From Catellatospora sichuanensis (lineage in GTDB: Bacteria; Actinomycetota; Actinomycetes; Mycobacteriales; Micromonosporaceae): DNA of 64,000 nt. Position numbers and translations under genes: made by a program. Below the pieces are notes generated by a model. The model had not been told where the DNA came from and searched no databases. It worked only from the letters and a program-made list of their open reading frames with translations. Below, in pieces: positions 1-64,000 of the stretch; the stretch's first letter is position 1, and each line of letters begins with the position of its first letter. The stretch is from NCBI RefSeq assembly GCF_007483665.1, contig NZ_VIQO01000014.1, forward strand, positions 124,001 through 188,000. Direction: 5' to 3'.

Positions 1-1
1 C

Positions 2-520
2 CGATTCGCGGTCCTCAACGACAACAGCAAGAACTGGCCCGCGGCCTCGGTCGGCAACAACGTCACGTTCAACTGGGTGCTCACCGCCCGCCACCGCACC
101 AGCACCTGGGAGTACTTCGTCGGGAGCACCCGCATCGCGGTGATCAACGACAACGGTGCCCAGCCCGGTGCGACGGTCTCGCACAACGTCAGTCTGGGCG
201 GACGCACCGGCCGGATCCTCGTGCTGGCCCGGTGGAACATCTACGACACCGCGATGGCGTTCTACTCCTGCGTCGACCTGCAGGTAGGCGGCGGTGGCGG
301 CGGGGGCAACCCGACGCCTCCGCCGTCGTCGCCCTCGCCCAACCCGCCGCAGTCCCCGCCGCCGACCAACCCCGGCGGTGGCACCTGGGCCGCAGGCACC
401 GCGTACGGGGTCGGCGCCACGGTGACCTACGGCGGGCTCAGCTACCGCTGCCTGCAGGCGCACACCGCGCTTGCCGGCTGGGAGCCGCCCAACGTGCCTG
501 CCCTGTGGCAGCGCATCTGA
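2..520 (+). CDS. Lytic polysaccharide monooxygenase (AA10) with C-terminal CBM5/12, 5'-truncated by window
   Basis: Only the last 172 residues lie in the window; the reading frame is open from base 2. The visible part begins inside an AA10 (formerly CBM33) domain: the stretch ending NAFYSCVD-like, here AFYSCVDLQV, is the family's C-terminal strand and carries the aromatic residue at the axial copper position. The copper-binding N-terminal histidine would lie outside the window. A Gly run and a Pro/Ser linker of about 35 residues follow, then a 45-residue chitin-binding type 3 module (CBM5/12) with W, Y and the typical ending PALWQRI. The family cleaves crystalline chitin or cellulose oxidatively outside the cell. 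The substrate cannot be decided from this half; the CBM favours chitin. A strong hairpin terminator follows the stop. Confidence 0.88.
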   Translation, partial: RFAVLNDNSKNWPAASVGNNVTFNWVLTARHRTSTWEYFVGSTRIAVINDNGAQPGATVSHNVSLGGRTGRILVLARWNIYDTAMAFYSCVDLQVGGGGGGGNPTPPPSSPSPNPPQSPPPTNPGGGTWAAGTAYGVGATVTYGGLSYRCLQAHTALAGWEPPNVPALWQRI

Positions 521-532
521 TCACCATCTGAC

Positions 533-564
533 CCGGTCCGCGGCTCACCCGAGCCGCGGACCGG
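533..564. terminator. Rho-independent-type hairpin after the LPMO
   Basis: A perfect 14-bp stem, CCGGTCCGCGGCTC at 533-546 and GAGCCGCGGACCGG at 551-564, closes a 4-base loop 12 bases after the LPMO stop. There is no T-tract, as is usual in actinomycetes. Confidence 0.75.
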
Positions 565-624
565 CCAGCCGAGCCGCCGGACCGCGGCCCCTGCCCGGTG
601 CCCGCCCCCGAGGAGCCACCGCAC

Positions 625-1233
625 ATGAAGCGCTTCGTCCTGCTCGCCGTCGTCCTGGTGACCCTGGCCGCCTGTGACGCGCCGCCCGGTGTCACCACCG
701 GCCCCTCGGCCGCGCCGTCGTTCGCGCCGCCGTCCGGGTCGCCGCCACCGGCGCTCGACGAGTCGGGCGGGTACAACGACACCGACGTGATGTTCCTGCA
801 GATGATGGCCGCGCAGTACGGACCCGCGGGCGAGCTGCTGAAACTCGCCGCCGCCCGCAGCGCGAACACGAAGGTGCGCGACCTGGCCTCGGCGATGGAC
901 GTGACGCAGGCCGACGAGCTGACCGCGGTGCAGGGCTGGCTGCGCACCTGGACCAAGCCCCTGACGCCCGCCGCCGACCCGAACCTGCACGCCGGACACG
1001 GCGGGCTGCCCGCGACCGGGCCGGACGAGGTCAAGGCGCTGCGCGACGCCCCCGCCGCGGAGTTCGACAAGGTCTTCCTCAACCTGCTGATCGGCCACCA
1101 GCACCAGGCCGTGGAGTATGCCCGGATGGAGTTGACCTCCGGGGTCAACCCGAAGGTGCTGGAGTTCGCGACCCGCGTCGACCAGTCCCGCACCGCCCAG
1201 GTCACCATGATGCTCGGCATGGTGTCCGGCTGA
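625..1233 (+). CDS. DUF305 domain lipoprotein
   Basis: A 202-residue protein. The ATG at 625 is chosen because an upstream in-frame start at 598 would add a polar leader before a clean lipoprotein signal (MKRFVLL... LAAC, lipid-modified Cys near residue 19), and GAGGAG lies 7-10 bases before 625. A Pro/Ser spacer follows, then a DUF305 (ferritin-like helical bundle) domain with the motifs DVMFLQMMAAQY, MDVTQADEL and IGHQHQAVEYA. The paired Met/His residues resemble metal-ligand positions in the family, and DUF305 proteins are often found beside copper genes, but no metal gene is adjacent here. Probable location is the outer face of the membrane. Function is otherwise unknown. Confidence 0.85.
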   Translation: MKRFVLLAVVLVTLAACDAPPGVTTGPSAAPSFAPPSGSPPPALDESGGYNDTDVMFLQMMAAQYGPAGELLKLAAARSANTKVRDLASAMDVTQADELTAVQGWLRTWTKPLTPAADPNLHAGHGGLPATGPDEVKALRDAPAAEFDKVFLNLLIGHQHQAVEYARMELTSGVNPKVLEFATRVDQSRTAQVTMMLGMVSG

Positions 1234-1266
1234 GTCCTGCCCGAGGATCATGACCGCCGGCCGCGG

Positions 1267-1926
1267 TCACCTGCGTCGGCGGTCGCGCGGGGCGGCGCGG
1301 CGCTCGCGGCCGCGCACGGTCGGGCCGGAGTCCGGCGCCATCCCGCACAGCACCGCCGGCCCCGCCACAGCCAGCCAGAGGATCACCAGGAAGGCCGCCG
1401 AGCCGGTCACGGGTTCGTCGGCCGGCACGGGGTTCGCCACGCCGGTGCGGTCGCTCAGCACGGCCAGCTGGTCGCCCTGCTTCGTGCCGGCATCGCGAGG
1501 CAGTGTCAACTCTCCGGGGATCGCCGTGCCGTCTGGCCGGGCCAGCCGGATCCGGTGCTTGTACTCTCTGCCATCGATGCCGTCGCGCACGGCCGTGACC
1601 CTGGCCTGCACCGGCTCGCCGAACAGCTCAACCATGGCTAAGGGGGCGATGTATATCGCCAGGAGGCCGACCAAGCCGACCCCCATCGCCACGATGGCGG
1701 CGGCGAGGCTCCAGACCGTACGCACATTCCCCCGTTCGTGCACCCAGAACGTGGCCAGCGCGACGACCACAACAGCGACGACTCCCAGCGAGAGCCAGTC
1801 CGGGCCCAGCAGCGTCGAGCCGAAGACGGCGCCGACCGCCACTGCCAAGGTGAGCCCCGCCAACAGCGGCCACGCGCGGCGAAGCATCGCCATCAGTGGG
1901 GTCATGGCGGTCACCGTAACAACCAT
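1267..1926 (-). CDS. Membrane protein, DUF3592-like
   Basis: About 219 residues from the ATG at 1926, or 212 from the second ATG at 1905, which has a slightly better upstream GGTG; the start is uncertain. Three hydrophobic segments near the N-terminus (PLLAGLTLAVAVGAVFG, LSLGVVAVVVVALATF, and one ending LVGLLAIYIAPLAM) are followed by a soluble region with VTAVRDGIDGREYKHRIRLARPDGT. That region resembles the small extracytoplasmic fold of DUF3592-type proteins. A last hydrophobic segment and an Arg-rich tail complete it. The stop is 30 bases from the convergent end of the DUF305 gene. Function unknown. Confidence 0.6.
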   Translation of the reverse strand: MVVTVTAMTPLMAMLRRAWPLLAGLTLAVAVGAVFGSTLLGPDWLSLGVVAVVVVALATFWVHERGNVRTVWSLAAAIVAMGVGLVGLLAIYIAPLAMVELFGEPVQARVTAVRDGIDGREYKHRIRLARPDGTAIPGELTLPRDAGTKQGDQLAVLSDRTGVANPVPADEPVTGSAAFLVILWLAVAGPAVLCGMAPDSGPTVRGRERRAAPRDRRRR

Positions 1927-2069
1927 GGACCAGCCCGCCGCCGGTCGTTCGTGGCCGGCCGTCCCAGGCCCCTTGCCGCGGTGTGGTTCGTGCGATGATC
2001 GGGCGCCGCAGCCGCCAGCGGTCACGGCCGCTCCCGGAGGTGCGGGCTGGACCTCGCCGCACTGACTGA

Positions 2070-3278
2070 TCAGGGCAGCACCCGGCGGGCCGCCTCCGCC
2101 GACCATTCGACCAGCATCAGCATCGCGTCGTCGCGGGGCGGCCCGTCCCGGAACGAGGCGACCCGGTGCGCCAGGCCGCGCAGCGTCTCCGGAGCCGGCA
2201 GCTTCGCCTGCGCCGCCTGCTCGGTGAGGTCGACGAGCCGCTCCACGCCGAACATCTCCCCCCACCGGTCGCCCGCCTCGATGACGCCGTCGGTGTACAG
2301 CAGCAGCCGGTCCCCCGGTTCCAGCATCTCCTCGGCGACCTCGATCGTGCTGTCGTCCAGCCCCAGCGGCAGCCGCCGGCCGCCGGTCAGCTCCCGGACC
2401 GCCCGGCCGCGTCGCAGCAGCAATGGGGCCGGGTGCCCGGCGCTGATGTAGCGCAGCCGTCCGGTGCCGGTGTGCAGCTCGCACAGCAGCCCGGTGACGT
2501 AGGCGGTGTCCTCGAACTGGTCGCGCAGCGCATCCTCGGTGGCCTGCGCGATCGCGTACAGGCCGCGGTCGTCGCGCCGGGCGGCGCGGATGGCGGCCAG
2601 CGCGGTCACCGTCATGACCGCCGCGTGCAGGCCCCGGCCCATCCCGTCGAGCACGCAGAACCACGCCGTCTCGCCGTCGAGGGCGTAGTCGAACGCGTCG
2701 CCCCCGATGTCGTAGTGCGGTTCCAGCAGCGCGCTGAGCACCAGCCGGTCGGAGGTGAACGTCAGCGGCGGCAGCGTCGACAGCAGCAGCTCGCCCGCCA
2801 CTGTCATGGGCCGGGTCCGCCGGACCTGCTGCAGCGAGTCGCCGTACGGCATCTTCACCGCCAGCAGGTGCCCGACCAGGCCGACGTAGCTCTCGCACCA
2901 GTCCTGCAACGCCTCTATGTCGCAGTCGTCGCGGCGCAGCACGATCTCCACCACACCGAGGCGTTCGGTGCCGTCCACCAGCGGAACCCACAGCCGGCTC
3001 CCGAGTCCGCCGCCGACCCGCTGGGTGTCCACGGTGGTGAAGGCACGTCCGGCGACGGTGCCCTCCACGCCGAGCCGGGCCGCCGACTGCTTGCCGTGCT
3101 CGGCCAGCGGGTGCAGGTGACGCTGCTCCTCGTCGACCAGATAGCAGGTGGTCTCCATGCCCAGCGGGCGCAGCGCCGCGCTGACACACTCGGCGACCTG
3201 GTCGTCCTGCGCCTGCTGGGTCAGATGCAGCAGGTCCAGCAAGGCCGCATGCCACGGGTCGTACGTCACCTGGGTCAT
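2070..3278 (-). CDS. GAF-SpoIIE PP2C-type serine phosphatase
   Basis: 402 residues. The ATG at 3278 (MTQVTYDPW) has GAGGT 8 bases upstream; an in-frame start at 3380 would add an unlikely leader. The N-terminal 170 residues form a GAF-like sensor domain. The C-terminal 230 residues are a PP2C phosphatase of the SpoIIE class, with the metal-binding aspartates in DIGGDAFDYAL and LDGMGRG, the motif ISAGHPAPLLL and a late DGVIEAG and DDAMLMLVE. In actinomycetes such proteins dephosphorylate anti-anti-sigma factors in partner-switching cascades. No anti-sigma or STAS gene is adjacent, so the partner is unknown. It is predicted to be cytoplasmic. Confidence 0.9.
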   Translation of the reverse strand: MTQVTYDPWHAALLDLLHLTQQAQDDQVAECVSAALRPLGMETTCYLVDEEQRHLHPLAEHGKQSAARLGVEGTVAGRAFTTVDTQRVGGGLGSRLWVPLVDGTERLGVVEIVLRRDDCDIEALQDWCESYVGLVGHLLAVKMPYGDSLQQVRRTRPMTVAGELLLSTLPPLTFTSDRLVLSALLEPHYDIGGDAFDYALDGETAWFCVLDGMGRGLHAAVMTVTALAAIRAARRDDRGLYAIAQATEDALRDQFEDTAYVTGLLCELHTGTGRLRYISAGHPAPLLLRRGRAVRELTGGRRLPLGLDDSTIEVAEEMLEPGDRLLLYTDGVIEAGDRWGEMFGVERLVDLTEQAAQAKLPAPETLRGLAHRVASFRDGPPRDDAMLMLVEWSAEAARRVLP

Positions 3279-3372
3279 CCGCGCACCTCGCCGTCCCGTC
3301 ACGTGCACGGCTGGACGACGTAGCAGTTGTTCGCCCCCGTGCAATAACTGACGTCCCCATGCCGCTGCCTGC

Positions 3373-5799
3373 TCAAACACTCGAATGCGGTCGGGTCGCC
3401 CGGCCGGAGCCGAGCGCGGGCAGTATCGCCGCGGCCACGGCCAGCACGAGGCAGACGCCGACGGTCGCGGCCAGCGTGCCCCAGGGGATCACCATGGGCA
3501 CCGCGACGCCGAGTTGCACGCTCAACCCGCGGGCGAGCGCCGCCAGCGCGGCGACGGCCACGGCCAGCCCCAGCGCCGCCCCGGTGGCCACCACCACCGC
3601 GGTCTCCGCGGCCAGCACGCCCAGCACCTGTCCGCGGGTCGCCCCGGACAGTTTCAGCACCCGCAGGTCCGCGGCCCGGCCCGTGGTCGACATGAGCATC
3701 GTGTTCACCACAGCCAGCAGCCCGAACCCGGCCGACACCCCGATCAGCACCGCGGTGAACACCCATACCAGCCGGTCGTCCTCCTCCTGGCCGCCGGCCG
3801 CGTAGGCGGCGGCGCTCAGCGAGCGCGCACCCAGGCCCGCCAGGGCGGTCGCCGGACCGGGCTGTCCGGAGTAGACGACGGTGGTCAGCGCCGACGGGTC
3901 CATCGCCCGCACCACCGCTCGGTCGAGCAGGATCCCGGCCGGCAGCGGCCCAGCGGTGAGCACCGCGACCACTTCCAGCATGATCAGGTTTCCGTCCGGG
4001 CCGAACACCGGATGCGTGCTGCCCATGGCCCACCCCGCCGAGACGGCGAATCCCTCTGCCACGGCCACGGGGACCACCGCGGGCTTCTCCGCCGGAGACC
4101 GGTGCAGGGCGGTCAGGCTGCCGTCGCCGACGGTCAGCACGGTGTGCTCCGCGGGGGTGATACCGGCGGCGGGCAGCGGCTCGGTGCCGTCGTACAGGGT
4201 GGTGGGCAGTGTGGACAGGCCGCCCGCGGCGGTGACCGCGGGGTCGGACAGGCCCGGCGTGCCGTCGGGTACGACCACGGCGGTGGCGTTCGCGGCGGTG
4301 ACCCGGTTCAGCCCGTAGTAGGCGGTGGTGGTCTGCACCATCCCGCCGATGAGGACCGTGAACGCCACGCAGAGCAGCACGGGCGCGGCAGCCGAAGCGG
4401 AACGCCGGGCCGCGGTGCCGACGTGCTGGCGCACCAGCAGCACGGTCGCGCCCCGGCCGCCCGCGAACGGCGCGGTCAGCAGGCGCACCGCCGGCGGCAG
4501 CAGCACCGGGGCCAGCAGGCTGCCGGCGGTGACCAGCGCCATCGCGGCGTACAGCGCGTAGGTGCCCAGGTCGGCGCCGGACGCCCGGGTCGCGGCGACA
4601 CCCGCGGCGACCGCGGCGGCCAGCGCCACCCCGCCGGCGATCATCCGGGCCAGGGTCACCGGCCGGTCGTCGAGGGCCGCCGTACGCAGTGCCGCCAGCG
4701 GGCCCACCCGGGCCGCGCGCCGGGCCGCCGCCCAGGCTCCCACCAGCGCGACCAGCACCCCGGCGGCCATCGCGGCAACCGGGACCACCGGCTGGTACAG
4801 CACGGTGAACGATGCGGGCTCGAACCCGGTGCGTACCAGCCAACGCGCCATGGGTCCGGCGGCCAGCAGTCCCGCCGGGACCCCGACCGCGCCTCCGAGC
4901 AGCCCCAGCAGCAGCACCTCGCCGAGGACCCAGCGCCGCACCTGCCTCGGCACCGCCCCGAGCAGGCGCAGCAGGCCGAGCTCCCGCTCCCGCTGCCGGG
5001 TCGCGAAGGCGAAGGTCGACGCGACAATGAAAACCGACACGAACACGCCCAGCGCGGACAGGGCGGACAGCACCTGCATGCCGATCCAGCGGGTGCGGGC
5101 GTCGCCGACCGGTTCCAGCGCCCCGCGCGCGTCCCCGGCCAGCGCCACGCCGTCGGTACCGACGGCGGCGGCCGACGCCGCGGCCACCCCGGCGACGTCG
5201 GCGTCCGCGGCGGTCAGCAGGCCGATCACGGGCACGCCGCCACCGCGGGCACCCGCCACCTCGTCGGTCACCCACATCCCGGCGCCGTCGACGGTCCCGG
5301 TCACCGTGAAATGCTCCGGACCAGCCGCCGTCAGCAGGTCGACCCGCGCCCCCACCGGAACGTCGAGGGCCGCACCGAGCACGACCTCGTCGGACCCGGC
5401 CGGGGCTCGGCCCGTGGCGAGCCGGTGGCCGCCGAGCGCCGCCGCGGACCAGTTGTAGGCGTCGCGCTCCCCCGCGACGGGCCTGCCGTCGCGTACCAGC
5501 TGGACGTAGAAGCGCTGCACGAGCACCGCTTCCGACACCCCGGGCACCGCCGACAGCCGTACTGCCAGCGCTTGCGCCTGCTCCTTCGGCCACGGCCGGG
5601 GTTCGGTGAACGCCTCCGGTGTTTTAGGCGGAACCGGACGGATCAGCACAGGGCTCGCCGCGAACCGGTCGGGTGTCACCGGGCGCGCCGAGGCGAGCAG
5701 CAGGCCGCACACCGTGAGCACGGCCACCGCGACGGCGAGGGTCACCAGCGTGCCGAGCAGGCTGCGCCGGCGCTCGCGCAGCGAGGCGAGCGCGATCAT
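3373..5799 (-). CDS. ABC transporter permease, FtsX/MacB family
   Basis: 808 residues starting at the ATG at 5799, which overlaps the stop of the upstream ATPase gene by 4 bases (ATGA), so the two are translationally coupled. There is an N-terminal membrane segment (LVTLAVAVAVLTVCGLLLA) and a large extracytoplasmic domain. Two FtsX-type membrane domains follow: a first block near residues 255-380 with FATRQRERELGLLRLLGA, and a second near the C-terminus with LMSTTGRAADLRVLKLSGATRGQ. Duplicated FtsX blocks are typical of actinomycete exporters and lipoprotein- or peptide-release systems. The divergent two-component system at 6642-8491 suggests induction by an envelope-active compound. Confidence 0.9.
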   Translation of the reverse strand: MIALASLRERRRSLLGTLVTLAVAVAVLTVCGLLLASARPVTPDRFAASPVLIRPVPPKTPEAFTEPRPWPKEQAQALAVRLSAVPGVSEAVLVQRFYVQLVRDGRPVAGERDAYNWSAAALGGHRLATGRAPAGSDEVVLGAALDVPVGARVDLLTAAGPEHFTVTGTVDGAGMWVTDEVAGARGGGVPVIGLLTAADADVAGVAAASAAAVGTDGVALAGDARGALEPVGDARTRWIGMQVLSALSALGVFVSVFIVASTFAFATRQRERELGLLRLLGAVPRQVRRWVLGEVLLLGLLGGAVGVPAGLLAAGPMARWLVRTGFEPASFTVLYQPVVPVAAMAAGVLVALVGAWAAARRAARVGPLAALRTAALDDRPVTLARMIAGGVALAAAVAAGVAATRASGADLGTYALYAAMALVTAGSLLAPVLLPPAVRLLTAPFAGGRGATVLLVRQHVGTAARRSASAAAPVLLCVAFTVLIGGMVQTTTAYYGLNRVTAANATAVVVPDGTPGLSDPAVTAAGGLSTLPTTLYDGTEPLPAAGITPAEHTVLTVGDGSLTALHRSPAEKPAVVPVAVAEGFAVSAGWAMGSTHPVFGPDGNLIMLEVVAVLTAGPLPAGILLDRAVVRAMDPSALTTVVYSGQPGPATALAGLGARSLSAAAYAAGGQEEDDRLVWVFTAVLIGVSAGFGLLAVVNTMLMSTTGRAADLRVLKLSGATRGQVLGVLAAETAVVVATGAALGLAVAVAALAALARGLSVQLGVAVPMVIPWGTLAATVGVCLVLAVAAAILPALGSGRATRPHSSV

Positions 5800-6533
5800 G
5801 CGGCCACCGCCCCGGCGGCCAGCCGCGCCGCGATCCGCGCCGGGTCCGCGCCGGTGATCTCGTCGACCAGCCGCCCGTCCGCCAGCACCAGCACCCGGTC
5901 GGCCGTCGCGGCCGCCACCGGGTCGTGGCTCACCATGACCACGGTCTGCCCGTGCCCGTCCACGAGCCGCCGCAGCGCGGCCAGCACCACGGCCGACGAC
6001 GTGCTGTCCAGCGCCCCGGTGGGTTCGTCGGCGAACAGCACCGCGGGCCGGGTGATCAGGGCACGGGCGATGGCGACCCGCTGCTGCTCGCCGCCGGACA
6101 GCTGCGCCGGATAGTGCCCGGCCCGCTCGGCCAGCCCGACCTCGGCCAGCGCCTGCTCGACCGCCGCGGGCTTGGGCGCGCGCCGGGCCAAACGCAACGG
6201 CAGCGCCGTGTTCTGCGCCGCGGTCAGCGCCCCGACCAGGTTGTACGCCTGGAACACGAACCCGATCCGGTCCCGGCGCAGCAGCGTACGGGCGTGCTCG
6301 GACAGCCCGGCCAGGTCGGTGCCGTCGATGGTGATCTGCCCGCTGTCGACGGTGTCGAGCCCGGCCGCGCACTGCAGCAGGGTGGACTTGCCCGAGCCGG
6401 ACGCACCCATCACCGCGGTGAAGGTTCCCGCGGTGAACTCGGCGCTCACCCCGTCGAGGGCGGTGACCGTGTTCACGCCGGTCCCGTACGTCTTGCGGAC
6501 CGCGTGCAGGCGGACCGTCGCCGTTGATGTCAT
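5796..6533 (-). CDS. ABC transporter ATP-binding protein, MacB/LolD type
   Basis: 245 residues. Walker A is GASGSGKST near residue 44, the Q-loop lies in FVFQAYN, the signature is LSGGEQQR, Walker B is AVLFADEPTGALD and the switch His is in VMVSHDP. All catalytic motifs are intact. The protein belongs to the LolD/MacB group that energises FtsX-type permeases, and the permease gene overlaps its stop codon. A 108-bp gap separates it from the divergent sensor kinase gene, so both promoters share this region. Confidence 0.95.
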   Translation of the reverse strand: MTSTATVRLHAVRKTYGTGVNTVTALDGVSAEFTAGTFTAVMGASGSGKSTLLQCAAGLDTVDSGQITIDGTDLAGLSEHARTLLRRDRIGFVFQAYNLVGALTAAQNTALPLRLARRAPKPAAVEQALAEVGLAERAGHYPAQLSGGEQQRVAIARALITRPAVLFADEPTGALDSTSSAVVLAALRRLVDGHGQTVVMVSHDPVAAATADRVLVLADGRLVDEITGADPARIAARLAAGAVAA

Positions 6534-6641
6534 GGGACCACCCCACCCGAGCGCGGGGCGCGACGCACGGGTGCGGTGACGAGGATCCGTACTAGCTCCA
6601 GCACTACTGTGCCGGCCATCGGTGCAGGTTAGGGTCGTGCG

Positions 6642-7853
6642 GTGACCGCTCGCACCGCCCTGTCCGCCGCCGCCGTGCCGCCCTGGCGGCTGGTGCGTTC
6701 GGGCTGGCCGTGGCGGTCGCTGGCCTATCTGGCCGCGGGACTGGTCCCGGCGGCGCTGCCGCTGGCGCTGCTGGTCGGCATCGAGCTGCTGCGCCCGGAG
6801 CGCACCGCGCTCATCGGCCTGCTGGTGGCCGCGCTGCTGATCGTGGTGGCCGCCGGGCCGCTGATCGCCGGGTTCGACCGGCGGCGGTTGCGGCTGGTCG
6901 ACACCCGCCCGCTGCCGCCGCGCGCGCCGCTGCGCCTGCGCGAGCCCGGCACCTGGCGTGAGATCGGGTACGCCGTGCTCAGCGCGTGCGTGGCCTGGTG
7001 GCTCGACCTGGCCGTGGTGCTGCTGTCGCTGCTCCCGCCGCTGATGCTGATGTCGGCGCCGCTGCAGCCCACCGGCCCCGGCGCCGAACTGCCCGCCGCA
7101 CCGTGGTTCACCACACTGCTGTGCGCGGCCGGATTCATCATGTTGCCGCTCGCGGCGTACCCGATCACCGCCTGGGCCGGGGCACGGGCCGCGATCGCCC
7201 GCGCGGTGCTGGCTCCGAGCGATACCGACCTGGTCGAAGTCATGCGCTCACGGGAGCGGCTGGCGGCGGGCTTCGACTCCGAACGCCGCCGCATCGAGCG
7301 GGACCTGCACGACGGCGCGCAGCAGCGGCTCGTCGCGCTGAGCGTCACACTCGGCCTGGCCCGGCTGCAAATCGCCGACGACCACGCGGTCGCGCCGCTG
7401 CTCGACGACGCCAAGCGGCAGACCGCGGCGGCGCTGGCCGAGCTGCGCGAGCTGATCCGCGGCGTGCACCCGCAGGTGCTCAGCGACCGCGGGCTGGCCG
7501 CCGCGATCCGCGACATCGCCGGGCGCTCCCCCGTGCCCGTCGAGCTCGACCTGCGCCTGGACGGGCGGCTGCCCGCGCCGGTCGAGGTCACCGCGTACTT
7601 CGCGGTCAACGAGGCGCTGGCCAACCTGGCCCGGCACAGCAGCGCGGCCGGCGGCCGGGTCGCGGCGTGGACGCAGGACCGGCGGCTGGTGCTGGAGGTC
7701 CACGACGACGGCGCGGGCGGTGCCGACCCGGCCCGCGGCACCGGGCTGACCGGTCTGGCCGACCGGGCCGCGGCGGTCGGCGGGCGGCTGCTGCTGGCCA
7801 GCCCGCCCGGTGGGCCGACCCTGCTGCGGGTGGAGCTGCCGTGCGAGCGCTGA
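6642..7853 (+). CDS. Sensor histidine kinase, HisKA_3 (NarL-type system)
   Basis: 403 residues from the GTG at 6642. Four to five membrane helices fill residues 25-190. The dimerisation helix with phospho-acceptor His223 (IERDLHDGAQQRLV) and an HATPase domain (EALANLARHS, HDDGAGGADPARGTGLTGLADR) follow. The lack of a large extracytoplasmic loop suggests that the ligand is sensed within the membrane or through the neighbouring ABC exporter, as in Bce-like systems. The gene overlaps the response regulator start by 13 bases. Confidence 0.93.
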   Translation: MTARTALSAAAVPPWRLVRSGWPWRSLAYLAAGLVPAALPLALLVGIELLRPERTALIGLLVAALLIVVAAGPLIAGFDRRRLRLVDTRPLPPRAPLRLREPGTWREIGYAVLSACVAWWLDLAVVLLSLLPPLMLMSAPLQPTGPGAELPAAPWFTTLLCAAGFIMLPLAAYPITAWAGARAAIARAVLAPSDTDLVEVMRSRERLAAGFDSERRRIERDLHDGAQQRLVALSVTLGLARLQIADDHAVAPLLDDAKRQTAAALAELRELIRGVHPQVLSDRGLAAAIRDIAGRSPVPVELDLRLDGRLPAPVEVTAYFAVNEALANLARHSSAAGGRVAAWTQDRRLVLEVHDDGAGGADPARGTGLTGLADRAAAVGGRLLLASPPGGPTLLRVELPCER

Positions 7854-8491
7854 GGGTGGTGCTGGCCGAGGACTCGGTACTGCTGCGCGAAGGGCTGACC
7901 AGCCTGCTGCGCCACTTCGGGCACGAGGTGGCCGCCGCGGTCGGCGACGCCGCCGCGCTGCGCGAGCAGGTGCCGCTGCTGCGGCCCGACATCGTCGTCA
8001 CCGACGTGCGGATGCCGCCCGGTTTCAGCGACGAGGGCCTGCGGGCCGCCCTGGCGTTGCGGGCCGAGCTGCCGGACCTGCCGATCCTGGTGCTCAGCCA
8101 GTACGTCGAGCAGACCTATGCCGCGGAGCTGATCGACGCGGGGCGGTTCGCGGGAACGGGATACCTGCTCAAGGACCGGGTCGGCGAGGTCTCCGAGTTC
8201 GTGGACGGCCTGGTCCGGGTCGCCGACGGGCACACCGTCATCGACCCCGAGGTGGTCCGCCAGCTGCTGGACCGCCGCCGCGACCCGCTGCACCGGCTCA
8301 CCCCGCGCGAGCGCGAGGTGCTCGGCCTGGTCGCGGAGGGCCGCTCCAATGCGGCGATCGCCCGCCGCCTGGTCGTGACCGAGGCGGCGGTGGCCAAGCA
8401 CATCGCGGGCATCCTCGCCAAGCTCGACCTGCCGCCCGACGCCGACGACCATCGCCGCGTCCTGGCTGTGCTCGCCTACCTGCGCGGCTGA
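7841..8491 (+). CDS. Response regulator, NarL/LuxR family
   Basis: 216 residues from the GTG at 7841, inside the end of the kinase gene. The receiver domain has the acidic pair E10-D11, phospho-acceptor D55 (VVTDVRMPP), and the conserved Lys in YLLKDR. A LuxR-type helix-turn-helix follows (LTPREREVLGLVAEGRSNA, then AAVAKHIAGILAKL). It probably controls the divergent ABC exporter and its own operon. Its HTH and C-terminus closely resemble those of the regulator at 36717-37367, so the two systems are paralogous. Confidence 0.94.
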   Translation: MRALRVVLAEDSVLLREGLTSLLRHFGHEVAAAVGDAAALREQVPLLRPDIVVTDVRMPPGFSDEGLRAALALRAELPDLPILVLSQYVEQTYAAELIDAGRFAGTGYLLKDRVGEVSEFVDGLVRVADGHTVIDPEVVRQLLDRRRDPLHRLTPREREVLGLVAEGRSNAAIARRLVVTEAAVAKHIAGILAKLDLPPDADDHRRVLAVLAYLRG

Positions 8492-8798
8492 CGGAAGGCG
8501 AGTCCCGCTCCACCGGCACTGCCCGCTATCGAATAGCCGTCACACGTGCACCGGGCAGTCATTCATTTCACGACACCGCGGCCGAGCACCGCGTAGTCCG
8601 ATCGGGTTACGCCGAACGGAGCGATCGACGGCCGTCACACAACGCGGTCACGCTCACACGTGTAGTCACTTAGTCGGCGCGTACCGGATAGTCAAGCGTT
8701 GATGACGTTGATATTCATCGCTTTGACTCTAGGCACACCCAGCAGCCCGCCTCCGGCAAACCGCCGGACACCGCAGGCTGCCCGAAAGGATGTGCCAG
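8492..8798. promoter_or_regulatory. 307-bp intergenic region with two inverted repeats upstream of the vWA gene
   Basis: No coding frame is supported. ACTGCCCG at 8518-8525 pairs with CGGGCAGT at 8552-8559 and may end the two-component operon. A longer imperfect inverted repeat spans 8690-8728, with outer arms AGTCAAGCG and CGCTTTGACT and inner arms GATGA and TCATC. It lies about 70 bases before the secreted vWA protein and could be an operator or a transcript hairpin. The region is less GC-rich than its flanks. Confidence 0.45.
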
Positions 8799-10700
8799 AT
8801 GTTGCACCTGCACAGGCGGAAGGCTACCCACCGGTGGGGCGTACGCGTCCTGACGGCGGCCGCCCTGGCGGCGTCGGCTCTGCTCTCCCAGCCGACACCG
8901 CCGGCGTCGGCCGCCGCTCCGGGCGTCGAGCCGTCCGCCGTCACCCGCACCCTGCCGCCCGGCGGCTCCGCGACGATCGCCAAGGTCGTGCACACCCCCG
9001 CGGTGCCGCCGAACCCCGATATCGTGCTGCTCGCCGACACCACCGGCAGCATGGGCGGGGCCATCGCCAACGTGAAGACCAACGCCTCCGACATCCTGAC
9101 CGCCGTCAGCGGCGCGCAGCCCAGCGCGCAGTTCGCGGCGGCCAACTACCGCGACGCCGGCGACGCCGTGCCGTTCGCCGTCGATCAGGCGCTCACCGCC
9201 GACCAGGCCCTGGTGCAGGCGGGTGTGAACGCGTGGGCGGCGGGCGGCGGCGGCGACTTCCCCGAGGACGGCCTCAACGCCCTCTACCAGCTCGCCACCG
9301 GCGCGGTCACGTTCCGCCCCGACGGCACCCGCATCGTCGTCATCTTCGGCGACGCGCCCTCGCACGAGCCGAGCAACGGCCACACCCGCGCCCAGGTGAT
9401 CGCCGCGCTCCAGGCGGCGGACATCCGTGTGGTCGCGGTCAACGTCGGCGCGGGCGGCCTGAACCAGAACGGCCAGATCCAGGCCGTCACCGATGCGACA
9501 GGTGGAGTGTTCCTCGACAATGTGCCGTCGAACCAGGTCGCCGACGCGATCCTGGCGGGCATCCAGGCCATCGAGGTGACGGTCACCCCGAGCGTGGACT
9601 GCGACGACGCCCTGTCGCTGTCACTGTCCCCCGCGTCGCGGACCGTGACCAGCGGTGACGACGCGGCGTTCAGCGAGACCGTCGAGGTGGACGGTGAGGC
9701 CGCGGGCGGAGCACTCCAGTGCGAGGTCGACTTCCTCGTCGACGGCACCAGCCGCGGGTACGTGCAGACCCTGACCGTGCACGTGCCCGGCCTGAGCGCG
9801 TACGACGTGCAGGTGAACGAAGGTGCCGGCACCGCCGACTTCACCGTCACCCTGTCGGTGCCCGCCCCGTTCCCGGTGAGCGTGAGCTACGCGACCGCGA
9901 CCGGCACCGCCGGGGCGGCCGACTTCACCGCCAAGAGCGGCCTGCTCACGTTCTCCCCGAACGAGACCTTGAAAACGGTCACCGTGCCGATCACCGACGA
10001 CACCGCCGATGAGCTCAACGAGACCTTCAAGCTGAGCCTCAGCTCGCCGAGCGGCGCGGCCCTGACCGACCCGTCCGGCGAGGCGACCATCGTCGACAAC
10101 GACCGCGACGGCGTCTTCACCTGCACGGCGACCGCCCTGAACCTGGCCGGCCAGCGCTCGGCCCGGGCCAACCCGGCCAACTCGCCGTGCGTCGACAGCA
10201 CCGCGACCGGCCCCGACAACACGCTCAACGCCGGCCTCGTCACCGTGCAGACGACGGGCCTGTCCGCGAGCACCGACCTGACCCCGAACAGCCAGAGCAG
10301 CACACCGGCGGTGGGTGACAAGGCCGTCTCCACCGCGGCCGCGGGCTCCACGAAGATCACCGTCGCGGGCCTGGTCACCATCGAGATCGGATACATCGAC
10401 TCGACCGCCTCGGCGACCTGCGTCGCCGGTCCGGGCGGGCTGGTGCCGCAGTTCGCGGGCTCGTCCACCATCTCCAGCCTGAAAGTCAACGGCGCGACGG
10501 TGACGGTCGGCAGCGGCCCCCTCACCATCCCGCTGGTGGTCGGCAGCCTGAAGCTCAACAGCACCACCACCACCGCGACCGGCGTCACCCAGCAGGCCCT
10601 GATCCTCGACACCCTGCTCACCGACCTCATCATCGGCGAAACCAAGGCCGGCATCACCGGCACCCCCACCCACCCCACCGGCACCCCCTGCCGCGCCTAG
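8799..10700 (+). CDS. Secreted protein with vWA and Calx-beta domains
   Basis: 633 residues. The ATG at 8799 is preferred over the one at 8790 because GAAAGGA ends right at 8790. A Sec signal peptide (Arg/Lys-rich start, then LTAAALAASALL, cut after PASAAA) is followed by a von Willebrand A/integrin-like domain, residues about 65-240, with an intact MIDAS motif DTTGSMGG. A Calx-beta domain lies near 330-430 (VNEGAGTADFTVTLS, ATGTAGAADFTAKSG, DDTADELNETFKLSLSSP). The C-terminal 190 residues have Cys residues and no recognised fold. It is likely a Ca2+-dependent extracellular adhesion or binding protein. It has no LPXTG-like anchor. The palindromic repeat at 10702-10751 follows its stop. Confidence 0.85.
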   Translation: MLHLHRRKATHRWGVRVLTAAALAASALLSQPTPPASAAAPGVEPSAVTRTLPPGGSATIAKVVHTPAVPPNPDIVLLADTTGSMGGAIANVKTNASDILTAVSGAQPSAQFAAANYRDAGDAVPFAVDQALTADQALVQAGVNAWAAGGGGDFPEDGLNALYQLATGAVTFRPDGTRIVVIFGDAPSHEPSNGHTRAQVIAALQAADIRVVAVNVGAGGLNQNGQIQAVTDATGGVFLDNVPSNQVADAILAGIQAIEVTVTPSVDCDDALSLSLSPASRTVTSGDDAAFSETVEVDGEAAGGALQCEVDFLVDGTSRGYVQTLTVHVPGLSAYDVQVNEGAGTADFTVTLSVPAPFPVSVSYATATGTAGAADFTAKSGLLTFSPNETLKTVTVPITDDTADELNETFKLSLSSPSGAALTDPSGEATIVDNDRDGVFTCTATALNLAGQRSARANPANSPCVDSTATGPDNTLNAGLVTVQTTGLSASTDLTPNSQSSTPAVGDKAVSTAAAGSTKITVAGLVTIEIGYIDSTASATCVAGPGGLVPQFAGSSTISSLKVNGATVTVGSGPLTIPLVVGSLKLNSTTTTATGVTQQALILDTLLTDLIIGETKAGITGTPTHPTGTPCRA

Positions 10701-10701
10701 G

Positions 10702-10751
10702 AAAGGAAGGGCACCTTCACATCGCTATGCGTAGATGAAGGTGCCCTTCCA
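10702..10751. repeat. Palindromic intergenic repeat, copy 1
   Basis: Perfect 14-bp arms GGAAGGGCACCTTC (10705-10718) and GAAGGTGCCCTTCC (10737-10750) enclose an 18-base loop containing ATCGCTATGCGTAGA. The arms and the loop recur at 36100-36149 and, reversed and partly flipped, at 43944-43993. It sits just after the vWA gene and may act as a terminator, but the conserved loop argues for a repeat family. Confidence 0.85.
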
Positions 10752-10857
10752 AACCACTCACCACCTGCGACCTGCCAGGACGCTCGGCCGCGACAACGGT
10801 CCGGGCGTCCTGGCCGCCGGGCGGAACCCAGCGGGCGCCTCGGCGGTCGAAGGTAAC

Positions 10858-11655
10858 GTGAGAACCGTGCGCGTAGTGCCGCTGCTGACCGTCCTGCTGC
10901 TCGCCGCGTGCGCGCAGCCCCTCGACACCGGCGCGGACGGCCCGCCCGACGACGGCGCCGTCCTGGCCGGGCGGACCTTCCTGTCCACCGCCGTCACCCG
11001 CGACGGCAAACCCTACGACCTGTTCAAGGGCACCCGGATCCGGCTCACCCTGGACCAGAACGGTCACGTCGGGGCCACCGCCGGGTGCAACAGCATGGGC
11101 GGCGATGCCGATCTTTCCGGCGGCCGCCTGCGGATGACCGGCGACGTGAGCATGACCGACATGGGCTGCGACCCGAAACTGCACGAGCAGGACGAGCTGG
11201 TCTCCGGCTTCCTCCAGGCCGGACCGCGCTGGGAGCTGGCCGGGGACGTGCTGACCCTGCGTACCGACACCATGGAGGTCACCTTGCAGGACCAGGAGTC
11301 CGCAGACCCGGACCGACCGCTGACCGGCACCCGCTGGCAGGTCGACACCGTGCTCGACGGGCAGAGCGCCAGCTCCGTCCCCGGCGGCGCGACCGCCTAC
11401 CTCGAGTTCGCCGACGGCAAGGTGCAGGGCCACACCGGCTGCAACAGCCTGGGTGGCACGGCCGTGCTCGCCGAGCAGACCATCGCCTTCTCCGACGTCT
11501 TCACCACCAAGATGGCCTGCGCCGACGACGTCAACCGGCTGGAGCGGTCCGTGCTGGAGACGCTGAAGGGCGACGTGACCTGGCAGGTCACCGCCGACCG
11601 GCTGACGCTCACCGGCCCCGGCGGTCACGGCCTGCAACTACGCGCCCAGAAGTGA
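10858..11655 (+). CDS. Lipoprotein with two META (HslJ-like) domains
   Basis: 265 residues from the GTG at 10858 (AAGG 5 bases upstream); a GTG at 10867 is possible. The signal VVPLLTVLLLAAC is a classic lipobox with the lipidated Cys. Two META domains follow, residues about 35-145 and 150-262, each with the hallmark TAGCNSMGG or HTGCNSLGG and a late TxMxC motif (MTDMGCD, TTKMACADD). HslJ/META proteins are linked to novobiocin resistance and heat shock in E. coli. The role of the duplicated form in actinomycetes is unknown. It is expected on the outer face of the membrane. Confidence 0.87.
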   Translation: MRTVRVVPLLTVLLLAACAQPLDTGADGPPDDGAVLAGRTFLSTAVTRDGKPYDLFKGTRIRLTLDQNGHVGATAGCNSMGGDADLSGGRLRMTGDVSMTDMGCDPKLHEQDELVSGFLQAGPRWELAGDVLTLRTDTMEVTLQDQESADPDRPLTGTRWQVDTVLDGQSASSVPGGATAYLEFADGKVQGHTGCNSLGGTAVLAEQTIAFSDVFTTKMACADDVNRLERSVLETLKGDVTWQVTADRLTLTGPGGHGLQLRAQK

Positions 11656-11728
11656 AGCGGGCCAGCGGAACCCGCTGACCAGACGGTCGAGGCCGCCGCG
11701 CACGCCGACGTGGTCACGGCGGACAGGT

Positions 11729-11770
11729 GGTGCCCGGTCGGCGCGGCGAGCAGCCGCCCGGCCGGGCACC
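11729..11770. terminator. Hairpin between convergent META and GH26-like genes
   Basis: GGTGCCCGG at 11729-11737 pairs perfectly with CCGGGCACC at 11762-11770 across a GC-rich loop. It lies between two convergent stops (11655 and 11782) and could serve both. Confidence 0.5.
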
Positions 11771-11781
11771 CGACACGTCCG

Positions 11782-13434
11782 TCAGGAGACGACCCAGTTC
11801 TGGTTGGACTGGACCGGGTTGCCGCAGGTCCAGATGATCATCTGGGTGCCGTTGGCGGTGCCCCAGCCGTCGGCGTCCAGGCACTTGCCCGACTGCGGGT
11901 TCACGATGGTGCCGTTGGCGTTGACCGTCCAGCGCTGGGCGCCGTTGCCCAGGCACGTCCACAGCCGCACGATCGTGCCGTCGGCGACAGCACCACCGGC
12001 TACGTCCAGGCACTTGCCGGAGTTCGGGTTGACCAGCGAGCCGTTGGACTCCAACCGCCACTTCTGCGCCGGGTTGTTCAGGCAGTCCCACAACTGCACC
12101 TTGGTGCCGTCGGCGGTACGGCCCCCGGACACGTCCAGGCAGCGGTTGGACCCGACTCCCCGGACCGTACGCTCCGGCGTCGTGCTCCCGGATCCGTTGA
12201 CCCAGCGGGAGTTGCCGATCTCGGCCAGGAAGCGGCTGCGGATCGTCGCGTCGGCCTGGATCCGCGAGTCGCCCCAGTAGCCGTTCGCGCAACCTGGCTG
12301 GCCCGCGGGAGCGCCGTTGCACTGCCAGTTGGGCTGGGCGTCCCAGTTGGTGTTGATGTATGCCACGGCCCGGATGACATCGGTGTTCGCGGCGATGTAG
12401 CCGAAGAAGTCGGCGTACCAGGTGTTCCAGATGGCGTCGCCGGTGGTCGCCTGCGGGCTCTTGGCGAAGATGCAGCTGCGGGTCTTGGCACCGGTGGTGA
12501 AGCCCTGCGGCGACGCCTCGGCGATCATGACCGGCTTGCCGTGCCCCCGGGCGAAGGCCAGCACCCGGTCCTGCAGCGCCCGCGGCGAGGTCGACGCCGC
12601 CTTGCAGGCCCACTGCACCTGCTGGTACGTCGCCCCGTAGAACGCCGACAGCCCGACCCAGTCGACGTACGCGTCGCCCGGGTACCACGCGTCGAAGTGG
12701 TTGGCGGCGGTGACGATGTAGTGGTACTCGGGGTTGTTCGGGCTCTCGTCGATCGGCCAGGCGGCCGACTGCCACACCGTGGCGACCTTCGTCGCGCCGA
12801 GCGCGTCGATGCGGCCCTTGATGTAGCGGAACGCCTCCTTGTAGAAGTCGGCGTTGTAGCAGTTCCACGGGCCGTCGTACTCGTAGCCGATGCGCAGGAA
12901 CACCTCGCGGCCGGTGTTCTTGAGCCAGTTCACCATCTCGTCGACCTTGGCCCGGTACGAGGTGATCAGGTTGGGGCTGCCGGCGGTGACGTCGGGGTCG
13001 TTGCGGCCCATGATCGCGCGCAGCGGCTGGTTGCCGCAGCCCGCGGAGGCGTCCGACAGGTACAGCCCGACGGCGAGCGCGGCGCCGGGGTACTGGTTGA
13101 GCGTGGCCGGGAAGTCGTAGACACCCGAGCCGTAGTCGACCGGCCCGTAGAAGCCGCCGAGCGGGCCGGGCGTGCCGCCGAGCACGAGGTTGGTGTACAG
13201 GGTGACGCCGCCGGGCCGGGGCGCGGACGGGGTCGGGTCGAGCACGTCGCGTTTGTAGTCGGCCAGGGTGCTGGAGTCCTGGCCCATGAACAGCCGGACC
13301 TTGCCGTCGGCCGGCAGGTTGCGGCCGCTGACGGCGGCGTGCGCCGGCGGTGCGATGAGCATGGTGAGGGCGGCGGCCGCCACGGCGAGGGCAGCCGCGA
13401 ACCGCCCACGCCCATAGAGGGAACGGGTCATCAC
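11782..13434 (-). CDS. Secreted GH26-like glycoside hydrolase with ricin B-type lectin (CBM13)
   Basis: 550 residues. A signal peptide (residues 1-34, cut after AHA) precedes a TIM-barrel-like catalytic domain to about residue 405. Candidate acid/base is E185 in FLRIGYEYDGPWN and candidate nucleophile is E306 in PVMIAEASP, the spacing and context expected of clan GH-A and of GH26 mannanase or glucanase relatives. After a short linker, a beta-trefoil lectin with three QxW repeats (AQKWRL, AQRWTV, NQNWVV) occupies residues about 425-550 and should bind hemicellulose. The substrate is not certain, because the motifs differ from classic GH26 mannanases. No CebR-like box is upstream; CGAAA repeats near 13505-13523 may be regulatory. 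Confidence 0.75.
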   Translation of the reverse strand: MMTRSLYGRGRFAAALAVAAAALTMLIAPPAHAAVSGRNLPADGKVRLFMGQDSSTLADYKRDVLDPTPSAPRPGGVTLYTNLVLGGTPGPLGGFYGPVDYGSGVYDFPATLNQYPGAALAVGLYLSDASAGCGNQPLRAIMGRNDPDVTAGSPNLITSYRAKVDEMVNWLKNTGREVFLRIGYEYDGPWNCYNADFYKEAFRYIKGRIDALGATKVATVWQSAAWPIDESPNNPEYHYIVTAANHFDAWYPGDAYVDWVGLSAFYGATYQQVQWACKAASTSPRALQDRVLAFARGHGKPVMIAEASPQGFTTGAKTRSCIFAKSPQATTGDAIWNTWYADFFGYIAANTDVIRAVAYINTNWDAQPNWQCNGAPAGQPGCANGYWGDSRIQADATIRSRFLAEIGNSRWVNGSGSTTPERTVRGVGSNRCLDVSGGRTADGTKVQLWDCLNNPAQKWRLESNGSLVNPNSGKCLDVAGGAVADGTIVRLWTCLGNGAQRWTVNANGTIVNPQSGKCLDADGWGTANGTQMIIWTCGNPVQSNQNWVVS

Positions 13435-13504
13435 TACTCCGAAATGGTCGGTGGAGCTGTGCGGGTGCCCGACGCTAGCCCCGCCCCCGATCGGAGGTCC
13501 CGAG

Positions 13505-13523
13505 TTTTCGTAAATGTTTCGAA
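13505..13523 (-). promoter_or_regulatory. Possible operator upstream of the GH26-like gene
   Basis: Read on the minus strand, CGAAA occurs twice 11 bases apart (TTCGAAACATTTACGAAAA). Actinomycete hemicellulase genes often have LacI-type CGAAA/TTTCG palindromes; here the two copies are direct, so the assignment is weak. Confidence 0.25.
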
Positions 13524-13544
13524 GGCCTAACGGCCCACGACGGG

Positions 13545-13581
13545 ACCGGGGACCCGGCGAACAAGTCGCCGGGTCCCCGGT
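13545..13581. terminator. Strong terminator hairpin of recQ
   Basis: A perfect 16-bp stem (ACCGGGGACCCGGCGA at 13545-13560 with its complement at 13566-13581) closes a 5-base loop 17 bases after the RecQ stop on the minus strand. Confidence 0.8.
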
Positions 13582-13597
13582 GCAACGCCACCGCAGG

Positions 13598-15211
13598 TCA
13601 GGCTGGAGTGAGCAGGTTGCGGGCGCGGACCGCCTTCAGCGACAGGGTGCGGTAGCCGACCTCGTCGAACAGCACCGTGATCCGGTCGTTCTCCTCCCGC
13701 ATGACCACACCCGGACCCCACTCGGCATGCGTCACCCGAGACTGCACCGGGAAGCCGGTGTCCACGTCGGACTGCGCGTCGGCGGTGCCCGCGGTACAGG
13801 TGTCGCAACTGCCGCAGGTGTCGACCAGGTCCTCGCCGAAGTAGCCGAGCAGGAACTGGCGGCGGCAGTCGTCGGTCTCGGCGTATCCCCGCATCATCTC
13901 GACCCGGGTCAGCTCGATGGTGCGCATCTGCGCGGCCTCGACCGCGGCCGCCGCGACGGCGTCGGCCAGCTCGCCGCCGGTCCACCGCACGCCCTTGCCG
14001 GTGGTGAGCACGGCCCCGGCCTCCTGCAGCAGGTTGACCGAGCGGGTGACCCGCGAGCGGGTCACGTCCAGCTCCTCCACCAGGTCGTCGATGCGCACCG
14101 GGCCGTCGGCCGCGATGACGCCCGCGCCGACGCGGGTGAGCAGCTCCTCGTCGACGGTGCCGGAGGAGAAGAAGCGCGGCAGGCGCAGGTCCTCGGGCCG
14201 GAAGTAGAGCACGGCGGTGGCCTGGTCGCCGTCGCGGCCCGCCCGGCCGATCTGCTGGTAGTAGGAGTCCAGGGACTCGGCAGGCGCCGCGTGCACCACG
14301 AAGCGTACGTTCGGCTTGTCGATGCCCATGCCGAAGGCGGACGTCGCGACGACCACGACCCGGTCGGAGGCGAGGAACGCGTCGTGCACCGACGAGCGCT
14401 CCGAAGAGCTCAGACCCGCGTGGTACGCGTACGCCTCCTCGCCCGCCTCGCGCAGCGCCTGGGCGTACTCCTCGGTCTCGCCGCGCGTCTGCACGTAGAG
14501 CAGGCCGGGCGGGTCGAGCGCGATGATGCGTTCGATGATCTCGCGGCGCTTCTCGCGCTCGGTGATCTCGCGGGACACCTCCAGCCGGATGTTGGGCCGG
14601 TCGAAACCCTTGACCAGGTGCACCGCGTCCCGCATGCGCAGCCGCTCGACGATGTCGGCGCGCACCGGCGGCGACGCGGTGGCGGTCAGCGCCAGCACGG
14701 TCGGGTGGCCCAGCCGCTCGATGACCTCGCCGAGGCGCAGGTAGTCGGGCCGGAAGTCATGTCCCCACGAGGAGACGCAGTGCGCCTCGTCCACCACGAA
14801 CAGCGACGGCTTGGCCTCCAGCAGCTCGGCCACGACCTCGTCCTTGGCCAGCTGCTCGGGCGCGAGGAACAGGAACTCGGCGTCACCGGCCCGCAGTGCC
14901 TCGAACGCGGCGTCGTTGTCGCGGGCGCTGCGCGCGGAGTTGACCACGTGCGCGTCCGGCGCACCGCGGTCGACGAGGTTCTTCACCTGGTCGCGCTGCA
15001 GCGCGATGAGCGGCGACACCACGATCGTCGGACCGCCGACGACCAGCGCCGGGACCTGGTAGATGGCGGATTTGCCCGAACCGGTGGGCGACACCACGAT
15101 CGTGTCCCGGCCCGCGGTCACGTGGACCATCGCCTCCTCCTGTGCCGGGCGCAGCGCCGTCCAGCCGTACACCTGTGCCGCGACCTCGCGCAGCCGCTGC
15201 AGATCTCCCAC
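13598..15211 (-). CDS. recQ: ATP-dependent DNA helicase, RecQ family
   Basis: 537 residues from the GTG at 15211, which has GGAGGAG 6 bases upstream; the frame is open further but without a ribosome site. Helicase motifs are complete: motif I SPTGSGKS, Ia SPLIALQRDQ, II VVDEAHC, III LTATASPP, IV LLYVQTR, V TSAFGMGIDKPNV and VI QQIGRAGRDG. A short RQC zinc region follows (CRRQFLLGYF, CGSCDTC). There is no HRDC domain; instead a 60-residue C-terminal part (VTHAEWGPGVVMREENDRITVLFDE) resembles the small beta-barrel found at the end of actinobacterial RecQ proteins. It unwinds DNA during recombination and repair. It stands alone. Confidence 0.95.
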   Translation of the reverse strand: MGDLQRLREVAAQVYGWTALRPAQEEAMVHVTAGRDTIVVSPTGSGKSAIYQVPALVVGGPTIVVSPLIALQRDQVKNLVDRGAPDAHVVNSARSARDNDAAFEALRAGDAEFLFLAPEQLAKDEVVAELLEAKPSLFVVDEAHCVSSWGHDFRPDYLRLGEVIERLGHPTVLALTATASPPVRADIVERLRMRDAVHLVKGFDRPNIRLEVSREITEREKRREIIERIIALDPPGLLYVQTRGETEEYAQALREAGEEAYAYHAGLSSSERSSVHDAFLASDRVVVVATSAFGMGIDKPNVRFVVHAAPAESLDSYYQQIGRAGRDGDQATAVLYFRPEDLRLPRFFSSGTVDEELLTRVGAGVIAADGPVRIDDLVEELDVTRSRVTRSVNLLQEAGAVLTTGKGVRWTGGELADAVAAAAVEAAQMRTIELTRVEMMRGYAETDDCRRQFLLGYFGEDLVDTCGSCDTCTAGTADAQSDVDTGFPVQSRVTHAEWGPGVVMREENDRITVLFDEVGYRTLSLKAVRARNLLTPA

Positions 15212-15423
15212 CTCGTGCTCCTCCCCAGACTCGAACCCGCATCCTCCCACCCGCCGCGCGGCCGCCGTGCCACCGGGGCGAGGCGGTCACGGCCGCTGGT
15301 CGTGCCGGCGCGCGGAAGGGTCCAAAAGGTAACGGGGCCGTGCAGTGCATGTAACTTCCATGAAACTGATTACCGTCGATGCCGCTGTTTACAGGCAGTT
15401 CGACGATGGCCTATGGTGTCCGG

Positions 15424-15437
15424 TGGAAGCGCTCCCA
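15424..15437. promoter_or_regulatory. CebR-type operator upstream of GH12 cellulase
   Basis: TGGAAGCGCTCCCA differs by one base from the cellobiose-repressor box TGGGAGCGCTCCCA known in Streptomyces and Thermobifida. It lies 46 bases before the GH12 start codon, a position where repressor binding would block transcription. Confidence 0.75.
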
Positions 15438-15482
15438 GTCCTGGCACCCACCCGATCTCTCCTCCCCTGCCCAAGGAGTGAC

Positions 15483-17168
15483 ATGCACGCCACGACGAGC
15501 AGAAAGCATCGACTCGCGACGATCGCCTCAGCCATCGCGCTGACCGTCGCCGCCACCGCCGTGAGCCTTCTCGCGGCACAGCCCGCTCAGGCCGCGACGA
15601 TCTGTGAGCAGTACGGCACCGTGGTCGCCGGCAACTACGTGATCCAGAACAACCGGTGGGGCACCAGCGCCACCCAGTGCATCAACACCACCGGCAACGG
15701 GTTCAGCATCACCCAGCAGGACGGCGTCGGCAGCACCTCAGGTGCGCCGGTGTCCTACCCGTCCATCTTCCTGGGCTGCCACTACTCCAACTGCAGCCCG
15801 AGTTCCCCGCTGCCCAAGCAGCTCAGCACGATCGGCACCGCCAACAGCAGCATCAGCTACTCGTACCCCGGCAGCGGCACCTACAACGCCTCGTACGACA
15901 TCTGGCTGAACGCGGACACCAACGTCTCCGGTGTCCAGGACACCGAGATCATGATCTGGTTCAACCGGCAGGGCAGCATCCAGCCCATCGGTTCGCAGAC
16001 CGGCACCGCGAACATCGCCGGCCGCAGCTGGGCCGTCTGGACCGGCAGCAACGGCGCCAACAACGTGGTGTCCTACCTGTTCACCGGCTCGGTCATCAAC
16101 TCGCTGAGCTTCGACGTGATGGACTTCGTCCGCGACACGTTCACCCGCGGCTCGCAGTACGGCACCAACAGCTGGTATCTGACCAGCGTCCAGGCCGGAT
16201 TCGAGCCGTGGATCGGCGGCGTGGGCCTGACCGTCAACTCGTTCTCGGCGACGGTCACCAACGGCGGCGGCGGCACCCAGCCGCCCGGCACCCCTGGGAC
16301 GCCGAACGCGTCGAACGTCAGCTCCAGCAGCGCGTCCCTGAGCTGGTCGGCGTCGTCGGGCACGGTCAGCAGTTACCTGATCGAACGCGCCACCGGCGCC
16401 GGCAGCACCAGCTTCAGCCAGGTCGGCACGTCGTCCTCGACCTCGTTCACCGACTCGGGCCTGGCCGCCAACACCACGTACCGGTACCGCGTCCGCGCGA
16501 GCAACTCCGCGGGCACGTCCGGCTACTCCGGCATCACCAACGTCACCACCACCGGTGGCGGCACGCAGGTTCCAGGCACGCCCGGCACGCCGAACGCGTC
16601 GAACGTCAGCTCCAGCGGCGCGTCGCTGAGCTGGTCGGCGTCGTCCGGCACGGTCAGCAGTTACCTGATCGAACGCGCCACCGGCGCCGGCAGCACCAGC
16701 TTCAGCCAGGTCGGCACGTCGTCCTCGACCTCGTTCACCGACTCGGGCCTGGCCGCCAACACCACGTACCGGTACCGCGTCCGCGCGAGCAACTCCGCGG
16801 GCACGTCCGGCTACTCCGGCATCACCAACGTCACCACCACCGGTGGCGGCGGGGGCGGCTCCGGCTGCACGACGACGGCCTCGGTGCAGAGCCAGTGGAA
16901 CAACGGCTACGTCATGCAGGTGACGGTCACCAACACCGGCTCCACCTCCATCAACGGCTGGGCGTCCACGGCGACCCTGCCGTCGGGCCACGCGCACACC
17001 GGCTCCTGGCCGCAGGCCGCCGTGGTCAGCGGGCAGAACGTGACCGAGACCAACCAGAACTGGAACGGCACGCTCGCGCCGGGCCAGACCGCGTCGTGGG
17101 GCTTCCAGGCCAGCCGTCCCAACGGCAACACCTCGCTGCCGACCACGTTCTCCTGCACCGCCTCGTAA
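15483..17168 (+). CDS. Secreted endoglucanase, GH12 with two FN3 domains and CBM2
   Basis: 561 residues from the ATG at 15483 (AAGGAG 6 bases upstream). A signal peptide ends at AQAA near residue 38. The GH12 domain (about 40-262) has nucleophile E155 in DTEIMIWFN and acid/base E241 in AGFEPWIGG. Two fibronectin type III domains follow, almost identical at DNA level, then a CBM2 with the bracketing Cys residues (SGCTTTASVQSQW ... TTFSC) and binding tryptophans in NGWAST, SWPQ and NQNWNG. It is a retaining endo-beta-1,4-glucanase acting on cellulose outside the cell. A CebR-like box precedes it and a 15-bp hairpin follows it. Confidence 0.93.
   Translation: MHATTSRKHRLATIASAIALTVAATAVSLLAAQPAQAATICEQYGTVVAGNYVIQNNRWGTSATQCINTTGNGFSITQQDGVGSTSGAPVSYPSIFLGCHYSNCSPSSPLPKQLSTIGTANSSISYSYPGSGTYNASYDIWLNADTNVSGVQDTEIMIWFNRQGSIQPIGSQTGTANIAGRSWAVWTGSNGANNVVSYLFTGSVINSLSFDVMDFVRDTFTRGSQYGTNSWYLTSVQAGFEPWIGGVGLTVNSFSATVTNGGGGTQPPGTPGTPNASNVSSSSASLSWSASSGTVSSYLIERATGAGSTSFSQVGTSSSTSFTDSGLAANTTYRYRVRASNSAGTSGYSGITNVTTTGGGTQVPGTPGTPNASNVSSSGASLSWSASSGTVSSYLIERATGAGSTSFSQVGTSSSTSFTDSGLAANTTYRYRVRASNSAGTSGYSGITNVTTTGGGGGGSGCTTTASVQSQWNNGYVMQVTVTNTGSTSINGWASTATLPSGHAHTGSWPQAAVVSGQNVTETNQNWNGTLAPGQTASWGFQASRPNGNTSLPTTFSCTAS
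16302..16850 (+). repeat. Tandem 261-bp near-identical repeat encoding the FN3 domains of GH12
   Basis: Copies at 16302-16562 and 16590-16850 are offset by 288 bp and differ at only three positions, two of them silent third-base changes. This is a recent internal duplication or ongoing gene conversion. Confidence 0.92.
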
Positions 17169-17187
17169 ACCTGCGTACCACCCGATC

Positions 17188-17220
17188 ACGTGCGGCGGAG
17201 TCCCGGACTCCGCCGCACGT
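17188..17220. terminator. Terminator hairpin after GH12
   Basis: ACGTGCGGCGGAGTC at 17188-17202 pairs perfectly with GACTCCGCCGCACGT at 17206-17220 across a 3-base loop, 19 bases after the stop. Confidence 0.8.
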
Positions 17221-17379
17221 CATCCTGCGAACGGCGCCGGCGGCACCCCGCGTTCCCGCTCCCGCCCGATCAGCGGCCGGCTGCCAGGCAAGCCCGCAGC
17301 CCGGCGGCCCGCGCGCTACGGCGCAGCCGAGCTTCTCCCGGTGTAGGGTCAGGCTGATCATCTTCTTGGGAGGTTCCCG

Positions 17380-18138
17380 GTGCGTACCGCTCACCTCGCC
17401 TGGGAGCGCCACGGCGGCGAGCCGGGTCTGCTGCTCCTGCACGGCTTCTCCGACTCGGGTGCCTGCTGGGACCCGGTGCTGCCCGCGCTCACCGCACACA
17501 CCGGCGCGATCACGCTGGACGCCCGCGGACACGGCTCGTCGGGCCTGCCCGACGAGCCCACCGGCACCGCCGCCAACGCCGCCGACGCCGCGCTGGTGCT
17601 CGACGCGCTCGGGCTGCCGCCGGTCGTCGTGATCGGGCATTCGATGGGCGCGCTGGCCGCGGCCGCGCTGGCCGCCGCCCGGCCCGACCTGGTCCGGGCA
17701 CTGGTGCTGGAGGACCCGCCCGGCCCGCACCACACCCTCGCCTCCGACGGCATGCCGTCCTGGTTGGCCGAGCTCCAGGCGATGGACCTCGACGCGCGGA
17801 TCGCCAAGGGCCGTGCCGACAATCCCGGCTGGCCCGACGCCGAGTACCGGCCGTGGGCGGTCAGCAAGGGCGAATTCGACCCGCGCTGTTACGACCTGCC
17901 GTACGAGCCGGGCCCGTCGCTGCTGCAGTCGCTGGCCGGGGTCGCGTGTCCCACCCTGCTGATCTACGGCGAGGTCGCCCGTGGGGGTCTGCTGGCGGAG
18001 GCGGACGCCGACGACTGCGCCGACACCGCCGCCGGGCCGTTCACCGCGCTGCGCGTCACCGGCGCCGGCCACTGCGTACGCCGCGACTACCCGGCCGCGT
18101 TCACCGCCGCGATCGGCGACTTCCTGTCCTGGTCATGA
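17380..18138 (+). CDS. Alpha/beta hydrolase
   Basis: 252 residues from the GTG at 17380, with GGGAGG 7 bases upstream. It has the alpha/beta-hydrolase fold: the oxyanion-hole segment LLLHGFSDSG, the nucleophile elbow GHSMGA with the catalytic Ser near residue 89, DARGHGSS, and the terminal His in GAGHCVRRD. The family includes haloperoxidase-like esterases and lactonases; the substrate cannot be told. There is no signal peptide, so it is cytoplasmic. The convergent neighbour is a thioredoxin-reductase-like enzyme. Confidence 0.88.
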   Translation: MRTAHLAWERHGGEPGLLLLHGFSDSGACWDPVLPALTAHTGAITLDARGHGSSGLPDEPTGTAANAADAALVLDALGLPPVVVIGHSMGALAAAALAAARPDLVRALVLEDPPGPHHTLASDGMPSWLAELQAMDLDARIAKGRADNPGWPDAEYRPWAVSKGEFDPRCYDLPYEPGPSLLQSLAGVACPTLLIYGEVARGGLLAEADADDCADTAAGPFTALRVTGAGHCVRRDYPAAFTAAIGDFLSWS

Positions 18139-18187
18139 CGGTGCCACGGCGGCGTCGAGGTCCAGTTCGCCGTTGACGGCGGCGATC

Positions 18188-18220
18188 GCCTCCCGGTGGC
18201 CGAGCCGGCCGCCGGGAGGC
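18188..18220. terminator. Hairpin between convergent genes
   Basis: GCCTCCCGG at 18188-18196 pairs with CCGGGAGGC at 18212-18220, with a further GGCC/GGCC pairing inside the loop. It lies between the hydrolase and oxidoreductase stops. The rest of 18139-18322 shows no supported gene. Confidence 0.55.
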
Positions 18221-18322
18221 GCACAGCTGCTCGTAGCGCCCGTCACCCAGCGCCGCGCATCCGGGCGTGCCGCTCCGCCCGGTGCCGGCGCAGCATCGGC
18301 CACAGGTGGATGCCGCCGGCGT

Positions 18323-19276
18323 CTACTCGGTGACCTGCTCATGGACGGCCTGCGCGACCGCCCGCGCGGTGTCCTCGGTGACCAGGTCGAAATTGATGAA
18401 CGCGGCCGCCCGGGAGCCGCCCGCGGCGGCGTGGATGACCTGCGCGGCCAGATCGGTGATGTTGCCCGCCACCCACACTCCGGGTGCTTCGGTCAGGCCG
18501 GTCGGATCCGCGGCGACGTACGCGCCGAACGGGTGTTCGGTGAGGGCCACACCCAGCGACTCCAGCACCCCGGACCGGGGCACCATGCGCGCGGACACCA
18601 CCAGCGCCGCGCACGGCACGACCGTGCTGTTGGCCAGCCGCGCTCCGGTCAGCCGGTCGCCGGTCACCTCCAGCCCGGCGATCTCACCGGACACCAGCCG
18701 CACCCCGCGGGCGGCCAGCTGCGCCAGCTCCGTCCCGGTCGGCTCGGGGCCGGTGTGGCGCAGCAGGGTCACGTCCGCGGTCCACTGCCGGTAGAGCAGC
18801 GCCTGCTGGGCCGCGTGCGCGCCGGTCGCCAGCACGGCGACGGCCTGGTCGCGCACCTCCCAGCCGTGGCAGTACGGGCACTGCAGCACGTCGCGGCCCC
18901 ACCGCTCGCGCAGGCCGGGGATCGGGGGCAGCTCGTCGACGACACCGGTGGCCACCAGTAGCCGCCGGGCCCGGACCACCCGGCCGTCGTCCAAGGTCAC
19001 GGCGAAGCCGCCGTCCTCGCGTACCGCCGAGATCGCCTGGCCGGCCACGATCTCGCCGCCGTAGCCGCGCACCTCCTCGCGACCGATCTTCAGCAGCTCA
19101 CCCGGCGGCATGCCGTCTCGGGACAGAAACGCGTGCATGTGCGCGGCCGGCGCGTTGCGCGGCTCGCCGCCGTCGACCACCAGCACCGAGCGCCGCGCCC
19201 GCGCCAGGGTCAGCGCCCCGTTCAACCCGGCGGCCCCGCCGCCGATCACCACCACGTCGTACGCCTCAAAGGTCAT
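18323..19276 (-). CDS. Thioredoxin reductase-like FAD/NAD(P)-dependent oxidoreductase
   Basis: 317 residues from the ATG at 19276 (GGAGGTGG upstream); an open frame extends further without a good start. The FAD Rossmann motif is VVVIGGGAAGLNGAL, the redox-active dithiol is CPYC in VLQCPYCHGWE, and a second nucleotide site and the late GVWVAGNITD motif are present. Length and order match low-molecular-weight thioredoxin reductases and their relatives such as gliotoxin-type reductases. No thioredoxin gene is near, so its disulfide partner is unknown. It is cytoplasmic. Confidence 0.9.
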   Translation of the reverse strand: MTFEAYDVVVIGGGAAGLNGALTLARARRSVLVVDGGEPRNAPAAHMHAFLSRDGMPPGELLKIGREEVRGYGGEIVAGQAISAVREDGGFAVTLDDGRVVRARRLLVATGVVDELPPIPGLRERWGRDVLQCPYCHGWEVRDQAVAVLATGAHAAQQALLYRQWTADVTLLRHTGPEPTGTELAQLAARGVRLVSGEIAGLEVTGDRLTGARLANSTVVPCAALVVSARMVPRSGVLESLGVALTEHPFGAYVAADPTGLTEAPGVWVAGNITDLAAQVIHAAAGGSRAAAFINFDLVTEDTARAVAQAVHEQVTE

Positions 19277-19359
19277 CTCGACCACCTCCGTGACCACCCT
19301 GCGCCCGGCGCCCCGGAGTCGGCAAACTCTGTTGCCGAACCAGCAAACAACTCTCGACC

Positions 19360-19947
19360 CTATACCGGGTGACGGGCCTGGAACGCCAGCCGGGCGTCGG
19401 CGTCGCGGGCCAGCCGCTCCAGCAGGTCGTCCAGGCGCAGGAACGCCTCCCAGGGCTGCTCGCCGCTCGCCGCGCACAACCGGACGGTGACCTCGTCCTC
19501 CAGGCCGGGCACCCGCTTGCCCTTCCACACCTTGTCAGCGAGGACGACCAGCAGGTCCTCGGTGCCGAGTGGGCCGTATGCCACGGACCCGTGATCGCGG
19601 GCGAACCGGGCCAGGCGGGGCCCGACCCCATGCGCCAGCAGCAGCTCGTAGCCCGCGGACTCGTGGGCCGAACCGGGTCCGGACAGTTCGGACGGGTGCG
19701 CGACCTTGCCGATGTCGTGCGTGGCCGCTCCGAACAGCACCTCGTCGGCCGCGACGGCCAGCCCGGGGTACGCCTCGACGACACCTGCGACCAGCCGCGC
19801 GGCGAAGTCGTGCACCGCGCGCAGGTGCGCGCCGAGCCGTGGTGGCGCGTCGAGGCCGGTCAGCAGCGCAGCGACGTCTTCGGGCAACGCGCGCAGGTGT
19901 GGCTCGGCGGGTTCGGTCAGTGCACGGTGGAGCGCGGTCGTACGCAC
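19360..19947 (-). CDS. HD domain-containing phosphohydrolase-like protein
   Basis: 195 residues from a GTG at 19947. The HD superfamily metal motif is visible as H in LRAVHDFAARLV and ATHDIGKVAHP, with further His residues in AHESAGYELL and ARDHGSVAYG. The family hydrolyses phosphate esters, often of nucleotides. It resembles short HD proteins annotated only as phosphohydrolases; the substrate is not known. The gene is separated from the oxidoreductase downstream by 83 bases and may be co-transcribed with it. Confidence 0.82.
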   Translation of the reverse strand: MRTTALHRALTEPAEPHLRALPEDVAALLTGLDAPPRLGAHLRAVHDFAARLVAGVVEAYPGLAVAADEVLFGAATHDIGKVAHPSELSGPGSAHESAGYELLLAHGVGPRLARFARDHGSVAYGPLGTEDLLVVLADKVWKGKRVPGLEDEVTVRLCAASGEQPWEAFLRLDDLLERLARDADARLAFQARHPV

Positions 19948-20076
19948 CGGCCGAGGCTAGCGCGTCGGGTCCGCCGAGGCCGGGCCCGGCTGCCGACCGG
20001 ACGCGCCGCAGGTCGCGACATTTCGACTGCTGAGACGCCGTCACGCGTCGGCGACGTGCGCCGATAATGTCACCGC

Positions 20077-21036
20077 ATGGATCTCTGGGTGGCGATCGCC
20101 GGGTTCGGCGTGGGTGTCGTCGTCGGGCTCACCGGCATGGGCGGCGGCGCACTGATGACGCCGCTGCTGGTGCTCGTGTTCGGAGTGGCCCCGCTGAGCG
20201 CGGTATCCAGCGACCTGGTCGCCGGCGCGATCATGAAGCCGTTCGGCGGAGCGGTCCACATGCGGCGCGGCACCGTGGACAAGCGCCTGGTGCTGTGGCT
20301 GTGCTCGGGCAGCATCCCAGCCGCGTTCGCCGGGGTGTTCATCGCCAAGGCCGTCGACGGCGAGGGCATGTCGCAGGTCATCCAGTCGCTGCTGGGCGTG
20401 GCGCTGCTGCTGGCCGCCTCGGGCCTGGTGCTCAAGGCCTGGTTCGGCCTGCGCGACCAGGCGCGTGCCGCGGCCGACCCGTCGCTGCGGGAGGTCGCCG
20501 AAGGCGCCCTTGCGCGCGTTCGCGTACGCATAATTCCGACCGTGCTGGTCGGAGCAGTGGGTGGGCTGGTCGTCGGCGTGACCTCGGTCGGCTCGGGCTC
20601 GCACATCGTCATCGCGCTCATGGCGCTCTATCCGGCGCTGCGACCGCAACAGCTGGTCGGCACGGACCTGGTGCAGGCGGTGCCGCTGGTCGGCGCGGCC
20701 GCCCTGGCCCACCTGCTGTTCGGGGACTTCCAGCTGGCACTCACCGTCGCCCTGGTCGTCGGGGCGGTGCCGGGAGTGCTGCTGGGCGCGGCGGTGTCCT
20801 CGCGGGCACCGGGCGGGCTGATCCGCGTCGCGCTCACCGTCGTGCTGACCGCGAGCGGCCTGAAGCTGCTCGGCGCGAGCACCGTCGCCGTCGGTTACAC
20901 CACCGCCGCGCTGGTCGCGGTCATCCCCGCGGTCTGGGTGCTGGCACGCCGTCATTTCGGTCTGCCGCCGCGGCAGGTCCCGGCCGCCCGCACGCCTGCC
21001 GAACCCGCACGGGCCGAACAGGCGCCCGCCGGCTGA
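20077..21036 (+). CDS. TauE/SafE family anion exporter
   Basis: 319 residues with about eight membrane helices. The two TauE/SafE half-repeats are visible: VGLTGMGGGALMTPLLVLVFGV at the start, and GLVVGVTSVGSGSHIVIALMALYP in the middle. The family exports or imports sulfite, sulfonates and related organic anions across the cytoplasmic membrane. No sulfur-metabolism gene is adjacent to define the substrate. The C-terminal tail is Pro/Ala-rich. The gene ends 13 bases from the convergent sigma factor gene. Confidence 0.88.
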   Translation: MDLWVAIAGFGVGVVVGLTGMGGGALMTPLLVLVFGVAPLSAVSSDLVAGAIMKPFGGAVHMRRGTVDKRLVLWLCSGSIPAAFAGVFIAKAVDGEGMSQVIQSLLGVALLLAASGLVLKAWFGLRDQARAAADPSLREVAEGALARVRVRIIPTVLVGAVGGLVVGVTSVGSGSHIVIALMALYPALRPQQLVGTDLVQAVPLVGAAALAHLLFGDFQLALTVALVVGAVPGVLLGAAVSSRAPGGLIRVALTVVLTASGLKLLGASTVAVGYTTAALVAVIPAVWVLARRHFGLPPRQVPAARTPAEPARAEQAPAG

Positions 21037-21049
21037 CCACGCGACACGG

Positions 21050-21988
21050 TCAGAGCTGCGCCCAGGCCGTGCGGGCCGCGGCCGCGGCGTTCGGGTCGTG
21101 GGCGAACAGGCCCAACGCGCGCACCTTGTCGGGATTGCTCAGCAGCTGGATGCCGACGAGCCGCCCGTGGTCGGTCTCCCAGCTCATCAGCGACCACCGC
21201 GCGCCCAGCCGCACCAGCGCGGCCGGGCCGCCGTTGACCTGGAGGAACCACCACTCGACGTCGGTGGCCCGGGCGCTGACCCCGGCCAGGAACCGCGACA
21301 CCCGGGACGCGCCGACGACCGGGTTGACCGCGGCACGGACCTTGCCGCCGCCGTCGCTCCACAGCGTGACCTCCTCGGCCAGCATCGCCTGCAGGGCGGC
21401 CCGCTCCCCGGTGGCCGCCGCCACCAGGAAGCGCTCGACGAGTTCCCGGTGCCCTGCACCGTCCACGGCGAATCGCTCGCGGTCCTCGCCGATCCGGTCG
21501 GCGGCTCGCCGGTGCAGCTGGCGGGCGTTGGTCTCGGTCAACCCGAGCGTGTCCGCGATCTCCGAGTACGGCAGTTCGAACGTCTCCCGCAGCAGGTAGA
21601 CACCCCGTTCCGGCGGTGTGAGCCGCTCCATCAGCCGCAGGGCCGCCAGCGACAGCGTGTCGCGCTGCTGGGCGGTCTCGGCCGGATCGCCGACCTGCAC
21701 GCCGACCGGAAGCGGTTCGGGCAGCCAGGTGCCCGGGTAGGTCTCCCGGCGGTGGCGGGCGGAACGCAGCTGGTCGAGGGCGAGCCGGGTGGTCACCGTG
21801 ACCAGCCAGCGCCGCGGCTCCCCGATCGCCGCGCGGTCCGCCCCGTGCCAGCGCAGCCAGGCGTCCTGCAGCACGTCCTCGGCGTCCCACCAGCTGCCGA
21901 GCATCCGGTAGGCGACGCCGAGCAGCACCGGACGGTGCTGCTCGAAGATCGCCGCGTCCGCCGGACGCAGTTCTGTATGTGCCGTCAT
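21050..21988 (-). CDS. ECF RNA polymerase sigma factor, SigJ type (ECF41-like)
   Basis: 312 residues. Region 2 (LGVAYRMLGSWWDAEDVLQDAWLRW) and region 4 (LTPPERGVYLLRETFELPYSEIADTLGLTETNARQLHRRA) are followed by a SnoaL-like C-terminal extension of about 110 residues. That layout defines the SigJ/ECF41 group, in which the extension replaces a separate anti-sigma factor. The start codon overlaps the stop of the upstream AhpD-like gene by one base (TGATG), a pairing diagnostic of ECF41 sigma factors, which usually control the linked carboxymuconolactone-decarboxylase gene. Confidence 0.93.
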   Translation of the reverse strand: MTAHTELRPADAAIFEQHRPVLLGVAYRMLGSWWDAEDVLQDAWLRWHGADRAAIGEPRRWLVTVTTRLALDQLRSARHRRETYPGTWLPEPLPVGVQVGDPAETAQQRDTLSLAALRLMERLTPPERGVYLLRETFELPYSEIADTLGLTETNARQLHRRAADRIGEDRERFAVDGAGHRELVERFLVAAATGERAALQAMLAEEVTLWSDGGGKVRAAVNPVVGASRVSRFLAGVSARATDVEWWFLQVNGGPAALVRLGARWSLMSWETDHGRLVGIQLLSNPDKVRALGLFAHDPNAAAAARTAWAQL

Positions 21989-22425
21989 CACACCGCCGGG
22001 TGCATCCGGGTGGTCACGCCGATGCGATTCCACAGGTTGATGGTGCCGATGGCCAGGATCAGGTCGGCGACCTCCTTGTCCGTGAAGGCCGCGCGGGCGG
22101 TGTCCCACACCTCGTCGGAGACGCCTCGGTCGCCGAGCTTGGTCACCGCGTCGGTGAGCGCCAGCGCGGCGCGCTCGCGGGCGTCGAAGCCCGGGAACTC
22201 CCACCACGTGCTCACGCCCAGCACCCGTCGCACGTCGTCGCCGTTCTTGAGCAGGTCCGTGCCGTGCAGATCGACGCAGTACGCGCAGCCGTTCAGCATC
22301 GACGCGCGCAGCTTCACCAGCTCCAGCAGCCGGCCGTCGAGGCTCTTGTGCAGGTACTTCTCCAGCCCCAGCACCGCCCGGTAGCCCTCGGGCGCGATTT
22401 CGCCCAGGTTCATCCGCTGATTCAT
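21988..22425 (-). CDS. Carboxymuconolactone decarboxylase/AhpD-like protein
   Basis: 145 residues from the ATG at 22425, with GGAAGGG 7 bases upstream. The AhpD-like core is LLELVKLRASMLNGCAYCVDLHG, with the redox CxxC and following His used as a peroxidase-type active site in the family. It is translationally coupled to the SigJ-type sigma factor and is the expected target of that factor. Expected role: cytoplasmic peroxide or oxidative-stress response. Confidence 0.92.
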   Translation of the reverse strand: MNQRMNLGEIAPEGYRAVLGLEKYLHKSLDGRLLELVKLRASMLNGCAYCVDLHGTDLLKNGDDVRRVLGVSTWWEFPGFDARERAALALTDAVTKLGDRGVSDEVWDTARAAFTDKEVADLILAIGTINLWNRIGVTTRMHPAV

Positions 22426-22558
22426 CGGTTTGCCCTTCCGTGTTCCATTGTCGCGGCAACCTTCTGCCGCCGCCTCAGGAACGACGGGACAACCCGGTCC
22501 CGATGTGACAAACCAGGGCGGTATTGCGACGCAGCACACGTCTGCGGGAACGGTCGCC

Positions 22559-22960
22559 TCAGGCGAGTGCCGGCTCGGCCAGCATCTGCCGACAGGCGTC
22601 ACGGGCGGTTTCGCACGCGTCAGCGCTGATCTCGCAGTGCCGGTAGCGGTCGGCCTGGGTGCGGCTCTCCTGCGCGCACACGTCGCAGACGGTCGCGCAC
22701 GCCTCGATCACGGCCCGCGCCAGCTCGGGGTGGTTTCCGCGGAACCGGTCGAGGATCTCGGCCGCGGTGGCACACATGTCGGCGCAATCGAGGTTCGTCC
22801 GGATGCAGGTCACCAGTTCGGCGACCGCCGGATCGCCCAGGCAGGCGTCGGCACAGGCGTTGCAGGCCTCGGCGCACAGGTTGCACGCTCGTACGCAGGC
22901 CGCCCGCACGTCATGGCGCAGGTCTTCCTCGTCGCGGTACATCGGCGTCATCGGCTGCAT
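22559..22960 (-). CDS. Cys-rich four-helix bundle protein (DUF326, copper-storage-like)
   Basis: 133 residues containing 15 cysteines, most in CxxC or CxxxC spacing along predicted helices (ACVRACNLCAEACNACADAC, CADMC, CATVCDVC). This pattern is that of the Csp/DUF326 four-helix bundles, which hold Cu(I) inside the bundle. There is no signal peptide, so it would be a cytosolic copper store like Csp3. No copper exporter or sensor lies next to it. The gene is preceded by a gap of about 160 bases containing the MFS gene terminator. Confidence 0.88.
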   Translation of the reverse strand: MQPMTPMYRDEEDLRHDVRAACVRACNLCAEACNACADACLGDPAVAELVTCIRTNLDCADMCATAAEILDRFRGNHPELARAVIEACATVCDVCAQESRTQADRYRHCEISADACETARDACRQMLAEPALA

Positions 22961-23080
22961 GTCTCGCCCCCGATCAGAAAGATCAATCCTACGCGTGACG
23001 GGTCAGGCGTCCCACTGGCGACGATATCGCCGGGCTCCTGCCCGCCATAGCCGGTTCGCGGATTGTCCCGGACGCGGAAA

Positions 23081-23109
23081 GGGCGCCCGTGCCTGCGGCA
23101 CGGACGCCC
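23081..23109. terminator. Terminator of the tetR-MFS operon
   Basis: GGGCGCCCGTGCC at 23081-23093 and GGCACGGACGCCC at 23097-23109 form a 13-bp stem with one mismatch, 14 bases beyond the MFS stop on the minus strand. Confidence 0.7.
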
Positions 23110-23123
23110 TCGACCGGCAGATG

Positions 23124-24782
23124 TCACTCCACCCGGACAAGCCCGTCCGGGCGGTCGTCCGACTTCGCCACCGGCTCGGCCGCGCCCTTGGCGCCGAGAT
23201 CCGCGCCCTCGGCGGCCGCCGACTCCATGGCGAGCCGGTCCGCGCCGCTCAGCGTGCTCAGCGGCTTCTCCTTGATGAACAGCACCACGATGAACGCCAG
23301 CGCCGCGATCGGCGCGCCGACCAGGAACAGGTCCGCGGTGGCCAGGCCGTAGATCTCGGCCACGATCGCCTTGACCTCCGGCGGCAGCGAGGCCAGGTCG
23401 GGCACCTGGCTGGAGCTGCTGCCGGCGGGAGCCGGGCCGAACCGCTCCTCGCGCAGGTCGGTGATCCGGGCCGTCATCACCGCGCCCAGCGCGCTGACCC
23501 CGACCGCGCTGCCCATGCTGCGGAAGAAGGTCAGCACCGAGGTGGTGACACCCAGGTCGTGCGCGGGCACGTCGTTCTGCGCGGCCAGCACCAGGTTCTG
23601 CATGAGCAGGCCGACGCCGATGCCGAGCACGGCCATGTACACCGATACCAGCGGCACGCTGGTGGTGTGGTCGATGGTGCCCAGCAGCAGCATGCCCGCC
23701 GTCATCACCACGGCACCGACGACCAGGTAGATCTTCCACTTGCCGAACTTGGTGATGAGCCCGCCCGCGATCGTGGACGAGAACAGCAGACCGAAGATCA
23801 TCGGCAGGCTCATCAGACCGGCCACCGTCGGCGACTTGCCCAGCGAGATCTGGAAGTACTGCGACAGGAACACCGCACCGCCCATCAGCGCCAGACCGAC
23901 CAGCACGCTGGCGATGGTGGTGAGGGTCACGGTGCGGCTGCGGAAGATGCCGAGCGGGATGATCGGCTCCTTGGCCCGCGACTCGACGAACACGGCCAGC
24001 GCCAGCAGCACCAGGCCGCCGGTCACCAGCAGCGCCGTCCAGCTGGAGGCCCACGCGAACTTGCTGCCGGCCAGCGTCGACCAGATCAGCAGCGTCGAGA
24101 CGCCCGCGGTGATCAGGAACGCGCCCAGGTAGTCGATCTTCACCTTGCCGGGCGGGGTCGCCGGCAGGTGCAGGGTGCGCTGCAGAAGCCAGATGGCGAT
24201 CAGGGTGAAGGGAACTCCGATGAAGAACGTCCAGCGCCAGCCCAGCCACGAGGTGTCCACCAGCACGCCGCCGATCAGCGGGCCGGCGATGGTGCCGATG
24301 CCGAACACGGCGCCGAAGATGCCCGAATAGCGGCCCATCTCGCGGGGCGGGATCATCGCCGCCATCACGATCATGGCCAGCGCGGTCATGCCGCCCGCGC
24401 CGACACCCTGCACGACCCGGCTGACGAGCAGGATCTCGACGTTCGGGGTGAAACCCGCGATGAGCGAGCCGACCACGAACAGGCTGAGCGACAGCTGGAT
24501 GAGCAGCTTCTTGCTGTACAGGTCGGCTGCCTTGCCCCACAGCGGCACGGTGGCGGTCATCGCCAGCAGCTCGGTGGTGACGATCCAGGTGTAGACGGAC
24601 TGGCTGCCGTCGAGAGCGGCGATGATGCGCGGCAGCGCGTTGGCCACGACCGTCCCCGCCAGGATGGACACGAACATGCCCAGCATCAGCCCGGACAGCG
24701 CCTGCATCACCTCACGGCGCGTCATCGGCACCGTCTCGGGCTCCGGCCCGGCGTTCTGCGCCGGAATCTCGGTCGTGGTCAT
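23124..24782 (-). CDS. MFS drug efflux transporter, DHA2 (EmrB/QacA) family
   Basis: 552 residues from the ATG at 24782 (GAGGA upstream). About 14 membrane helices are visible. Family motifs include LPRIIAALDGSQSVYTWIVTTELL, LWGKAADLYSKK, GVGAGGMTALAMIV and the DHA2 motif C region GPLIGGVLVDTSWLGWRWTFFI. The family exports hydrophobic drugs and antiseptics by proton antiport. It lies 85 bases downstream of a TetR gene in the same direction, and a perfect operator sits before that gene, so drug-induced co-expression is likely. Confidence 0.94.
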   Translation of the reverse strand: MTTTEIPAQNAGPEPETVPMTRREVMQALSGLMLGMFVSILAGTVVANALPRIIAALDGSQSVYTWIVTTELLAMTATVPLWGKAADLYSKKLLIQLSLSLFVVGSLIAGFTPNVEILLVSRVVQGVGAGGMTALAMIVMAAMIPPREMGRYSGIFGAVFGIGTIAGPLIGGVLVDTSWLGWRWTFFIGVPFTLIAIWLLQRTLHLPATPPGKVKIDYLGAFLITAGVSTLLIWSTLAGSKFAWASSWTALLVTGGLVLLALAVFVESRAKEPIIPLGIFRSRTVTLTTIASVLVGLALMGGAVFLSQYFQISLGKSPTVAGLMSLPMIFGLLFSSTIAGGLITKFGKWKIYLVVGAVVMTAGMLLLGTIDHTTSVPLVSVYMAVLGIGVGLLMQNLVLAAQNDVPAHDLGVTTSVLTFFRSMGSAVGVSALGAVMTARITDLREERFGPAPAGSSSSQVPDLASLPPEVKAIVAEIYGLATADLFLVGAPIAALAFIVVLFIKEKPLSTLSGADRLAMESAAAEGADLGAKGAAEPVAKSDDRPDGLVRVE

Positions 24783-24867
24783 TCTCTTCCTCACGTGGTG
24801 CGTCACCGGGTGAGGGTCACCCGGGGCATGGGGCGCCGTCACGGGGCCGCGGCGGCGAAATCAGGGG

Positions 24868-25485
24868 TCAGTCGGGATCGGGCAGCCCGGCGGCCAGGGC
24901 CGAGAAAGCCTCGTCGACGAGCGCGCCCAGCGACAGCGCGCCGCGCGCGGTCATCCAGCGGGTCGCGGCGCAGCGGAAGGCCGCGCTGGTCGTGGCGACC
25001 ACGAGCGCCGGGTAGCCGTGTGCGGCCGGGTCGGCGTCGAGGTGCGCGGCGATCTGCTCGGTCGTGCCGCGTTCGGCCTCGGCGTTGCTGAGCACCAGTC
25101 TCGGCAGCAACTGCGGGCTGCGATGGATGACCTCCATGCGCAGGAACCAGTGGTCGCGGTCGGCCTCCATGGCGGCGACCACCAGCAGCACGGCGCGGCG
25201 CACCGCCTCCAGCACCGGCATCGTGGGCAGCAGCACCGCCAGCCGGGCCCGCATCGCATCGACCTCCACCAGGTGGTCGCCGAGCACGGCGTCCTCCTTG
25301 GAGGCGAAGTAGTTGAAGAAGGTCCGCGAGGACACGCCCGCCTCGGCGCTGATGTCGTCCACGGTGACCTGGTCGAAGCCGCGCGACGCGCACAGCCGCA
25401 GCGCCGCGCCGGTCAGCGCGGCGCGGGTCTGCTGCTTGCGGAGATCGCGCCGACCCAGCGGTGCGTCCTGGTCAACCGGAGTCAC
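24868..25485 (-). CDS. TetR family transcriptional repressor
   Basis: 205 residues from the GTG at 25485. An alternative upstream start at 25572 would place the operator inside the coding region and is rejected. The HTH lies near residues 30-60 (VTVDDISAEAGVSSRTFFNYFASKEDAV). The C-terminal ligand domain is typical of repressors of MFS pumps. Its gene precedes the MFS gene, and the 11-bp inverted repeat 16 bases upstream suggests autoregulation of the whole unit. Confidence 0.93.
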   Translation of the reverse strand: MTPVDQDAPLGRRDLRKQQTRAALTGAALRLCASRGFDQVTVDDISAEAGVSSRTFFNYFASKEDAVLGDHLVEVDAMRARLAVLLPTMPVLEAVRRAVLLVVAAMEADRDHWFLRMEVIHRSPQLLPRLVLSNAEAERGTTEQIAAHLDADPAAHGYPALVVATTSAAFRCAATRWMTARGALSLGALVDEAFSALAAGLPDPD

Positions 25486-25500
25486 GCGCCGATCAAACCT

Positions 25501-25525
25501 TAAACTTGCAGTGGCTGCAAGTTTA
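25501..25525. promoter_or_regulatory. TetR operator (perfect inverted repeat)
   Basis: Arms TAAACTTGCAG (25501-25511) and CTGCAAGTTTA (25515-25525) are perfectly complementary around TGG. The AT-rich ends stand out in this GC-rich DNA. Position just upstream of tetR fits an autorepression site covering the promoter. Confidence 0.85.
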
Positions 25526-25723
25526 TTTACGCCCGTGTCACCCGGCCGGAAACCGGGCACAGCGGTTGCCACGGGACGGACCTGCCGCTAACGTCATCCG
25601 CTGTGACTGCCGGGTCGGCCCAGTGCCGTGATCAGATGAGGCATCCGGCTGAGCCGTGATCGCCCGGCGGGCCCGTGGCCCGCCCTCCTTCGTCGTCGCC
25701 CGCACAAGCGGAGCCTGCCGAGG

Positions 25724-25735
25724 AAGGAGGTGATC
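25724..25735 (+). promoter_or_regulatory. Extended Shine-Dalgarno sequence
   Basis: AAGGAGGTGATC is complementary over 12 bases to the 3' end of bacterial 16S rRNA, with GGAGG 7 bases before the ATG at 25738. Most genes here have 4-6 matching bases, so very efficient initiation is expected. Confidence 0.85.
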
Positions 25736-25737
25736 GC

Positions 25738-25944
25738 ATGTCCCGCTTCGAAGAACTCAACGCCGGTGACGTCCTGGTGGGCCAGGTCGTCCAGCTCGTG
25801 CCCTTCGGCGCCTTCGTCAGCATCGCCGAGGACGCCCACGGCCTGCTGCACGGCGAGACCGGGCCGCAGGTCGGTTCGAGCGTCACGGTACGGATCCTCG
25901 AGATCGATCGTGACCGCAAGCGCGCCAGCCTGACGCTGGCGTGA
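25738..25944 (+). CDS. S1 RNA-binding domain mini-protein
   Basis: 68 residues forming a single S1/OB fold: GDVLVGQVVQLVPFGAFVSI, then HGLLHGETG, VTVRILEIDRDRKRASLTL. All of the S1 strand motifs are present and nothing else. S1 domains bind single-stranded RNA in ribosomal S1, PNPase and RNase E-type proteins; a free-standing one may act as an RNA chaperone or translation helper. The exceptionally long ribosome site suggests high expression. It is followed by a hairpin and the convergent CBS gene. Confidence 0.9.
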   Translation: MSRFEELNAGDVLVGQVVQLVPFGAFVSIAEDAHGLLHGETGPQVGSSVTVRILEIDRDRKRASLTLA

Positions 25945-25949
25945 TCGTG

Positions 25950-25983
25950 GCGGGGGAGGCGGCCGAAAAGCCGTCTCCCCCGC
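25950..25983. terminator. Bidirectional terminator between S1 and CBS genes
   Basis: GCGGGGGAGGCGGC at 25950-25963 pairs with GCCGTCTCCCCCGC at 25970-25983 (one G-T wobble) around a CGAAAA loop. It lies between convergent stops. Confidence 0.75.
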
Positions 25984-25993
25984 TCCTGCGCCG

Positions 25994-26425
25994 TCACCGG
26001 GCGAGCAGGGCGACAAGATCGCTGCCCGTCACCACCCCGACCGCCACCCCGCGGGCGTCGACCACGGCCACCGCGTCCACGCAGGCCGTGCGCATCAGGC
26101 GCGCCGCGTCCACCACCGCCGCCCCGGTGGCGACCACCGCCGGCGTGCGGTCCAGCACCGACGAGACCCGCCGGTACGACAGCGCAGTCGGCTCGGCGGC
26201 CCACGCCGCCACGACCGACCGGTCCGCCAGCACGCCCACGCACCGGCCGCCCTCGTCCGTGACGACCAGATGCCGCAGCCCTTCACGCACCATCACCGCG
26301 AGCGCGTCGCCCAGCGTCGTCGACGTGGCGACGCCGTGCGGCGGCGTGCTCATCACCTCGCTGATCTGCCGCCACGCCAGCCCCGCCGCCCGGTCCGGCC
26401 GGCCCTGCGCGATCCGCCTGTCCAT
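25994..26425 (-). CDS. CBS domain-pair protein
   Basis: 143 residues made of two CBS domains: ISEVMSTPPHGVATSTTLGDAL to GVLADRSVV, and VSSVLDRTPAVVATGAAVVDAARLM to GVVTGSDLVALL. CBS pairs bind adenosyl nucleotides and act as energy or redox-linked sensors. No enzymatic domain is attached, as in the many small stress-induced CBS proteins of mycobacteria and streptomycetes. The next gene upstream is a universal stress protein on the same strand, so both may belong to a dormancy or hypoxia response. Confidence 0.9.
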   Translation of the reverse strand: MDRRIAQGRPDRAAGLAWRQISEVMSTPPHGVATSTTLGDALAVMVREGLRHLVVTDEGGRCVGVLADRSVVAAWAAEPTALSYRRVSSVLDRTPAVVATGAAVVDAARLMRTACVDAVAVVDARGVAVGVVTGSDLVALLAR

Positions 26426-26505
26426 GACCCGCTCCTGACCCGCCCTGTTCCGGCCCGCCCGAGCCTCGTCCCCCGGAGGCCCGGGCGGCAGGGCGTCCCG
26501 CGTCT

Positions 26506-27420
26506 CTAGGGTCGTTCAGCCTGTTCGCCGTCCGCGGCGGACCCGGACTCGGTGGCCGATGTGTGGCGCACCATCAGCACCGGGCAGGCCGCGTGGTGCA
26601 GCAACTGCTGGCTGACCGAACCCAGCAGCAAGCCGGTGAACCCGCCGCGGCCGCGTGCGCCGACCACCATCAGCTGGGCCTGCTCGCTCAGCCGCACCAG
26701 CTCCCGCCCGGCGCGTCCGGTCACCAGCTGCGTACGGACCCGGACGTTCGGGTGGAGCTTGCGCTCGGCGTCGAGGGCCGCGTCGAGGTCCTGCTGCTCG
26801 GCCGAACGCGCGGCGTCGGCATCGTAGAGCGCGGGCACCGAGTAGGACAGCGTCGTGGCGGCGTCGTGCCAGACCCGCACCGCCAGCAGCTCGGTGTCAC
26901 GCTGCCGGGCCTCCGTGAACGCCTGCCGTACGGCCGGCGCCGATCCCGGTGAGCCGTCCACCCCTAGCACGACCGGGCCGGGACGGCCCTCACCACGTAC
27001 CACCAGCACCGGGGTGGTGCAGTGCGCCGTCACCTCGACCGCGACCGAGCCCAGCAGCAGGCCGGTGAACCCGCCCAGGCCCCGGTCGCCGAGCACCAGC
27101 AGCTGCGCGGACCGAGCGGCCGCCAGCAGCACGCCCGCGGGGCCGCCCGTGACCAGGTCGGCCGCCACCTCGACGCGGCCGTTGGCCGCCTTCGCCGCCG
27201 CGGTCGCCTCGGCCAGGATGTGCTCGGCGTCGTGGCGCAGCCCGCCCTCGGGCACGGCCTCCGACGCGCCGACGCCGACATGCATGAGCGGCCAGATGAA
27301 GGCGTGCACGATCCGCAGCCCGCAGCCGCGCCAGGTCGCCTCGCGGGTGGCCTCGCGTACCGCCGCCAGCGCCGACGCGGAACCGTCGACGCCGACCGTG
27401 ACCATCGCCTGCTCGCTCAT
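26506..27420 (-). CDS. Universal stress protein with two Usp domains
   Basis: 304 residues with tandem Usp folds, residues about 5-145 and 152-292. Each has an N-terminal VGVDGS, and each ends in the ATP-binding motif G-2x-G-9x-G-S: VLGDRGLGGFTGLLLGSVA and VVGARGRGGFTGLLLGSVS. Tandem ATP-binding Usp proteins in actinobacteria respond to hypoxia, nitric oxide and stationary phase. The cluster with the CBS gene fits a DosR-like set of functions, but no DosR-type operator was recognised. Confidence 0.93.
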   Translation of the reverse strand: MSEQAMVTVGVDGSASALAAVREATREATWRGCGLRIVHAFIWPLMHVGVGASEAVPEGGLRHDAEHILAEATAAAKAANGRVEVAADLVTGGPAGVLLAAARSAQLLVLGDRGLGGFTGLLLGSVAVEVTAHCTTPVLVVRGEGRPGPVVLGVDGSPGSAPAVRQAFTEARQRDTELLAVRVWHDAATTLSYSVPALYDADAARSAEQQDLDAALDAERKLHPNVRVRTQLVTGRAGRELVRLSEQAQLMVVGARGRGGFTGLLLGSVSQQLLHHAACPVLMVRHTSATESGSAADGEQAERP

Positions 27421-27551
27421 CCCGTGTCCCCCACCCCATTATCGATCACGCGACCGCCCCGGCGTGACGTGCACTGATCGGAAATCCGGTGAAGGTGGCG
27501 CGATCCGGACCGATGCGGCGCAGATTGGAGAAGAAGCACGCGGGAGGCGGC

Positions 27552-28514
27552 ATGACGCTCGACGAGAGCACGTTCGCGCAGACGGAGTACGCCCCTGACG
27601 TGGTGGCGTTCAACGCGGCCATGGGGGCACTGGTCCGCGAGATGGGCTGGCCACCGGAGAGCGCGCAGGCGTACCGCGTGCAGGCCCGCGAGCGGCTCGC
27701 CGCGCTGGCGCCCGACGGGGTCCTCCCCCGCTCCCCGCGCGCCCGCGAGATCACCATTCCGCTGCCGGACGGCTCCATGTCGGCGCGGGTGTTCGACGCC
27801 ACCTCGCCGACCGGCCTTTACCTGCACGTACACGGCGGAGGCTGGGCCGTCGGGGCGGCCGACGAGCAGGACGCCTACCTCGAGGATCTGGCGCGCGGCA
27901 CGGGCCAGACCGTGGTCAGCCTCGACTATCCGCTCGCGCCCGAACGGCGCTTCCCGGGCCTGCTCGACGACTGCGAGGCCGCCGCCCGGCACCTGCTCGA
28001 CCATGCACCGCAGGAGTTCGGCGTCACGGTGGCGACCCTGGGTGGCGAGTCGTCCGGAGCGAACCTGGCGCTGGCGGTGGCGCTGCGGCTGCGCGAACAC
28101 CCGGCCGCCGTGGCCCTGCGGGCGCTGAACCTGTGCTACGGCGTGTACGACCTGACCCTCACGCCGAGCGCCCGCAACTGGGACGACGCGCGCGGCGGTG
28201 TCCTCACCACGGCCCGCATGCGCTGGTACGCCGAGCAGTACGTGCCCGACCTGGCCCACCGCGCCGACCCCGCGGCCTCCCCGCTCTACGCCCAGCTCGC
28301 CGGGCTGCCGCCGACGCTGCTCACCGTCGGCACCGAGGATCCGCTGCTGGACGACAGCCTGTTCCTGTACGCCCGGCTGCTCGCCGCACATTCTCCCGTG
28401 CAGGTCCAGGTGGTGCCAGGTGCGGGCCACAGCTTCAACATGCATCCGCTGTCGGTCACGGGGCCTGCCAACGCAGCCGTGTACCGCTTCCTCACGGCGG
28501 CGCTCACCACCTGA
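27552..28514 (+). CDS. Alpha/beta hydrolase, HSL-type esterase/lipase
   Basis: 320 residues from the ATG at 27552, with GGGAGG 6 bases upstream. The oxyanion motif LHVHGGGWAVG, the nucleophile elbow GGESSGANLA, a late acidic residue in TVGTEDPLLDD and the catalytic His in GAGHSFNMH define the hormone-sensitive-lipase family (family IV). It is cytoplasmic and acts on short-chain esters. The promoter region is shared with the divergent Usp gene. Confidence 0.9.
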   Translation: MTLDESTFAQTEYAPDVVAFNAAMGALVREMGWPPESAQAYRVQARERLAALAPDGVLPRSPRAREITIPLPDGSMSARVFDATSPTGLYLHVHGGGWAVGAADEQDAYLEDLARGTGQTVVSLDYPLAPERRFPGLLDDCEAAARHLLDHAPQEFGVTVATLGGESSGANLALAVALRLREHPAAVALRALNLCYGVYDLTLTPSARNWDDARGGVLTTARMRWYAEQYVPDLAHRADPAASPLYAQLAGLPPTLLTVGTEDPLLDDSLFLYARLLAAHSPVQVQVVPGAGHSFNMHPLSVTGPANAAVYRFLTAALTT

Positions 28515-28818
28515 TCGCGACCACCGCTCAGGCCGCTGTCGTGAACCCGTCGGCGGATCTTCTCGCTGGTCGGCCGTTGCGGCAGCGGGAACCGGTCGGA
28601 CAGCTCTCGCCGTCGGCACATCGTGGTGGGATGATCGGCGCGCCGCTCGCACGGCCCGTCCGCGGATCGCCCCTCAGCTCAACCGGATCGGTGCCGTGCG
28701 ACCCTCGCAACCGTACGTCCACGTCGGCCGTTGTCGCTCCGATCTGGATGATCGCGGCCGCAGGGGCCCCGCGCCGCGGGAGCGCCGGCGCGAACGGTAT
28801 CGGTGAGGGAGGAACGCT
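28515..28818. other. 304-bp intergenic stretch, no gene seen
   Basis: No reading frame here has a supported start or family signature. A minus-strand open frame near 28620 reads like a protein fragment (RFPLPQRPTSEKIRRRV) but has no ribosome site and runs into the esterase gene. I see no strong hairpin except weak GC-rich pairings. Confidence 0.4.
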
Positions 28819-29292
28819 GTGACGCAGGCAGAAGCCGGCGCATTCAAGATTCTCAAGGGCCTGGGCATCGCGATCGTGATCGTGGTTTCCCTGGTGCTGA
28901 TCGCGGTGTACTGGCAGCCCGTGCTGGACACCATCGTGGACATCTGGAACTACCTGATCGACCGCATCCCGTCGGATGGCGGCCAGCGCACCGCGGTGCT
29001 GGTCTACATGATCGCGGCGGTGGTGATGGGCGTGCTGTTCTCGCAGGCCGGCCACTTCACCGCGTACGGCATCGCGATGGGCCTGGTGCCGCTGCTGTGG
29101 GTGCTGTTCTGGGAGGGCTTCCCGCCGCTCGGCCTGCACCCCGTGTGGACGTCCAACATGGGCGTCGCCCACCTGAGCCCGAGCCAGGTCGCGCTGTGGG
29201 CGGTCGTCGCCGCGGTGCTCACCACGCTGGTCTTCGTGCCGCTGGAGATGCGTGAGAAGTGGCAGCGCCGCCGGCGCTCCCGCCGGGGCTGA
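28819..29292 (+). CDS. Small integral membrane protein, unknown function
   Basis: 157 residues from the GTG at 28819, preceded by GGGAGGA. Four hydrophobic segments are visible: AIVIVVSLVLIAVYW, VLVYMIAAVVMGVLF, GIAMGLVPLLWVLFW and LWAVVAAVLTTLVFVPL. An Arg-rich C-terminus follows. No family is recognised. A strong hairpin directly follows the stop, so the gene is likely a single transcription unit. Confidence 0.7.
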   Translation: MTQAEAGAFKILKGLGIAIVIVVSLVLIAVYWQPVLDTIVDIWNYLIDRIPSDGGQRTAVLVYMIAAVVMGVLFSQAGHFTAYGIAMGLVPLLWVLFWEGFPPLGLHPVWTSNMGVAHLSPSQVALWAVVAAVLTTLVFVPLEMREKWQRRRRSRRG

Positions 29293-29302
29293 GAAAAGCC
29301 GT

Positions 29303-29337
29303 GGCGGGTGGCGCCGGCATCGTCGGCGCCACCCGCC
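29303..29337. terminator. Terminator after the small membrane protein
   Basis: GGCGGGTGGCGCCG at 29303-29316 pairs perfectly with CGGCGCCACCCGCC at 29324-29337 across a 7-base loop. Confidence 0.8.
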
Positions 29338-29391
29338 TGGCCCGGTCCGGCCCCCGAGGCTACGCGAGAGCCGGCTCGGTCTTCGGGCACC

Positions 29392-29649
29392 TCACACGTA
29401 GGTCACCGTGTCGATGTAGAGGTACACGTCGTCACGGACCATGAGGCGAGGTGCGGTCATGGTCTCCTCCACGACACCGGAGTCGCCGCCGCAGATGATC
29501 ACGGCCTTGTCCGTCGCGATGTCGGAGATGATGCCCGCCTGCCACTTCCGCTCGCGGTACACCCAGACCCTGTCTCCGGGCTGGTACGAGTCGGTGGCCG
29601 CGATCTCGGCGGAAGCGCGCCGGGCGGGGTTGATCCTGGGAGCTGGCAT
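29392..29649 (-). CDS. Hypothetical small protein
   Basis: 85 residues from the ATG at 29649 with GAGG 6 bases upstream; longer in-frame starts have no ribosome site. After a basic N-terminus the sequence SYQPGDRVWVYRERKWQAGII looks like an SH3/KOW-type beta strand pattern, followed by VVEETMTAPRLMVRDDVYLYI. No family is recognised. Its upstream region holds a 55-bp element also found before the DUF397 gene near 63.7 kb. Confidence 0.6.
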   Translation of the reverse strand: MPAPRINPARRASAEIAATDSYQPGDRVWVYRERKWQAGIISDIATDKAVIICGGDSGVVEETMTAPRLMVRDDVYLYIDTVTYV

Positions 29650-29801
29650 ACGTGCCTCACTGCGGCGAACGTGGTGCTCGCGGATGGGGGGTGGAGCCGG
29701 CCGGCCGGGTTGAGTCCGTGCCGTCCGCCCGGTGCCGTGTCGCCACACCATCCGGGCCACAGATGCAAGTGCCACAATGCAAACGCCAAGTCGTTGCGTC
29801 T

Positions 29802-29856
29802 CCCATCATGCAGACGATCCTGTGCAGGCGCAAGCGCCGGATGCACGTGCAGATGA
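29802..29856 (+). promoter_or_regulatory. 55-bp conserved intergenic element, copy A
   Basis: This 328-bp gap (29650-29977) contains no gene. The element holds CCCATCATGCA, ATCCTGTGCA, GCAAGCG and GATGCACGTGCAGATGA in the same order and nearly the same spacing as the reverse complement of 63701-63755. It points toward the GNAT gene but could also serve the divergent small gene. Further TGCA motifs occur just upstream. Confidence 0.65.
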
Positions 29857-29977
29857 CTTTTGGCATTCCTTCCCCGTACAGAGCGTCACCTGCCTGGCGT
29901 AACGCGGGCGACATCTCGGTGAGATATGGCGGTCACGGGGCTGGCCGACGTCCCAGTCGGTGGGAAAAGATCGACAA

Positions 29978-30466
29978 ATGACCCTGGTGCGACCCGTCCG
30001 GCCCGACGACCTGCCCGCGCTGCTCGCACTGATCGCCGACCACGCCGCGTACGAGCGCGCCGCGCCCGTGCCGCCCGGCCTCGGCGACCGGCTCGCACCA
30101 GCCCTGTTCGCCGACCCGCCGCGGCTGCGCTGCCTGGTCGCCGACGACACCGGGATCCTCGTCGGATACGCCACCTGGACCCGCGACTTCGCCACCTGGA
30201 CCGGCCGTCACTACACCCACCTGGACTGCCTCTACCTGGCCGAAGACCACCGCGGCCGCGGCGTGGGCAGGCAGTTGCTCGACGCGGTGGTCGCCGCGGC
30301 CGACGGCGACGAGCTCCAGTGGCAGACCCCAGCCTGGAACACCGACGCCCAGCGCTTCTACCAGCGCCTCGGCGCCCGCGCCGCGGAGAAGGTCCGCTTC
30401 ACACTGCCGTCAGGCGGCGTCCGCATCGCGAACAGGCACGCGGACATCCGGCCGCGCAGCACCTGA
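29978..30466 (+). CDS. GNAT family N-acetyltransferase
   Basis: 162 residues from the ATG at 29978; a GTG at 29960 is possible, but its codons overlap the best ribosome site (GGGA). The GNAT fold is shown by MTLVRPVRPDDLPALLALI, YTHLDCLYLAEDHRGRGVGRQLL (acetyl-CoA loop RGRGVG) and WNTDAQRFYQRLGA. It resembles spermidine/diamine acetyltransferase-like enzymes, but the acceptor is not determinable. Its last 57 bases overlap the end of the convergent transporter gene. Confidence 0.9.
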   Translation: MTLVRPVRPDDLPALLALIADHAAYERAAPVPPGLGDRLAPALFADPPRLRCLVADDTGILVGYATWTRDFATWTGRHYTHLDCLYLAEDHRGRGVGRQLLDAVVAAADGDELQWQTPAWNTDAQRFYQRLGARAAEKVRFTLPSGGVRIANRHADIRPRST

Positions 30467-31297
30467 CGGCGCCCCACTCAACTCCCCGAACCGGGCCAGC
30501 GCCAGCGCGCCGCCGACCGCAAGCAGGAAGCCGCCGACCGCGACCGGCACCCAGCCGGCTCGCGCCTCGTCGCCCAGCACCACGACCCCCACCACGGCGG
30601 GCAGCACGGTCTCCCCGATCACCATCGCCGCCGTGGCCGTGGTGACCGAGCCGCCCGACAGCGCCATCGTCCACAGCACCAGCGCGATGAGGCTGGAAGC
30701 GGCCACCAGGTAGGTCGCCGGTTCGCGCATCATCCGCGCCGGATCGAGTTCCGGCAGGGTGCGCGCGGCGAGCGCCAGCACCCCGAAGCACAAGCCCGCA
30801 CACAGCCCGAGGGTCACGGTGCGCCACCGCCCCGGCAGGCGTCCCGCGCCCGCGCCGAGCACGGCGAGCCCGACCAGGCTGGCGGCGAGGGCGGTGTAGA
30901 AGTCGGTGTGCGCGCGGTTCGCGCCCTCGGGTCCGGCCGAGACGCCCAGCAGCGCCAGCCCCAGGCAGACGGCGACCACCGCGAACTTCTCGCCGCGACC
31001 CAGCCGCTCCTTCATCACGACGGCCGCCGCGATCGCGGTCACCGCCAGCGCGGACGCGATCGCGGCCTGCACCAGGAACAGCGGCAGATGTCGCAACGCG
31101 ACCAGTTCGAAGCCGAAGCCGAGCAGATCCAGGCCCAGGCCGGCGAGGAACGGCACGGTCAGCCAGGCACGCACCATGGACCGCGGGTCCAGCTCGCTGA
31201 CCGGCCCCGCCCCACGCATGCCGACGGCCTGCAGGACCGACGACAACCCGAAGCACACGGCCGCCGCCAACGCCCCGCACAGGCTCACGATCAGCAC
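30410..31297 (-). CDS. EamA-like (DMT superfamily) transporter
   Basis: 295 residues from a GTG at 31297. About ten hydrophobic segments in two halves are visible, starting with VSLCGALAAAVCFGLSSVLQAVG and including GPVSELDPRSMVRAWLTVPFLAGLGLDLLGFGFELVALRHLPLFLVQA-type motifs common to actinobacterial DMT proteins. Metabolite export is the usual role; the substrate is unknown. Its 3' end overlaps the convergent GNAT gene by 57 bp, so the two transcripts are antisense at their ends. Confidence 0.8.
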   Translation of the reverse strand: MLIVSLCGALAAAVCFGLSSVLQAVGMRGAGPVSELDPRSMVRAWLTVPFLAGLGLDLLGFGFELVALRHLPLFLVQAAIASALAVTAIAAAVVMKERLGRGEKFAVVAVCLGLALLGVSAGPEGANRAHTDFYTALAASLVGLAVLGAGAGRLPGRWRTVTLGLCAGLCFGVLALAARTLPELDPARMMREPATYLVAASSLIALVLWTMALSGGSVTTATAAMVIGETVLPAVVGVVVLGDEARAGWVPVAVGGFLLAVGGALALARFGELSGAPSGAARPDVRVPVRDADAA

Positions 31298-31378
31298 CGC
31301 TTCATCGTTTCACCGGGTCCCCGACCCGATCGGGCGTTCCGCTGGTCTGACTGCTCGCCCCCGGATGCTATAGGATCT

Positions 31379-31407
31379 TTGACAGCGTCCAGGAAACCGT
31401 TTACTGT
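31379..31407 (+). promoter_or_regulatory. Sigma-70-type promoter with LacI-like operator for the fucosidase gene
   Basis: TTGACA at 31379-31384 and TACTGT at 31402-31407 are separated by 17 bases. Within the spacer and reaching the -10 lies GGAAAC-C-GTTTAC (31392-31404), an inverted repeat with one mismatch of the kind bound by LacI-family sugar repressors. Confidence 0.6.
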
Positions 31408-31467
31408 CCCTTCGTTCTGCGACTTCCCGGCCGCCCCCGGCCGCCGTTCCGCTCGGCGAGGAGTGCC

Positions 31468-32724
31468 ATGACCACCGTCCCCACCCCGGCCCAGCTCGCC
31501 TGGCAGGAGGCCGGCTTCGGTCTCTTCCTGCACTTCGGGCTCAACACGTTCCACGGCAAGGAGTGGAGCGACGGCACCCTGGACCCGGCCACGTTCGACC
31601 CCGCCGACCTCGACGCGGCCCAGTGGGTCGACGTCGCACAGCGCGCGGGCGCGCGGTATCTGGTCCTCACCGCCAAGCACCATGACGGCTTCTGCCTGTG
31701 GCCGACCGACACCACGGACTACTCGGTCGCGTCGTCGCCGTGGCGCGGCGGCCGCGGAGACGTGGTCGGCGAGCTGGCCGAGGCCTGCCGCGCCGCAGCC
31801 ATGCCGCTGGGCCTCTACCTGTCCCCCTGGGACCGCAACGCCGCCCGCTACCCCGACCCGGCCGCGTACGACGCGTTCTACCTGCGTCAGCTCACCGAGC
31901 TGTGCACCCGTTACGGGCCGCTGTTCGAGCTGTGGTTCGACGGCGCGGGCTCGGAAGGCCGCACCTACGACTGGGACGCGATCATGAAGGTGGTCGACAC
32001 GCACCAGCCCCAGGCCATGGTCTTCAACATGGGACGGCCCACCATCCGGTGGGTGGGCAACGAGGACGGCCTGGCCGCCGACCCGTGCGTCTACACCGTC
32101 GACCGGTTGGGCAGGTCGATGTTCACCACCGACCAGGACAGCCTCGACGGAGCCCGCTACCTGCCGCCCGAGTGCGACGTGCCGATCCGGGCGCACTGGT
32201 TCTGGCAGCCCGACGACCTCCCCACGCTCAAGAGCACCGAACACCTGCTGGCCATCTGGTACCGCTCCGTCGGGCTGGGCGCGGGACTGCTGCTCAACCT
32301 GCCGCCGGACCGGCGCGGCCGGCTCGACGAGACCGACACCGCCCGGCTGCTGGAAGTCACCGCCGAGCTGCGACACCGGTTCGCGACGCCGCTGCCCGCC
32401 CGGCTCACCCACGAGCCGGGCCAGGTCGTCGCCGAGTTCGACACCGAGGTCGAGATCGACCACGTCGAGCTGCGCGAGGAGCTCACGACCGGGCAGTGGG
32501 CGGGCGGGCACGAGATCCGCTGCGGCGGGGCGGTGGTCGCGGCCGGGCACACCGTGGGCGTACGCCGCTGGCACGCCTTCCCCACGATCCGCACCCGCCG
32601 GCTCACCGTCGCCCTGGACCACCCACAGGCGCGGCTGACCGCCGTCACCGGCTTCCGCACCGGCCACGAGTCGTCGCCCGCGCCCCAGGAGCAGCCCGCG
32701 CTGGATGTGTCGAAAGTAGACTGA
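31468..32724 (+). CDS. Alpha-L-fucosidase, GH29
   Basis: 418 residues without a signal peptide, so intracellular. GH29 hallmarks are GLFLHFGLNTFHGKEW, the metal- and sugar-contact segment TAKHHDGFCLWPT, and the nucleophile Asp in LFELWFDGAG. A C-terminal beta-sandwich of about 90 residues follows (VAEFDTEVEIDHVELREEL). It removes alpha-L-fucose from short oligosaccharides taken up by the cell, consistent with degradation of plant xyloglucan or host glycans. The promoter region with a LacI-like box suggests sugar induction. No transporter or fuc operon is adjacent. Confidence 0.92.
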   Translation: MTTVPTPAQLAWQEAGFGLFLHFGLNTFHGKEWSDGTLDPATFDPADLDAAQWVDVAQRAGARYLVLTAKHHDGFCLWPTDTTDYSVASSPWRGGRGDVVGELAEACRAAAMPLGLYLSPWDRNAARYPDPAAYDAFYLRQLTELCTRYGPLFELWFDGAGSEGRTYDWDAIMKVVDTHQPQAMVFNMGRPTIRWVGNEDGLAADPCVYTVDRLGRSMFTTDQDSLDGARYLPPECDVPIRAHWFWQPDDLPTLKSTEHLLAIWYRSVGLGAGLLLNLPPDRRGRLDETDTARLLEVTAELRHRFATPLPARLTHEPGQVVAEFDTEVEIDHVELREELTTGQWAGGHEIRCGGAVVAAGHTVGVRRWHAFPTIRTRRLTVALDHPQARLTAVTGFRTGHESSPAPQEQPALDVSKVD

Positions 32725-32795
32725 TCGCGCCACCCACCTCCGGCGTCCCCCGCCGCGTCCATCTCCAGGACGCGTCGGCGGCGAAAGGGGGAGGC

Positions 32796-34106
32796 ATGGG
32801 CGACGGGCAGGACACCACGGCCCCGGCGGGGGCGGCTGTGCAGCGGCGGCCGGAGCTGGACGCGATACGCACGCTGGTGGTCGTCGGGTTGGTCTTCTTC
32901 CACTCCGCGCTGGTGTTCGACGCCCGCGACGACTACTACGTCAAGAACGCCGACACCACCGAGGTCACCACGATCCTGTCCGGGCTGGCCGTGGTGTGGG
33001 CCATGCCCGCGCTGTTCCTCATCGCCGGGTTCGGCGCGCGCCACTCGCTGCGTCGGCGCGGACCGGGCAGGTTCGCGGCGGAACGGCTGCGGCGGCTGGG
33101 AGTGCCGCTGCTGTTCGCGCTCGTCGCGCTGCTGCCGGTGCCGCAGTGGCTGCGGCTGAAGGCCGCCGACCCGGGCTACCACGAGTCCTACTGGCGGTTC
33201 CTGCCGCGCTTCTTCGACGTGCGGTTCGAGCCGGGCGAGTTCCCGTTCGTGCTGCAGGGCGAGCACTTCGAGACCGGGCACCTGTGGTTCGTGGTGCTGC
33301 TGCTGGCCTGGGCGCTGCTGCTGGCCGGCGCGGCCCGGGTGCTGCCCGCCGACCGGATGCGGCGGCTACGCGACCGGCTGGCCGCCTCCATCGGCCATCG
33401 CGGCATGGTGCTGCTGCTGCCCGCGCTGCCGCTGGCGCTGATCAGTGCCCTGGACGGCATGGAGGAAGGGCTCGCCGGCTGGAGCCGCTGGGCCTACCTG
33501 CTGTTCTTCGCATACGGCTTCGTCCTCGCCACCGACGAGCGGTTCCGCGACGCGATGCGCCGCGACGCGGTGCTCGCGGCCGTCGCCGGAGTCGTGCTGA
33601 TGGCGGTCGGCATGCCGCTGTTCTTCATGATCAGCCAGGGCGGCGGCGACCCGTTCACCGACCTGACCCGCCCGGCCCTGACCATGCGGGCGCTCTACGG
33701 CATGACCGGCTGGTGCTGGGTGGTCGCCATCCTCGGCCTGCTCGACCGGCGACAGGTCGCCCGGCGGGAACGGCGCCCGGCAGCAGGAGCGGTCGCCGCG
33801 CCGACGCACGCTGAGGCGGGCGACGGGCAGCCGGATCTCACCCGGCGCAGCTACCTGTACCTGGCGCTCGGCGCGCTGCCGGTGTATGTGCTGCACCAGC
33901 CGATCGTGGTCGCGGTCGCCTACGGCGTCGTGTCCTGGCAGGCCCCGATCGCGGTCAAGTACGCAGCCCTGGTCGCGATCGCGATCGTGCTGACCGTCGC
34001 CGCCTACGACCTGCTGGTGCGGCGGACGCGGATCACCCGATTCCTGTTCGGCATGCGCGAACCAGCCGCGGTGCGTCCGAACACGACAGATCGCCCTGGC
34101 GAGTGA
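32796..34106 (+). CDS. Acyltransferase 3 (OafA/WecH-like) membrane protein
   Basis: 436 residues from the ATG at 32796 (GGGGGAGG upstream). The N-terminal signature RRPELDAIRTLVVVGLVFFHSALVF carries the conserved RxxELDxIR and the catalytic His. About ten membrane helices follow, with a typical LYLALGALPVYVLHQPIVVAVAY near the end. The family transfers acyl groups to sugars or cell-wall polymers at the membrane. The ABC-2 exporter genes start 9 bases after its stop, so the three genes are probably one operon, possibly modifying and exporting the same product. Confidence 0.88.
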   Translation: MGDGQDTTAPAGAAVQRRPELDAIRTLVVVGLVFFHSALVFDARDDYYVKNADTTEVTTILSGLAVVWAMPALFLIAGFGARHSLRRRGPGRFAAERLRRLGVPLLFALVALLPVPQWLRLKAADPGYHESYWRFLPRFFDVRFEPGEFPFVLQGEHFETGHLWFVVLLLAWALLLAGAARVLPADRMRRLRDRLAASIGHRGMVLLLPALPLALISALDGMEEGLAGWSRWAYLLFFAYGFVLATDERFRDAMRRDAVLAAVAGVVLMAVGMPLFFMISQGGGDPFTDLTRPALTMRALYGMTGWCWVVAILGLLDRRQVARRERRPAAGAVAAPTHAEAGDGQPDLTRRSYLYLALGALPVYVLHQPIVVAVAYGVVSWQAPIAVKYAALVAIAIVLTVAAYDLLVRRTRITRFLFGMREPAAVRPNTTDRPGE

Positions 34107-34114
34107 GGAGTACC

Positions 34115-35026
34115 GTGCACGACATGTCACCGACGATCAAGGTCGAGGAGCTGCGCAAAGCCTACGGCGAGCTGCGCGCCGTCGACGGCGTCTCCTTCGA
34201 CGTGCAGACCGGGGAGTTCTTCGGCATCCTCGGGCCCAACGGCGCGGGCAAGACCACCACCCTGGAGATGATGGAAGGGCTGCGCAAGCCCGACTCGGGC
34301 AGCGTCACCCTGTTCGGCGAGAGCCCCTGGCCGCGCAACCCGCGCCTGCTCCCCCGCATCGGCGTGCAGCTGCAGGCCAGCGCATTCTTCGAGCGGCTCA
34401 CCGCGCGTGAGCAGATCCGCACCTTCGCCTCGCTCTACGGCGTCAGCGCCCGCAAGGCCGACGAATGGCTGGCCGTGGTCGGCCTGGAGGACATGGCGGG
34501 CAAGCGCAACGAGGACCTGTCCGGCGGCCAGCAGCAGCGCCTGTCCATCGCCTGCGCCCTCGCGCACGGGCCGGACCTGGTGTTCCTCGACGAGCCGACG
34601 TCGGGCCTGGACCCGCAGGCCCGCCGCAACCTGTGGGACGTGCTGCGCGACATCAGCGCGCAGGGCCGCACCGTGGTGCTGACCACGCACTACCTCGACG
34701 AGGCCGAGTCGCTGTGCGACCGGGTCGCCATCATGGACCACGGGCGCATCCTCGAGTCCGGGCCGCCCGCGACGCTGGTGCGCGACCTCGACGCGCCCAC
34801 CCGGATCTCGGTGGAGACCGGCACGATCACCGCCGAGGCGGCGCGCGGGCTCGCCGACGGGCTGGAGGTGAGCGACGACGGGGTCTCGCTGACCATCGCG
34901 ACGCGTACCCCCGCGCCCGTGCTCTCGGCGCTGGCCGAGCGGGACGCGCTGCGCGGCCTGTCCGTGCGCGGCGCGACCCTGGAAGACGTCTTCCTGCACC
35001 TCACCGGACGGGAGTACCGCGCGTGA
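34115..35026 (+). CDS. ABC-2 exporter ATP-binding protein
   Basis: 303 residues from the GTG at 34115, 4 bases after AGGAG; the ATG at 34124 is an alternative. Walker A is GPNGAGKTT, the signature LSGGQQQR, Walker B DLVFLDEPTSGLD and the switch His TTHYLDEAE. The C-terminal extension of about 80 residues is that of the DrrA/CcmA-type drug-exporter ATPases. It overlaps the permease start by 4 bases (GTGA). Confidence 0.94.
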   Translation: MHDMSPTIKVEELRKAYGELRAVDGVSFDVQTGEFFGILGPNGAGKTTTLEMMEGLRKPDSGSVTLFGESPWPRNPRLLPRIGVQLQASAFFERLTAREQIRTFASLYGVSARKADEWLAVVGLEDMAGKRNEDLSGGQQQRLSIACALAHGPDLVFLDEPTSGLDPQARRNLWDVLRDISAQGRTVVLTTHYLDEAESLCDRVAIMDHGRILESGPPATLVRDLDAPTRISVETGTITAEAARGLADGLEVSDDGVSLTIATRTPAPVLSALAERDALRGLSVRGATLEDVFLHLTGREYRA

Positions 35027-36090
35027 CCAGCTTCGTCAGCCTCTCCTCGGCGATGGCCCGCGGCTTCTTCCGCGACCGCACCGCCCTGTTCTTCACGATC
35101 CTGTTCCCGCTGATGTTCCTGGTGCTGTTCGGCGGCCTGTTCAAGGACGCGGGCGCGTCCAAGACCGACATCCTGCAGATCGGCGCGGTGCCGGTCGTCG
35201 ACCAGCTGCCCGCCGAGGCCGCCGCCGGGCTCGACCAGGTGCTCGCGGTGACCCGCACGTCCGACCGCGCCGCCGCGCTGGAGGAGGTGCGCAAGGGTGA
35301 CAAGGCCGCCGCGATCGAGCAGGTCGGCGGCGAGCTGATCGTGCACTACTCCGCCGCGGACGCGGTCAAGTCGGCCACCGTACGCGGCATCGTGGAGTCC
35401 CTCGTCCAGCAGGCGAACCTCGCCGCCGCGGGTGTCACGACGCCCGCGGTCACCATGCGCACCCAGCCCGTCGAGGACCAGTCGCTCAAGGCGATCCAGT
35501 ACATGACGCCGGGCCTGCTGGGCTGGGCGATCGCCACCGGCGCGACGTTCGGCGCGGCGCTGACCCTGGTCACCTGGCGGCAGAAGAAGATCCTGCGCCG
35601 CCTGCGGCTGTCCCCCGTGCCGATCGCCTCGATCATCGGCGCGCGGGTGGCGGTGAGCATCGCGATCGCGGGCGCGCAGTGCGCCATGTTCATCGGCGTG
35701 GCCCTGCTGCCCTACTTCGGCCTGCAGCTGTCCGACCAGTGGTGGGCCTTCATCCCCGTCATGATCGCCGGCACCCTGGCCTTCCTGTCCATCGGCCTGG
35801 TCGCCGGTGCCGCGTCCAAGACCCCCGAGGCCGCCAGCGCCATCGCCAACCTCATCACCCTGCCCATGGCGTTCCTGTCCGGCGCATTCTTCCCCCTCGA
35901 CGGCGCCCCGGAGTGGCTGCAGAATCTCTCCGAGTTCTTCCCCCTCAAGCATCTCGTCTCCTCGATGCAGGACGTCATGGTCCGCGGCGAGAGCTTTGCC
36001 GTCACCCTGCCGGACATCGGCATCCTGCTCGGATTCACCCTCGTCCTCGCGGCGGTCGCCGCCTTCCTCTTCCGCTGGGACGACGCCTGA
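35023..36090 (+). CDS. ABC-2 type permease
   Basis: 355 residues from the GTG at 35023, coupled to the ATPase gene. There is an N-terminal helix (TALFFTILFPLMFLVLFGGLF), an extracytoplasmic loop of about 130 residues, and then five helices. The ABC-2 signature region KKILRRLRLSPVPIASIIGARV and the motif GAFFPLDGAPEWLQNLSEFFPLKHL are present. This is the DrrB/YhgE-NatB-like layout of drug and natural-product exporters. A palindromic repeat follows 9 bases after the stop. Confidence 0.92.
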   Translation: MTSFVSLSSAMARGFFRDRTALFFTILFPLMFLVLFGGLFKDAGASKTDILQIGAVPVVDQLPAEAAAGLDQVLAVTRTSDRAAALEEVRKGDKAAAIEQVGGELIVHYSAADAVKSATVRGIVESLVQQANLAAAGVTTPAVTMRTQPVEDQSLKAIQYMTPGLLGWAIATGATFGAALTLVTWRQKKILRRLRLSPVPIASIIGARVAVSIAIAGAQCAMFIGVALLPYFGLQLSDQWWAFIPVMIAGTLAFLSIGLVAGAASKTPEAASAIANLITLPMAFLSGAFFPLDGAPEWLQNLSEFFPLKHLVSSMQDVMVRGESFAVTLPDIGILLGFTLVLAAVAAFLFRWDDA

Positions 36091-36099
36091 CCAAGAGCA

Positions 36100-36149
36100 A
36101 AGGAAGGGCACCTTCTCATCGCAATACGTAGCAGAAGGTGCCCTTCTTA
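36100..36149. repeat. Palindromic intergenic repeat, copy 2
   Basis: Arms AGGAAGGGCACCTTCT (36101-36116) and AGAAGGTGCCCTTCTT (36133-36148) pair with one mismatch around a loop containing ATCGCAATACGTAG, close to the loop of copy 1. It follows the permease stop, so it may terminate that operon. Confidence 0.85.
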
Positions 36150-36474
36150 ACTCACCGCGGGTGGCCGGGCCTATCGATGCCGGGCCTGTTCCGCCGGTGG
36201 CAGACCATGCTGACCGCCCCCCATCGGGTACAGGACCGGGTGACGAGCGGCCGGACCGTGCCGGCTCGGTGAATTCGGGCAGAGGCCGGCCGCCGTTCAG
36301 GGAACGTCCCCGCGTGCTTCACCCACCGACGCCACCGTGTAGCAGTCCTGTCCGCGCAGGTCCGAACACGTGATGCGACCCCGAACCGGGGACGATCCGG
36401 CATACGGGCCAGCGGACACGGCGCGCTGCACGCCTCGGTGTGCAGCCGTCGCGCTCGTCGTCCCAGGAGGTCCG
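36150..36474. other. 325-bp intergenic stretch, no gene seen
   Basis: No supported reading frame. Small hairpins such as CCCCGAACCGGGG near 36370 and GCACGCCTCGGTGTGC near 36430 are present; the second is close to the start of the following small gene. Nothing matches a riboswitch that I recognise. Confidence 0.4.
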
Positions 36475-36648
36475 GTGGGTACGTTTCTCGTGGTGGGAGC
36501 TGCTGCCGCGGTGGTGTTGCCGGTGATCGTCCTGGTCATCGGCGCCCGGCACATGCCCGAGGGAAAGAGCTTGGCTCCGGATCACCCCGACCACCTGGAT
36601 CACCTTCCGCAGCCGGACGTCGCCTGGTGTGCGGCCTGCGGCGGGTGA
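36475..36648 (+). CDS. 57-residue single-pass membrane protein
   Basis: The GTG at 36475 has AGGAGG 5 bases upstream, which decides the start over longer frames. One hydrophobic helix (VGTFLVVGAAAAVVLPVIVLVIG) is followed by a polar tail rich in His, Asp and Pro, ending in CAACGG. No family is recognised. The CxxC and the repeated HPDH/HLDH motifs could bind a metal ion, but this is only a guess. Confidence 0.55.
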   Translation: MGTFLVVGAAAAVVLPVIVLVIGARHMPEGKSLAPDHPDHLDHLPQPDVAWCAACGG

Positions 36649-36716
36649 CGCGCCCCGGCTGCGGGAACCGGCAGCCCGCGAGCCGAGCGGACGCCTGAAC
36701 CGGAACGAGGTTCAGG

Positions 36717-37367
36717 TCAGGCCGCGACGTTCAGGTATGCCAGCACCGCCAGCACCCGCCGGTTGTCGTCATCGGACGGCGCGAGGTCGAGCTTGCCGAA
36801 GATGCTGGCCGTGTGCTTGCCGACCGCGCTCTCCGACAGGAACAGCCGCTGCCCGATCGCCGCGTTCGAGCGCCCTTCCGCCATCAGCTCCAGCACCTCC
36901 CGCTCCCGCGGCGTGAGCCTGGCCAGCGGCACGTTGCGCGCCGGCTGCTGCAGCAGCTTCGCGATGACCTCCGGATCCATCGCGGTGCCGCCCCCGGCGA
37001 CCCGGCGCACCGCGTCGAGGAACTGGTCGGCGTTGAACACCCGGTCCTTGAGCAGGTACCCGATTCCGCCGGTGCCGTCGGCCAGCAGTTCGCGGGCGTA
37101 CAGCTGCTCGACGTGCTGGGACAGCACCAGCACCGGCAGCCCCGGCACCTGGCGCCGGGCCGTCAGCGCCGCCTGCAGGCCCTCGTCGGTGTTCGTGGGC
37201 GGCAGCCGCACGTCGACGACGGCCACGTCCGGCCGGTGCGCCAGCAGGGCGTCGAGCAGGTCGGGGCCGGTCTCCACGGCGGCCACGACAGTGCAGTCGT
37301 GCGCCTCCAGCAGGCGGACCAGCCCTTCCCTCAGGAGGTAGAGGTCCTCGGCGAGGACAACGCGCAC
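36717..37367 (-). CDS. Response regulator, NarL/LuxR family
   Basis: 216 residues from a GTG at 37367, within the end of the kinase gene (37-bp overlap). The receiver domain has E7-D8, phospho-acceptor D52 (VVDVRLPP) and YLLKDR; the HTH is LTPREREVLELMAEGRSNA followed by SAVGKHTASIFGKL. It is a close relative of the regulator at 7841-8491, including the C-terminal RRVLAVLAYL. It probably controls the divergent ABC-2 exporter at 39482-40972. Confidence 0.93.
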   Translation of the reverse strand: MRVVLAEDLYLLREGLVRLLEAHDCTVVAAVETGPDLLDALLAHRPDVAVVDVRLPPTNTDEGLQAALTARRQVPGLPVLVLSQHVEQLYARELLADGTGGIGYLLKDRVFNADQFLDAVRRVAGGGTAMDPEVIAKLLQQPARNVPLARLTPREREVLELMAEGRSNAAIGQRLFLSESAVGKHTASIFGKLDLAPSDDDNRRVLAVLAYLNVAA

Positions 37368-39355
37368 GGTATCTCCAGGGTGAGCACGGTGGGGCCGCCC
37401 AGCGGACTGTGCAGGGCGACGGTTCCGTCGAATGTAGCGAGTCGCCGACGGAGCCCGTGCAGCCCACCGCCGTGCGCCGGTTCGGCCCCGCCGCGGCCGT
37501 CGTCGGTGACGGTGACCCGCAGCAGGCCACCGGTGTGCCGGATGTCCACGCCGACACGGCTGGCCTGCGCGTGCCGTGCGGCGTTGGTCAGCGCCTCGGC
37601 GACGGCGAAGTACGCGGCCGTGGCGACCGGCGCGGGCGGCTGCCCGGCCAGCTCGGCGCGCACCTCGACCGGCAGTGCGGAGTCCAGTGCCAGCGCGCGC
37701 ACCGCGTCGGCGAGACCGCGTTCGGCGAGCACCGGCGGGTGGATGCCGCGAACCAGGTCACGCAGCTCGGCCAGGGCTGCAGCCGAGGTTTCCCGGGCCT
37801 GTGCCAGCAGCACGCGGGCGGCGGCCGGGTCGCGGTCCATCAGCTGCTCGACGGTGCCCAGGCTCAGCCCGACCGCGACCAGCCGGGCCTGCGCGCCGTC
37901 GTGCAGGTCGCGCTCGATGCGGCGCAGTTCGGCGCTCTGCGCGTCGACGGCCTCGGCCCTGGTCTGGGCCAGGTGCTCGACCCGCTGGGTGAGCCGGGCG
38001 GAGCGGCTCGGCGCGAGCAGCAGCCGCGCCGAGCCGGTGATCAGCCGCAGCACGGGGCCGGCCAGCAGCACGCCGAGCAGGCCGAGGGCGAGTCCGATCG
38101 GGATGGACAGCCAGCCGGGCACCCCGTTGAGGGCGGGCATGCCCAGGGTCATCAGCTGCCAGACGTACCAGGGGCTGATCCACACATCGGTGATCAGGCC
38201 GAACGGCACGGCCCACAGCGGCCAGAACAGCGCCTGCCAGAACAACCCGAAGTAGCCCGCGCCGATCAGCACGCCGGGGACCACGGCGACCATTGCCACC
38301 AGCGGCGCGGTCGCCATCCAGGCCAGGTCGCGCCAGGTGGCCGGGTCGCCCAGGATCCACGGGAAGAAGCCTGCGCGGTGGGCTCCGTCGCGGGTGGCGT
38401 AGAGGGTGCGGCCGACCCGGTAGCGGCCGTCGGGGCCGGGCTCCGGTACGGCCTCCCGCTGCCGGTACGGCTCGGGCATCGGCTCGCCGCCGCCCCATTT
38501 CACGCACAGCCGCCGGTATTGGTTGAGCATCGGCCGGATCGCGTACGCCAGCCAGGCGATGCCGAACCCGCCGCTGAGCAAGGTCAGCAGCACCGTCAGC
38601 AGGAACACGGCGAACCCGGTCAGCGAAAGCCCGAGCAGCAGCGCCGCCTTCCACGTGTCATGGCCGCCCTTACGCAGCCAGGCCCCGATCCCGGAGGACT
38701 GCCACCAGGTGAGGCCCGGGTGCCCGAGCCAGGTCCGCACCCAGCGGCCGTGGGCACGTAGCAGCGCGGGTCCGGCGAGCACCCCGGTGACGACCGCGGC
38801 CACGCCTGCCGCGAGCACGGCCCAACCGGGCATGGTCAGGACCGGCCAGGCCACCAGGTCGATCAGCCCGGCGTCGTCCAGCGCCCGGCGTCCCGGGCCG
38901 GTCACACCCAGGGCCAGCAGCACACCCGCCACGACGAGGGCCGGCGAGAGCAGCGCGATGAGGCCGCCGATCGGGGCGAGCAGCACCAGCCACATCCAGT
39001 CCCGGGCCGTCGCGGGGTCGTCGCTCAGCCACTGCATGCGCAGGAAGAAGGCGGGGTAGTGCGGGGTCTTGAACAGCTGGCCGTCGTGCTCGTACCAGCC
39101 GTCGGGGCGGCGCAGCGGCGCGGGCACGGGACCTTCGCGGTACGGCGGTTCGATCACCACGCCGCTCCAGGTGTGGGCCAGCCACCGCGACAGCGCGGTC
39201 AGCCGGCGCACCAGCTGCAGCACGTGCGGGTAGGTGACGACCGCGCCGATCGCCATCATCAGCGGCAGCGAGGCGACGAATCCGAAGACCGCGAGCAGCG
39301 CGAGGGCGACGCAGCGCAGCGGGGCGAGGGCGTACGACCGGAACATGCGACACAT
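37331..39355 (-). CDS. Sensor histidine kinase with duplicated membrane sensor region
   Basis: 674 residues from the ATG at 39355; a second ATG lies at 39346. The N-terminal 450 residues contain two similar halves, each with a proline-rich segment, a short tyrosine-rich strand region and four helices (compare GWYEHDGQLFKTPHYPAFFL with GRYRVGRTLYATRDGAHRAGFF). The H-box is RIERDLHDGAQARLVAVGLSLG, and the HATPase domain has EALTNAARHA and DDGRGGAEPAHGGGLHGLRRR. The duplicated PF13796-like sensor is longer than in most NarL-type kinases, which have one copy. It is divergent from the ABC-2 operon. Confidence 0.9.
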   Translation of the reverse strand: MCRMFRSYALAPLRCVALALLAVFGFVASLPLMMAIGAVVTYPHVLQLVRRLTALSRWLAHTWSGVVIEPPYREGPVPAPLRRPDGWYEHDGQLFKTPHYPAFFLRMQWLSDDPATARDWMWLVLLAPIGGLIALLSPALVVAGVLLALGVTGPGRRALDDAGLIDLVAWPVLTMPGWAVLAAGVAAVVTGVLAGPALLRAHGRWVRTWLGHPGLTWWQSSGIGAWLRKGGHDTWKAALLLGLSLTGFAVFLLTVLLTLLSGGFGIAWLAYAIRPMLNQYRRLCVKWGGGEPMPEPYRQREAVPEPGPDGRYRVGRTLYATRDGAHRAGFFPWILGDPATWRDLAWMATAPLVAMVAVVPGVLIGAGYFGLFWQALFWPLWAVPFGLITDVWISPWYVWQLMTLGMPALNGVPGWLSIPIGLALGLLGVLLAGPVLRLITGSARLLLAPSRSARLTQRVEHLAQTRAEAVDAQSAELRRIERDLHDGAQARLVAVGLSLGTVEQLMDRDPAAARVLLAQARETSAAALAELRDLVRGIHPPVLAERGLADAVRALALDSALPVEVRAELAGQPPAPVATAAYFAVAEALTNAARHAQASRVGVDIRHTGGLLRVTVTDDGRGGAEPAHGGGLHGLRRRLATFDGTVALHSPLGGPTVLTLEIPCALSSPRTSTS

Positions 39356-39467
39356 CGTCGCCGATCGGCCGTGGTCATGGCACTGCGCGTGAGCCCCGGA
39401 ACGGGGTGGGGTTTGCTACACCCCCGGGTCGGCGCGCAGCCGCATACCGGCGTTCGCACCGTGCCCC

Positions 39468-39473
39468 TACTGT
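39468..39473 (+). promoter_or_regulatory. Possible -10 element of a leaderless transcript
   Basis: TACTGT lies 8 bases before the ATG at 39482, and there is no Shine-Dalgarno sequence. In actinomycetes this spacing commonly means transcription starts at the A of the ATG. Confidence 0.4.
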
Positions 39474-39481
39474 CTGTCGGC

Positions 39482-40216
39482 ATGACAGTCATCGAAGTCA
39501 ACGGGCTCACCAAGCGGTACGGCGACCGCACGGTCGTCGACGGCGTCTCCTTCACCGTCGCCGAGGGCGAGATCTTCGGCATCCTCGGCGAGAACGGCGC
39601 CGGCAAGACCACCACGGTCGAGTGCATCTCCGGTCTGCGCACCCCCGACTCCGGCACCATCAGCGTGCTCGGCATGGACGCCCACACCGACCGGGAGCAG
39701 CTGCGCCGCCTCATCGGGGTGCAGCTGCAGGAGAGCCAGTTGCAGGACCGGCTGCGCGTCGGCGAGGCCATGCAGCTGTATGCCTCCTTCTATCCCGACC
39801 CCGCCGACTGGCGTGAGCTGGTCGCCGCGGTCGGCTTGAACGAGCAGGTCAGGATGCCGTACGCGAAGCTGTCCGGCGGGCAGAAGCAGCGCCTGTCGAT
39901 CGCGCTCGCCCTGATCGGCAACCCGCGCGTGGCGATCCTGGATGAGCTCACCACCGGCCTGGACCCGCGGGCGCGGCGCGAGACGTGGAAACTGATCCGC
40001 CAGATCCGTGACCGCGGGGTGACCGTCCTGCTGGTCACGCACTTCATGGACGAGGCCGAGCGGCTGTGCGACCGGCTCGCCGTGCTCGACGGCGGCCGCA
40101 TCGTCGCGCTGGACACCCCTGCGGCGCTGATCGCGGGTGTCGGCGACGTCGACGGCTACCGCGCAAACCTCGAGGACGCGTTCCTCGCCCTGACCGGCTC
40201 CGACCGCGACAACTGA
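39482..40216 (+). CDS. ABC-2 exporter ATP-binding protein
   Basis: 244 residues. Walker A is GENGAGKTT, signature LSGGQKQR, Walker B VAILDELTTGLD and switch His VTHFMDEAE. The acidic residue after Walker B is E in LDELTT, as expected. Frame extensions upstream lie in the divergent kinase gene. The permease gene follows after 12 bases. The neighbouring two-component system suggests induction by a compound this exporter removes. Confidence 0.94.
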   Translation: MTVIEVNGLTKRYGDRTVVDGVSFTVAEGEIFGILGENGAGKTTTVECISGLRTPDSGTISVLGMDAHTDREQLRRLIGVQLQESQLQDRLRVGEAMQLYASFYPDPADWRELVAAVGLNEQVRMPYAKLSGGQKQRLSIALALIGNPRVAILDELTTGLDPRARRETWKLIRQIRDRGVTVLLVTHFMDEAERLCDRLAVLDGGRIVALDTPAALIAGVGDVDGYRANLEDAFLALTGSDRDN

Positions 40217-40228
40217 AAAGGAGCAACC

Positions 40229-40972
40229 ATGTCCGCCCTGACCCGACTGGCCGGCAGCGAGGCCCGGCTGTTCCTGCGTGAGCCGGTGGGCGCGTTCTTC
40301 GCGCTGGCCTTCCCGGCCGTGCTCGTGATCGTGCTCGGCAACGCCATCCCCGCGTTCAGCGAGCCCTCGCCCGACTTCGGCGGCGAGCGCCCCATCAACC
40401 TGTACCTGCCCGTGGTGCTGGCCCTGGCCATCGGCACGGTGACCATGACCAGCCTGCTCGGCGTGCTCGCCCAGTACCGCGAGCGGGGCGTGCTCAAGCG
40501 ACTGGCGACCACGCCGGTCAAGCCGTCGGCATTGATCGGCGCGCAACTGGCCGTGAACGCGGGCGCGCTGCTCACGGGCGCGGCGCTGATGCTGGTGATG
40601 GCGGCCATCGCCTTCGGCAGCAGCGGCCCGGAGAACTGGCCGGCGCTGCTCGTCGCGTTCCTGCTCGGCGGTGCCGCGATGACCGGGGTGGCCCTGTTCA
40701 TCGCCGCGGTCGCCCCGAACGCCCGCGCCTCGGCGGGCATCGGCACCCTGGTGTACTTCCCGATGCTGTTCTTCGCCGGGGTGTGGACGCCGGGCGACAT
40801 GATGCCGGACGGTGCGCAGCGCGTCGCCGACTTCACCCCGCTGGGCGCCGCGTCCCAGGCGATGCAGGCCGCATGGTCCGGTGACTGGCCGCAGCCCCTT
40901 CACCTGGCCGTCACCGCGGCATACACCCTGGTCACCTGCACTCTCGCCATCCGGCTCTTTCGCTGGCAGTGA
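40229..40972 (+). CDS. ABC-2 type permease
   Basis: 247 residues with AAAAGGAG before the ATG. Six hydrophobic segments are visible, with the ABC-2 region YRERGVLKRLATTPVKPSALIGAQL and the late FFAGVWTPGDMMPDGAQRVADFTPLGAASQAM. It is a short DrrB-like exporter subunit. It forms an operon with the ATPase gene. Confidence 0.92.
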   Translation: MSALTRLAGSEARLFLREPVGAFFALAFPAVLVIVLGNAIPAFSEPSPDFGGERPINLYLPVVLALAIGTVTMTSLLGVLAQYRERGVLKRLATTPVKPSALIGAQLAVNAGALLTGAALMLVMAAIAFGSSGPENWPALLVAFLLGGAAMTGVALFIAAVAPNARASAGIGTLVYFPMLFFAGVWTPGDMMPDGAQRVADFTPLGAASQAMQAAWSGDWPQPLHLAVTAAYTLVTCTLAIRLFRWQ

Positions 40973-41211
40973 CCTCGATCCACCGGGCCGCAACGCTCCC
41001 CGCACCGGGTCGCGTTGCGGCCCTTCGGCGTACGGGCCGGAGGTCGCCGCGGCCGCCAGGGCGCGCCCCGGCGGCCGAGTCCGCGCGTGAACCGGGCTAG
41101 CGACCACGAGCCGGGCGTCCACCGGCGCTCGGTGGCATCGCCGCGTCGAGCCCCCGGCCGCACCCGCGGCCGAGGGCTCTCCACACGACGAGCAGCGTTC
41201 CACGATGCAGG

Positions 41212-41457
41212 TCAGAGTGTGCCGGGGGGCGTGGTGTCGCGGGTCTCCTCGATGACCCGATGCTCGGTGGGCGCGGTGGTCACCACGCTGCGCCGGCGGC
41301 TGCTCCAGATGGTGAGGGTCAGGACCATCCCGAGGACGCCGACGACCATCAGGATCCAGCCGACCACGTCCAGGTCCAGCCCGCTGATGCTCACATCCAG
41401 GGCGAACGTCAGGATCGCGCCCAACGCGATCAGGAATAGGCTCGCGCCGATACCCAT
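41212..41457 (-). CDS. DUF6458-like small membrane protein
   Basis: 81 residues. Two hydrophobic helices (GASLFLIALGAILTFAL and LDVVGWILMVVGVLGMVLTLTIW) are separated by VSISGLDLD, the hallmark of this actinobacterial small-protein family (often annotated hypothetical or DUF6458). A polar tail rich in Thr and Arg follows. Function unknown. Confidence 0.75.
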   Translation of the reverse strand: MGIGASLFLIALGAILTFALDVSISGLDLDVVGWILMVVGVLGMVLTLTIWSSRRRSVVTTAPTEHRVIEETRDTTPPGTL

Positions 41458-41496
41458 GTCCAGCCTCCCTTTTGGCGACTATCGCCTCGGCAGCGG

Positions 41497-42918
41497 CTAT
41501 ACCCGGTCGTGCGCGCCACCAACCTCACGGTTTCCGGGATCGCGGTGATGGTTCAGCACCGCGTGCGGATCGGTGCGCACCCCGGCCGGATCGGCGTGCA
41601 CCATGGCCGCCGTCAGCTTCGGCACCGCGTGCAGCAGCCGGTGCTCGCCGTCGACCGCGATCGCGTGCGCCCGGGCCACGGTCAGGTCGGCGTCGACGGA
41701 CACCGCGCACTCCGCCCGCAGCCGGTGCCCGATCCAGCGCAGCCGCACCTCGCCCACGTCCTCCACACCCGGCGTCGCCCGCAGCGTCTGCTCGACCGCG
41801 TCGACCAGTTTCGGGTCCACCGCGTCCATCAGCCGCCGGTACACCTCCCGTGCGGCGTCCTTGAGCACCAGCAGGATCGCCACCGTGATGAGCAGGCCCA
41901 CCACCGGGTCCGCCCACCACCAGCCCAGCGCCGCGCCACCTGCGCCGAGCAGCACCGCCAGCGAGGTGAAGCCGTCGGTGCGCGCGTGCAGCCCGTCCGC
42001 GACCAGCGCCGCCGAGCCGATGCGCCGCCCGACGACGATGCGGTAGCGGGCCACCAGCTCATTGCCCGCGAACCCGATCAGTGCCGCTGCGGCCACGTAG
42101 GGCAGGTGACGCACTTCCTGCGGGTTGAGCAGGCGGCGGAACGCCTCGTACCCGGCCAGCGCTGCCGACGCCGCGATGGTCAGCACGATGAAGATGCCGG
42201 CGAGATCCTCGGCCCGGCCGAAGCCGTACGTGTACGAGCGGGTCGGGCGGCGGCGGCCGAGTAGGAACGCCACGCCCAGCGGCACCGCGGTCAGCGCGTC
42301 GGCGACGTTGTGCAGGGTGTCGCCGAGCAGGGCGACCGAGTGGGAGAAGTACACGACGACGCCCTGCATGACCGCGGTGATGCCGAGCACGACCAGGGAG
42401 ATCCACAGTGCGCGCAGGCCCTCGCGGGACGACTCCAGGGCGGAGTCCACCTTGTCGGCGGTGTCGTGCGAGTGCGGGCTGAACAGGTGGCCGACCTGAT
42501 GTCTCAGCCGGGAGAACAGACCCGCGTCCGCATGGTCGTGCGCGTGGTCATGGTCGTGCTCGTGGTCATGGTCATGGTCATGGTCGTGCTCGTGGTCATG
42601 GCCGCCCGCATGGTCGTGTCCGTGCGGGCCGCGGTCGTGGGCGTCGTGGCCGTGCCCGTCGCGGTCTGGCGCGTCGTGGCCGTGCCCGTCGCGGTCTGAC
42701 GCGTCGTGGTCTGGCGCGTCGTGGTCGTGCACATCGGCGTCACGGTGCACGTCAGCGTGGTCATGGTCGGTTTCGTGTTGGTGGTCTGGCTCGTCAGCAC
42801 CGCGCGGGCCGTGGTCGTGCGGGTGGCGCTCGACCGCGCCGGTGTCGTGGCCGTGCGCATGGTGCGGGTGGTCGTGCTCGGCGTGGCCGCGGCGGCCGTG
42901 GCGGTGATCGTCACTCAT
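41497..42918 (-). CDS. Cation diffusion facilitator (Zn2+/Cd2+ exporter) with very long His/Asp-rich N-terminus
   Basis: 473 residues. The first 140 or so residues are almost only H, D, G and a few others, in repeating units such as HDHDHDHEHDH and DGHGHDAPDR. Six membrane helices follow, with the metal site HNVADALTA and DGLHARTDGF, and then the cytoplasmic C-terminal ferredoxin-like domain (VDAVEQTLRATPGVEDVGEVRLRWIGH). CDF proteins export zinc, cadmium or cobalt by proton antiport; the His-rich segment probably binds metal on the cytoplasmic side. At about 140 residues the segment is longer than the loops usual in the family. Confidence 0.93.
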   Translation of the reverse strand: MSDDHRHGRRGHAEHDHPHHAHGHDTGAVERHPHDHGPRGADEPDHQHETDHDHADVHRDADVHDHDAPDHDASDRDGHGHDAPDRDGHGHDAHDRGPHGHDHAGGHDHEHDHDHDHDHEHDHDHAHDHADAGLFSRLRHQVGHLFSPHSHDTADKVDSALESSREGLRALWISLVVLGITAVMQGVVVYFSHSVALLGDTLHNVADALTAVPLGVAFLLGRRRPTRSYTYGFGRAEDLAGIFIVLTIAASAALAGYEAFRRLLNPQEVRHLPYVAAAALIGFAGNELVARYRIVVGRRIGSAALVADGLHARTDGFTSLAVLLGAGGAALGWWWADPVVGLLITVAILLVLKDAAREVYRRLMDAVDPKLVDAVEQTLRATPGVEDVGEVRLRWIGHRLRAECAVSVDADLTVARAHAIAVDGEHRLLHAVPKLTAAMVHADPAGVRTDPHAVLNHHRDPGNREVGGAHDRV

Positions 42919-43001
42919 GGCGTGCCTCCCGCGCCCACTAAAGCAGAAGTCGATCGTGCGCGCTCCTCAGCACGCCGTCAGACCGCACCCGCGCTCCCCG
43001 C

Positions 43002-43841
43002 TCAGGACTCGCCCTCGATCCGGTCGGCGAGCCGGTCGACCGCGGCCATCACCTCGTCGCCTTCGAACAGCACCGCGTCGTTGTGATCCGCGCCCTCGAC
43101 CGGCGTGATCTCGACCGCACCGGCCGCCGCCTTCGCCACCGCGAGGCTCTGCTCCGCGGGCACGATCGAGTCCTCGGTGCCGTACACCACCGCGGTCGGC
43201 ACCGTGATCCCCGCGATCTGCTCGGCCACCGGGAACCGGTCGCGCAGCATGAGGCGCACCGGCAGGAACGGGTAGTGCTCCGCGGCGGTCGCGGCCAGGT
43301 CCGTGAACGGCGAGCGCAGCAGCAGCCCGGCGGGTGGGTGCTCGACGGCCAGGCCGGTGACGACGGCGCAGCCCAGGCTCTCTCCGAAGTAGATGATCCG
43401 ATCCGGGCGCACCTTCGCCTCGTCCACGAGGTGGCGATACGCGGCCCGGACGTCCAGCGCGAGCCCGGCCTCGCTCGGACTGCCCGGGTTGCCGCCGTAC
43501 CCCCGGTAGTCGAGTAGCAGCACGGTGAACCCGCGGGCCGAAAGCGCCCGCGCGACCGGGGCCCGGCCGCCACGGTTGCCCGCATTGCCACCCGCGACCA
43601 GCACCGTCATGTCGCGGCTCGGGCCGGTCGGCGGCACCAGCCAGGCGGTCAGCGCCAGTCCGTCTGCGGTCCGCAGGGTGACGTCGCGCGCCCCCGCGAT
43701 CGTCTGGGCGGCCGGGCCGGGGTGCGCGGTGTCGGGCAGAAAGATCAGCCGACGCTGCAGCAGCCACAACGCGGTCACCAGCACCGCGATGACCAGCAGC
43801 ACGATCAGCGCCGGGCGCACCAGCGACGAGGCCTTCAGCAC
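43002..43841 (-). CDS. Membrane-anchored alpha/beta hydrolase (ABHD/BEM46-like)
   Basis: 279 residues. An N-terminal membrane helix (ALIVLLVIAVLVTALWLL) is followed by a hydrolase domain with LVAGGNAGNRGG, DYRGYGGNPGSPSEAG, the nucleophile elbow FGESLGCAVV, the acid in YGTEDSIVP and the catalytic His in EGADHNDAVL. This arrangement fits the BEM46/ABHD13-type family. The enzyme is probably an esterase or peptidase at the membrane. No operon partner is evident. Confidence 0.88.
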   Translation of the reverse strand: MLKASSLVRPALIVLLVIAVLVTALWLLQRRLIFLPDTAHPGPAAQTIAGARDVTLRTADGLALTAWLVPPTGPSRDMTVLVAGGNAGNRGGRAPVARALSARGFTVLLLDYRGYGGNPGSPSEAGLALDVRAAYRHLVDEAKVRPDRIIYFGESLGCAVVTGLAVEHPPAGLLLRSPFTDLAATAAEHYPFLPVRLMLRDRFPVAEQIAGITVPTAVVYGTEDSIVPAEQSLAVAKAAAGAVEITPVEGADHNDAVLFEGDEVMAAVDRLADRIEGES

Positions 43842-43943
43842 CGTTCCATTCTCACCCGGCGGCCACTGCCGCGTGACGGCCGCCCCGTGCCGACCGGGCC
43901 TGCCACGCCATGCCCCTTATCGCAGCAGGCGGCGCATTCCGCG

Positions 43944-43993
43944 TTAAGAAGGTGCCCTTCCTCTACGAATAGCGATGGGAAGGTGCCCTTCCT
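43944..43993. repeat. Palindromic intergenic repeat, copy 3 (arm-flipped)
   Basis: GAAGGTGCCCTTCC occurs at 43948-43961 and again in the same orientation at 43979-43992. The sequence between them, CTCTACGAATAGCGATGG, is the reverse complement of the loop found in copies 1 and 2. So one arm is inverted compared with the other copies. Each arm alone can form a short GGAAGG/CCTTCC hairpin. Confidence 0.8.
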
Positions 43994-43994
43994 T

Positions 43995-44678
43995 TCAGCA
44001 GTCGGTGGTTAGGCGTAGGCCTAGGGTGAGGAGGAGGGTGCCGGCGAGGGCGTCGATGATGCGGCGGATGCGGGCGGGACCTGCGGTGTCGCCGGTCCAC
44101 CAGCGGCGGGCCAGGCCGATGCCGCCGATCAGCAGGGCGAACCAGATCATCGCCTCGATGTCGTGGACCAGGGCCAGGAGGAGGCCCATGGGGAGTGCGG
44201 CGACGTCGTCGGGCAGGAACTGGGGCAGCATGGCCACGTAGAAGAGGCCGACCTTGGGGTTGAGCAGGTTGGTCAGGCACCCTGCGCCGAACGCCCGCCA
44301 GGTCGAGCCGGTCAGCGGCGACGACGTCGTGGCGGTGCGGCCGGGAGCGGGGACCGTGTCCTGGGCGGTGGGCCCGGCGCGGCGGGAGCGCCAGGCGTCA
44401 CGCAGCATCAGCGTGCCGATGACGACCAGGTAGAGCCCGCCGACCGCGCGCATCACCGCGTATGCGGTGGTGCTGGCCAGCAGCAGGGCGGAGACGCCGG
44501 CGGCCGCGGCCGCGCCCCAGACCAGCGCGCCGGTGCAGATGCCCGCGGCGGTGGCGTAGGCGTGTCGGCGTCCCCGGGCCACCGCGACGCGCAGCACCAG
44601 CGCGGTGTCCACGCCCGGGATGATCGTGAGCACTCCGGCGACGAGCGCGAACGAGACAACAGCCGAGGTGACGGTCAC
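43995..44678 (-). CDS. LysE/RhtB family amino acid exporter
   Basis: 227 residues with about six helices. The LysE signature is visible as FALVAGVLTIIPGVDTALVLRVAVARGRRHAYATAAGICTGAL and FGAGCLTNLLNPKVGLFYVAMLPQFLP. The family exports amino acids or homoserine-type compounds. The repeat copy 3 follows right after its stop on the minus strand. Its substrate cannot be told from context. Confidence 0.9.
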   Translation of the reverse strand: MTVTSAVVSFALVAGVLTIIPGVDTALVLRVAVARGRRHAYATAAGICTGALVWGAAAAAGVSALLLASTTAYAVMRAVGGLYLVVIGTLMLRDAWRSRRAGPTAQDTVPAPGRTATTSSPLTGSTWRAFGAGCLTNLLNPKVGLFYVAMLPQFLPDDVAALPMGLLLALVHDIEAMIWFALLIGGIGLARRWWTGDTAGPARIRRIIDALAGTLLLTLGLRLTTDC

Positions 44679-44723
44679 GCGCCGCAGTCTCTCACGCGGC
44701 GCGGTCTGGCACGTGCCGCGGTC

Positions 44724-45938
44724 TCACCCCGCCGGATGCCCTCCCCTGGTGCCGTGCGGCTGCCCGTCGCGCAGGGCCGGGTAGTCCGGCAGGTCCAGCG
44801 CATTGGTGCGGTCGTCGGCCGCCTTCAGCAGCAGGTTCATGAAGTACGGGCGGTTGAGCAGGGCGTTGCGGGCGCGCGCCGTCCAGGCCCTGCGTGGTGC
44901 GAGGAACTTGCCGGTGTTCTCGCCGCCCTGCTGCCCGCGCCGGGCGTAGTCGCCGAGCAGCGCCTCGTAGCGTCCGAACGCGACGGTGTGGTCGCCGCCC
45001 GCGGCGGCCAGCTCGCCCGCCAGCACGTACGCGCCGACGATCGCGGTCCCGGCGCCCATGCCGCCGATCGTCGCCCCGCACGCGGCGTCGCCGAGCAGCG
45101 CGATCCGACCGTGCGACCACGGGGTGACGTCGACCCGGCAGATCGCGTCGAAGTAAAGGTCGGACGCCTGCGGCAGGGTGGCGAGCAGCCGCGACGCCTG
45201 CCAGCCCACGCCGTCGAGGGCGGCCGTGATGATCGCGCGCTGCCGATCGAGGTCGCGGCGCGGGTGGTCGATCGACGGCGAGGCGAACACGGCGAAGGCG
45301 TACGCCCGGTCGGGGTCGCGGTGGTCCCCGCCGACGCTGATCATGCGGCCGGGTTCGTTGTAGAGCAGGCTGCCGCGGCCCAGCCCGGAGAAGCCGGGCA
45401 CCTCCCAGCTCGCCACGTGGTAGCCCTGGTGCGACACGTACCGCCCGTGCGGGCCGTAGGCCAGCCGACGCACCGTGGAGCGCACCCCGTCGGCTCCGAT
45501 CACCAGGTCGAACGTGCGCGCCGGGCCATGGGCGAACGTCGCGTCGACGCCGTCCGGTGTCTGGGTCAGCGTGGTCACCGTGTCGCCGAAGACGTACTCG
45601 GCGTGCGGGCGGCTGTGCTCGTAGAGGACACGGGCCAGGTCGCCCCGTAACACTTCCACCTCTCCCCCGGCGAAGTCGCCCGGCAGTTCCATCAGCCGCC
45701 GGCCGTCCGCGTCGACGAAGCGCATCGGGCTGCCGCCGGTCTGCACCTCGCGCAGCGCATCGAGCACGCCCATGCGCTCCAGCACGGTCAGGTGCCCGCC
45801 GCGGAAGTCGACGGCGCTGCCGCCACGGCGTGGAGCCGCCGCGATCTCCACGACCGTCGGCCGGTAGCCCGCCCGGCCCAGCCAGTACGCCAGAGCCGGA
45901 CCGGCGATGCCGGCTCCCGAGATGAGCACGCTGCGCAT
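44724..45938 (-). CDS. FAD-dependent monooxygenase (TetX-like)
   Basis: 404 residues. The FAD motif ISGAGIAGPALAYWLGRAG, the DG motif LVIGADGVRSTVRR and the second FAD motif ALLGDAACGATIGGMGAGTAIVGAYVLAGEL mark the group A aromatic hydroxylases related to TetX and PgaE. It needs NAD(P)H and O2 and hydroxylates an aromatic or polyketide substrate. The divergent TetR gene and the two inverted repeats between them suggest that it detoxifies a compound sensed by that regulator. Confidence 0.92.
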   Translation of the reverse strand: MRSVLISGAGIAGPALAYWLGRAGYRPTVVEIAAAPRRGGSAVDFRGGHLTVLERMGVLDALREVQTGGSPMRFVDADGRRLMELPGDFAGGEVEVLRGDLARVLYEHSRPHAEYVFGDTVTTLTQTPDGVDATFAHGPARTFDLVIGADGVRSTVRRLAYGPHGRYVSHQGYHVASWEVPGFSGLGRGSLLYNEPGRMISVGGDHRDPDRAYAFAVFASPSIDHPRRDLDRQRAIITAALDGVGWQASRLLATLPQASDLYFDAICRVDVTPWSHGRIALLGDAACGATIGGMGAGTAIVGAYVLAGELAAAGGDHTVAFGRYEALLGDYARRGQQGGENTGKFLAPRRAWTARARNALLNRPYFMNLLLKAADDRTNALDLPDYPALRDGQPHGTRGGHPAG

Positions 45939-45953
45939 GACGCCCCCCTAATT

Positions 45954-45997
45954 GTGTCCACCGGACACTGTTTCAACTGTGTATGCTAGACACAGTT
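45954..45997. promoter_or_regulatory. Two TetR-type operators between the divergent genes
   Basis: GTGTCC-ACC-GGACAC spans 45954-45968. AACTGTGT (45975-45982) pairs perfectly with ACACAGTT (45990-45997) around 7 bases. Both contain the half-site GTGT or its complement and lie between the two divergent start codons, so they probably control both genes. Confidence 0.75.
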
Positions 45998-46016
45998 TTC
46001 GGAGGAGGGCAAGCCG

Positions 46017-46709
46017 GTGTCGATGGAGTTCCTCTGGGGCGCACGCGCCCAGCCCACCCGCGGGCCCAAGCCCTCGCTGACACTGCTCCAGATCACCGAC
46101 GCGGCGATCACGGTCGCCGACGCCGAAGGCCTGGCCGCGGTCTCCATGCAGCGCGTCTCGGCCGAGCTCGGCTTCACCAAGATGTCGCTCTACCGGTATC
46201 TCCCCGGCAAGGGCGAGCTGGTCGCGCTCATGGTCGAGCGAGCGATCGGCGGGCCGCCCCCGCCGAACCCCGGTGACTGGCGCGCGGCGCTGCGCGAATG
46301 GGCGCACGGGCTGCTGACGCCATACCTGCGGCACCCCTGGGCGCTGGAGGCGACCGTGGGACCGCGTCCGCTGGGCCCGCACGAGCTGGGTTGGATGGAG
46401 TGCGCGCTGACCGCGCTGGCGGACACCGGGCTGTCCGGCGGCGAACGCCTCGACGCCATCGCGGTGCTGGCCGGGCACGTCCGCATGATGGCTCAGCAGG
46501 CGGCCGCGATGCACGATCCCGACGCGCAGTTCAGCGCCGGCGTCGTCGCCGTGCTGGCCGAGCACGGCGACCGCTTTCCGCTGCTGGCCGAGACGATGGC
46601 CGCGGTCGCCGCCGAGGGCGGCCAGGACCAGGCCTTCGAGTTCGGCTTGGACCGCATCCTCGACGGACTGCAGACCCTGATCGCGTCGAGGCGCAAGGCG
46701 CTGCGCTGA
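46017..46709 (+). CDS. TetR family repressor with TetR-like C-terminal domain
   Basis: 230 residues from the GTG at 46017, which has GGAGGAGG 8 bases upstream; the ATG at 46023 is also possible. The HTH is LAAVSMQRVSAELGFTKMSLYRYLPGKGELVALM. The C-terminal part (TLLTPYLRHPWALEA-type, WMECALTALADTGL) matches the TetR_C ligand domain of tetracycline-type repressors. It is divergent from the monooxygenase gene, its likely target. Confidence 0.92.
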   Translation: MSMEFLWGARAQPTRGPKPSLTLLQITDAAITVADAEGLAAVSMQRVSAELGFTKMSLYRYLPGKGELVALMVERAIGGPPPPNPGDWRAALREWAHGLLTPYLRHPWALEATVGPRPLGPHELGWMECALTALADTGLSGGERLDAIAVLAGHVRMMAQQAAAMHDPDAQFSAGVVAVLAEHGDRFPLLAETMAAVAAEGGQDQAFEFGLDRILDGLQTLIASRRKALR

Positions 46710-46769
46710 CGCGTCCGCGCGCGAACCGCTGCCGTCAGGGCGGGTGCGGATCGAGCGGCGTACGCCGGG

Positions 46770-46952
46770 TCAGGCGAGCGACAGCGCCTCGATCATGCGG
46801 TCGCCTTGGGCTTCGAACTGCTCGTCGCCCACCCGGTAGGCCCGGGTTGCCGTGCCGATCGCCTCATCCGCCCAGCGTCGAGCAGCTTCACGAGCGGGTG
46901 CCGAGAACCACCGGTACGCTGAAATCAGGCTGCTCCGCCGGCCAGACGGCCG
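46770..46952 (-). pseudogene. Possible gene remnant (C-terminal fragment)
   Basis: A minus-strand frame open from 46952 to the stop at 46770-46772 encodes a plausible helical C-terminus (WFSAPAREAARRWADEA, AYRVGDEQFEAQGDRMIEAL). It has no usable start codon and an in-frame TAG at 46953-46955. It is too protein-like to dismiss, and too short and unstarted to be a complete gene. No family is recognised. Confidence 0.35.
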
Positions 46953-46965
46953 CTACCGTCAGGCG

Positions 46966-47766
46966 ATGCGCGTGACCGGAACCGAGCTGACGACCGTGAC
47001 CGGCCTGTCCTACCGGCAGGCCCGATCGGGCGGCGGCACCGAGTCGGCGCGGCTGCCCGTGCAGCGGCTGGCCGTGGAACGGGCGCCCGAAGGCTGCGAC
47101 GCCGTCCTGGTCGCGGGTGACCTGCAGGGCGTCGCCCCGTCGCCGTACGGCGGCGCGGCCGTGCTGCTCGGTGTCGCGCTCGCCGACCACCTGGCCGGAT
47201 GGGCACAGCAGGGACTCATGCCGCCACCGGAGCGGCTCGCCGTGGTGCTCGCCGGCGACCTCTACTCCGCTCCCACGGCCGACGTTCGCGGCGCGTCCGG
47301 TGACGTCGCCGACGTCTGGCTCGCCTTCGCCGCCGCCGGATGCCGGTTCGTCACCGGCGTACTGGGCAACCACGACGCGCTCCGGCCGTCCGATCTGGCC
47401 GGGCTCGACCCGGCCCCGGCCCTGCTCGACGGCGACGCGGTCGCATGCGGCGGGGTGCGCTTCGCCGGAGTGGGCGGCATCGTCGGCGATCCCGCCCGGC
47501 CGGGCCGCCGCGCCGAGGCCGACCAGCTCACCCGCCTCGACCGCGCCCTGGCCACCGCACCCGACCTGCTCGTCCTGCACGAGGGCCCCACCGGCCGACG
47601 GCCTGACCAGCGCGGCAACGCCGCACTCGGCGAGCGGATCCGCCGCGCCGCGCCGCCACTGACCGTCTGCGGCCACGTGCACTGGCCGGAGCCGCTGTCG
47701 ACATTGGGCGACGGGCACGTGGTCAACGTGGACTCCCGCGCCGTCCTGCTGACCCCCGACCGGTGA
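46966..47766 (+). CDS. Metallophosphoesterase family protein
   Basis: 266 residues from the ATG at 46966. Calcineurin-type motifs are visible: VLVAGDLQG, LAGDLYS, GVLGNHDALRP, LHEGPTG and a final CGHVHWPEPL. The family binds two metals and hydrolyses phosphodiesters or phosphomonoesters. The first motif is less regular than the usual D-x-H, so the activity should not be assumed. It is cytoplasmic. The stop is 30 bases from the convergent neighbour's stop. Confidence 0.8.
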   Translation: MRVTGTELTTVTGLSYRQARSGGGTESARLPVQRLAVERAPEGCDAVLVAGDLQGVAPSPYGGAAVLLGVALADHLAGWAQQGLMPPPERLAVVLAGDLYSAPTADVRGASGDVADVWLAFAAAGCRFVTGVLGNHDALRPSDLAGLDPAPALLDGDAVACGGVRFAGVGGIVGDPARPGRRAEADQLTRLDRALATAPDLLVLHEGPTGRRPDQRGNAALGERIRRAAPPLTVCGHVHWPEPLSTLGDGHVVNVDSRAVLLTPDR

Positions 47767-47796
47767 CGCGGCGACGCCGACGAGGCCACGGCGACG

Positions 47797-49029
47797 TCAG
47801 CGGACCGGGTCCGTCGTCCAACCGCCCTGGTCGGCAGGCTGGGCGATGGTGGACAGGTCGGTGGCGCCGAGCACCTGGATGCGGCGGTAGAGGCCGACCA
47901 GCCCGTCGCCGCCCACCAGCTGCGTCGTGGCCGCGTCGCTCGTGGTGACGGCTACATGTGGGCCGGGGTTGTCGTACACGGCGAGGCCGGTCGCTCCGGT
48001 CGGGAACTCCTGCTTGACGGCGTGGCGGCCGTCCACGGTCGCGTTGCTGTGGTCGCCGGTCCAGCCATACCCGGGGATGATCGCGTCGACCCGCACGGCG
48101 AGCGCGTCTTTCGGCGCCACGTTCTCGCCGCCGCAGTAAGGCCCTGCCGTGAACACCAGGCCGCTGCTCCACCCGGTCTTCGATCGCTCGGTCACCGACG
48201 CCACGGCCAGGCGCAGGCTCCGCGGGACGCCGCCGACCACCAGCGGGAAGCGCAGCGCCTCGACGCCGTAGCGCAGGTCTGCGGCGATGTCGGCCAGGGC
48301 GCGCAGGTTCGCGGCGGGATCCTCGCCCTCCCGGTCGACCAGGTCCTTGCCGACCGCCTCGGCCCACGCGCCGGGTGCGTACTCCCAGCGCATACGCCCG
48401 TCGACCGCCTTCACGGGCTTGCCGTGCACCGCCGGAACGGCCGGTGCCGCGGCGGCGGTAGGCGTGGACGCCATGCCGCGCATCGGCCGGACCAGGTTCG
48501 CGGTGGCCAGGCACTCGCGGTGTGGCGTGACGCCGCGGGGGAAGAAGGTCACCGCCACCTGCGCGCCGATGCTGCGCTCCGGCAGGCCGGCCTCGATGGT
48601 GTATCCGCCCTGGTCGCCCGCCTGGACCACGGTGGTCCGGGGCACCATGCCCGCCGGCAGCCGGCCGAAGCGGGCGAAGCGCACCAGCGGGTCGAAGGAG
48701 TCCGGGGCCTGCGCGGGCGGCGTCGCGGTGAACGCGATCGGGGCGACCGGCGCATCGGCCGCGGCGAGGTCGCCACCGGGCTGTGCGGCGGCCGCGGCGC
48801 CGGGCAACGCCGCCTCCGGGCCGGAGACGGCGCCGCCAACCCGCACCGCGCCCACCGTCACCCCGGCCACGACGAGCGCGGCGACGCCCGCGATCCCCCA
48901 CCGGGCCGCGCTGCGGCGGCGCGACACGGGGGCAGCTGGTGCGGCGACGCCGCCCGGGGCGGGCAGGGCGTCCTGCTTCGGCAGGGCCTCCGGGCCTGGG
49001 GATGCGGTCGGCTCGGGCAGCTGGCTCAT
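47797..49029 (-). CDS. Single-pass membrane protein, unknown function
   Basis: 410 residues from the ATG at 49029, with GGAGA 5 bases upstream. A Pro/Ala-rich cytoplasmic N-terminus of about 40 residues is followed by one helix (WGIAGVAALVVAGVTVGAVRVG) and an extracytoplasmic domain of about 340 residues. The external domain includes FGRLPAGMVPRTTVVQ, RECLATANLV and GENVAPKDALAVRVDAIIPGYGW. No family is recognised. Two TTGAGC..GCTCAA palindromes lie just upstream in the region shared with the divergent GH15 gene. Confidence 0.7.
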   Translation of the reverse strand: MSQLPEPTASPGPEALPKQDALPAPGGVAAPAAPVSRRRSAARWGIAGVAALVVAGVTVGAVRVGGAVSGPEAALPGAAAAAQPGGDLAAADAPVAPIAFTATPPAQAPDSFDPLVRFARFGRLPAGMVPRTTVVQAGDQGGYTIEAGLPERSIGAQVAVTFFPRGVTPHRECLATANLVRPMRGMASTPTAAAAPAVPAVHGKPVKAVDGRMRWEYAPGAWAEAVGKDLVDREGEDPAANLRALADIAADLRYGVEALRFPLVVGGVPRSLRLAVASVTERSKTGWSSGLVFTAGPYCGGENVAPKDALAVRVDAIIPGYGWTGDHSNATVDGRHAVKQEFPTGATGLAVYDNPGPHVAVTTSDAATTQLVGGDGLVGLYRRIQVLGATDLSTIAQPADQGGWTTDPVR

Positions 49030-49066
49030 GGCGGTCTCCGTGGTCGAAGAGGGGCGGCGAGGCCGT

Positions 49067-49116
49067 TTGAGCACTCGCTCAAGAGGCAGGATAGTGCTCT
49101 TTGAGCGTTCGCTCAA
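49067..49116. promoter_or_regulatory. Two TetR-like palindromic operators
   Basis: TTGAGCACTCGCTCAA at 49067-49082 and TTGAGCGTTCGCTCAA at 49101-49116 share arms and are 34 bases apart, centre to centre. They lie between the divergent membrane-protein and GH15 genes. No TetR gene is adjacent. Confidence 0.75.
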
Positions 49117-49203
49117 GTCCATCTTGACCTGCGACGACAATGCGACAACCGCTGTCGGGATCGGAACCGTTACACCGGCGCGCACACGGGTAACGTCGTT
49201 GCC

Positions 49204-50997
49204 ATGCCACTTCGCATCGAGGAATACGCGGTCATCGGCGACACCCAGACCGCGGCGCTAGTCGGCAACGACGGGTCGATCGACTGGCTCTGCCTGCCCA
49301 GGTTCGACTCCGGTGCGATCTTCGCGGCGCTGCTGGGCGACCCCGACCACGGCCGCTGGCAGATCGCCCCGGCGACCCCGGTGCGCGCGGTGCGGCGGCG
49401 CTACCGCGGCGACACGCTGGTGCTGGAGACGGAGTTCGACACCGACGAGGGCACCGTGCGGCTCGTCGACTTCATGCCGCCGCGCGGCGAGGCGGCCGAC
49501 GTGGTGCGCATCGTCGAGGGCGTGCACGGCCGGGTGCCGATGCGCATGGACCTGCGACTGCGTTTCGACTACGGGCACGTGGTGCCGTGGGTGCGCCGCG
49601 TCGACACCGACACGGTCGCCATCGCCGGGCCGGACGCGGTATGGCTGCGCACCCCGGTCGCGCTGCACGGGGAGAACCTGGCCACGGTCGCCGACTTCAG
49701 CGTCGGCGCGGGCTTCCACGTGCCGTTCGTGCTGACCTGGCGCGAGTCGCACCTGCCCACCCCGCACCCGGTGGACCCGATCGTGGCCCTGGAGGGCACG
49801 GTCTCGTACTGGGAGGAGTGGATCGCCGGCTGCACCTACGAGGGGCCCTGGCGAGAGGCCGTGGTCCGCTCACTGCTCACCCTCAAGGCCCTGACCTACG
49901 GCCCGACCGGCGGCATCGTCGCCGCGGCGACCACCTCGCTGCCCGAGGAGCTCGGCGGGGTCCGCAACTGGGACTATCGCTACTGCTGGCTGCGCGACGC
50001 CACCATCACCCTGCAGTCGCTGATGTACGCCGGGTTCGTCGACGAGGCCCGGGCCTGGCGGGCCTGGCTGCTGCGGGCCATCGCGGGCGACCCGTCCCAG
50101 CTGCAGATCATGTACGGCGTGGCGGGCGAGCGCCTGCTCACCGAGCGCATCGCGGAGTGGCTGCCCGGCTACTGCGGAAAGCCCGTGCGCATCGGCAACG
50201 CCGCCTCCGAGCAGTTCCAGCTCGACGTGTACGGCGAGGTCATGGACGCGCTGCACCAGGCCCGCAAGGCCGGGCTGGAGTACGACCAGCACACCTGGGA
50301 CCTGCAGCGGGCCCTGATGAGCTTCGTGTCCGAGAACTGGACCCGGCCCGACGACGGCATCTGGGAGGTGCGCGGCGGGGCGCAGCAGTTCACGCACTCC
50401 AAACTCATGGCATGGGTCGCCGCCGACCGCGCGGTCAAGGACGCGGAGCAGTTCGGCCAGTCCGGGCCGGTGGACCAATGGCGCGAACTGCGCGAGCAGA
50501 TCCGGGCCGACATCCTCGACAAGGGCTACGACCCGCGCCGCGAGACGTTCACCCAGTTCTACGGGTCTGCGGAGCTGGACGCGTCGCTGCTGATGATGCC
50601 GCTGGTCGGCTTCCTGCCCGCCACCGACGAGCGGGTGCGCGGCACGGTCGCCGCGATCGAGCGCGAGCTGATGAAGGACGGCTTCGTGCAGCGCTACACC
50701 CAGCACCCCGGGTCCACGGTGGACGGCCTGCCGCCCGGTGAGGGCGCGTTCCTGGCCTGCACGTTCTGGCTGGCGCAGAACTACGCCCTGATGGGACGCG
50801 TCGACGAGGCCCGCGAGCTTTTCGAACGGCTGCTCGCCCTGCGCAACGACGTGGGACTGCTGGCGGAGGAGTACGACACCCACGCGCGCCGGCAGGTCGG
50901 CAACTTCCCGCAGGCGTTCAGCCACGTGCCGCTGATCGATACCGCGCGCCACCTCGCCATCGAGATGGGGCCGACGGAGAACCGGCCCCGCGAGTGA
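49204..50997 (+). CDS. Glycoside hydrolase family 15 (glucoamylase/trehalase-like)
   Basis: 597 residues, no signal peptide, intracellular. The N-terminal beta-sandwich starts with RIEEYAVIGDTQTAALVGNDGSIDWLCLPRFDSGAIFAALLG, the hallmark of bacterial GH15 proteins. The (alpha/alpha)6 barrel contains NWDYRYCWLRDATITLQSLMYAGF and, near the C-terminus, PGEGAFLACTFWLAQNYALMGRVDEA with the catalytic Glu. In mycobacteria and thermophilic archaea such proteins hydrolyse trehalose, elsewhere they act on maltooligosaccharides. No trehalose-synthesis gene is near, so the substrate is open. Confidence 0.92.
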   Translation: MPLRIEEYAVIGDTQTAALVGNDGSIDWLCLPRFDSGAIFAALLGDPDHGRWQIAPATPVRAVRRRYRGDTLVLETEFDTDEGTVRLVDFMPPRGEAADVVRIVEGVHGRVPMRMDLRLRFDYGHVVPWVRRVDTDTVAIAGPDAVWLRTPVALHGENLATVADFSVGAGFHVPFVLTWRESHLPTPHPVDPIVALEGTVSYWEEWIAGCTYEGPWREAVVRSLLTLKALTYGPTGGIVAAATTSLPEELGGVRNWDYRYCWLRDATITLQSLMYAGFVDEARAWRAWLLRAIAGDPSQLQIMYGVAGERLLTERIAEWLPGYCGKPVRIGNAASEQFQLDVYGEVMDALHQARKAGLEYDQHTWDLQRALMSFVSENWTRPDDGIWEVRGGAQQFTHSKLMAWVAADRAVKDAEQFGQSGPVDQWRELREQIRADILDKGYDPRRETFTQFYGSAELDASLLMMPLVGFLPATDERVRGTVAAIERELMKDGFVQRYTQHPGSTVDGLPPGEGAFLACTFWLAQNYALMGRVDEARELFERLLALRNDVGLLAEEYDTHARRQVGNFPQAFSHVPLIDTARHLAIEMGPTENRPRE

Positions 50998-51005
50998 CCC
51001 GGGTG

Positions 51006-51035
51006 TCCCTCATCCGGCCGTGACCGGATGAGGGA
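51006..51035. terminator. Terminator between GH15 and the haloperoxidase-like gene
   Basis: TCCCTCATCCGG at 51006-51017 pairs perfectly with CCGGATGAGGGA at 51024-51035 around a 6-base loop, between convergent stops. Confidence 0.75.
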
Positions 51036-51044
51036 CCCGGGGGG

Positions 51045-52310
51045 TCAGGACGCCTGGACCGGCTGGAAGTAGTGCTTGGCGCCGTAGAAGGCGACCTTCT
51101 TGCCGATGACCGCGCCGTGGTGGTCGGCGGTGCGGAAGTGGATGCCGGCCCACACCCGGGCGTCGATGATCTCCTTGCGGGCCTGGGAGAACCGGGTGAA
51201 GCTGCGGGTGGTGCCGGTGACGGCGTTGAAGCCGGAGAAGGCGACCTGGTCGGTGTCGAAGAAGTCGGTCAGCGCGTAGCTCCAGGCGGAGACGTTGCAG
51301 GAGTGCCCGGACGAGTGCTCGTACCAGGGCGGGGTGTCCAGCAGCGGGGTCCAGGTCGGGTCCGGCTCGGTGGCCGGGTTGCCGTCGTTCGCCGCCTCGT
51401 GGATCGCGGTGACCGGCCGCCAGGACTTCCAGTGCGCCTTGTCGTTGTGGCAGGCGATCACGGCGTCCGCGGTGGACAGGCCGACCTGCGCGAACAGCCG
51501 GGCGCTGTCGGCCGCGGACAGCCCGTGGCCGGTGGCCAGCGCGCGCAGCATCGCCTCCTGCGGCACCGCGGCCCACCAGCGGGCCGCATCGGTCTGGTCG
51601 GCGGTGCGGGTGGTGCTGGTACGCGAGCCGACCGACTTGACCTCGTTGAACTCCTCCGCGTACGCCGCGCTGGTCAGCGGGTTCGGGCCAGCCGAGCGCA
51701 GCGCCGCCACGTCGGGCACGAGGAACGGCTTCACATCGCCAGCCCAGGGTGCCGGGTCGATCGCGAACGCGGGCGGCGTGGGTCGCCACTGCCCCGGCTC
51801 GGTGCCGATCACCACGTCCGCCGGGCCACCGCGGCCGTCCCCGGTGCGTGCCTCGATCATCGCGGTCGCGGCCTGCTCGCCGTCGGTGATGCCGCCCAGC
51901 TTCGCGGGACCGTCGGGCACCGCCGCCAGCGCGGTGTCGTATTTGGCCTGCAGCGCCGCGGTCTGGGCCGGGAACAGGTGCTTCAGCATCCGGAAGGCGG
52001 CGGTGGCCGCGGCGGCGTCCACCGAGTCGCCCGGTTGCGCGCCGACCTGCACCAGGTACGGCCGGTGGGTGCGGGCGATGCCGTTGACCGCGTCGTATAC
52101 GGCACCGTGCACCATGGCCCGGTTGATCAGGGCGACGTGCGGCACGAACGGGCCGGCGTTGCGGATCGTGTCCTCGGTGTGCTGGTTCCACACCACGACG
52201 GCGTTGGCCGCGGACACCGCGACCGCGGGCGCGCCGACGGGGACGAGGGCCGCACCTGCCGCGGCGAGGACGGTGAGGACAGCGCCGGAACGGCGGGCTC
52301 GGAGCCGCAT
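51045..52310 (-). CDS. Secreted vanadium haloperoxidase/PAP2-like protein
   Basis: 421 residues from the ATG at 52310 (AGGAG 5 bases upstream). The signal peptide includes RARRSGAVLTVLAAAGAALVP and could use Sec or Tat, since a twin-Arg is present. The vanadate/phosphate pocket of the family is visible in order: K and R in HWKSWRPVTAI, EHSSGHSCNVSAWSY, and R and H in ARVWAGIHFRTADHHG. Family members oxidise halides with H2O2 or act as acid phosphatases; which applies here is unclear. No halogenated-product gene cluster is nearby. Confidence 0.88.
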   Translation of the reverse strand: MRLRARRSGAVLTVLAAAGAALVPVGAPAVAVSAANAVVVWNQHTEDTIRNAGPFVPHVALINRAMVHGAVYDAVNGIARTHRPYLVQVGAQPGDSVDAAAATAAFRMLKHLFPAQTAALQAKYDTALAAVPDGPAKLGGITDGEQAATAMIEARTGDGRGGPADVVIGTEPGQWRPTPPAFAIDPAPWAGDVKPFLVPDVAALRSAGPNPLTSAAYAEEFNEVKSVGSRTSTTRTADQTDAARWWAAVPQEAMLRALATGHGLSAADSARLFAQVGLSTADAVIACHNDKAHWKSWRPVTAIHEAANDGNPATEPDPTWTPLLDTPPWYEHSSGHSCNVSAWSYALTDFFDTDQVAFSGFNAVTGTTRSFTRFSQARKEIIDARVWAGIHFRTADHHGAVIGKKVAFYGAKHYFQPVQAS

Positions 52311-52427
52311 GGACACTCCTGGGGGCAGGTGCCCGCCCCGGATGGGCCGGCAGCAACGTGTCCATTGTGCAGCCTTATGACCGCAAAACGAACCGGCCGC
52401 ACCGATGGTTCACCGGAAAGATGCAGG

Positions 52428-52961
52428 TCAGCCGCTTGCCGCCGCCCGCATCGCACGGACCGCCGTGCGCAGTGCCTGCGCCAGGGAGATGGCTTCGAGG
52501 GCCGACATCACCGGCGCGGTCAGCTCGAACGCGTACGAGTCCGGGTGGAACGACAGCGCCCCGGTCGTCGGCGTGATCCGCGCGAACGGCCGCCCGGCCG
52601 CGGCGAACTCGAACCGGCGGTCCGACCAGATGCTGGTCTTCAACACCTCGACCGTGCGCCCGCCGGCCAGGGTGACGACCGCGCCGTCGATCGGGCGCCA
52701 GAACCCCAGCCGCAGCTCGATGACGCGGGCCCCGGATGGGGCGGTCACCTCGTACGTCCGCGCCATCATGCCCCGTGAAATGCCCTCGGCGACGAGGTTG
52801 CCCGCCGGGTCGAGGATGCCGAAGCGCTGCCGCACCGTCCAGAAGTGGTACTGCACGTGGGCGACGGTCTGCCCGTCGGCGAGCATGACCGGGGACGTCC
52901 CGGTCGGCATCGCCTTGTCCGGCAGGTAGAGGGTGCCCGTGAAGGGGTCGGTCAGGCCCAT
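52428..52961 (-). CDS. LURP-one-related/Tubby-like beta-barrel protein
   Basis: 177 residues from the ATG at 52961; an upstream in-frame start at 52988 lies beyond a likely promoter element. TAGGGT (minus strand, 52969-52974) ends 7 bases before the ATG and there is no ribosome site, so a leaderless transcript is likely. The order of strands (HFWTVRQRFGILDPAGNLVAEG, VIELRLGFWRPIDGAVVTLAGG, TSIWSDRRFEFAAAGRPFARI) resembles the LURP-one/scramblase barrel. Function unknown; cytoplasmic. Confidence 0.6.
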   Translation of the reverse strand: MGLTDPFTGTLYLPDKAMPTGTSPVMLADGQTVAHVQYHFWTVRQRFGILDPAGNLVAEGISRGMMARTYEVTAPSGARVIELRLGFWRPIDGAVVTLAGGRTVEVLKTSIWSDRRFEFAAAGRPFARITPTTGALSFHPDSYAFELTAPVMSALEAISLAQALRTAVRAMRAAASG

Positions 52962-52992
52962 GGCGCAGACCCTAGGGGATGTGGGCAAGGTT

Positions 52993-53026
52993 GCCCGAGG
53001 GCTCCCTGGCGGGGGAGCCCTCGGGC
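52993..53026. terminator. Terminator of the GH9 gene
   Basis: GCCCGAGGGCTCCC at 52993-53006 pairs perfectly with GGGAGCCCTCGGGC at 53013-53026 around a 6-base loop, 7 bases beyond the GH9 stop. Confidence 0.8.
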
Positions 53027-53033
53027 GGGCCGG

Positions 53034-55835
53034 TCACGCTGGAGGGGTGCCCCAGGAGAGCACGCCGCCCGCGTACCCGGGGATGGCGGGCGCGTCCGTG
53101 AACGCGGTGTTGGTGCCGCGGCTGTAGTCGCCGACCTCGTTGAACGGGCTCCAGTCGGTCTTGTGCAGCCGCAGCTGGATCTCCCCGGTCGACGCGCCCG
53201 CGGCGAGCGTGCCGCCGGTGAAGGCGACCTCGACGTAGGTGTCCGCACCGGCCACCGGGCTGGGCAGGCTCACCACGGTGGTACGCACACTGGCGCAGCC
53301 GACCTGGGCCCAGTCGCAGTACGCCGTCACGCCCGCCGACCCGTCGCGGGTCAGGTAGTAGCGGGCGGTGACCGTGGTCAGGCCGATCGCGGCGGTGCCG
53401 CTGTTGACCACCTGCAGGCCGAACCGGATCGAGTTGTCCGTCGGCGACCCGTCGTTGTTCTTGTAGCGGACGGTCAGCCCGCCGCCGGTCGGCGGGGCGG
53501 ACGTGGTGGCGGTGATCGGCGGTGACCACACCGACGCGTCGCCGGCGGCGTTGCGGGCCTGCACCGTATACGTGTACGACGTGCTCGGGCTCAGCCCGGT
53601 GTCCGTGTACGACGTCCCGGTCACCACGGCGACCTGGACGCTGCCACGCCGCACAACATAGCTCACCGCGGTCGGCACCGGGTCCCAGGTGATGGTGATC
53701 GAGTTGCTGCCGGTCGCGGTGACCCGCAGGTTCGCCGGTGTCGCGGGCGGCACGACGTCGCCGCCCTGGGTCGTCGCGGTCACCGCCGCGGACGCGGCCG
53801 AGACGTAGCCGCCCGCGTCCCGGGCCCGCACCGTGTACTGGTACGAAGTCGACGGGGTCAGGCCGGTGTCGGTGTAGGACGTGCCGGTCGGCGTGCCGAC
53901 CTTGGCCGTGCCGCGGTAGACGTCGTAGCCCACGACGCCGACGTTGTCGGTGGACGCGTCCCAGGCCAGCGAGACCGACGTCGGCGACGTCGCAGTGACC
54001 CGGAGGTTGCCGGGCACGGTCGGCGGGGTGACGTCCACCGGCGGCGTGCCGCCGGTCAGGTCGGCCGCGTTGCGGTCGAGGTGGGTGGCCACCCAGACCA
54101 GCGGGGCGTTCCAGTTGATCGTGTTCTCCTTGGAGCCCCACGCGTCGGGCGCGGTGTTCTTCGGCGCGTACGACTTGGCCGCCGGGCGGCCGGTGGGCGT
54201 GGCCGGATCGTTGATCAGCTCGTTGTTCGGCCCGCCGGCCAGCCAGCCCTTCGGGTACGCGAGCCCCGGATACCTGCCCCACGCCCAGCGGTCGTGCAGG
54301 TCGGTCTCGGCGTACTCGCCGTAGCCGGTGACGTACGACAGGCGCATCGCGTTGTTGCCCATCAGGTAGTCCATGGCCCGGTTCGTCGCCTTGAGGTAGG
54401 CCAGGCTGCCCGAGTCGTCGTAGGCCACGCCGAGCACCAGCATCCGGTTGGCGATGAACGAGTTCGAGCCCCACGGGTACGCCGACGCGCCGCCGATCAG
54501 CGACGGATAGCCCTCGCCGCGCAACGTGGCGACGATCTGGTCGGCGAAGCCGCGCACGTTCGCGCGCATCGTGGCCAGGTCCGCGGCGGGCAGGTCGCTG
54601 GCGACGCTGACCAGCGACAGGGTCCCGGTCGCGGCGACCTCGGCCCAGTCGAACTGCCCCATCTCCCGGTAGTGCGGCGACCCGGTGACCGCGGTGCGGT
54701 AGCCCGACAGGGCGGCGTCGGTGCGCTTGAGCGCGGTCAGGTACAGCTCCGCCGCGGCCGCGTACCGGTCGTCGCTGTTCTTCGTGTCGCCGTAGTCGCC
54801 GCCGCCCTCGGCGTCGGAGGTGGTGTTGTAGTCCACGTTCGGCTGCGCCTCGGCCCTGGTCCACGCGTCCTTGGCGATGCCCCACAGCGTCGCCGCGCGC
54901 GCCGCGTCGTACGGCGCCAGCACCCGCGCGAGCTGCGCGTTGGTTCGCGCCACGGCGTACGTCGCGTTCGTCGACGGCCCCATCGCCGAGCGGGCCAGCC
55001 CGTTCTCCTGATCGACCGAGGTCACCGGGAACGCGCTCCAGGCGTGGTTGTGCACCTTGTGCGAGGCCAGGCCGGTCGACGGCAGCAGGCCCGCCATCCA
55101 GCGCGAGCCGAACTCGACCTCGTCCAGGATGTCCGGGCGGCCGTTGGCCCGTTCCGGGATCGACAACGACCCGTCGCCGTACGCGGCGGGCTCCCGCTCC
55201 AGCAGGTTGAGCAGCGTCCACGCCGACACGGCGTGGTTGACCGCGTAGATGCCGAAGTCCCCGGCGTCGGCCCAGGAGTGCCGCACGTTCAGCCGCTGGC
55301 TGCCGCACCAGCTGTTGTAGCAGGGCACCGACTCGTCGCCGGGGTGCAGTGCGGCGTGCGCGTGCCCGGCGTTCTGCAGGAACTGGCCCTCGACGGCCGC
55401 GCCCATGCGGTGGAAGTAGAAGTACTGCATCGCCTCGCGGCCCAGGGCCGGGTAGAGCGAGGACGCCGAGACGGTGAACGGCACGCTGGTGCCGACGCCG
55501 TCGACCCAGAGCACGTAGTCGCCGGGCGTGCTCAGCGCGCTGAAGTCGGCCTGCTGCACGGTGTCGCCGGAGGCGCGGTCGCTGCCGTACACGGTGGTGG
55601 TGCCGGAGGCGACGACGGCGCCGCCGCTCACCTGGCGCACCTGCCAGGCGCGGGCCCCGCCCGTGGTGACGACGGTGGCGATCTTGTCGGCGCCGGTGAG
55701 GTAGCCGATCTGGTTGACCCGGACCGGGCTGGTGTCGACGTCGGCCGCCGCGGGCGCGGCGGGGAGCGGGAGCAGGAGGGCGGCGGCCGCGGTGGCGAGC
55801 ACCAGGCGAATCCGCCGGTAGGTGGGACGTCTCAT
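53034..55835 (-). CDS. Secreted cellulase, GH9 with Ig-like, two FN3 and CBM3 domains
   Basis: 933 residues from the ATG at 55835 (MRRPTYRRIRL); a longer frame has no ribosome site. After the signal peptide (to AAADV) come an N-terminal Ig-like domain (VRVNQIGYLTGADKIATVV), the GH9 (alpha/alpha)6 barrel to about residue 610, two fibronectin type III domains and a C-terminal CBM3 (LTVRYKNNDGSPTDNSIRFG). Catalytic features are the DAGD motif in HSWADAGDFGIY and the late acid Glu in SKENTINWNAPLVW. The layout is that of GH9 theme B/D endo- or processive glucanases. The CBM3 targets crystalline cellulose. No CebR box was found upstream. Confidence 0.93.
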   Translation of the reverse strand: MRRPTYRRIRLVLATAAAALLLPLPAAPAAADVDTSPVRVNQIGYLTGADKIATVVTTGGARAWQVRQVSGGAVVASGTTTVYGSDRASGDTVQQADFSALSTPGDYVLWVDGVGTSVPFTVSASSLYPALGREAMQYFYFHRMGAAVEGQFLQNAGHAHAALHPGDESVPCYNSWCGSQRLNVRHSWADAGDFGIYAVNHAVSAWTLLNLLEREPAAYGDGSLSIPERANGRPDILDEVEFGSRWMAGLLPSTGLASHKVHNHAWSAFPVTSVDQENGLARSAMGPSTNATYAVARTNAQLARVLAPYDAARAATLWGIAKDAWTRAEAQPNVDYNTTSDAEGGGDYGDTKNSDDRYAAAAELYLTALKRTDAALSGYRTAVTGSPHYREMGQFDWAEVAATGTLSLVSVASDLPAADLATMRANVRGFADQIVATLRGEGYPSLIGGASAYPWGSNSFIANRMLVLGVAYDDSGSLAYLKATNRAMDYLMGNNAMRLSYVTGYGEYAETDLHDRWAWGRYPGLAYPKGWLAGGPNNELINDPATPTGRPAAKSYAPKNTAPDAWGSKENTINWNAPLVWVATHLDRNAADLTGGTPPVDVTPPTVPGNLRVTATSPTSVSLAWDASTDNVGVVGYDVYRGTAKVGTPTGTSYTDTGLTPSTSYQYTVRARDAGGYVSAASAAVTATTQGGDVVPPATPANLRVTATGSNSITITWDPVPTAVSYVVRRGSVQVAVVTGTSYTDTGLSPSTSYTYTVQARNAAGDASVWSPPITATTSAPPTGGGLTVRYKNNDGSPTDNSIRFGLQVVNSGTAAIGLTTVTARYYLTRDGSAGVTAYCDWAQVGCASVRTTVVSLPSPVAGADTYVEVAFTGGTLAAGASTGEIQLRLHKTDWSPFNEVGDYSRGTNTAFTDAPAIPGYAGGVLSWGTPPA

Positions 55836-55876
55836 CGATGACTCCAGTGATCGGCTGGATGGTCGGCGGTCCCGCG

Positions 55877-55915
55877 CCCGCGGAACGCGCCGGGGAGGAC
55901 GGCGCGTTCCGCGGG
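55877..55915. terminator. Strong hairpin between GH5 and GH9
   Basis: CCCGCGGAACGCGCC at 55877-55891 pairs perfectly with GGCGCGTTCCGCGGG at 55901-55915. It lies 40 bases upstream of the GH9 start and should separate its transcription from GH5. Confidence 0.75.
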
Positions 55916-55985
55916 CCGGGCGGCCCGGCCGGGCCACGGATCAGGGCGCGAAGCTCTGACGGGCCGCTTCGGACAGGCGGCGGGA

Positions 55986-56021
55986 CCGGCCGGCGGCGGG
56001 GAGGGGCCCACCGCCGGCCGG
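55986..56021. terminator. Hairpin directly after GH5
   Basis: CCGGCCGGCGG at 55986-55996 pairs with CCGCCGGCCGG at 56011-56021, with GGG/CCC inside the loop, 6 bases beyond the GH5 stop. Confidence 0.65.
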
Positions 56022-56026
56022 GGTGG

Positions 56027-57985
56027 TCACGGCACGGCGATGGCGCAGCTGGTCACGGTGACCGAGCCGGTGCCGCTCGCCACGAACCCGAAGGTCGTGC
56101 TCGCCGCCGGGGCGAGAGAGCCGTTGTGGGGGGCGTTGGTGACCGTGTTGCCGGTCCGGGTGCCGTTCCACAGGTTGCTGATGGTCAGCGTCGCCGGGAT
56201 GTTCAGCACGACCGACCACGCCGCCGACGTCATGGTGCTGGTGTTGGTGACGGTCACCTCGCCCTGCATGCCGCCCTGCCAGGAGCCGATCACCCGCATG
56301 GTCGCCGTGCAGCCGCTGCCGCCGCCCCCGCCGCCGCCGGACGTGGTGCCGGTGACCGCGGCCGACGCCGCCGAGACGTTGCCCGCGGCGTCACGTGCCC
56401 GCACCGTGTACTGGTACGCCGTCGACGCGGACAGCCCCGTGTCCGTGTAGGTCAGTCCGGAGACCGTCGCCACCTTGGTGCCGGCGCGGTAGACCTCGTA
56501 CGCGGTGACGCCGACGTTGTCGGTGGCCGCGCCCCAGGACAGCGACACCGAGCTGCTGGTGACGCCGGTGACGCTCGGGTTGCCGGGCGCGGACGGGGCG
56601 ATGGTGTCGCCGCCGGTGCCCCCGCCGCCGTACACGTCGGCGAGGTTGTAGCCGGTGGTGCTGGTCGCGCCGCCGAGCCGGACCTGGTGGTCGAGGCTGA
56701 CGAACTTGCCCTGGTGCTGCCACAGCGCCGGCTTGAGCAGGTTGTACTTGGCGGTGTCCCAGGTGGCCCAGTCGTCGAGCAGCAGGCCGCCGGTGTCCCC
56801 GGAGTTCGGGTTGAGCACCCAGAACGTCTGGTGCAGGCGGTACTGCACGATCAGGTCACGCAGCGCGGTCATCCACTTGTCCTGCCGGGCGTCCTGGCCG
56901 AGCCGGCCGCCCCACTCACCGATCAGCAGCGGCGCGATGCCGTCCTCGTGGATGTAGAACCAGTTCGGCCGCCATACGTCGTTGGTCAGCGAGGTCTTGT
57001 CGAACGTGCCCTGGAACCACGGCTGCTCGTAGACCAGCGGGCCGTAGTCGTGCGGCGAGTACATCAGCTGGTCCTGGTTGGCGCCCAGGTTGACCGGGTA
57101 TTGGCGCACCCCGCGCAGGTTGCCGCCCCACCAGTTGTAGAAGTAGTTGGGCGACAGGTCGGGATCGGTGTTCGGGGAACTCCAGGTCTCGCCCGCCCGC
57201 GGGTAGACCTCGATGCCCTCGCACAGGATCAGCACGTTCGGGTTGATCGCCAGGATGCGCTTGCCCGCGGTCTCGCAGGCGTACTTGAAGTTGTCCTGGT
57301 CGGTGCTGTTGTCCCACTTGGCCCGCGGGGGCTGGTTGGGGGTGCCGTGCGGCTCGTTCTTGATGTCCATCGCGACGATGGTGTCGTTGTTCTTGTACCG
57401 GTTGGTCACCCACTCCCAGCCCTGGTAGAACTGCTCGACCGTGATCGTGCCCTTCCACCACACGGGGTGGATGTGGCCGGAGTTGTCGGCCTCGGCGCTG
57501 TGCACGTCGAGCATGACCTTGATGCCGTACTGCTCGCACAGCTGCAGCCAGTAGTCCCAGATCTGCAGGTTGTTCTTGCCGGCCAGCTCGGGGTTGGCGT
57601 AGGTGTTCACGTTCGGCGCGGCGACCGTCTGGCCGTTCTTCCACTCCAGCAGCAGCTGGGTGGAGATCGGCACGCGGACCAGGTTGATGCCGCGGTCGGC
57701 CATGCCCTTGGTGATGGTGGTGATGTTGCCCGACCACAGGCCGTGGAAGACCCGCTCGGAGGCGTTGAAGCCGAACCAGTTCACGCCGGTCAGCCAGACC
57801 TCGTTGCCGGCCTCGTCGACCACTTTGTTGCCCTGGACGTGCAGCCAGTCCTTCTCCGGCACCGCGGCGGCGGCGGTGGTCGGGGCGAGCACGGCCGCGC
57901 CGGCCGCCAGCGTGGTGGCCAGCGTGGCCAGCGCGAGAGGGATGCGCAGTCGCCTGCGGATCCCCGCCTTCCTGGTGAGTGCCAT
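56027..57985 (-). CDS. Secreted endoglucanase, GH5 with FN3 and CBM2
   Basis: 652 residues from the ATG at 57985 (GGAAGG 7 bases upstream). The signal peptide ends at TAAAAA near residue 41. The GH5 barrel extends to about residue 440, with acid/base E211 in AMDIKNEPHG, nucleophile E357 in LLIGEWGG and the supporting HDYGP motif. A linker, one FN3 domain and a CBM2 follow (SGCTATMRVIGSWQGGMQGEV). It is a retaining endo-beta-1,4-glucanase for cellulose. Two CebR-like boxes upstream suggest induction by cellobiose together with the GH12 gene. Confidence 0.94.
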   Translation of the reverse strand: MALTRKAGIRRRLRIPLALATLATTLAAGAAVLAPTTAAAAVPEKDWLHVQGNKVVDEAGNEVWLTGVNWFGFNASERVFHGLWSGNITTITKGMADRGINLVRVPISTQLLLEWKNGQTVAAPNVNTYANPELAGKNNLQIWDYWLQLCEQYGIKVMLDVHSAEADNSGHIHPVWWKGTITVEQFYQGWEWVTNRYKNNDTIVAMDIKNEPHGTPNQPPRAKWDNSTDQDNFKYACETAGKRILAINPNVLILCEGIEVYPRAGETWSSPNTDPDLSPNYFYNWWGGNLRGVRQYPVNLGANQDQLMYSPHDYGPLVYEQPWFQGTFDKTSLTNDVWRPNWFYIHEDGIAPLLIGEWGGRLGQDARQDKWMTALRDLIVQYRLHQTFWVLNPNSGDTGGLLLDDWATWDTAKYNLLKPALWQHQGKFVSLDHQVRLGGATSTTGYNLADVYGGGGTGGDTIAPSAPGNPSVTGVTSSSVSLSWGAATDNVGVTAYEVYRAGTKVATVSGLTYTDTGLSASTAYQYTVRARDAAGNVSAASAAVTGTTSGGGGGGGSGCTATMRVIGSWQGGMQGEVTVTNTSTMTSAAWSVVLNIPATLTISNLWNGTRTGNTVTNAPHNGSLAPAASTTFGFVASGTGSVTVTSCAIAVP

Positions 57986-58038
57986 GGAGAACCTTCCGGA
58001 AGCGGTGGTGCGGTCGGCGATCGGTGGCCGCCGCAGGT

Positions 58039-58052
58039 CGGGAGCGCTCCCA
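58039..58052. promoter_or_regulatory. CebR-type operator upstream of GH5 (proximal)
   Basis: CGGGAGCGCTCCCA differs by one base from the TGGGAGCGCTCCCA consensus and lies 54 bases before the GH5 start. Confidence 0.75.
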
Positions 58053-58184
58053 GCCACGGGCCGGGCAGGCCCTCGCCCCCGGCGGGCACCGGGGGTGACA
58101 CGGGTGGCCCGCCCAAGCGGGTTCACCCGGCTCCCGACCCTGCCGACGATCATCCAGAGTGGATCAGACATCGACGACAGTGGA

Positions 58185-58198
58185 CGGGAGCGCTCCCA
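58185..58198. promoter_or_regulatory. CebR-type operator upstream of GH5 (distal)
   Basis: A second CGGGAGCGCTCCCA, 200 bases before the GH5 start and 119 bases before the divergent phosphotransferase gene. Two sites 146 bp apart would allow looping. Confidence 0.75.
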
Positions 58199-58287
58199 TT
58201 TGTGTTGGAGCGTAAGGCTCCCGTAACCCGGACGCAACAGTCTGCGTCAATCCCGTGTCCCCGACCGGCCCGACGGCCCTTGCATCG

Positions 58288-58299
58288 GAGAGCGCTCTC
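58288..58299. promoter_or_regulatory. Related LacI-type palindrome upstream of the phosphotransferase gene
   Basis: GAGAGCGCTCTC is a perfect palindrome sharing the AGCGCT core with the CebR boxes, and sits 18 bases before the ATG at 58317. It may extend control to the divergent gene. Confidence 0.5.
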
Positions 58300-58316
58300 A
58301 CTTCATCATCTGGCCC

Positions 58317-59297
58317 ATGCGCAGTATCACCAAGCCCGTGCTGTCCGACGCCGACATCGCCCGCCTGATCCGGCAGGGCCTGGGCGACACCGCCGTCGTC
58401 GCCGGGCAGGAGGAGTTCACGGACGGCTTCTTCAACGCCGCCCACGCCGTGCGCCTGGCCGACGGCCGTGAAGTGGTGCTGAAGGTGGCGCCCGACAAGG
58501 GCCTGACGATGCTGACCTACGAGGTCGACCTGATGCACACCGAGATCGAGTTCTTCGAGCGGGCCGCGCGGGCGGGCGTGCCGCTGCCGCGGATGTGGCA
58601 CGCCGACCCGGAAGGCGGGGTCATGGTCATGGACCGCCTGCGTGGAGTCTCCTTCGAGCAGGCCAAGCAGACGATGGCAGCCGAGCATGTGCTGGCGGTG
58701 CGCCATGAACTGGGGCGCATCGCCGCCGCCGTCACCGCCGTCACCGGCGAGCGCTTCGGCTACCCTCGCCGCGACGGGCGCACCCGCTCGTCGTCCTGGC
58801 GGGAGTCGTTCCTGCACTTCGTCGACGACATCCTGGCCGACGCCACGGCGACCGACCGGCCCCTGGCCCGGCCCGCCGACGAGATCCGCGAGCTGGTCGT
58901 GCGGCACGCGCCGCTGCTCGACGTGGTGACGGCGCCCGCGCTGGTCCACTTCGACCTGTGGGACGGCAACGTGTTCGTGCTGCCCGACGGGGACGGCTGG
59001 CGGGTCGAGGCCATCATCGACGGCGAGCGCGCGTTCTACGGCGACCCGATCGCCGAGCTGGTCTCGCTGGCCACGTGGGTCCCCGAGGAGCAGGCCGCGG
59101 CCGTGCTCGACGGCTTCCTCGGGCGGCCGCTGACCGCCGACGAGCAGACCCGCCTCACCCTGTACCGGGTCTACCTGTGGCTGATCCTGGTGGCGGAGAC
59201 GGCCGTGCGCGGCTACCCCGAGAAGGAGAACGGGGAACTCCTGGCCTCGGCCGGCGGACAGCTCGCCGCCGATCTCGACCGGCTCGCCGCGGCATGA
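58317..59297 (+). CDS. Aminoglycoside phosphotransferase/choline kinase-like protein
   Basis: 326 residues. The small lobe is visible as FNAAHAVRLADGREVVLKVAP, with the ATP-contacting Lys. The catalytic loop is LVHFDLWDGNVFVL (Brenner-type HxDxxxxN) and the metal Asp is in AIIDGERAFYGDPIAEL. This is the APH fold; such proteins phosphorylate antibiotics, sugars, choline or other small molecules. Position next to the GH5 gene and an AGCGCT palindrome hints at a sugar-linked role. The substrate is unknown. No ribosome site is obvious. Confidence 0.88.
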   Translation: MRSITKPVLSDADIARLIRQGLGDTAVVAGQEEFTDGFFNAAHAVRLADGREVVLKVAPDKGLTMLTYEVDLMHTEIEFFERAARAGVPLPRMWHADPEGGVMVMDRLRGVSFEQAKQTMAAEHVLAVRHELGRIAAAVTAVTGERFGYPRRDGRTRSSSWRESFLHFVDDILADATATDRPLARPADEIRELVVRHAPLLDVVTAPALVHFDLWDGNVFVLPDGDGWRVEAIIDGERAFYGDPIAELVSLATWVPEEQAAAVLDGFLGRPLTADEQTRLTLYRVYLWLILVAETAVRGYPEKENGELLASAGGQLAADLDRLAAA

Positions 59298-59375
59298 AAG
59301 TTACAGGCGGGACCGGTGATGCCCTTGTGATCGACTCGCCATGGAGCGGGCCGGTAAAGGTGTTTGATAGGTGAC

Positions 59376-61034
59376 ATGAGCACTCCCGCGATCCTGACCG
59401 TGGACGACGACCCGAACGTCTCCCGCGCGGTGGCGCGTGACCTGCGCCGCCACTACGGCGAGAACTACCGGGTGGTACGGGCGAGTTCGGGCGCCGAGGC
59501 CCTGGACGCGCTGCGTGAGCTGAAGCTGCGCGGGCAGCAGGTCGCCGTGCTGCTGGCCGACTACCGGATGCCGCAGATGAACGGCATCCAGTTCCTGGAA
59601 TCGGCGATGGACCTCTACCCGCGGGCCCGGCGGGTGCTGCTGACCGCGTACGCCGACACCGACGCGGCGATCAACGCGATCAACCTGGTCGACCTGGACC
59701 ATTACCTGCTCAAGCCGTGGAACCCGCCGGAGGAGCACCTCTACCCCGTCGTGGACGACCTGCTCCAGTCCTGGCTGGCGACCCCGGATGCGGCCACCGC
59801 CGAGCTGCGCGTGGTCGGGCACCGCTGGTCCGCCCACTCCTACAAGGTCCGCGACTTCCTGGCCCGCAACCTCGTCCCGTTCCGCTGGTATGTCGCCGAC
59901 GACCCGGAGGGCGCGCGCCTGCTGGCCGCGGCCGGGCTGACCGCCGACGACGTGCCGCTGGTGGTGACCGCCGAGGGCAAGACACTGGTCCAGCCCAACG
60001 AGGCCGAGCTGGCCGGCAACATCGGCCTGACCACCACCCCGGCCTCGGACTTCTACGACGTGATCGTCGTCGGGGCGGGACCGGCCGGGCTCGGCTCGGC
60101 CGTGTACGCCGCCTCAGAGGGCCTGCGCACCGTGCTCGTCGAGCGGCGCGCCACCGGCGGGCAGGCCGGGCAGAGCAGCCGCATCGAGAACTACCTCGGC
60201 TTTCCCGACGGCGTGTCCGGCGCGCAGTTGACCGAGCGGGCCCGCCGACAGGCTCTCAAGTTCGGCGCGGAGCTGCTGTCGGCCCGCGAGGTCACCGCGC
60301 TGGAGACCTGCGGCTCGGCCCGGGTGGTGCACTTCGCCGACGGCAGCCGCATCGCCGCGCACAGCGTGGTGCTGGCCACCGGCGTGTCGTACCGGATGCT
60401 CGACGTGCCCGGCTGCGCGGACCTTACCGGCCGCGGCGTGTTCTACGGCTCAGCGGCCACCGAGGCGCCCGGCTGCAAGGACGAGGAGGTCTACATCGTC
60501 GGCGGGGCCAACTCGGCCGGCCAGGCCGCCGTCTACTTCTCCCGCTACGCCCGCCACGTGCACATGCTCATCCGCGGCGACGACCTGCGCCGGTCCATGT
60601 CGCGCTACCTGATCGACCAGATCGAGGCGATCGACAACATCACCGTGCATCCGCACACCCAGGTCTGTGCAGGCGGGGGCAGCGAGCATCTGGAGCACAT
60701 CACCCTGCTCGACACCAATACCGGGGTGGAGCGCACCGTCGACGCGTCCTGGCTGTTCATCTTCATCGGCGCGGAGCCGGGCACCGGCTGGCTGGACGGC
60801 GTGGTCGCCCGCGACGAGCACGGGTTCGTGCTGACGGGGCCAGATCTGCTCAGCGGCGGCAAGCGCCCGGCCGGGTGGCCGCTGTCCCGCGACCCCTACC
60901 ACCTGGAATCGAGCGTGCCGGGCGTGTTCGCCGCCGGCGACGTGCGGTCCGACTCGGTCAAGCGCGTCGCCTCCGCCGTCGGTGAGGGCGCCATGGCCAT
61001 CTCACTCGTACACCGATACCTGGAGGGGCAGTGA
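59376..61034 (+). CDS. Fused response regulator and thioredoxin reductase-like flavoprotein, lacking the CxxC
   Basis: 552 residues from the ATG at 59376; a TTG at 59364 with AAAGG upstream is a possible alternative. Residues 1-125 are a receiver domain with D10-D11-D12, phospho-acceptor D62 (LLADYRMPQMNG), T90 and the Lys in LLKPW. Residues about 145-220 look like a glutaredoxin-type fold (RWSAHSYKVRDFL) with WSAHS in place of the active CxxC. From about 230 a thioredoxin-reductase-like module follows: VIVVGAGPAGLGSA, TGGQAGQSSRIENYLGFPDG, VGGANSAGQAAVYFS and GVFAAGDVRSDSVKR. The segment where CATC normally lies reads FYGSAATEAPG, so both redox cysteines are missing. It overlaps the kinase gene by 4 bases (GTGA). 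Confidence 0.9.
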   Translation: MSTPAILTVDDDPNVSRAVARDLRRHYGENYRVVRASSGAEALDALRELKLRGQQVAVLLADYRMPQMNGIQFLESAMDLYPRARRVLLTAYADTDAAINAINLVDLDHYLLKPWNPPEEHLYPVVDDLLQSWLATPDAATAELRVVGHRWSAHSYKVRDFLARNLVPFRWYVADDPEGARLLAAAGLTADDVPLVVTAEGKTLVQPNEAELAGNIGLTTTPASDFYDVIVVGAGPAGLGSAVYAASEGLRTVLVERRATGGQAGQSSRIENYLGFPDGVSGAQLTERARRQALKFGAELLSAREVTALETCGSARVVHFADGSRIAAHSVVLATGVSYRMLDVPGCADLTGRGVFYGSAATEAPGCKDEEVYIVGGANSAGQAAVYFSRYARHVHMLIRGDDLRRSMSRYLIDQIEAIDNITVHPHTQVCAGGGSEHLEHITLLDTNTGVERTVDASWLFIFIGAEPGTGWLDGVVARDEHGFVLTGPDLLSGGKRPAGWPLSRDPYHLESSVPGVFAAGDVRSDSVKRVASAVGEGAMAISLVHRYLEGQ

Positions 61035-62449
61035 CCATCGAACTCACCCCCGAGCTGCTGCGCGAGCTGTTCCTGTTCGAAGCGCTCGACGACGGCCAGC
61101 TCACCTGGCTGGCCGAACACGGCCGCATCGAATGCATCCCCGCCGGTCCCGTCTTCGCCGAGGGCGACGAGGCCAGCTGCTTCTACGTGCTGCTGTCGGG
61201 CACCATCGCGCTCAGCCGCCAGGTGCACGGCGACAGCATCGAGGTCAGCCGCACCGACCAGCGCGGCGTGTACGCGGGCGCCACCCAGGCCTACCTCGGC
61301 GACCGGGTGCCCCAGCGCTACGTGCACTCCATGCTGGCGGTCTCCGACACCGAGTTCTTCGTGCTGCCCGCCGCCGACTTCGGCATCGTGATGCGCGACT
61401 GGTTCCCGATGGCGATGCACCTACTGGAGGGCTTGTTCTTCGGCATGCGCAGCATGCAGACCCTGGTCGGCGAGCGCGAACGCCTGCTGGCCCTGGGCTC
61501 GCTGTCGGCCGGGCTCACCCATGAGCTGAACAACCCCGCCGCGGCCGCCGTACGCGCCACCGCGGTGCTGCGCCAGCGCGTCGCCGGGATGCGGCACAAG
61601 CTGTCGCTGATCGCCGACGGCCGGCTCGACGGCACCCGGCTGCGCCAGCTCGTCGACCTGCAGGAGGAGGCGGTCAAGCGGATCGACGGCGCTGCCCAGC
61701 TCACCCCGGTGCAGACCTCCGACGCCGAGGACGCTTTGGCCGACTGGCTCGAGGACCGCGACATCACGGGCGCATGGGACATCGCCCCGACGCTGGTCGC
61801 GGGCGGCGTCGACCAGGAGTGGCTGGAGCAGGTGTCCAGCACGGTCGGCGCGGAGAACTTCGAGTCCGCGGTGCGCTGGCTGACCTACACCCTGGAGACC
61901 GAGCTGCTGATGGGCGAGATCGAGGACTCGGTCTCCCGCATCTCCGGCCTGGTCGCCGCGGCCAAGCAGTACTCGCAGCTGGACCGGGCGCCGTACCAGG
62001 AGGTCGACGTCAACGACCTGGTGAAGGCGACGCTGGCGATGTTCTCCGGCAAGGTCTCCAAAGACCTCACCGTGGTCAAGGAACTGGACCGGACCCTGCC
62101 GAAGATCCCGGCGTACGCCGCCGAGCTGAACCAGGTCTGGACCAACCTCATCGACAACGCGCTGGGCGCGATGAAGGGCTCCGGCACGCTGACCATCCGC
62201 ACCGGACGCGAGAACGACTGCGTGTTCGTCGAGGTCGGCGACACCGGCGGCGGCATCGACCCGGCGATCCGGCCGCGCATCTTCGAGCCGTTCTTCACCA
62301 CCAAGCCGGTCGGCGAGGGCACCGGCCTGGGCCTGGACATCTCGTACCGCATCGTGGTCAACAAGCACCACGGCGACATCCGGGTCACCTCGGAGCCCGG
62401 CGACACCCGGTTCCGGGTGCTGCTGCCCGTCGAGGCGCCGGTCGAGTAG
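61031..62449 (+). CDS. Histidine kinase with N-terminal cyclic nucleotide-binding domain
   Basis: 472 residues from the GTG at 61031, coupled to the previous gene. A cNMP-binding beta-barrel covers residues about 10-135 (LFEALDDGQLTWLAEHGRIECIPAG, LLSGTIALSRQ). The H-box is LGSLSAGLTHELNNPAAA, and the HATPase domain has NLIDNALGAMKG, DTGGGIDPAIRPRIFEPFFTTK and GTGLGLDISYRIV. It has no membrane helix, so it is a cytosolic sensor. Its nearest receiver domain is that of the upstream fusion protein, the natural phosphotransfer partner. The signal may be cAMP or another bound ligand. Confidence 0.93.
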   Translation: MTIELTPELLRELFLFEALDDGQLTWLAEHGRIECIPAGPVFAEGDEASCFYVLLSGTIALSRQVHGDSIEVSRTDQRGVYAGATQAYLGDRVPQRYVHSMLAVSDTEFFVLPAADFGIVMRDWFPMAMHLLEGLFFGMRSMQTLVGERERLLALGSLSAGLTHELNNPAAAAVRATAVLRQRVAGMRHKLSLIADGRLDGTRLRQLVDLQEEAVKRIDGAAQLTPVQTSDAEDALADWLEDRDITGAWDIAPTLVAGGVDQEWLEQVSSTVGAENFESAVRWLTYTLETELLMGEIEDSVSRISGLVAAAKQYSQLDRAPYQEVDVNDLVKATLAMFSGKVSKDLTVVKELDRTLPKIPAYAAELNQVWTNLIDNALGAMKGSGTLTIRTGRENDCVFVEVGDTGGGIDPAIRPRIFEPFFTTKPVGEGTGLGLDISYRIVVNKHHGDIRVTSEPGDTRFRVLLPVEAPVE

Positions 62450-62452
62450 ACG

Positions 62453-63334
62453 TCAGCGATCGAGGTCGCGCAGGATGCCCTCCAGGATGGCCGGGGTCTC
62501 CTGCGGCGGTGCCGCGTCGACGCACAGCTGCTCCATGACGGCGACGTACTGCTCGACGTCCTCGCGTTTGTCGAGGTAGAGCGCGCTGGTCAGCTGCTGC
62601 AGGTAGACCACGTCGGGCAGGTCGTGGTCGGGAAAGCGCAGCAGCGAGAACGCGCCGCTGCTGAAGGCATGGCCGCCCTTGTCGAACGTCATCACCTGCA
62701 GCGTGACCTTCGGCTGCTTGGTCGACTTCAGCAGCGCCGCGATCTGGCTGCGCATCACCGCGCGACCGCCGACCGGCCGGCGCAGCGCCGCCTCGTCGAC
62801 CACGGCCCACAGGTGCGGCGGATGCTGCCGGTGCAGGATCTGCTGACGGGTCATCCGCAGCTCGACGCGGCGGCTCACCTCGGGCTCCGGCTTGCCGCCG
62901 TGGCCCAGCATGATGACGGCCCGCGCGTAATCGGCCGTCTGCAGCAGGCCGGGCACGAACTGGACCTCGTAGGTCCGGATGACCTGCGCCGCGGACTCCA
63001 GGCCGAGATAGGACTGGAACCAGGCCGGGTAGACGTCACCGTACTGGTGCCACCAGCCCGGCTCGTTGGCCTGCCGGGCCAGGGCGGCCATCGCTTCCCG
63101 CTCGGCCTCGTCGGTCACCCCGTAGTGGGTCAGCAGGTCGGCGACGTCACGCTCCTTGAAGCCGACCCGGCCCAGTTCCATCCGGCTGATCTTCGATTCC
63201 GAGGCGCGGATCTGCCAGCCCGCGTCCTCCCGGCTGATCCCGCGGGACTCCCGCAACCGCCGCAGCTGCGCTCCGAGGAGCATTCGCAGCACGGTAGGAC
63301 CGCCGCCCGACCCACTCTCCGGGTCTGCCGCCAT
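62453..63334 (-). CDS. XRE family regulator with DUF5753
   Basis: 293 residues from the ATG at 63334, with GGAGGG 7 bases upstream; a longer frame begins with TTG at 63421. The HTH is LGAQLRRLRESRGISREDAGWQIRASESKISRMELGR. The C-terminal 190 residues are DUF5753 (YLGLESAAQVIRTYEVQFVPGLLQTADYARAVI). This is the BldB/WhiJ-associated type of Streptomyces regulator that normally pairs with a DUF397 partner, present just upstream. Such pairs influence development and secondary metabolism. Confidence 0.93.
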   Translation of the reverse strand: MAADPESGSGGGPTVLRMLLGAQLRRLRESRGISREDAGWQIRASESKISRMELGRVGFKERDVADLLTHYGVTDEAEREAMAALARQANEPGWWHQYGDVYPAWFQSYLGLESAAQVIRTYEVQFVPGLLQTADYARAVIMLGHGGKPEPEVSRRVELRMTRQQILHRQHPPHLWAVVDEAALRRPVGGRAVMRSQIAALLKSTKQPKVTLQVMTFDKGGHAFSSGAFSLLRFPDHDLPDVVYLQQLTSALYLDKREDVEQYVAVMEQLCVDAAPPQETPAILEGILRDLDR

Positions 63335-63417
63335 TCGTGCGCCCTCCGCCTGCCCCGCCCGCGTGATCTCCTGCGCATACTGTCGCAAAGCGCGGGCCGA
63401 CTGTCGAGAATCAACGG

Positions 63418-63651
63418 TCAAGAAAGTAGATCGTCGAAGTCCCCGTCATACACACCCAGCAGAAACGCGTTCATCTCCGCTCTCGTGTAGAGCAGCACCG
63501 GCCCCTGCGGGTCCCGCGAATGGCGTACGGCGAAGCCCGACCCCCCGGGCAGCCGGCCGATCTCGACACAGTTCCCGTCAGCTCCACTGCGTACGCTCTT
63601 GCGCCACGCGATCGCGGCGAGCTCGGGTGCACCGCCGTGGATGTGCGTCAT
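63418..63651 (-). CDS. DUF397 protein, partner of the XRE regulator
   Basis: 77 residues. The DUF397 hallmark is visible as AIAWRKSVRSGADGNCVEIGRLPGGSGFAVRHSRDPQGPVLLYTRAEMNAFLLGV. These small proteins pair with XRE/DUF5753 regulators, and the pair has been compared to antitoxin-like or regulator-modulator modules. It is the first gene of the unit, 83 bases before the regulator start, and an inverted repeat lies 34 bases upstream of its start. Confidence 0.93.
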   Translation of the reverse strand: MTHIHGGAPELAAIAWRKSVRSGADGNCVEIGRLPGGSGFAVRHSRDPQGPVLLYTRAEMNAFLLGVYDGDFDDLLS

Positions 63652-63684
63652 CGCGATCCTCCGCCCCCAGAGAGAAAAACGCCG

Positions 63685-63711
63685 CGTGCAGATGACACGA
63701 TCATCTGCACG
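63685..63711. promoter_or_regulatory. Inverted-repeat operator of the DUF397-XRE unit
   Basis: CGTGCAGATGA (63685-63695) and TCATCTGCACG (63701-63711) pair perfectly around CACGA. It lies just upstream of the DUF397 start on the minus strand, a natural autoregulation site for the XRE protein. Confidence 0.75.
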
Positions 63712-63755
63712 TGCATCAGCGCTTGCTTTTGCACAGGATAGCTGTGCATCATGGG
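63701..63755 (-). promoter_or_regulatory. 55-bp conserved intergenic element, copy B
   Basis: Read on the minus strand it holds CCCATGATGCA, ATCCTGTGCA, GCAAGCG and GATGCACGTGCAGATGA, matching 29802-29856 at about 44 or more of 55 positions. It overlaps one arm of the inverted repeat. The remaining sequence, 63756-64000, shows no supported gene. Confidence 0.65.
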
Positions 63756-64000
63756 GTCGGCTAAGCGAACACAGTCAATGGAAGCGCTACCGTCGGCCAT
63801 CCCTTCGGCGGCGCTACCCCCTCCACCTGGGCAGACGGCACGGACCCCCTCCCGGACCGGCAGGCTCAGCCTTCTCGGGATGCGGCTACCTCCCGGGCGC
63901 GTCGCGTTACGCGGTGTGACCGAAGGCAGCCTGTCCACGGACGTGGGGAGTCGCCGGCACGCGCGGCACGAGCCACGTCGGAATGTTCCGCCCCACAGGA

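Follow-up and report, generated by a model that had tools for sequence, protein, structure and literature searches.

A two-component pair in Catellatospora sichuanensis whose response regulator carries a cysteine-less thioredoxin reductase-like core

What does a histidine kinase control when its response regulator ends in a thioredoxin reductase (TrxR)-like flavoprotein without redox cysteine pairs? This question is raised by two overlapping genes in a 64,000-nucleotide stretch of C. sichuanensis DNA (contig NZ_VIQO01000014.1), referred to here as the window. The signalling pair of this soil bacterium is widespread yet unstudied; the protein switched by its kinase is probably a flavin protein that resembles an enzyme, not a regulator of genes.

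Domain organization of the two genes

The features of the locus are listed by window position.

59376..61034, + strand: flavoprotein gene P0001, 552 aa, with a receiver, a glutaredoxin (Grx)-like domain and a FAD/NAD(P)H TrxR-like core (ORF and Pfam)
59385..59765, + strand: receiver domain, aa 4-130, with D11/D12, D62, T90 and K113 intact (Pfam Response_reg, invariant columns)
59559-59561, + strand: codon of receiver D62
59802..60041, + strand: Grx-like domain, aa 143-222, cis-Pro position P194 retained (hhalign against cysteine-bearing Grx domains)
59829..59840, + strand: former Grx CxxC, now S152-A-H-S155 (WSAHS; WCPDC in relatives; alignment)
60048..61025, + strand: FAD/NAD(P)H core, aa 225-550, with GAGPAG, E256, GGQ, GGANSA, R400 and AAGD
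60447..60458, + strand: former TrxR CxxC, now G358-S-A-A361 (CATC in relatives; alignment)
60462..60476, + strand: Glu363 and the single Cys367 (EAxxC), near the lost TrxR pair (conserved columns)
60840..60905, + strand: clade-specific insertion ahead of the FAD motif AAGD, about aa 489-510 (34 residues, G483 to G516)
61031..62449, + strand: P0002, gene of the 472-aa histidine kinase, which starts with GTG and overlaps the flavoprotein gene by 4 bp
61049..61402, + strand: CRP/PKA-type sensor domain, aa 7-124, with A84 and Y97 at the canonical cNMP phosphate-binding Glu and Arg positions
61520..61522, + strand: candidate phospho-acceptor His164 in THELNNPA (conserved column)
61625..61849, + strand: helical insert separating the two dimerisation helices, aa 199-273 (AlphaFold2 model)
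62120..62434, + strand: HATPase_c catalytic domain, aa 364-468 (Pfam, 1.2e-23)

Two samples of relatives were compared. The near set comprised the window and the best 80 of 523 confirmed relatives. The wider set was grouped into 31 intact-receiver, 17 divergent-receiver, 14 cyclic-nucleotide-binding-domain (cNBD) and 6 CxxC rows with no duplicates inside the groups, typed by alignment or coverage; Pfam supported the cNBD in five of five rows checked, and among five divergent receivers it gave two sub-threshold Response_reg matches and three none. Counts of distinct rows (68; 67 and 8) exclude duplicate copies of 19 loci. Phyla beyond Actinomycetota are represented by plasmid records only: from 11 with at least 80% coverage, seven intact-receiver records and one divergent record (L130) were used, and H1, H4 and H9 were left out.

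The sequence-only reading had described P0001 as a receiver fused to a glutaredoxin-like fold and a FAD/NAD(P)H module, and this was borne out by Pfam, hhalign and the ORF coordinates. Pfam assigned Response_reg to aa 6-118 (54.8 bits, cut-off 30.2) and Pyr_redox_2 to aa 227-538. The middle domain, searched alone against Pfam, gave no match; by hhalign it matched the Grx domain of Grx-TrxR fusions at 99.6% (E 6.4e-25; receiver control 0.9%), a domain called Glutaredoxin by Pfam in 3/3 cysteine-bearing fusions scanned. Judged by this profile comparison, the middle domain is a glutaredoxin homologue, and P194 is present in 31/31 intact-receiver rows. Receiver residues D11, D12, D62, T90 and K113 were each found in 81/81 rows of the near set, so that P0001 carries, by its residues, the acidic pair, Asp acceptor, Thr/Ser and Lys of a two-component response regulator. 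The dN/dS of the flavoprotein gene was 0.17, 0.26 and 0.31 for the window against L001, L073 and L002; per domain, against L073, it was 0.24 for the receiver, 0.23 for the Grx part and 0.27 for the FAD part. The full-length gene occurs in 11/11 genomes of Catellatospora, the genus of the window.

In P0002, Pfam assigned HATPase_c to aa 364-468 and cNMP_binding to aa 41-120, the latter narrowly above its cut-off (29.2 vs 27.5). The AlphaFold2 model (pTM 0.39 overall) contained a block of pLDDT 60-90 at aa 199-273. HELNNPA was found in 81/81 rows. Among 23 aligned kinases, H164, N372, N376, D404, G406, G408, G430, G432 and G434 were invariant, HATPase_c and the cNMP-binding fold were each assigned in 23/23, and HisKA was called in just 4/23. 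The H-box His, N box and G boxes of a sensor histidine kinase are present.

Functional cNMP-binding domains contain a phosphate-binding cassette with Glu and Arg. Compared to the canonical cassette of 9ya0, P0002 has Ala84 in the Glu column and Tyr97, invariant in the 23 kinases, in the Arg column. Control by cAMP is therefore doubtful. Of the earlier description of a cytosolic kinase with a cNMP-binding domain, the overlapping kinase and the fold membership were retained; a cyclic-nucleotide-responsive kinase was not supported.

Redox cysteines and cofactor sites

In the near set (window and best 80 of 523 relatives), position 152 was Ser in 81/81 rows, position 155 was Ser in 80/81 with one Cys, position 358 was Gly in 81/81, and position 361 was never Cys. 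No CxxC was found anywhere in the Grx+FAD region of these 81 rows, which confirms the replacement of the Grx CxxC by WSAHS and of CATC by GSAAT that had been read from the window. Both pairs were also missing from 68/68 distinct relatives of the wider cysteine-less clade. Replacement cysteines, which would have overturned the earlier claim, were searched for and rejected, as no conserved second pair was found in the near or the wider cysteine-less rows. The 68 distinct rows contained one CECC (L097, near aa 425 in P0001 numbering), at a distance from either site, and position 155 was a lone Cys in two rows; six of the 68, all divergent-receiver, had no Cys whatever in the Grx+FAD region. The dithiol relay of TrxR and Grx is not possible without both pairs, in agreement with the claim that the flavoprotein cannot act as a normal disulfide reductase. 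Ser152 also departs from the CxxC or CxxS of glutaredoxins.

Two features absent from the sequence-only reading were a single Cys367 and an insertion before AAGD. Cys367 was present in 81/81 near rows (window and best 80 of 523 relatives) and, across the three cysteine-less groups, in 26/31 intact-receiver, 0/17 divergent-receiver and 12/14 cNBD-type rows. Glu363 was found in 28/31, 14/17 and 13/14 rows, respectively, and was Gly in 6/6 CxxC rows. Ahead of AAGD, the stretch is 21-45 residues long in the cysteine-less rows (67 distinct) and 15-16 in the CxxC rows (8), a count that omits the incomplete L127 and L154. The newly conserved Glu363 and the insertion suggest that the site was rebuilt, not that it decayed.

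The cofactor sites were compared to bacterial low-Mr thioredoxin reductase (TIGR01292), with which P0001 has the fold, FAD site and Rossmann site in common. The FAD GxGxxG glycines were each kept in 62/62 rows of the three cysteine-less groups, as were GGQ and the C-terminal GD, and P0001 itself has both GxGxxG and GD; R400 was kept in 58/62. In contrast, P0001 has no CxxC, HRRxxxR or FF docking pair and scores 221.5 against the cut-off of 343.45. HRRxxxR is described as the NADPH 2'-phosphate motif of thioredoxin reductase (PMC8564101) and FF as its thioredoxin-binding pair (PMC9025218). P0001 has IRGDDLR, of which R400 is general, and TEAPGC occupies the stretch where TrxR has CxxC-FF. In 30/31 intact-receiver rows, Ala replaces the second Gly of the GxGxxA motif for NAD(P)H. 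Because of this change and the loss of HRRxxxR, it is uncertain whether NAD(P)H is used.

Relatives, kinase linkage and a recurrent neighbour

In a midpoint-rooted tree with the motif columns kept, the cysteine-less clade was supported at 100/100 and the intact-receiver clade at 98/95; 5 long end branches, 4 odd-composition rows and 8 open forks were flagged. The nearest cysteine-bearing relatives found, the Grx-TrxR fusions (L123-L127, L174, L177), still exist, one of them in a sister genome. They have the same domain order with no alignment gap at the Grx motif, but keep both dithiols (WCPDC-type and CATC-type), are without the insertion and Glu363 where seen, and show no signalling front end by Pfam in three scanned. 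AhpF and NTRC likewise fuse a Trx/Grx-like domain to a TrxR core and relay electrons via dithiols in both domains, whereas both dithiols are absent from P0001. Bacillithiol disulfide reductase YpdA/Bdr was rejected (59.9 bits vs an NCBIfam cut-off of 339.9); it has a Cys in the FAD glycine motif, which in P0001 is GAGPAG.

Front ends within the cysteine-less clade were a receiver, a divergent receiver, a cyclic-nucleotide-type domain or none, a variety missed by the earlier reading. Four proteins annotated as cyclic nucleotide-binding domain-containing thioredoxin-disulfide reductases (L096, L097, L134, L135) have the same cysteine-less core and insertion; a cNBD-type domain replaces the receiver, and no kinase of the P0002 family was found nearby. 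That front ends are swapped while the core stays constant suggests that the regulated output is the core.

Intact receivers had a kinase of the P0002 family close by at 101/101 loci examined: 80/80 near loci (best 80 of 523 relatives; 79 within 127 bp, one at 3.9 kb), 7/7 plasmid loci (in one, the kinase lies about 2.6 kb off, beyond two other genes) and 14/14 loci in genomes of the phylum, one of which (L104) ends before the receiver Asp. In the flanking DNA examined beside divergent-receiver members it was found in 0/18, including near the 5/17 divergent-receiver rows that retain the Asp. The linkage thus tracks the clade as much as the residue. These results support a two-component pair, an intact receiver with one kinase family. 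The expectation that CxxC loss defines a clade with a constant kinase neighbour holds for the clade, but the kinase marks only its intact-receiver subclade.

A gene for a UBP-type zinc-finger (zf-UBP) protein, also missed earlier, was found at 19/80 near loci (best 80 of 523 relatives) and adjoins cNBD forms (including L096) and one short form. It was present in 20/24 genomes with the flavoprotein vs 7/95 without (Fisher 2.9e-13, uncorrected for phylogeny), and the association was weaker in genomes of at least 3.3 Mb (p 0.004; 33 genomes and G000 were left out of the size strata). In this tally, a match confined to 225-550 counted, by its coverage, as ordinary TrxR; the motif was inspected in two such matches (L128, L082). 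Encoded beside the flavoprotein or co-occurring with it, the zf-UBP protein is the best partner candidate in many lineages. Its presence in the window operon was rejected, as the two zf-UBP genes of this genome sit on other contigs; one of them adjoins a gene whose translation reads as cation/proton antiporter-like.

Among the 25 largest clusters of flanking ORFs of the best 80 of 523 relatives, the other shared families occurred in at most 10 loci; the ORF filter was incomplete, its main clusters holding the flavoprotein in 73/80 and the kinase in 55/80, with zf-UBP mostly too short. A mycothiol-dependent dehydrogenase is annotated in a Tsukamurella neighbourhood. A defence-system reading was rejected, as PADLOC gave no match, and promoter and terminator scans found nothing, which carries no information here.

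Candidate outputs of the pathway

Receiver-TrxB regulators are already known as a database class, a point missed by the earlier reading. They are printed as class TrxB (P2CS/P2RP; PMC9739842), for example Streptomyces coelicolor SCO7298 with kinase SCO7297, a pair listed with neither name nor function; PMC5847659 also mentions a Mycobacterium-like combination of REC and thioredoxin reductase. The window pair belongs to this class by its receiver fused to a TrxR-like domain and its paired kinase. Compared by description only, the class entry as available says nothing of CxxC loss, of Grx-like domains or of zf-UBP. The open-licence literature (including PMC12632262 and PMC12471899, and the reference list of PMC8945050) yielded no function or cysteine-less form for it. 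Within the literature searched, the loss of both cysteine pairs throughout, the accompanying insertion and Glu363, and the recurrent zf-UBP third partner are new.

The explanation that we tentatively favour, at a little under an even chance, is a two-component pathway with a phosphorylation-gated NAD(P)H flavoprotein output, a remodelled thiol-free active site and a non-thiol acceptor or partner. P0002 would autophosphorylate at His164 and hand the phosphate to Asp62, which would shift the seating of the receiver on the Grx-like/TrxR-like core and gate the NAD(P)H-to-FAD reaction. Homology and the tree connect the core to a Grx-TrxR fusion, from which it presumably descended, losing the two dithiols and gaining a rebuilt active-site face that includes Glu363 and some 19 inserted residues. 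Since both dithiols are lost, electrons would not exit through a disulfide; they may instead be taken up by an acceptor other than a thiol or by a partner protein. The kept FAD/NAD(P)H motifs, dN/dS of 0.17-0.31, the phosphosite in 81/81 rows (window and best 80 of 523), the kinase at 101/101 loci, the well-supported clades, the swapped front ends and the zf-UBP association argue for this explanation. Against it, the GxGxxA motif is altered and HRRxxxR lost, no kinase of this family was seen near the five divergent receivers that retain the Asp, and the structure model is moderate; in addition, the window copy has no zf-UBP gene as neighbour, and 7 genomes encode zf-UBP but lack the flavoprotein.

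Alternatively, and rather unlikely, the core might have no turnover, so that FAD redox state, NAD(P)H occupancy and D62 phosphorylation set a dimer shape for partner binding; such a pseudo-enzyme would integrate kinase input with cell redox state. Both dithiols are lost while the Grx-like domain is still under selection, Ser stands at the attacking position in 81/81 rows (window and best 80 of 523 relatives), and beyond the kinase and zf-UBP (at 19 loci) the incomplete ORF filter showed no neighbour common to over 10 of the near loci (best 80 of 523 relatives). The top target-normalised TM among the 50 Foldseek matches listed was 0.82, for 5mh4, a TrxR in the flavin-reducing conformation. However, this hint comes from one moderate model (pTM 0.60, weakest at 259-284 within the FAD part), other TrxR chains among the matches listed reached 0.71-0.79, and the conserved Glu363 and insertion look rebuilt, not decayed.

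A monothiol reductase, in which Cys367 alone carries the reaction with a low-molecular-weight thiol (mycothiol or glutathione), is improbable. Conservation of Cys367 in the near and cNBD-type rows and the Tsukamurella dehydrogenase would fit, but the residue is lost in 5/31 intact-receiver rows (e.g. Deinococcus) and 17/17 divergent-receiver rows, and six distinct rows have no Cys in the Grx+FAD region at all.

Still less probable is a TrxR-like ferredoxin/flavodoxin reductase under kinase control. These enzymes are described as having a TrxR fold without CxxC, as here, a C-terminal residue that stacks on the flavin (PMC10294844) and three extra hinge residues (PMC8564101). Membership was rejected for lack of the C-terminal subdomain, with 4 residues after Y548 in 29/31 intact-receiver rows and 5 and 6 in the remaining two, and the sequence match is weaker than to TrxR. 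A decaying thioredoxin reductase without function would explain the absent catalytic cysteines, but can be practically dismissed given the dN/dS, the 11/11 genomes of the genus and the conservation across phyla.

The phosphorylation-gated flavoprotein may also belong to a broader scheme, which we consider speculative and unlikely: a multi-phylum signalling family, not recognised before, on a thiol-free TrxR core, in which interchangeable inputs (phosphorylated receiver, cNBD-type domain or divergent receiver) set the NAD(P)H/flavin state and the UBP zinc finger reads or relays it. If true, a two-component system would pass information on as the redox state of a flavin or as NAD(P)H occupancy, not through DNA binding or a second messenger. 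If the interpretation is right, proteins named thioredoxin-disulfide reductase in several phyla could not act so by the known mechanism, and one response regulator class would carry a misnamed output. The pattern makes it directly testable how an NAD(P)H flavoprotein can come under the action of a kinase, and it gives a lead to the function of UBP zinc fingers in bacteria.

The gene pair and its surroundings

The flavoprotein P0001 (552 aa) and the histidine kinase P0002 (472 aa) are encoded by two genes with a 4-bp overlap, in which the stop of gene 1 runs into the GTG start of gene 2. They lie on contig C10 of a 9.45-Mb assembly, treated as Catellatospora on 95% protein identity to C. paridis. 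The pair and its neighbors are listed below.

The gene pair and its neighbors in the window
53034-55937, minus strand: GH9 cellulase with CelD_N, fn3 (two stretches) and CBM3
56027-58237, minus strand: adjacent GH5 cellulase with fn3 and CBM2
58317-59297, plus strand: APH/fructosamine-kinase-like phosphotransferase, directly upstream of the pair
59376-61034: gene 1 (P0001); receiver, middle domain, FAD/NAD(P)H core
61031-62449: gene 2 (P0002); CRP/PKA-type domain and histidine-kinase catalytic domain
62453-63421, minus strand: HTH_31 and DUF5753 regulator, convergent with the pair

No upstream neighbor common to many loci was found among the listed clusters of flanking ORFs around the best 80 of 523 relatives (hereafter near loci).

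Cysteine loss in the glutaredoxin and reductase domains

The sequence-only reading had called the middle domain glutaredoxin-like. The isolated domain matched nothing in Pfam or PDB. A search of genomes of the phylum retrieved glutaredoxin-thioredoxin reductase (Grx-TrxR) fusions, and Pfam called Glutaredoxin in all three that were scanned. In a profile comparison, window-type and Grx-TrxR middle domains matched at 99.6% (E 6.4e-25) over 83 columns with the motif ungapped, and the receiver, as a control in the same comparison, reached 0.9%. The WCPDC of the fusions aligned with WSAHS of the window, and their CATC with GSAA. By these alignments, the middle domain of P0001 is a cysteine-free glutaredoxin, which bears out the earlier call. 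Within the window's genus, genome G120 encodes a Grx-TrxR fusion as well, with both CxxC motifs retained (L177).

Among the window and the near relatives, no row carried a CxxC at either site or elsewhere in the Grx and FAD regions. Of 77 distinct rows in a broader set, 68 lacked both pairs, and nine carried one or both. The cysteine-less rows have an insertion before AAGD in common: the stretch from G483 to G516 measured 21-45 residues in 67 of them versus 15-16 in eight cysteine-bearing rows. Glu363 is likewise a new feature, position 363 being Glu in 55/62 cysteine-less rows versus Gly in 6/6 cysteine-bearing ones. A 61-row tree separated 55 cysteine-less rows from Grx-TrxR and TrxR rows by a branch with 100/100 support. 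Cysteine loss is thus a character of the clade. Because the tree was midpoint-rooted and retained the motif columns, the direction of change, toward loss, is one that we infer; it is supported by canonical TrxR and Grx, in which the cysteines are present.

The FAD signature residues were kept throughout the three cysteine-less groups counted, and P0001 would bind FAD and NAD(P)H. The second Gly of the NAD(P)H motif was Ala in 30/31 intact-receiver rows and Gly in 29/31 others, and R400, one Arg of the 2'-phosphate motif, was general (58/62). The P0001 model (pLDDT 77.8, pTM 0.60) resembles TrxR and AhpF structures. Among the 50 matches listed, the top target-normalised TM, 0.82, belonged to a TrxR structure in the flavin-reducing conformation (5mh4), with 0.71-0.79 for several other matches and 0.6-0.67 for many. 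Since model confidence is low at 259-284, the likeness gives only a hint of such a conformation in P0001.

Kinase linkage and exchange of front ends

The front ends of the cysteine-less clade were intact receivers, divergent receivers and CRP/PKA-type domains (cNBD forms), in addition to short forms. Intact receivers formed one clade (98/95) with members from Actinomycetota, Deinococcus, cyanobacteria and Burkholderiales. Among divergent-receiver rows, the acceptor Asp was retained in 5/17, the conserved Lys in 5/17 and the conserved Thr in 2/17. Certain single actinobacterial genomes yielded multiple matches, with fragments counted (4 in G013, 6 in G028 and 7 in G042).

A P0002-family kinase was encoded close to the flavoprotein gene at all 80 near loci, within 127 bp at 79 and 3.9 kb off at L063. 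It was also found near 7/7 plasmid loci and near 14/14 further loci of the intact-receiver clade (L100-L111, L151 and L156, with L104 truncated ahead of the Asp). In Nostoc edaphicum, one of the plasmid loci, transposase-family and bestrophin genes separate the two genes. Flanks from <1 kb to 9 kb were searched, several contigs stopping close to the gene, and within these available flanks the kinase was absent from 18/18 divergent-receiver loci, 15/15 cNBD-type or presumed cNBD-type loci and 3/3 short forms. Five divergent receivers kept the Asp, yet had no P0002-family kinase in the available flanks (L130, L147, L152, L159 and L164). The sole weak match among cNBD-type loci was the N-terminal domain of the L183 protein itself, and other kinases or response regulators were annotated in the vicinity of four such loci. 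With this linkage as the main evidence, P0002 would act on D62, the Asp acceptor of the receiver, by phosphotransfer.

Several loci carried additional genes. On a Caballeronia plasmid, another kinase of the P0002 class is encoded upstream (L094:4484-5914), placing the flavoprotein gene between two kinases, and Deinococcus aetherius (L092) likewise has an additional one about 2.6 kb upstream. In 3/3 cyanobacterial plasmid records (L093, L129 and L139), glgX and an AGE epimerase gene precede the pair. Downstream of the pair, the two Nostoc records and Deinococcus have a gene for low temperature requirement protein A.

Among 23 aligned kinases, the phospho-acceptor His164, the N box and the G boxes were invariant, and the sensor domain had a cNMP-binding fold in 23/23. 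In an alignment with a canonical cassette, the Glu column is Ala84 and the Arg column is Tyr97, which is invariant among the 23. The CRP-family DNR, the third-ranked PDB match of this domain, also has Tyr in that stretch. The AlphaFold2 model of P0002 (pLDDT 77.1, pTM 0.39) suggests that a helical insertion separates the two dimerisation helices.

Zinc-finger association and place among known systems

A UBP-type zinc-finger (zf-UBP) gene, whose product is a putative partner, was present at 19/80 near loci, with PF02148 in the two scanned. In Streptomyces fungicidicus and Tsukamurella it follows the kinase as the third gene, and in Rhodococcus, Paraburkholderia, Rhizobium and Gemmatirosa it adjoins cNBD or short forms. 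The cNBD form is last in a DnaK-GrpE-J-CbpM-ClpB-thioredoxin-zf-UBP cluster on a Rhodococcus plasmid (L096) and last in a GrpE-J-CbpM-ClpB-thioredoxin cluster on a Streptomyces plasmid (L131). Across 119 actinobacterial genomes, zf-UBP occurred in 20/24 with a cysteine-less member versus 7/95 without (p 2.9e-13, kinship ignored). With kinship likewise ignored and G000 left out, the counts were 18/22 versus 5/36 for the 58 listed genomes of at least 2.4 Mb (p 5.9e-7) and 16/19 versus 3/11 for the 30 of at least 3.3 Mb (p 0.004).

The window's own genome has two zf-UBP genes, both away from the pair. One of them (L142:5106-6975) has a gene resembling cation/proton antiporters as its neighbor, and some 4 kb off lies a gene resembling S-(hydroxymethyl)mycothiol dehydrogenase; both names were read from translations.

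Receiver-TrxB regulators are a published class: the accessible text of PMC9739842 pairs SCO7298 (TrxB) with kinase SCO7297 in its listing, giving no name, and that of PMC5847659 mentions a Mycobacterium-like pairing of REC with thioredoxin reductase. Enzymes that have the TrxR fold but no CxxC are established too; as far as the accessible part of PMC10294844 describes them, they differ from the P0001 type at the C terminus. Neither the class-wide cysteine loss nor the zf-UBP link was found described in the open-licence literature searched.

Two functions lead the candidates. A redox-dependent binding switch ranks second and is rather unlikely. Tentatively favored, at somewhat under even chances, is a phosphorylation-gated NAD(P)H flavoprotein that would use a non-thiol acceptor or partner. 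Because the inputs are swapped, the flavin site is intact, the active face is rebuilt and every domain is under selection, we argue that the cysteine-less core is a regulated output module operating without thiols.
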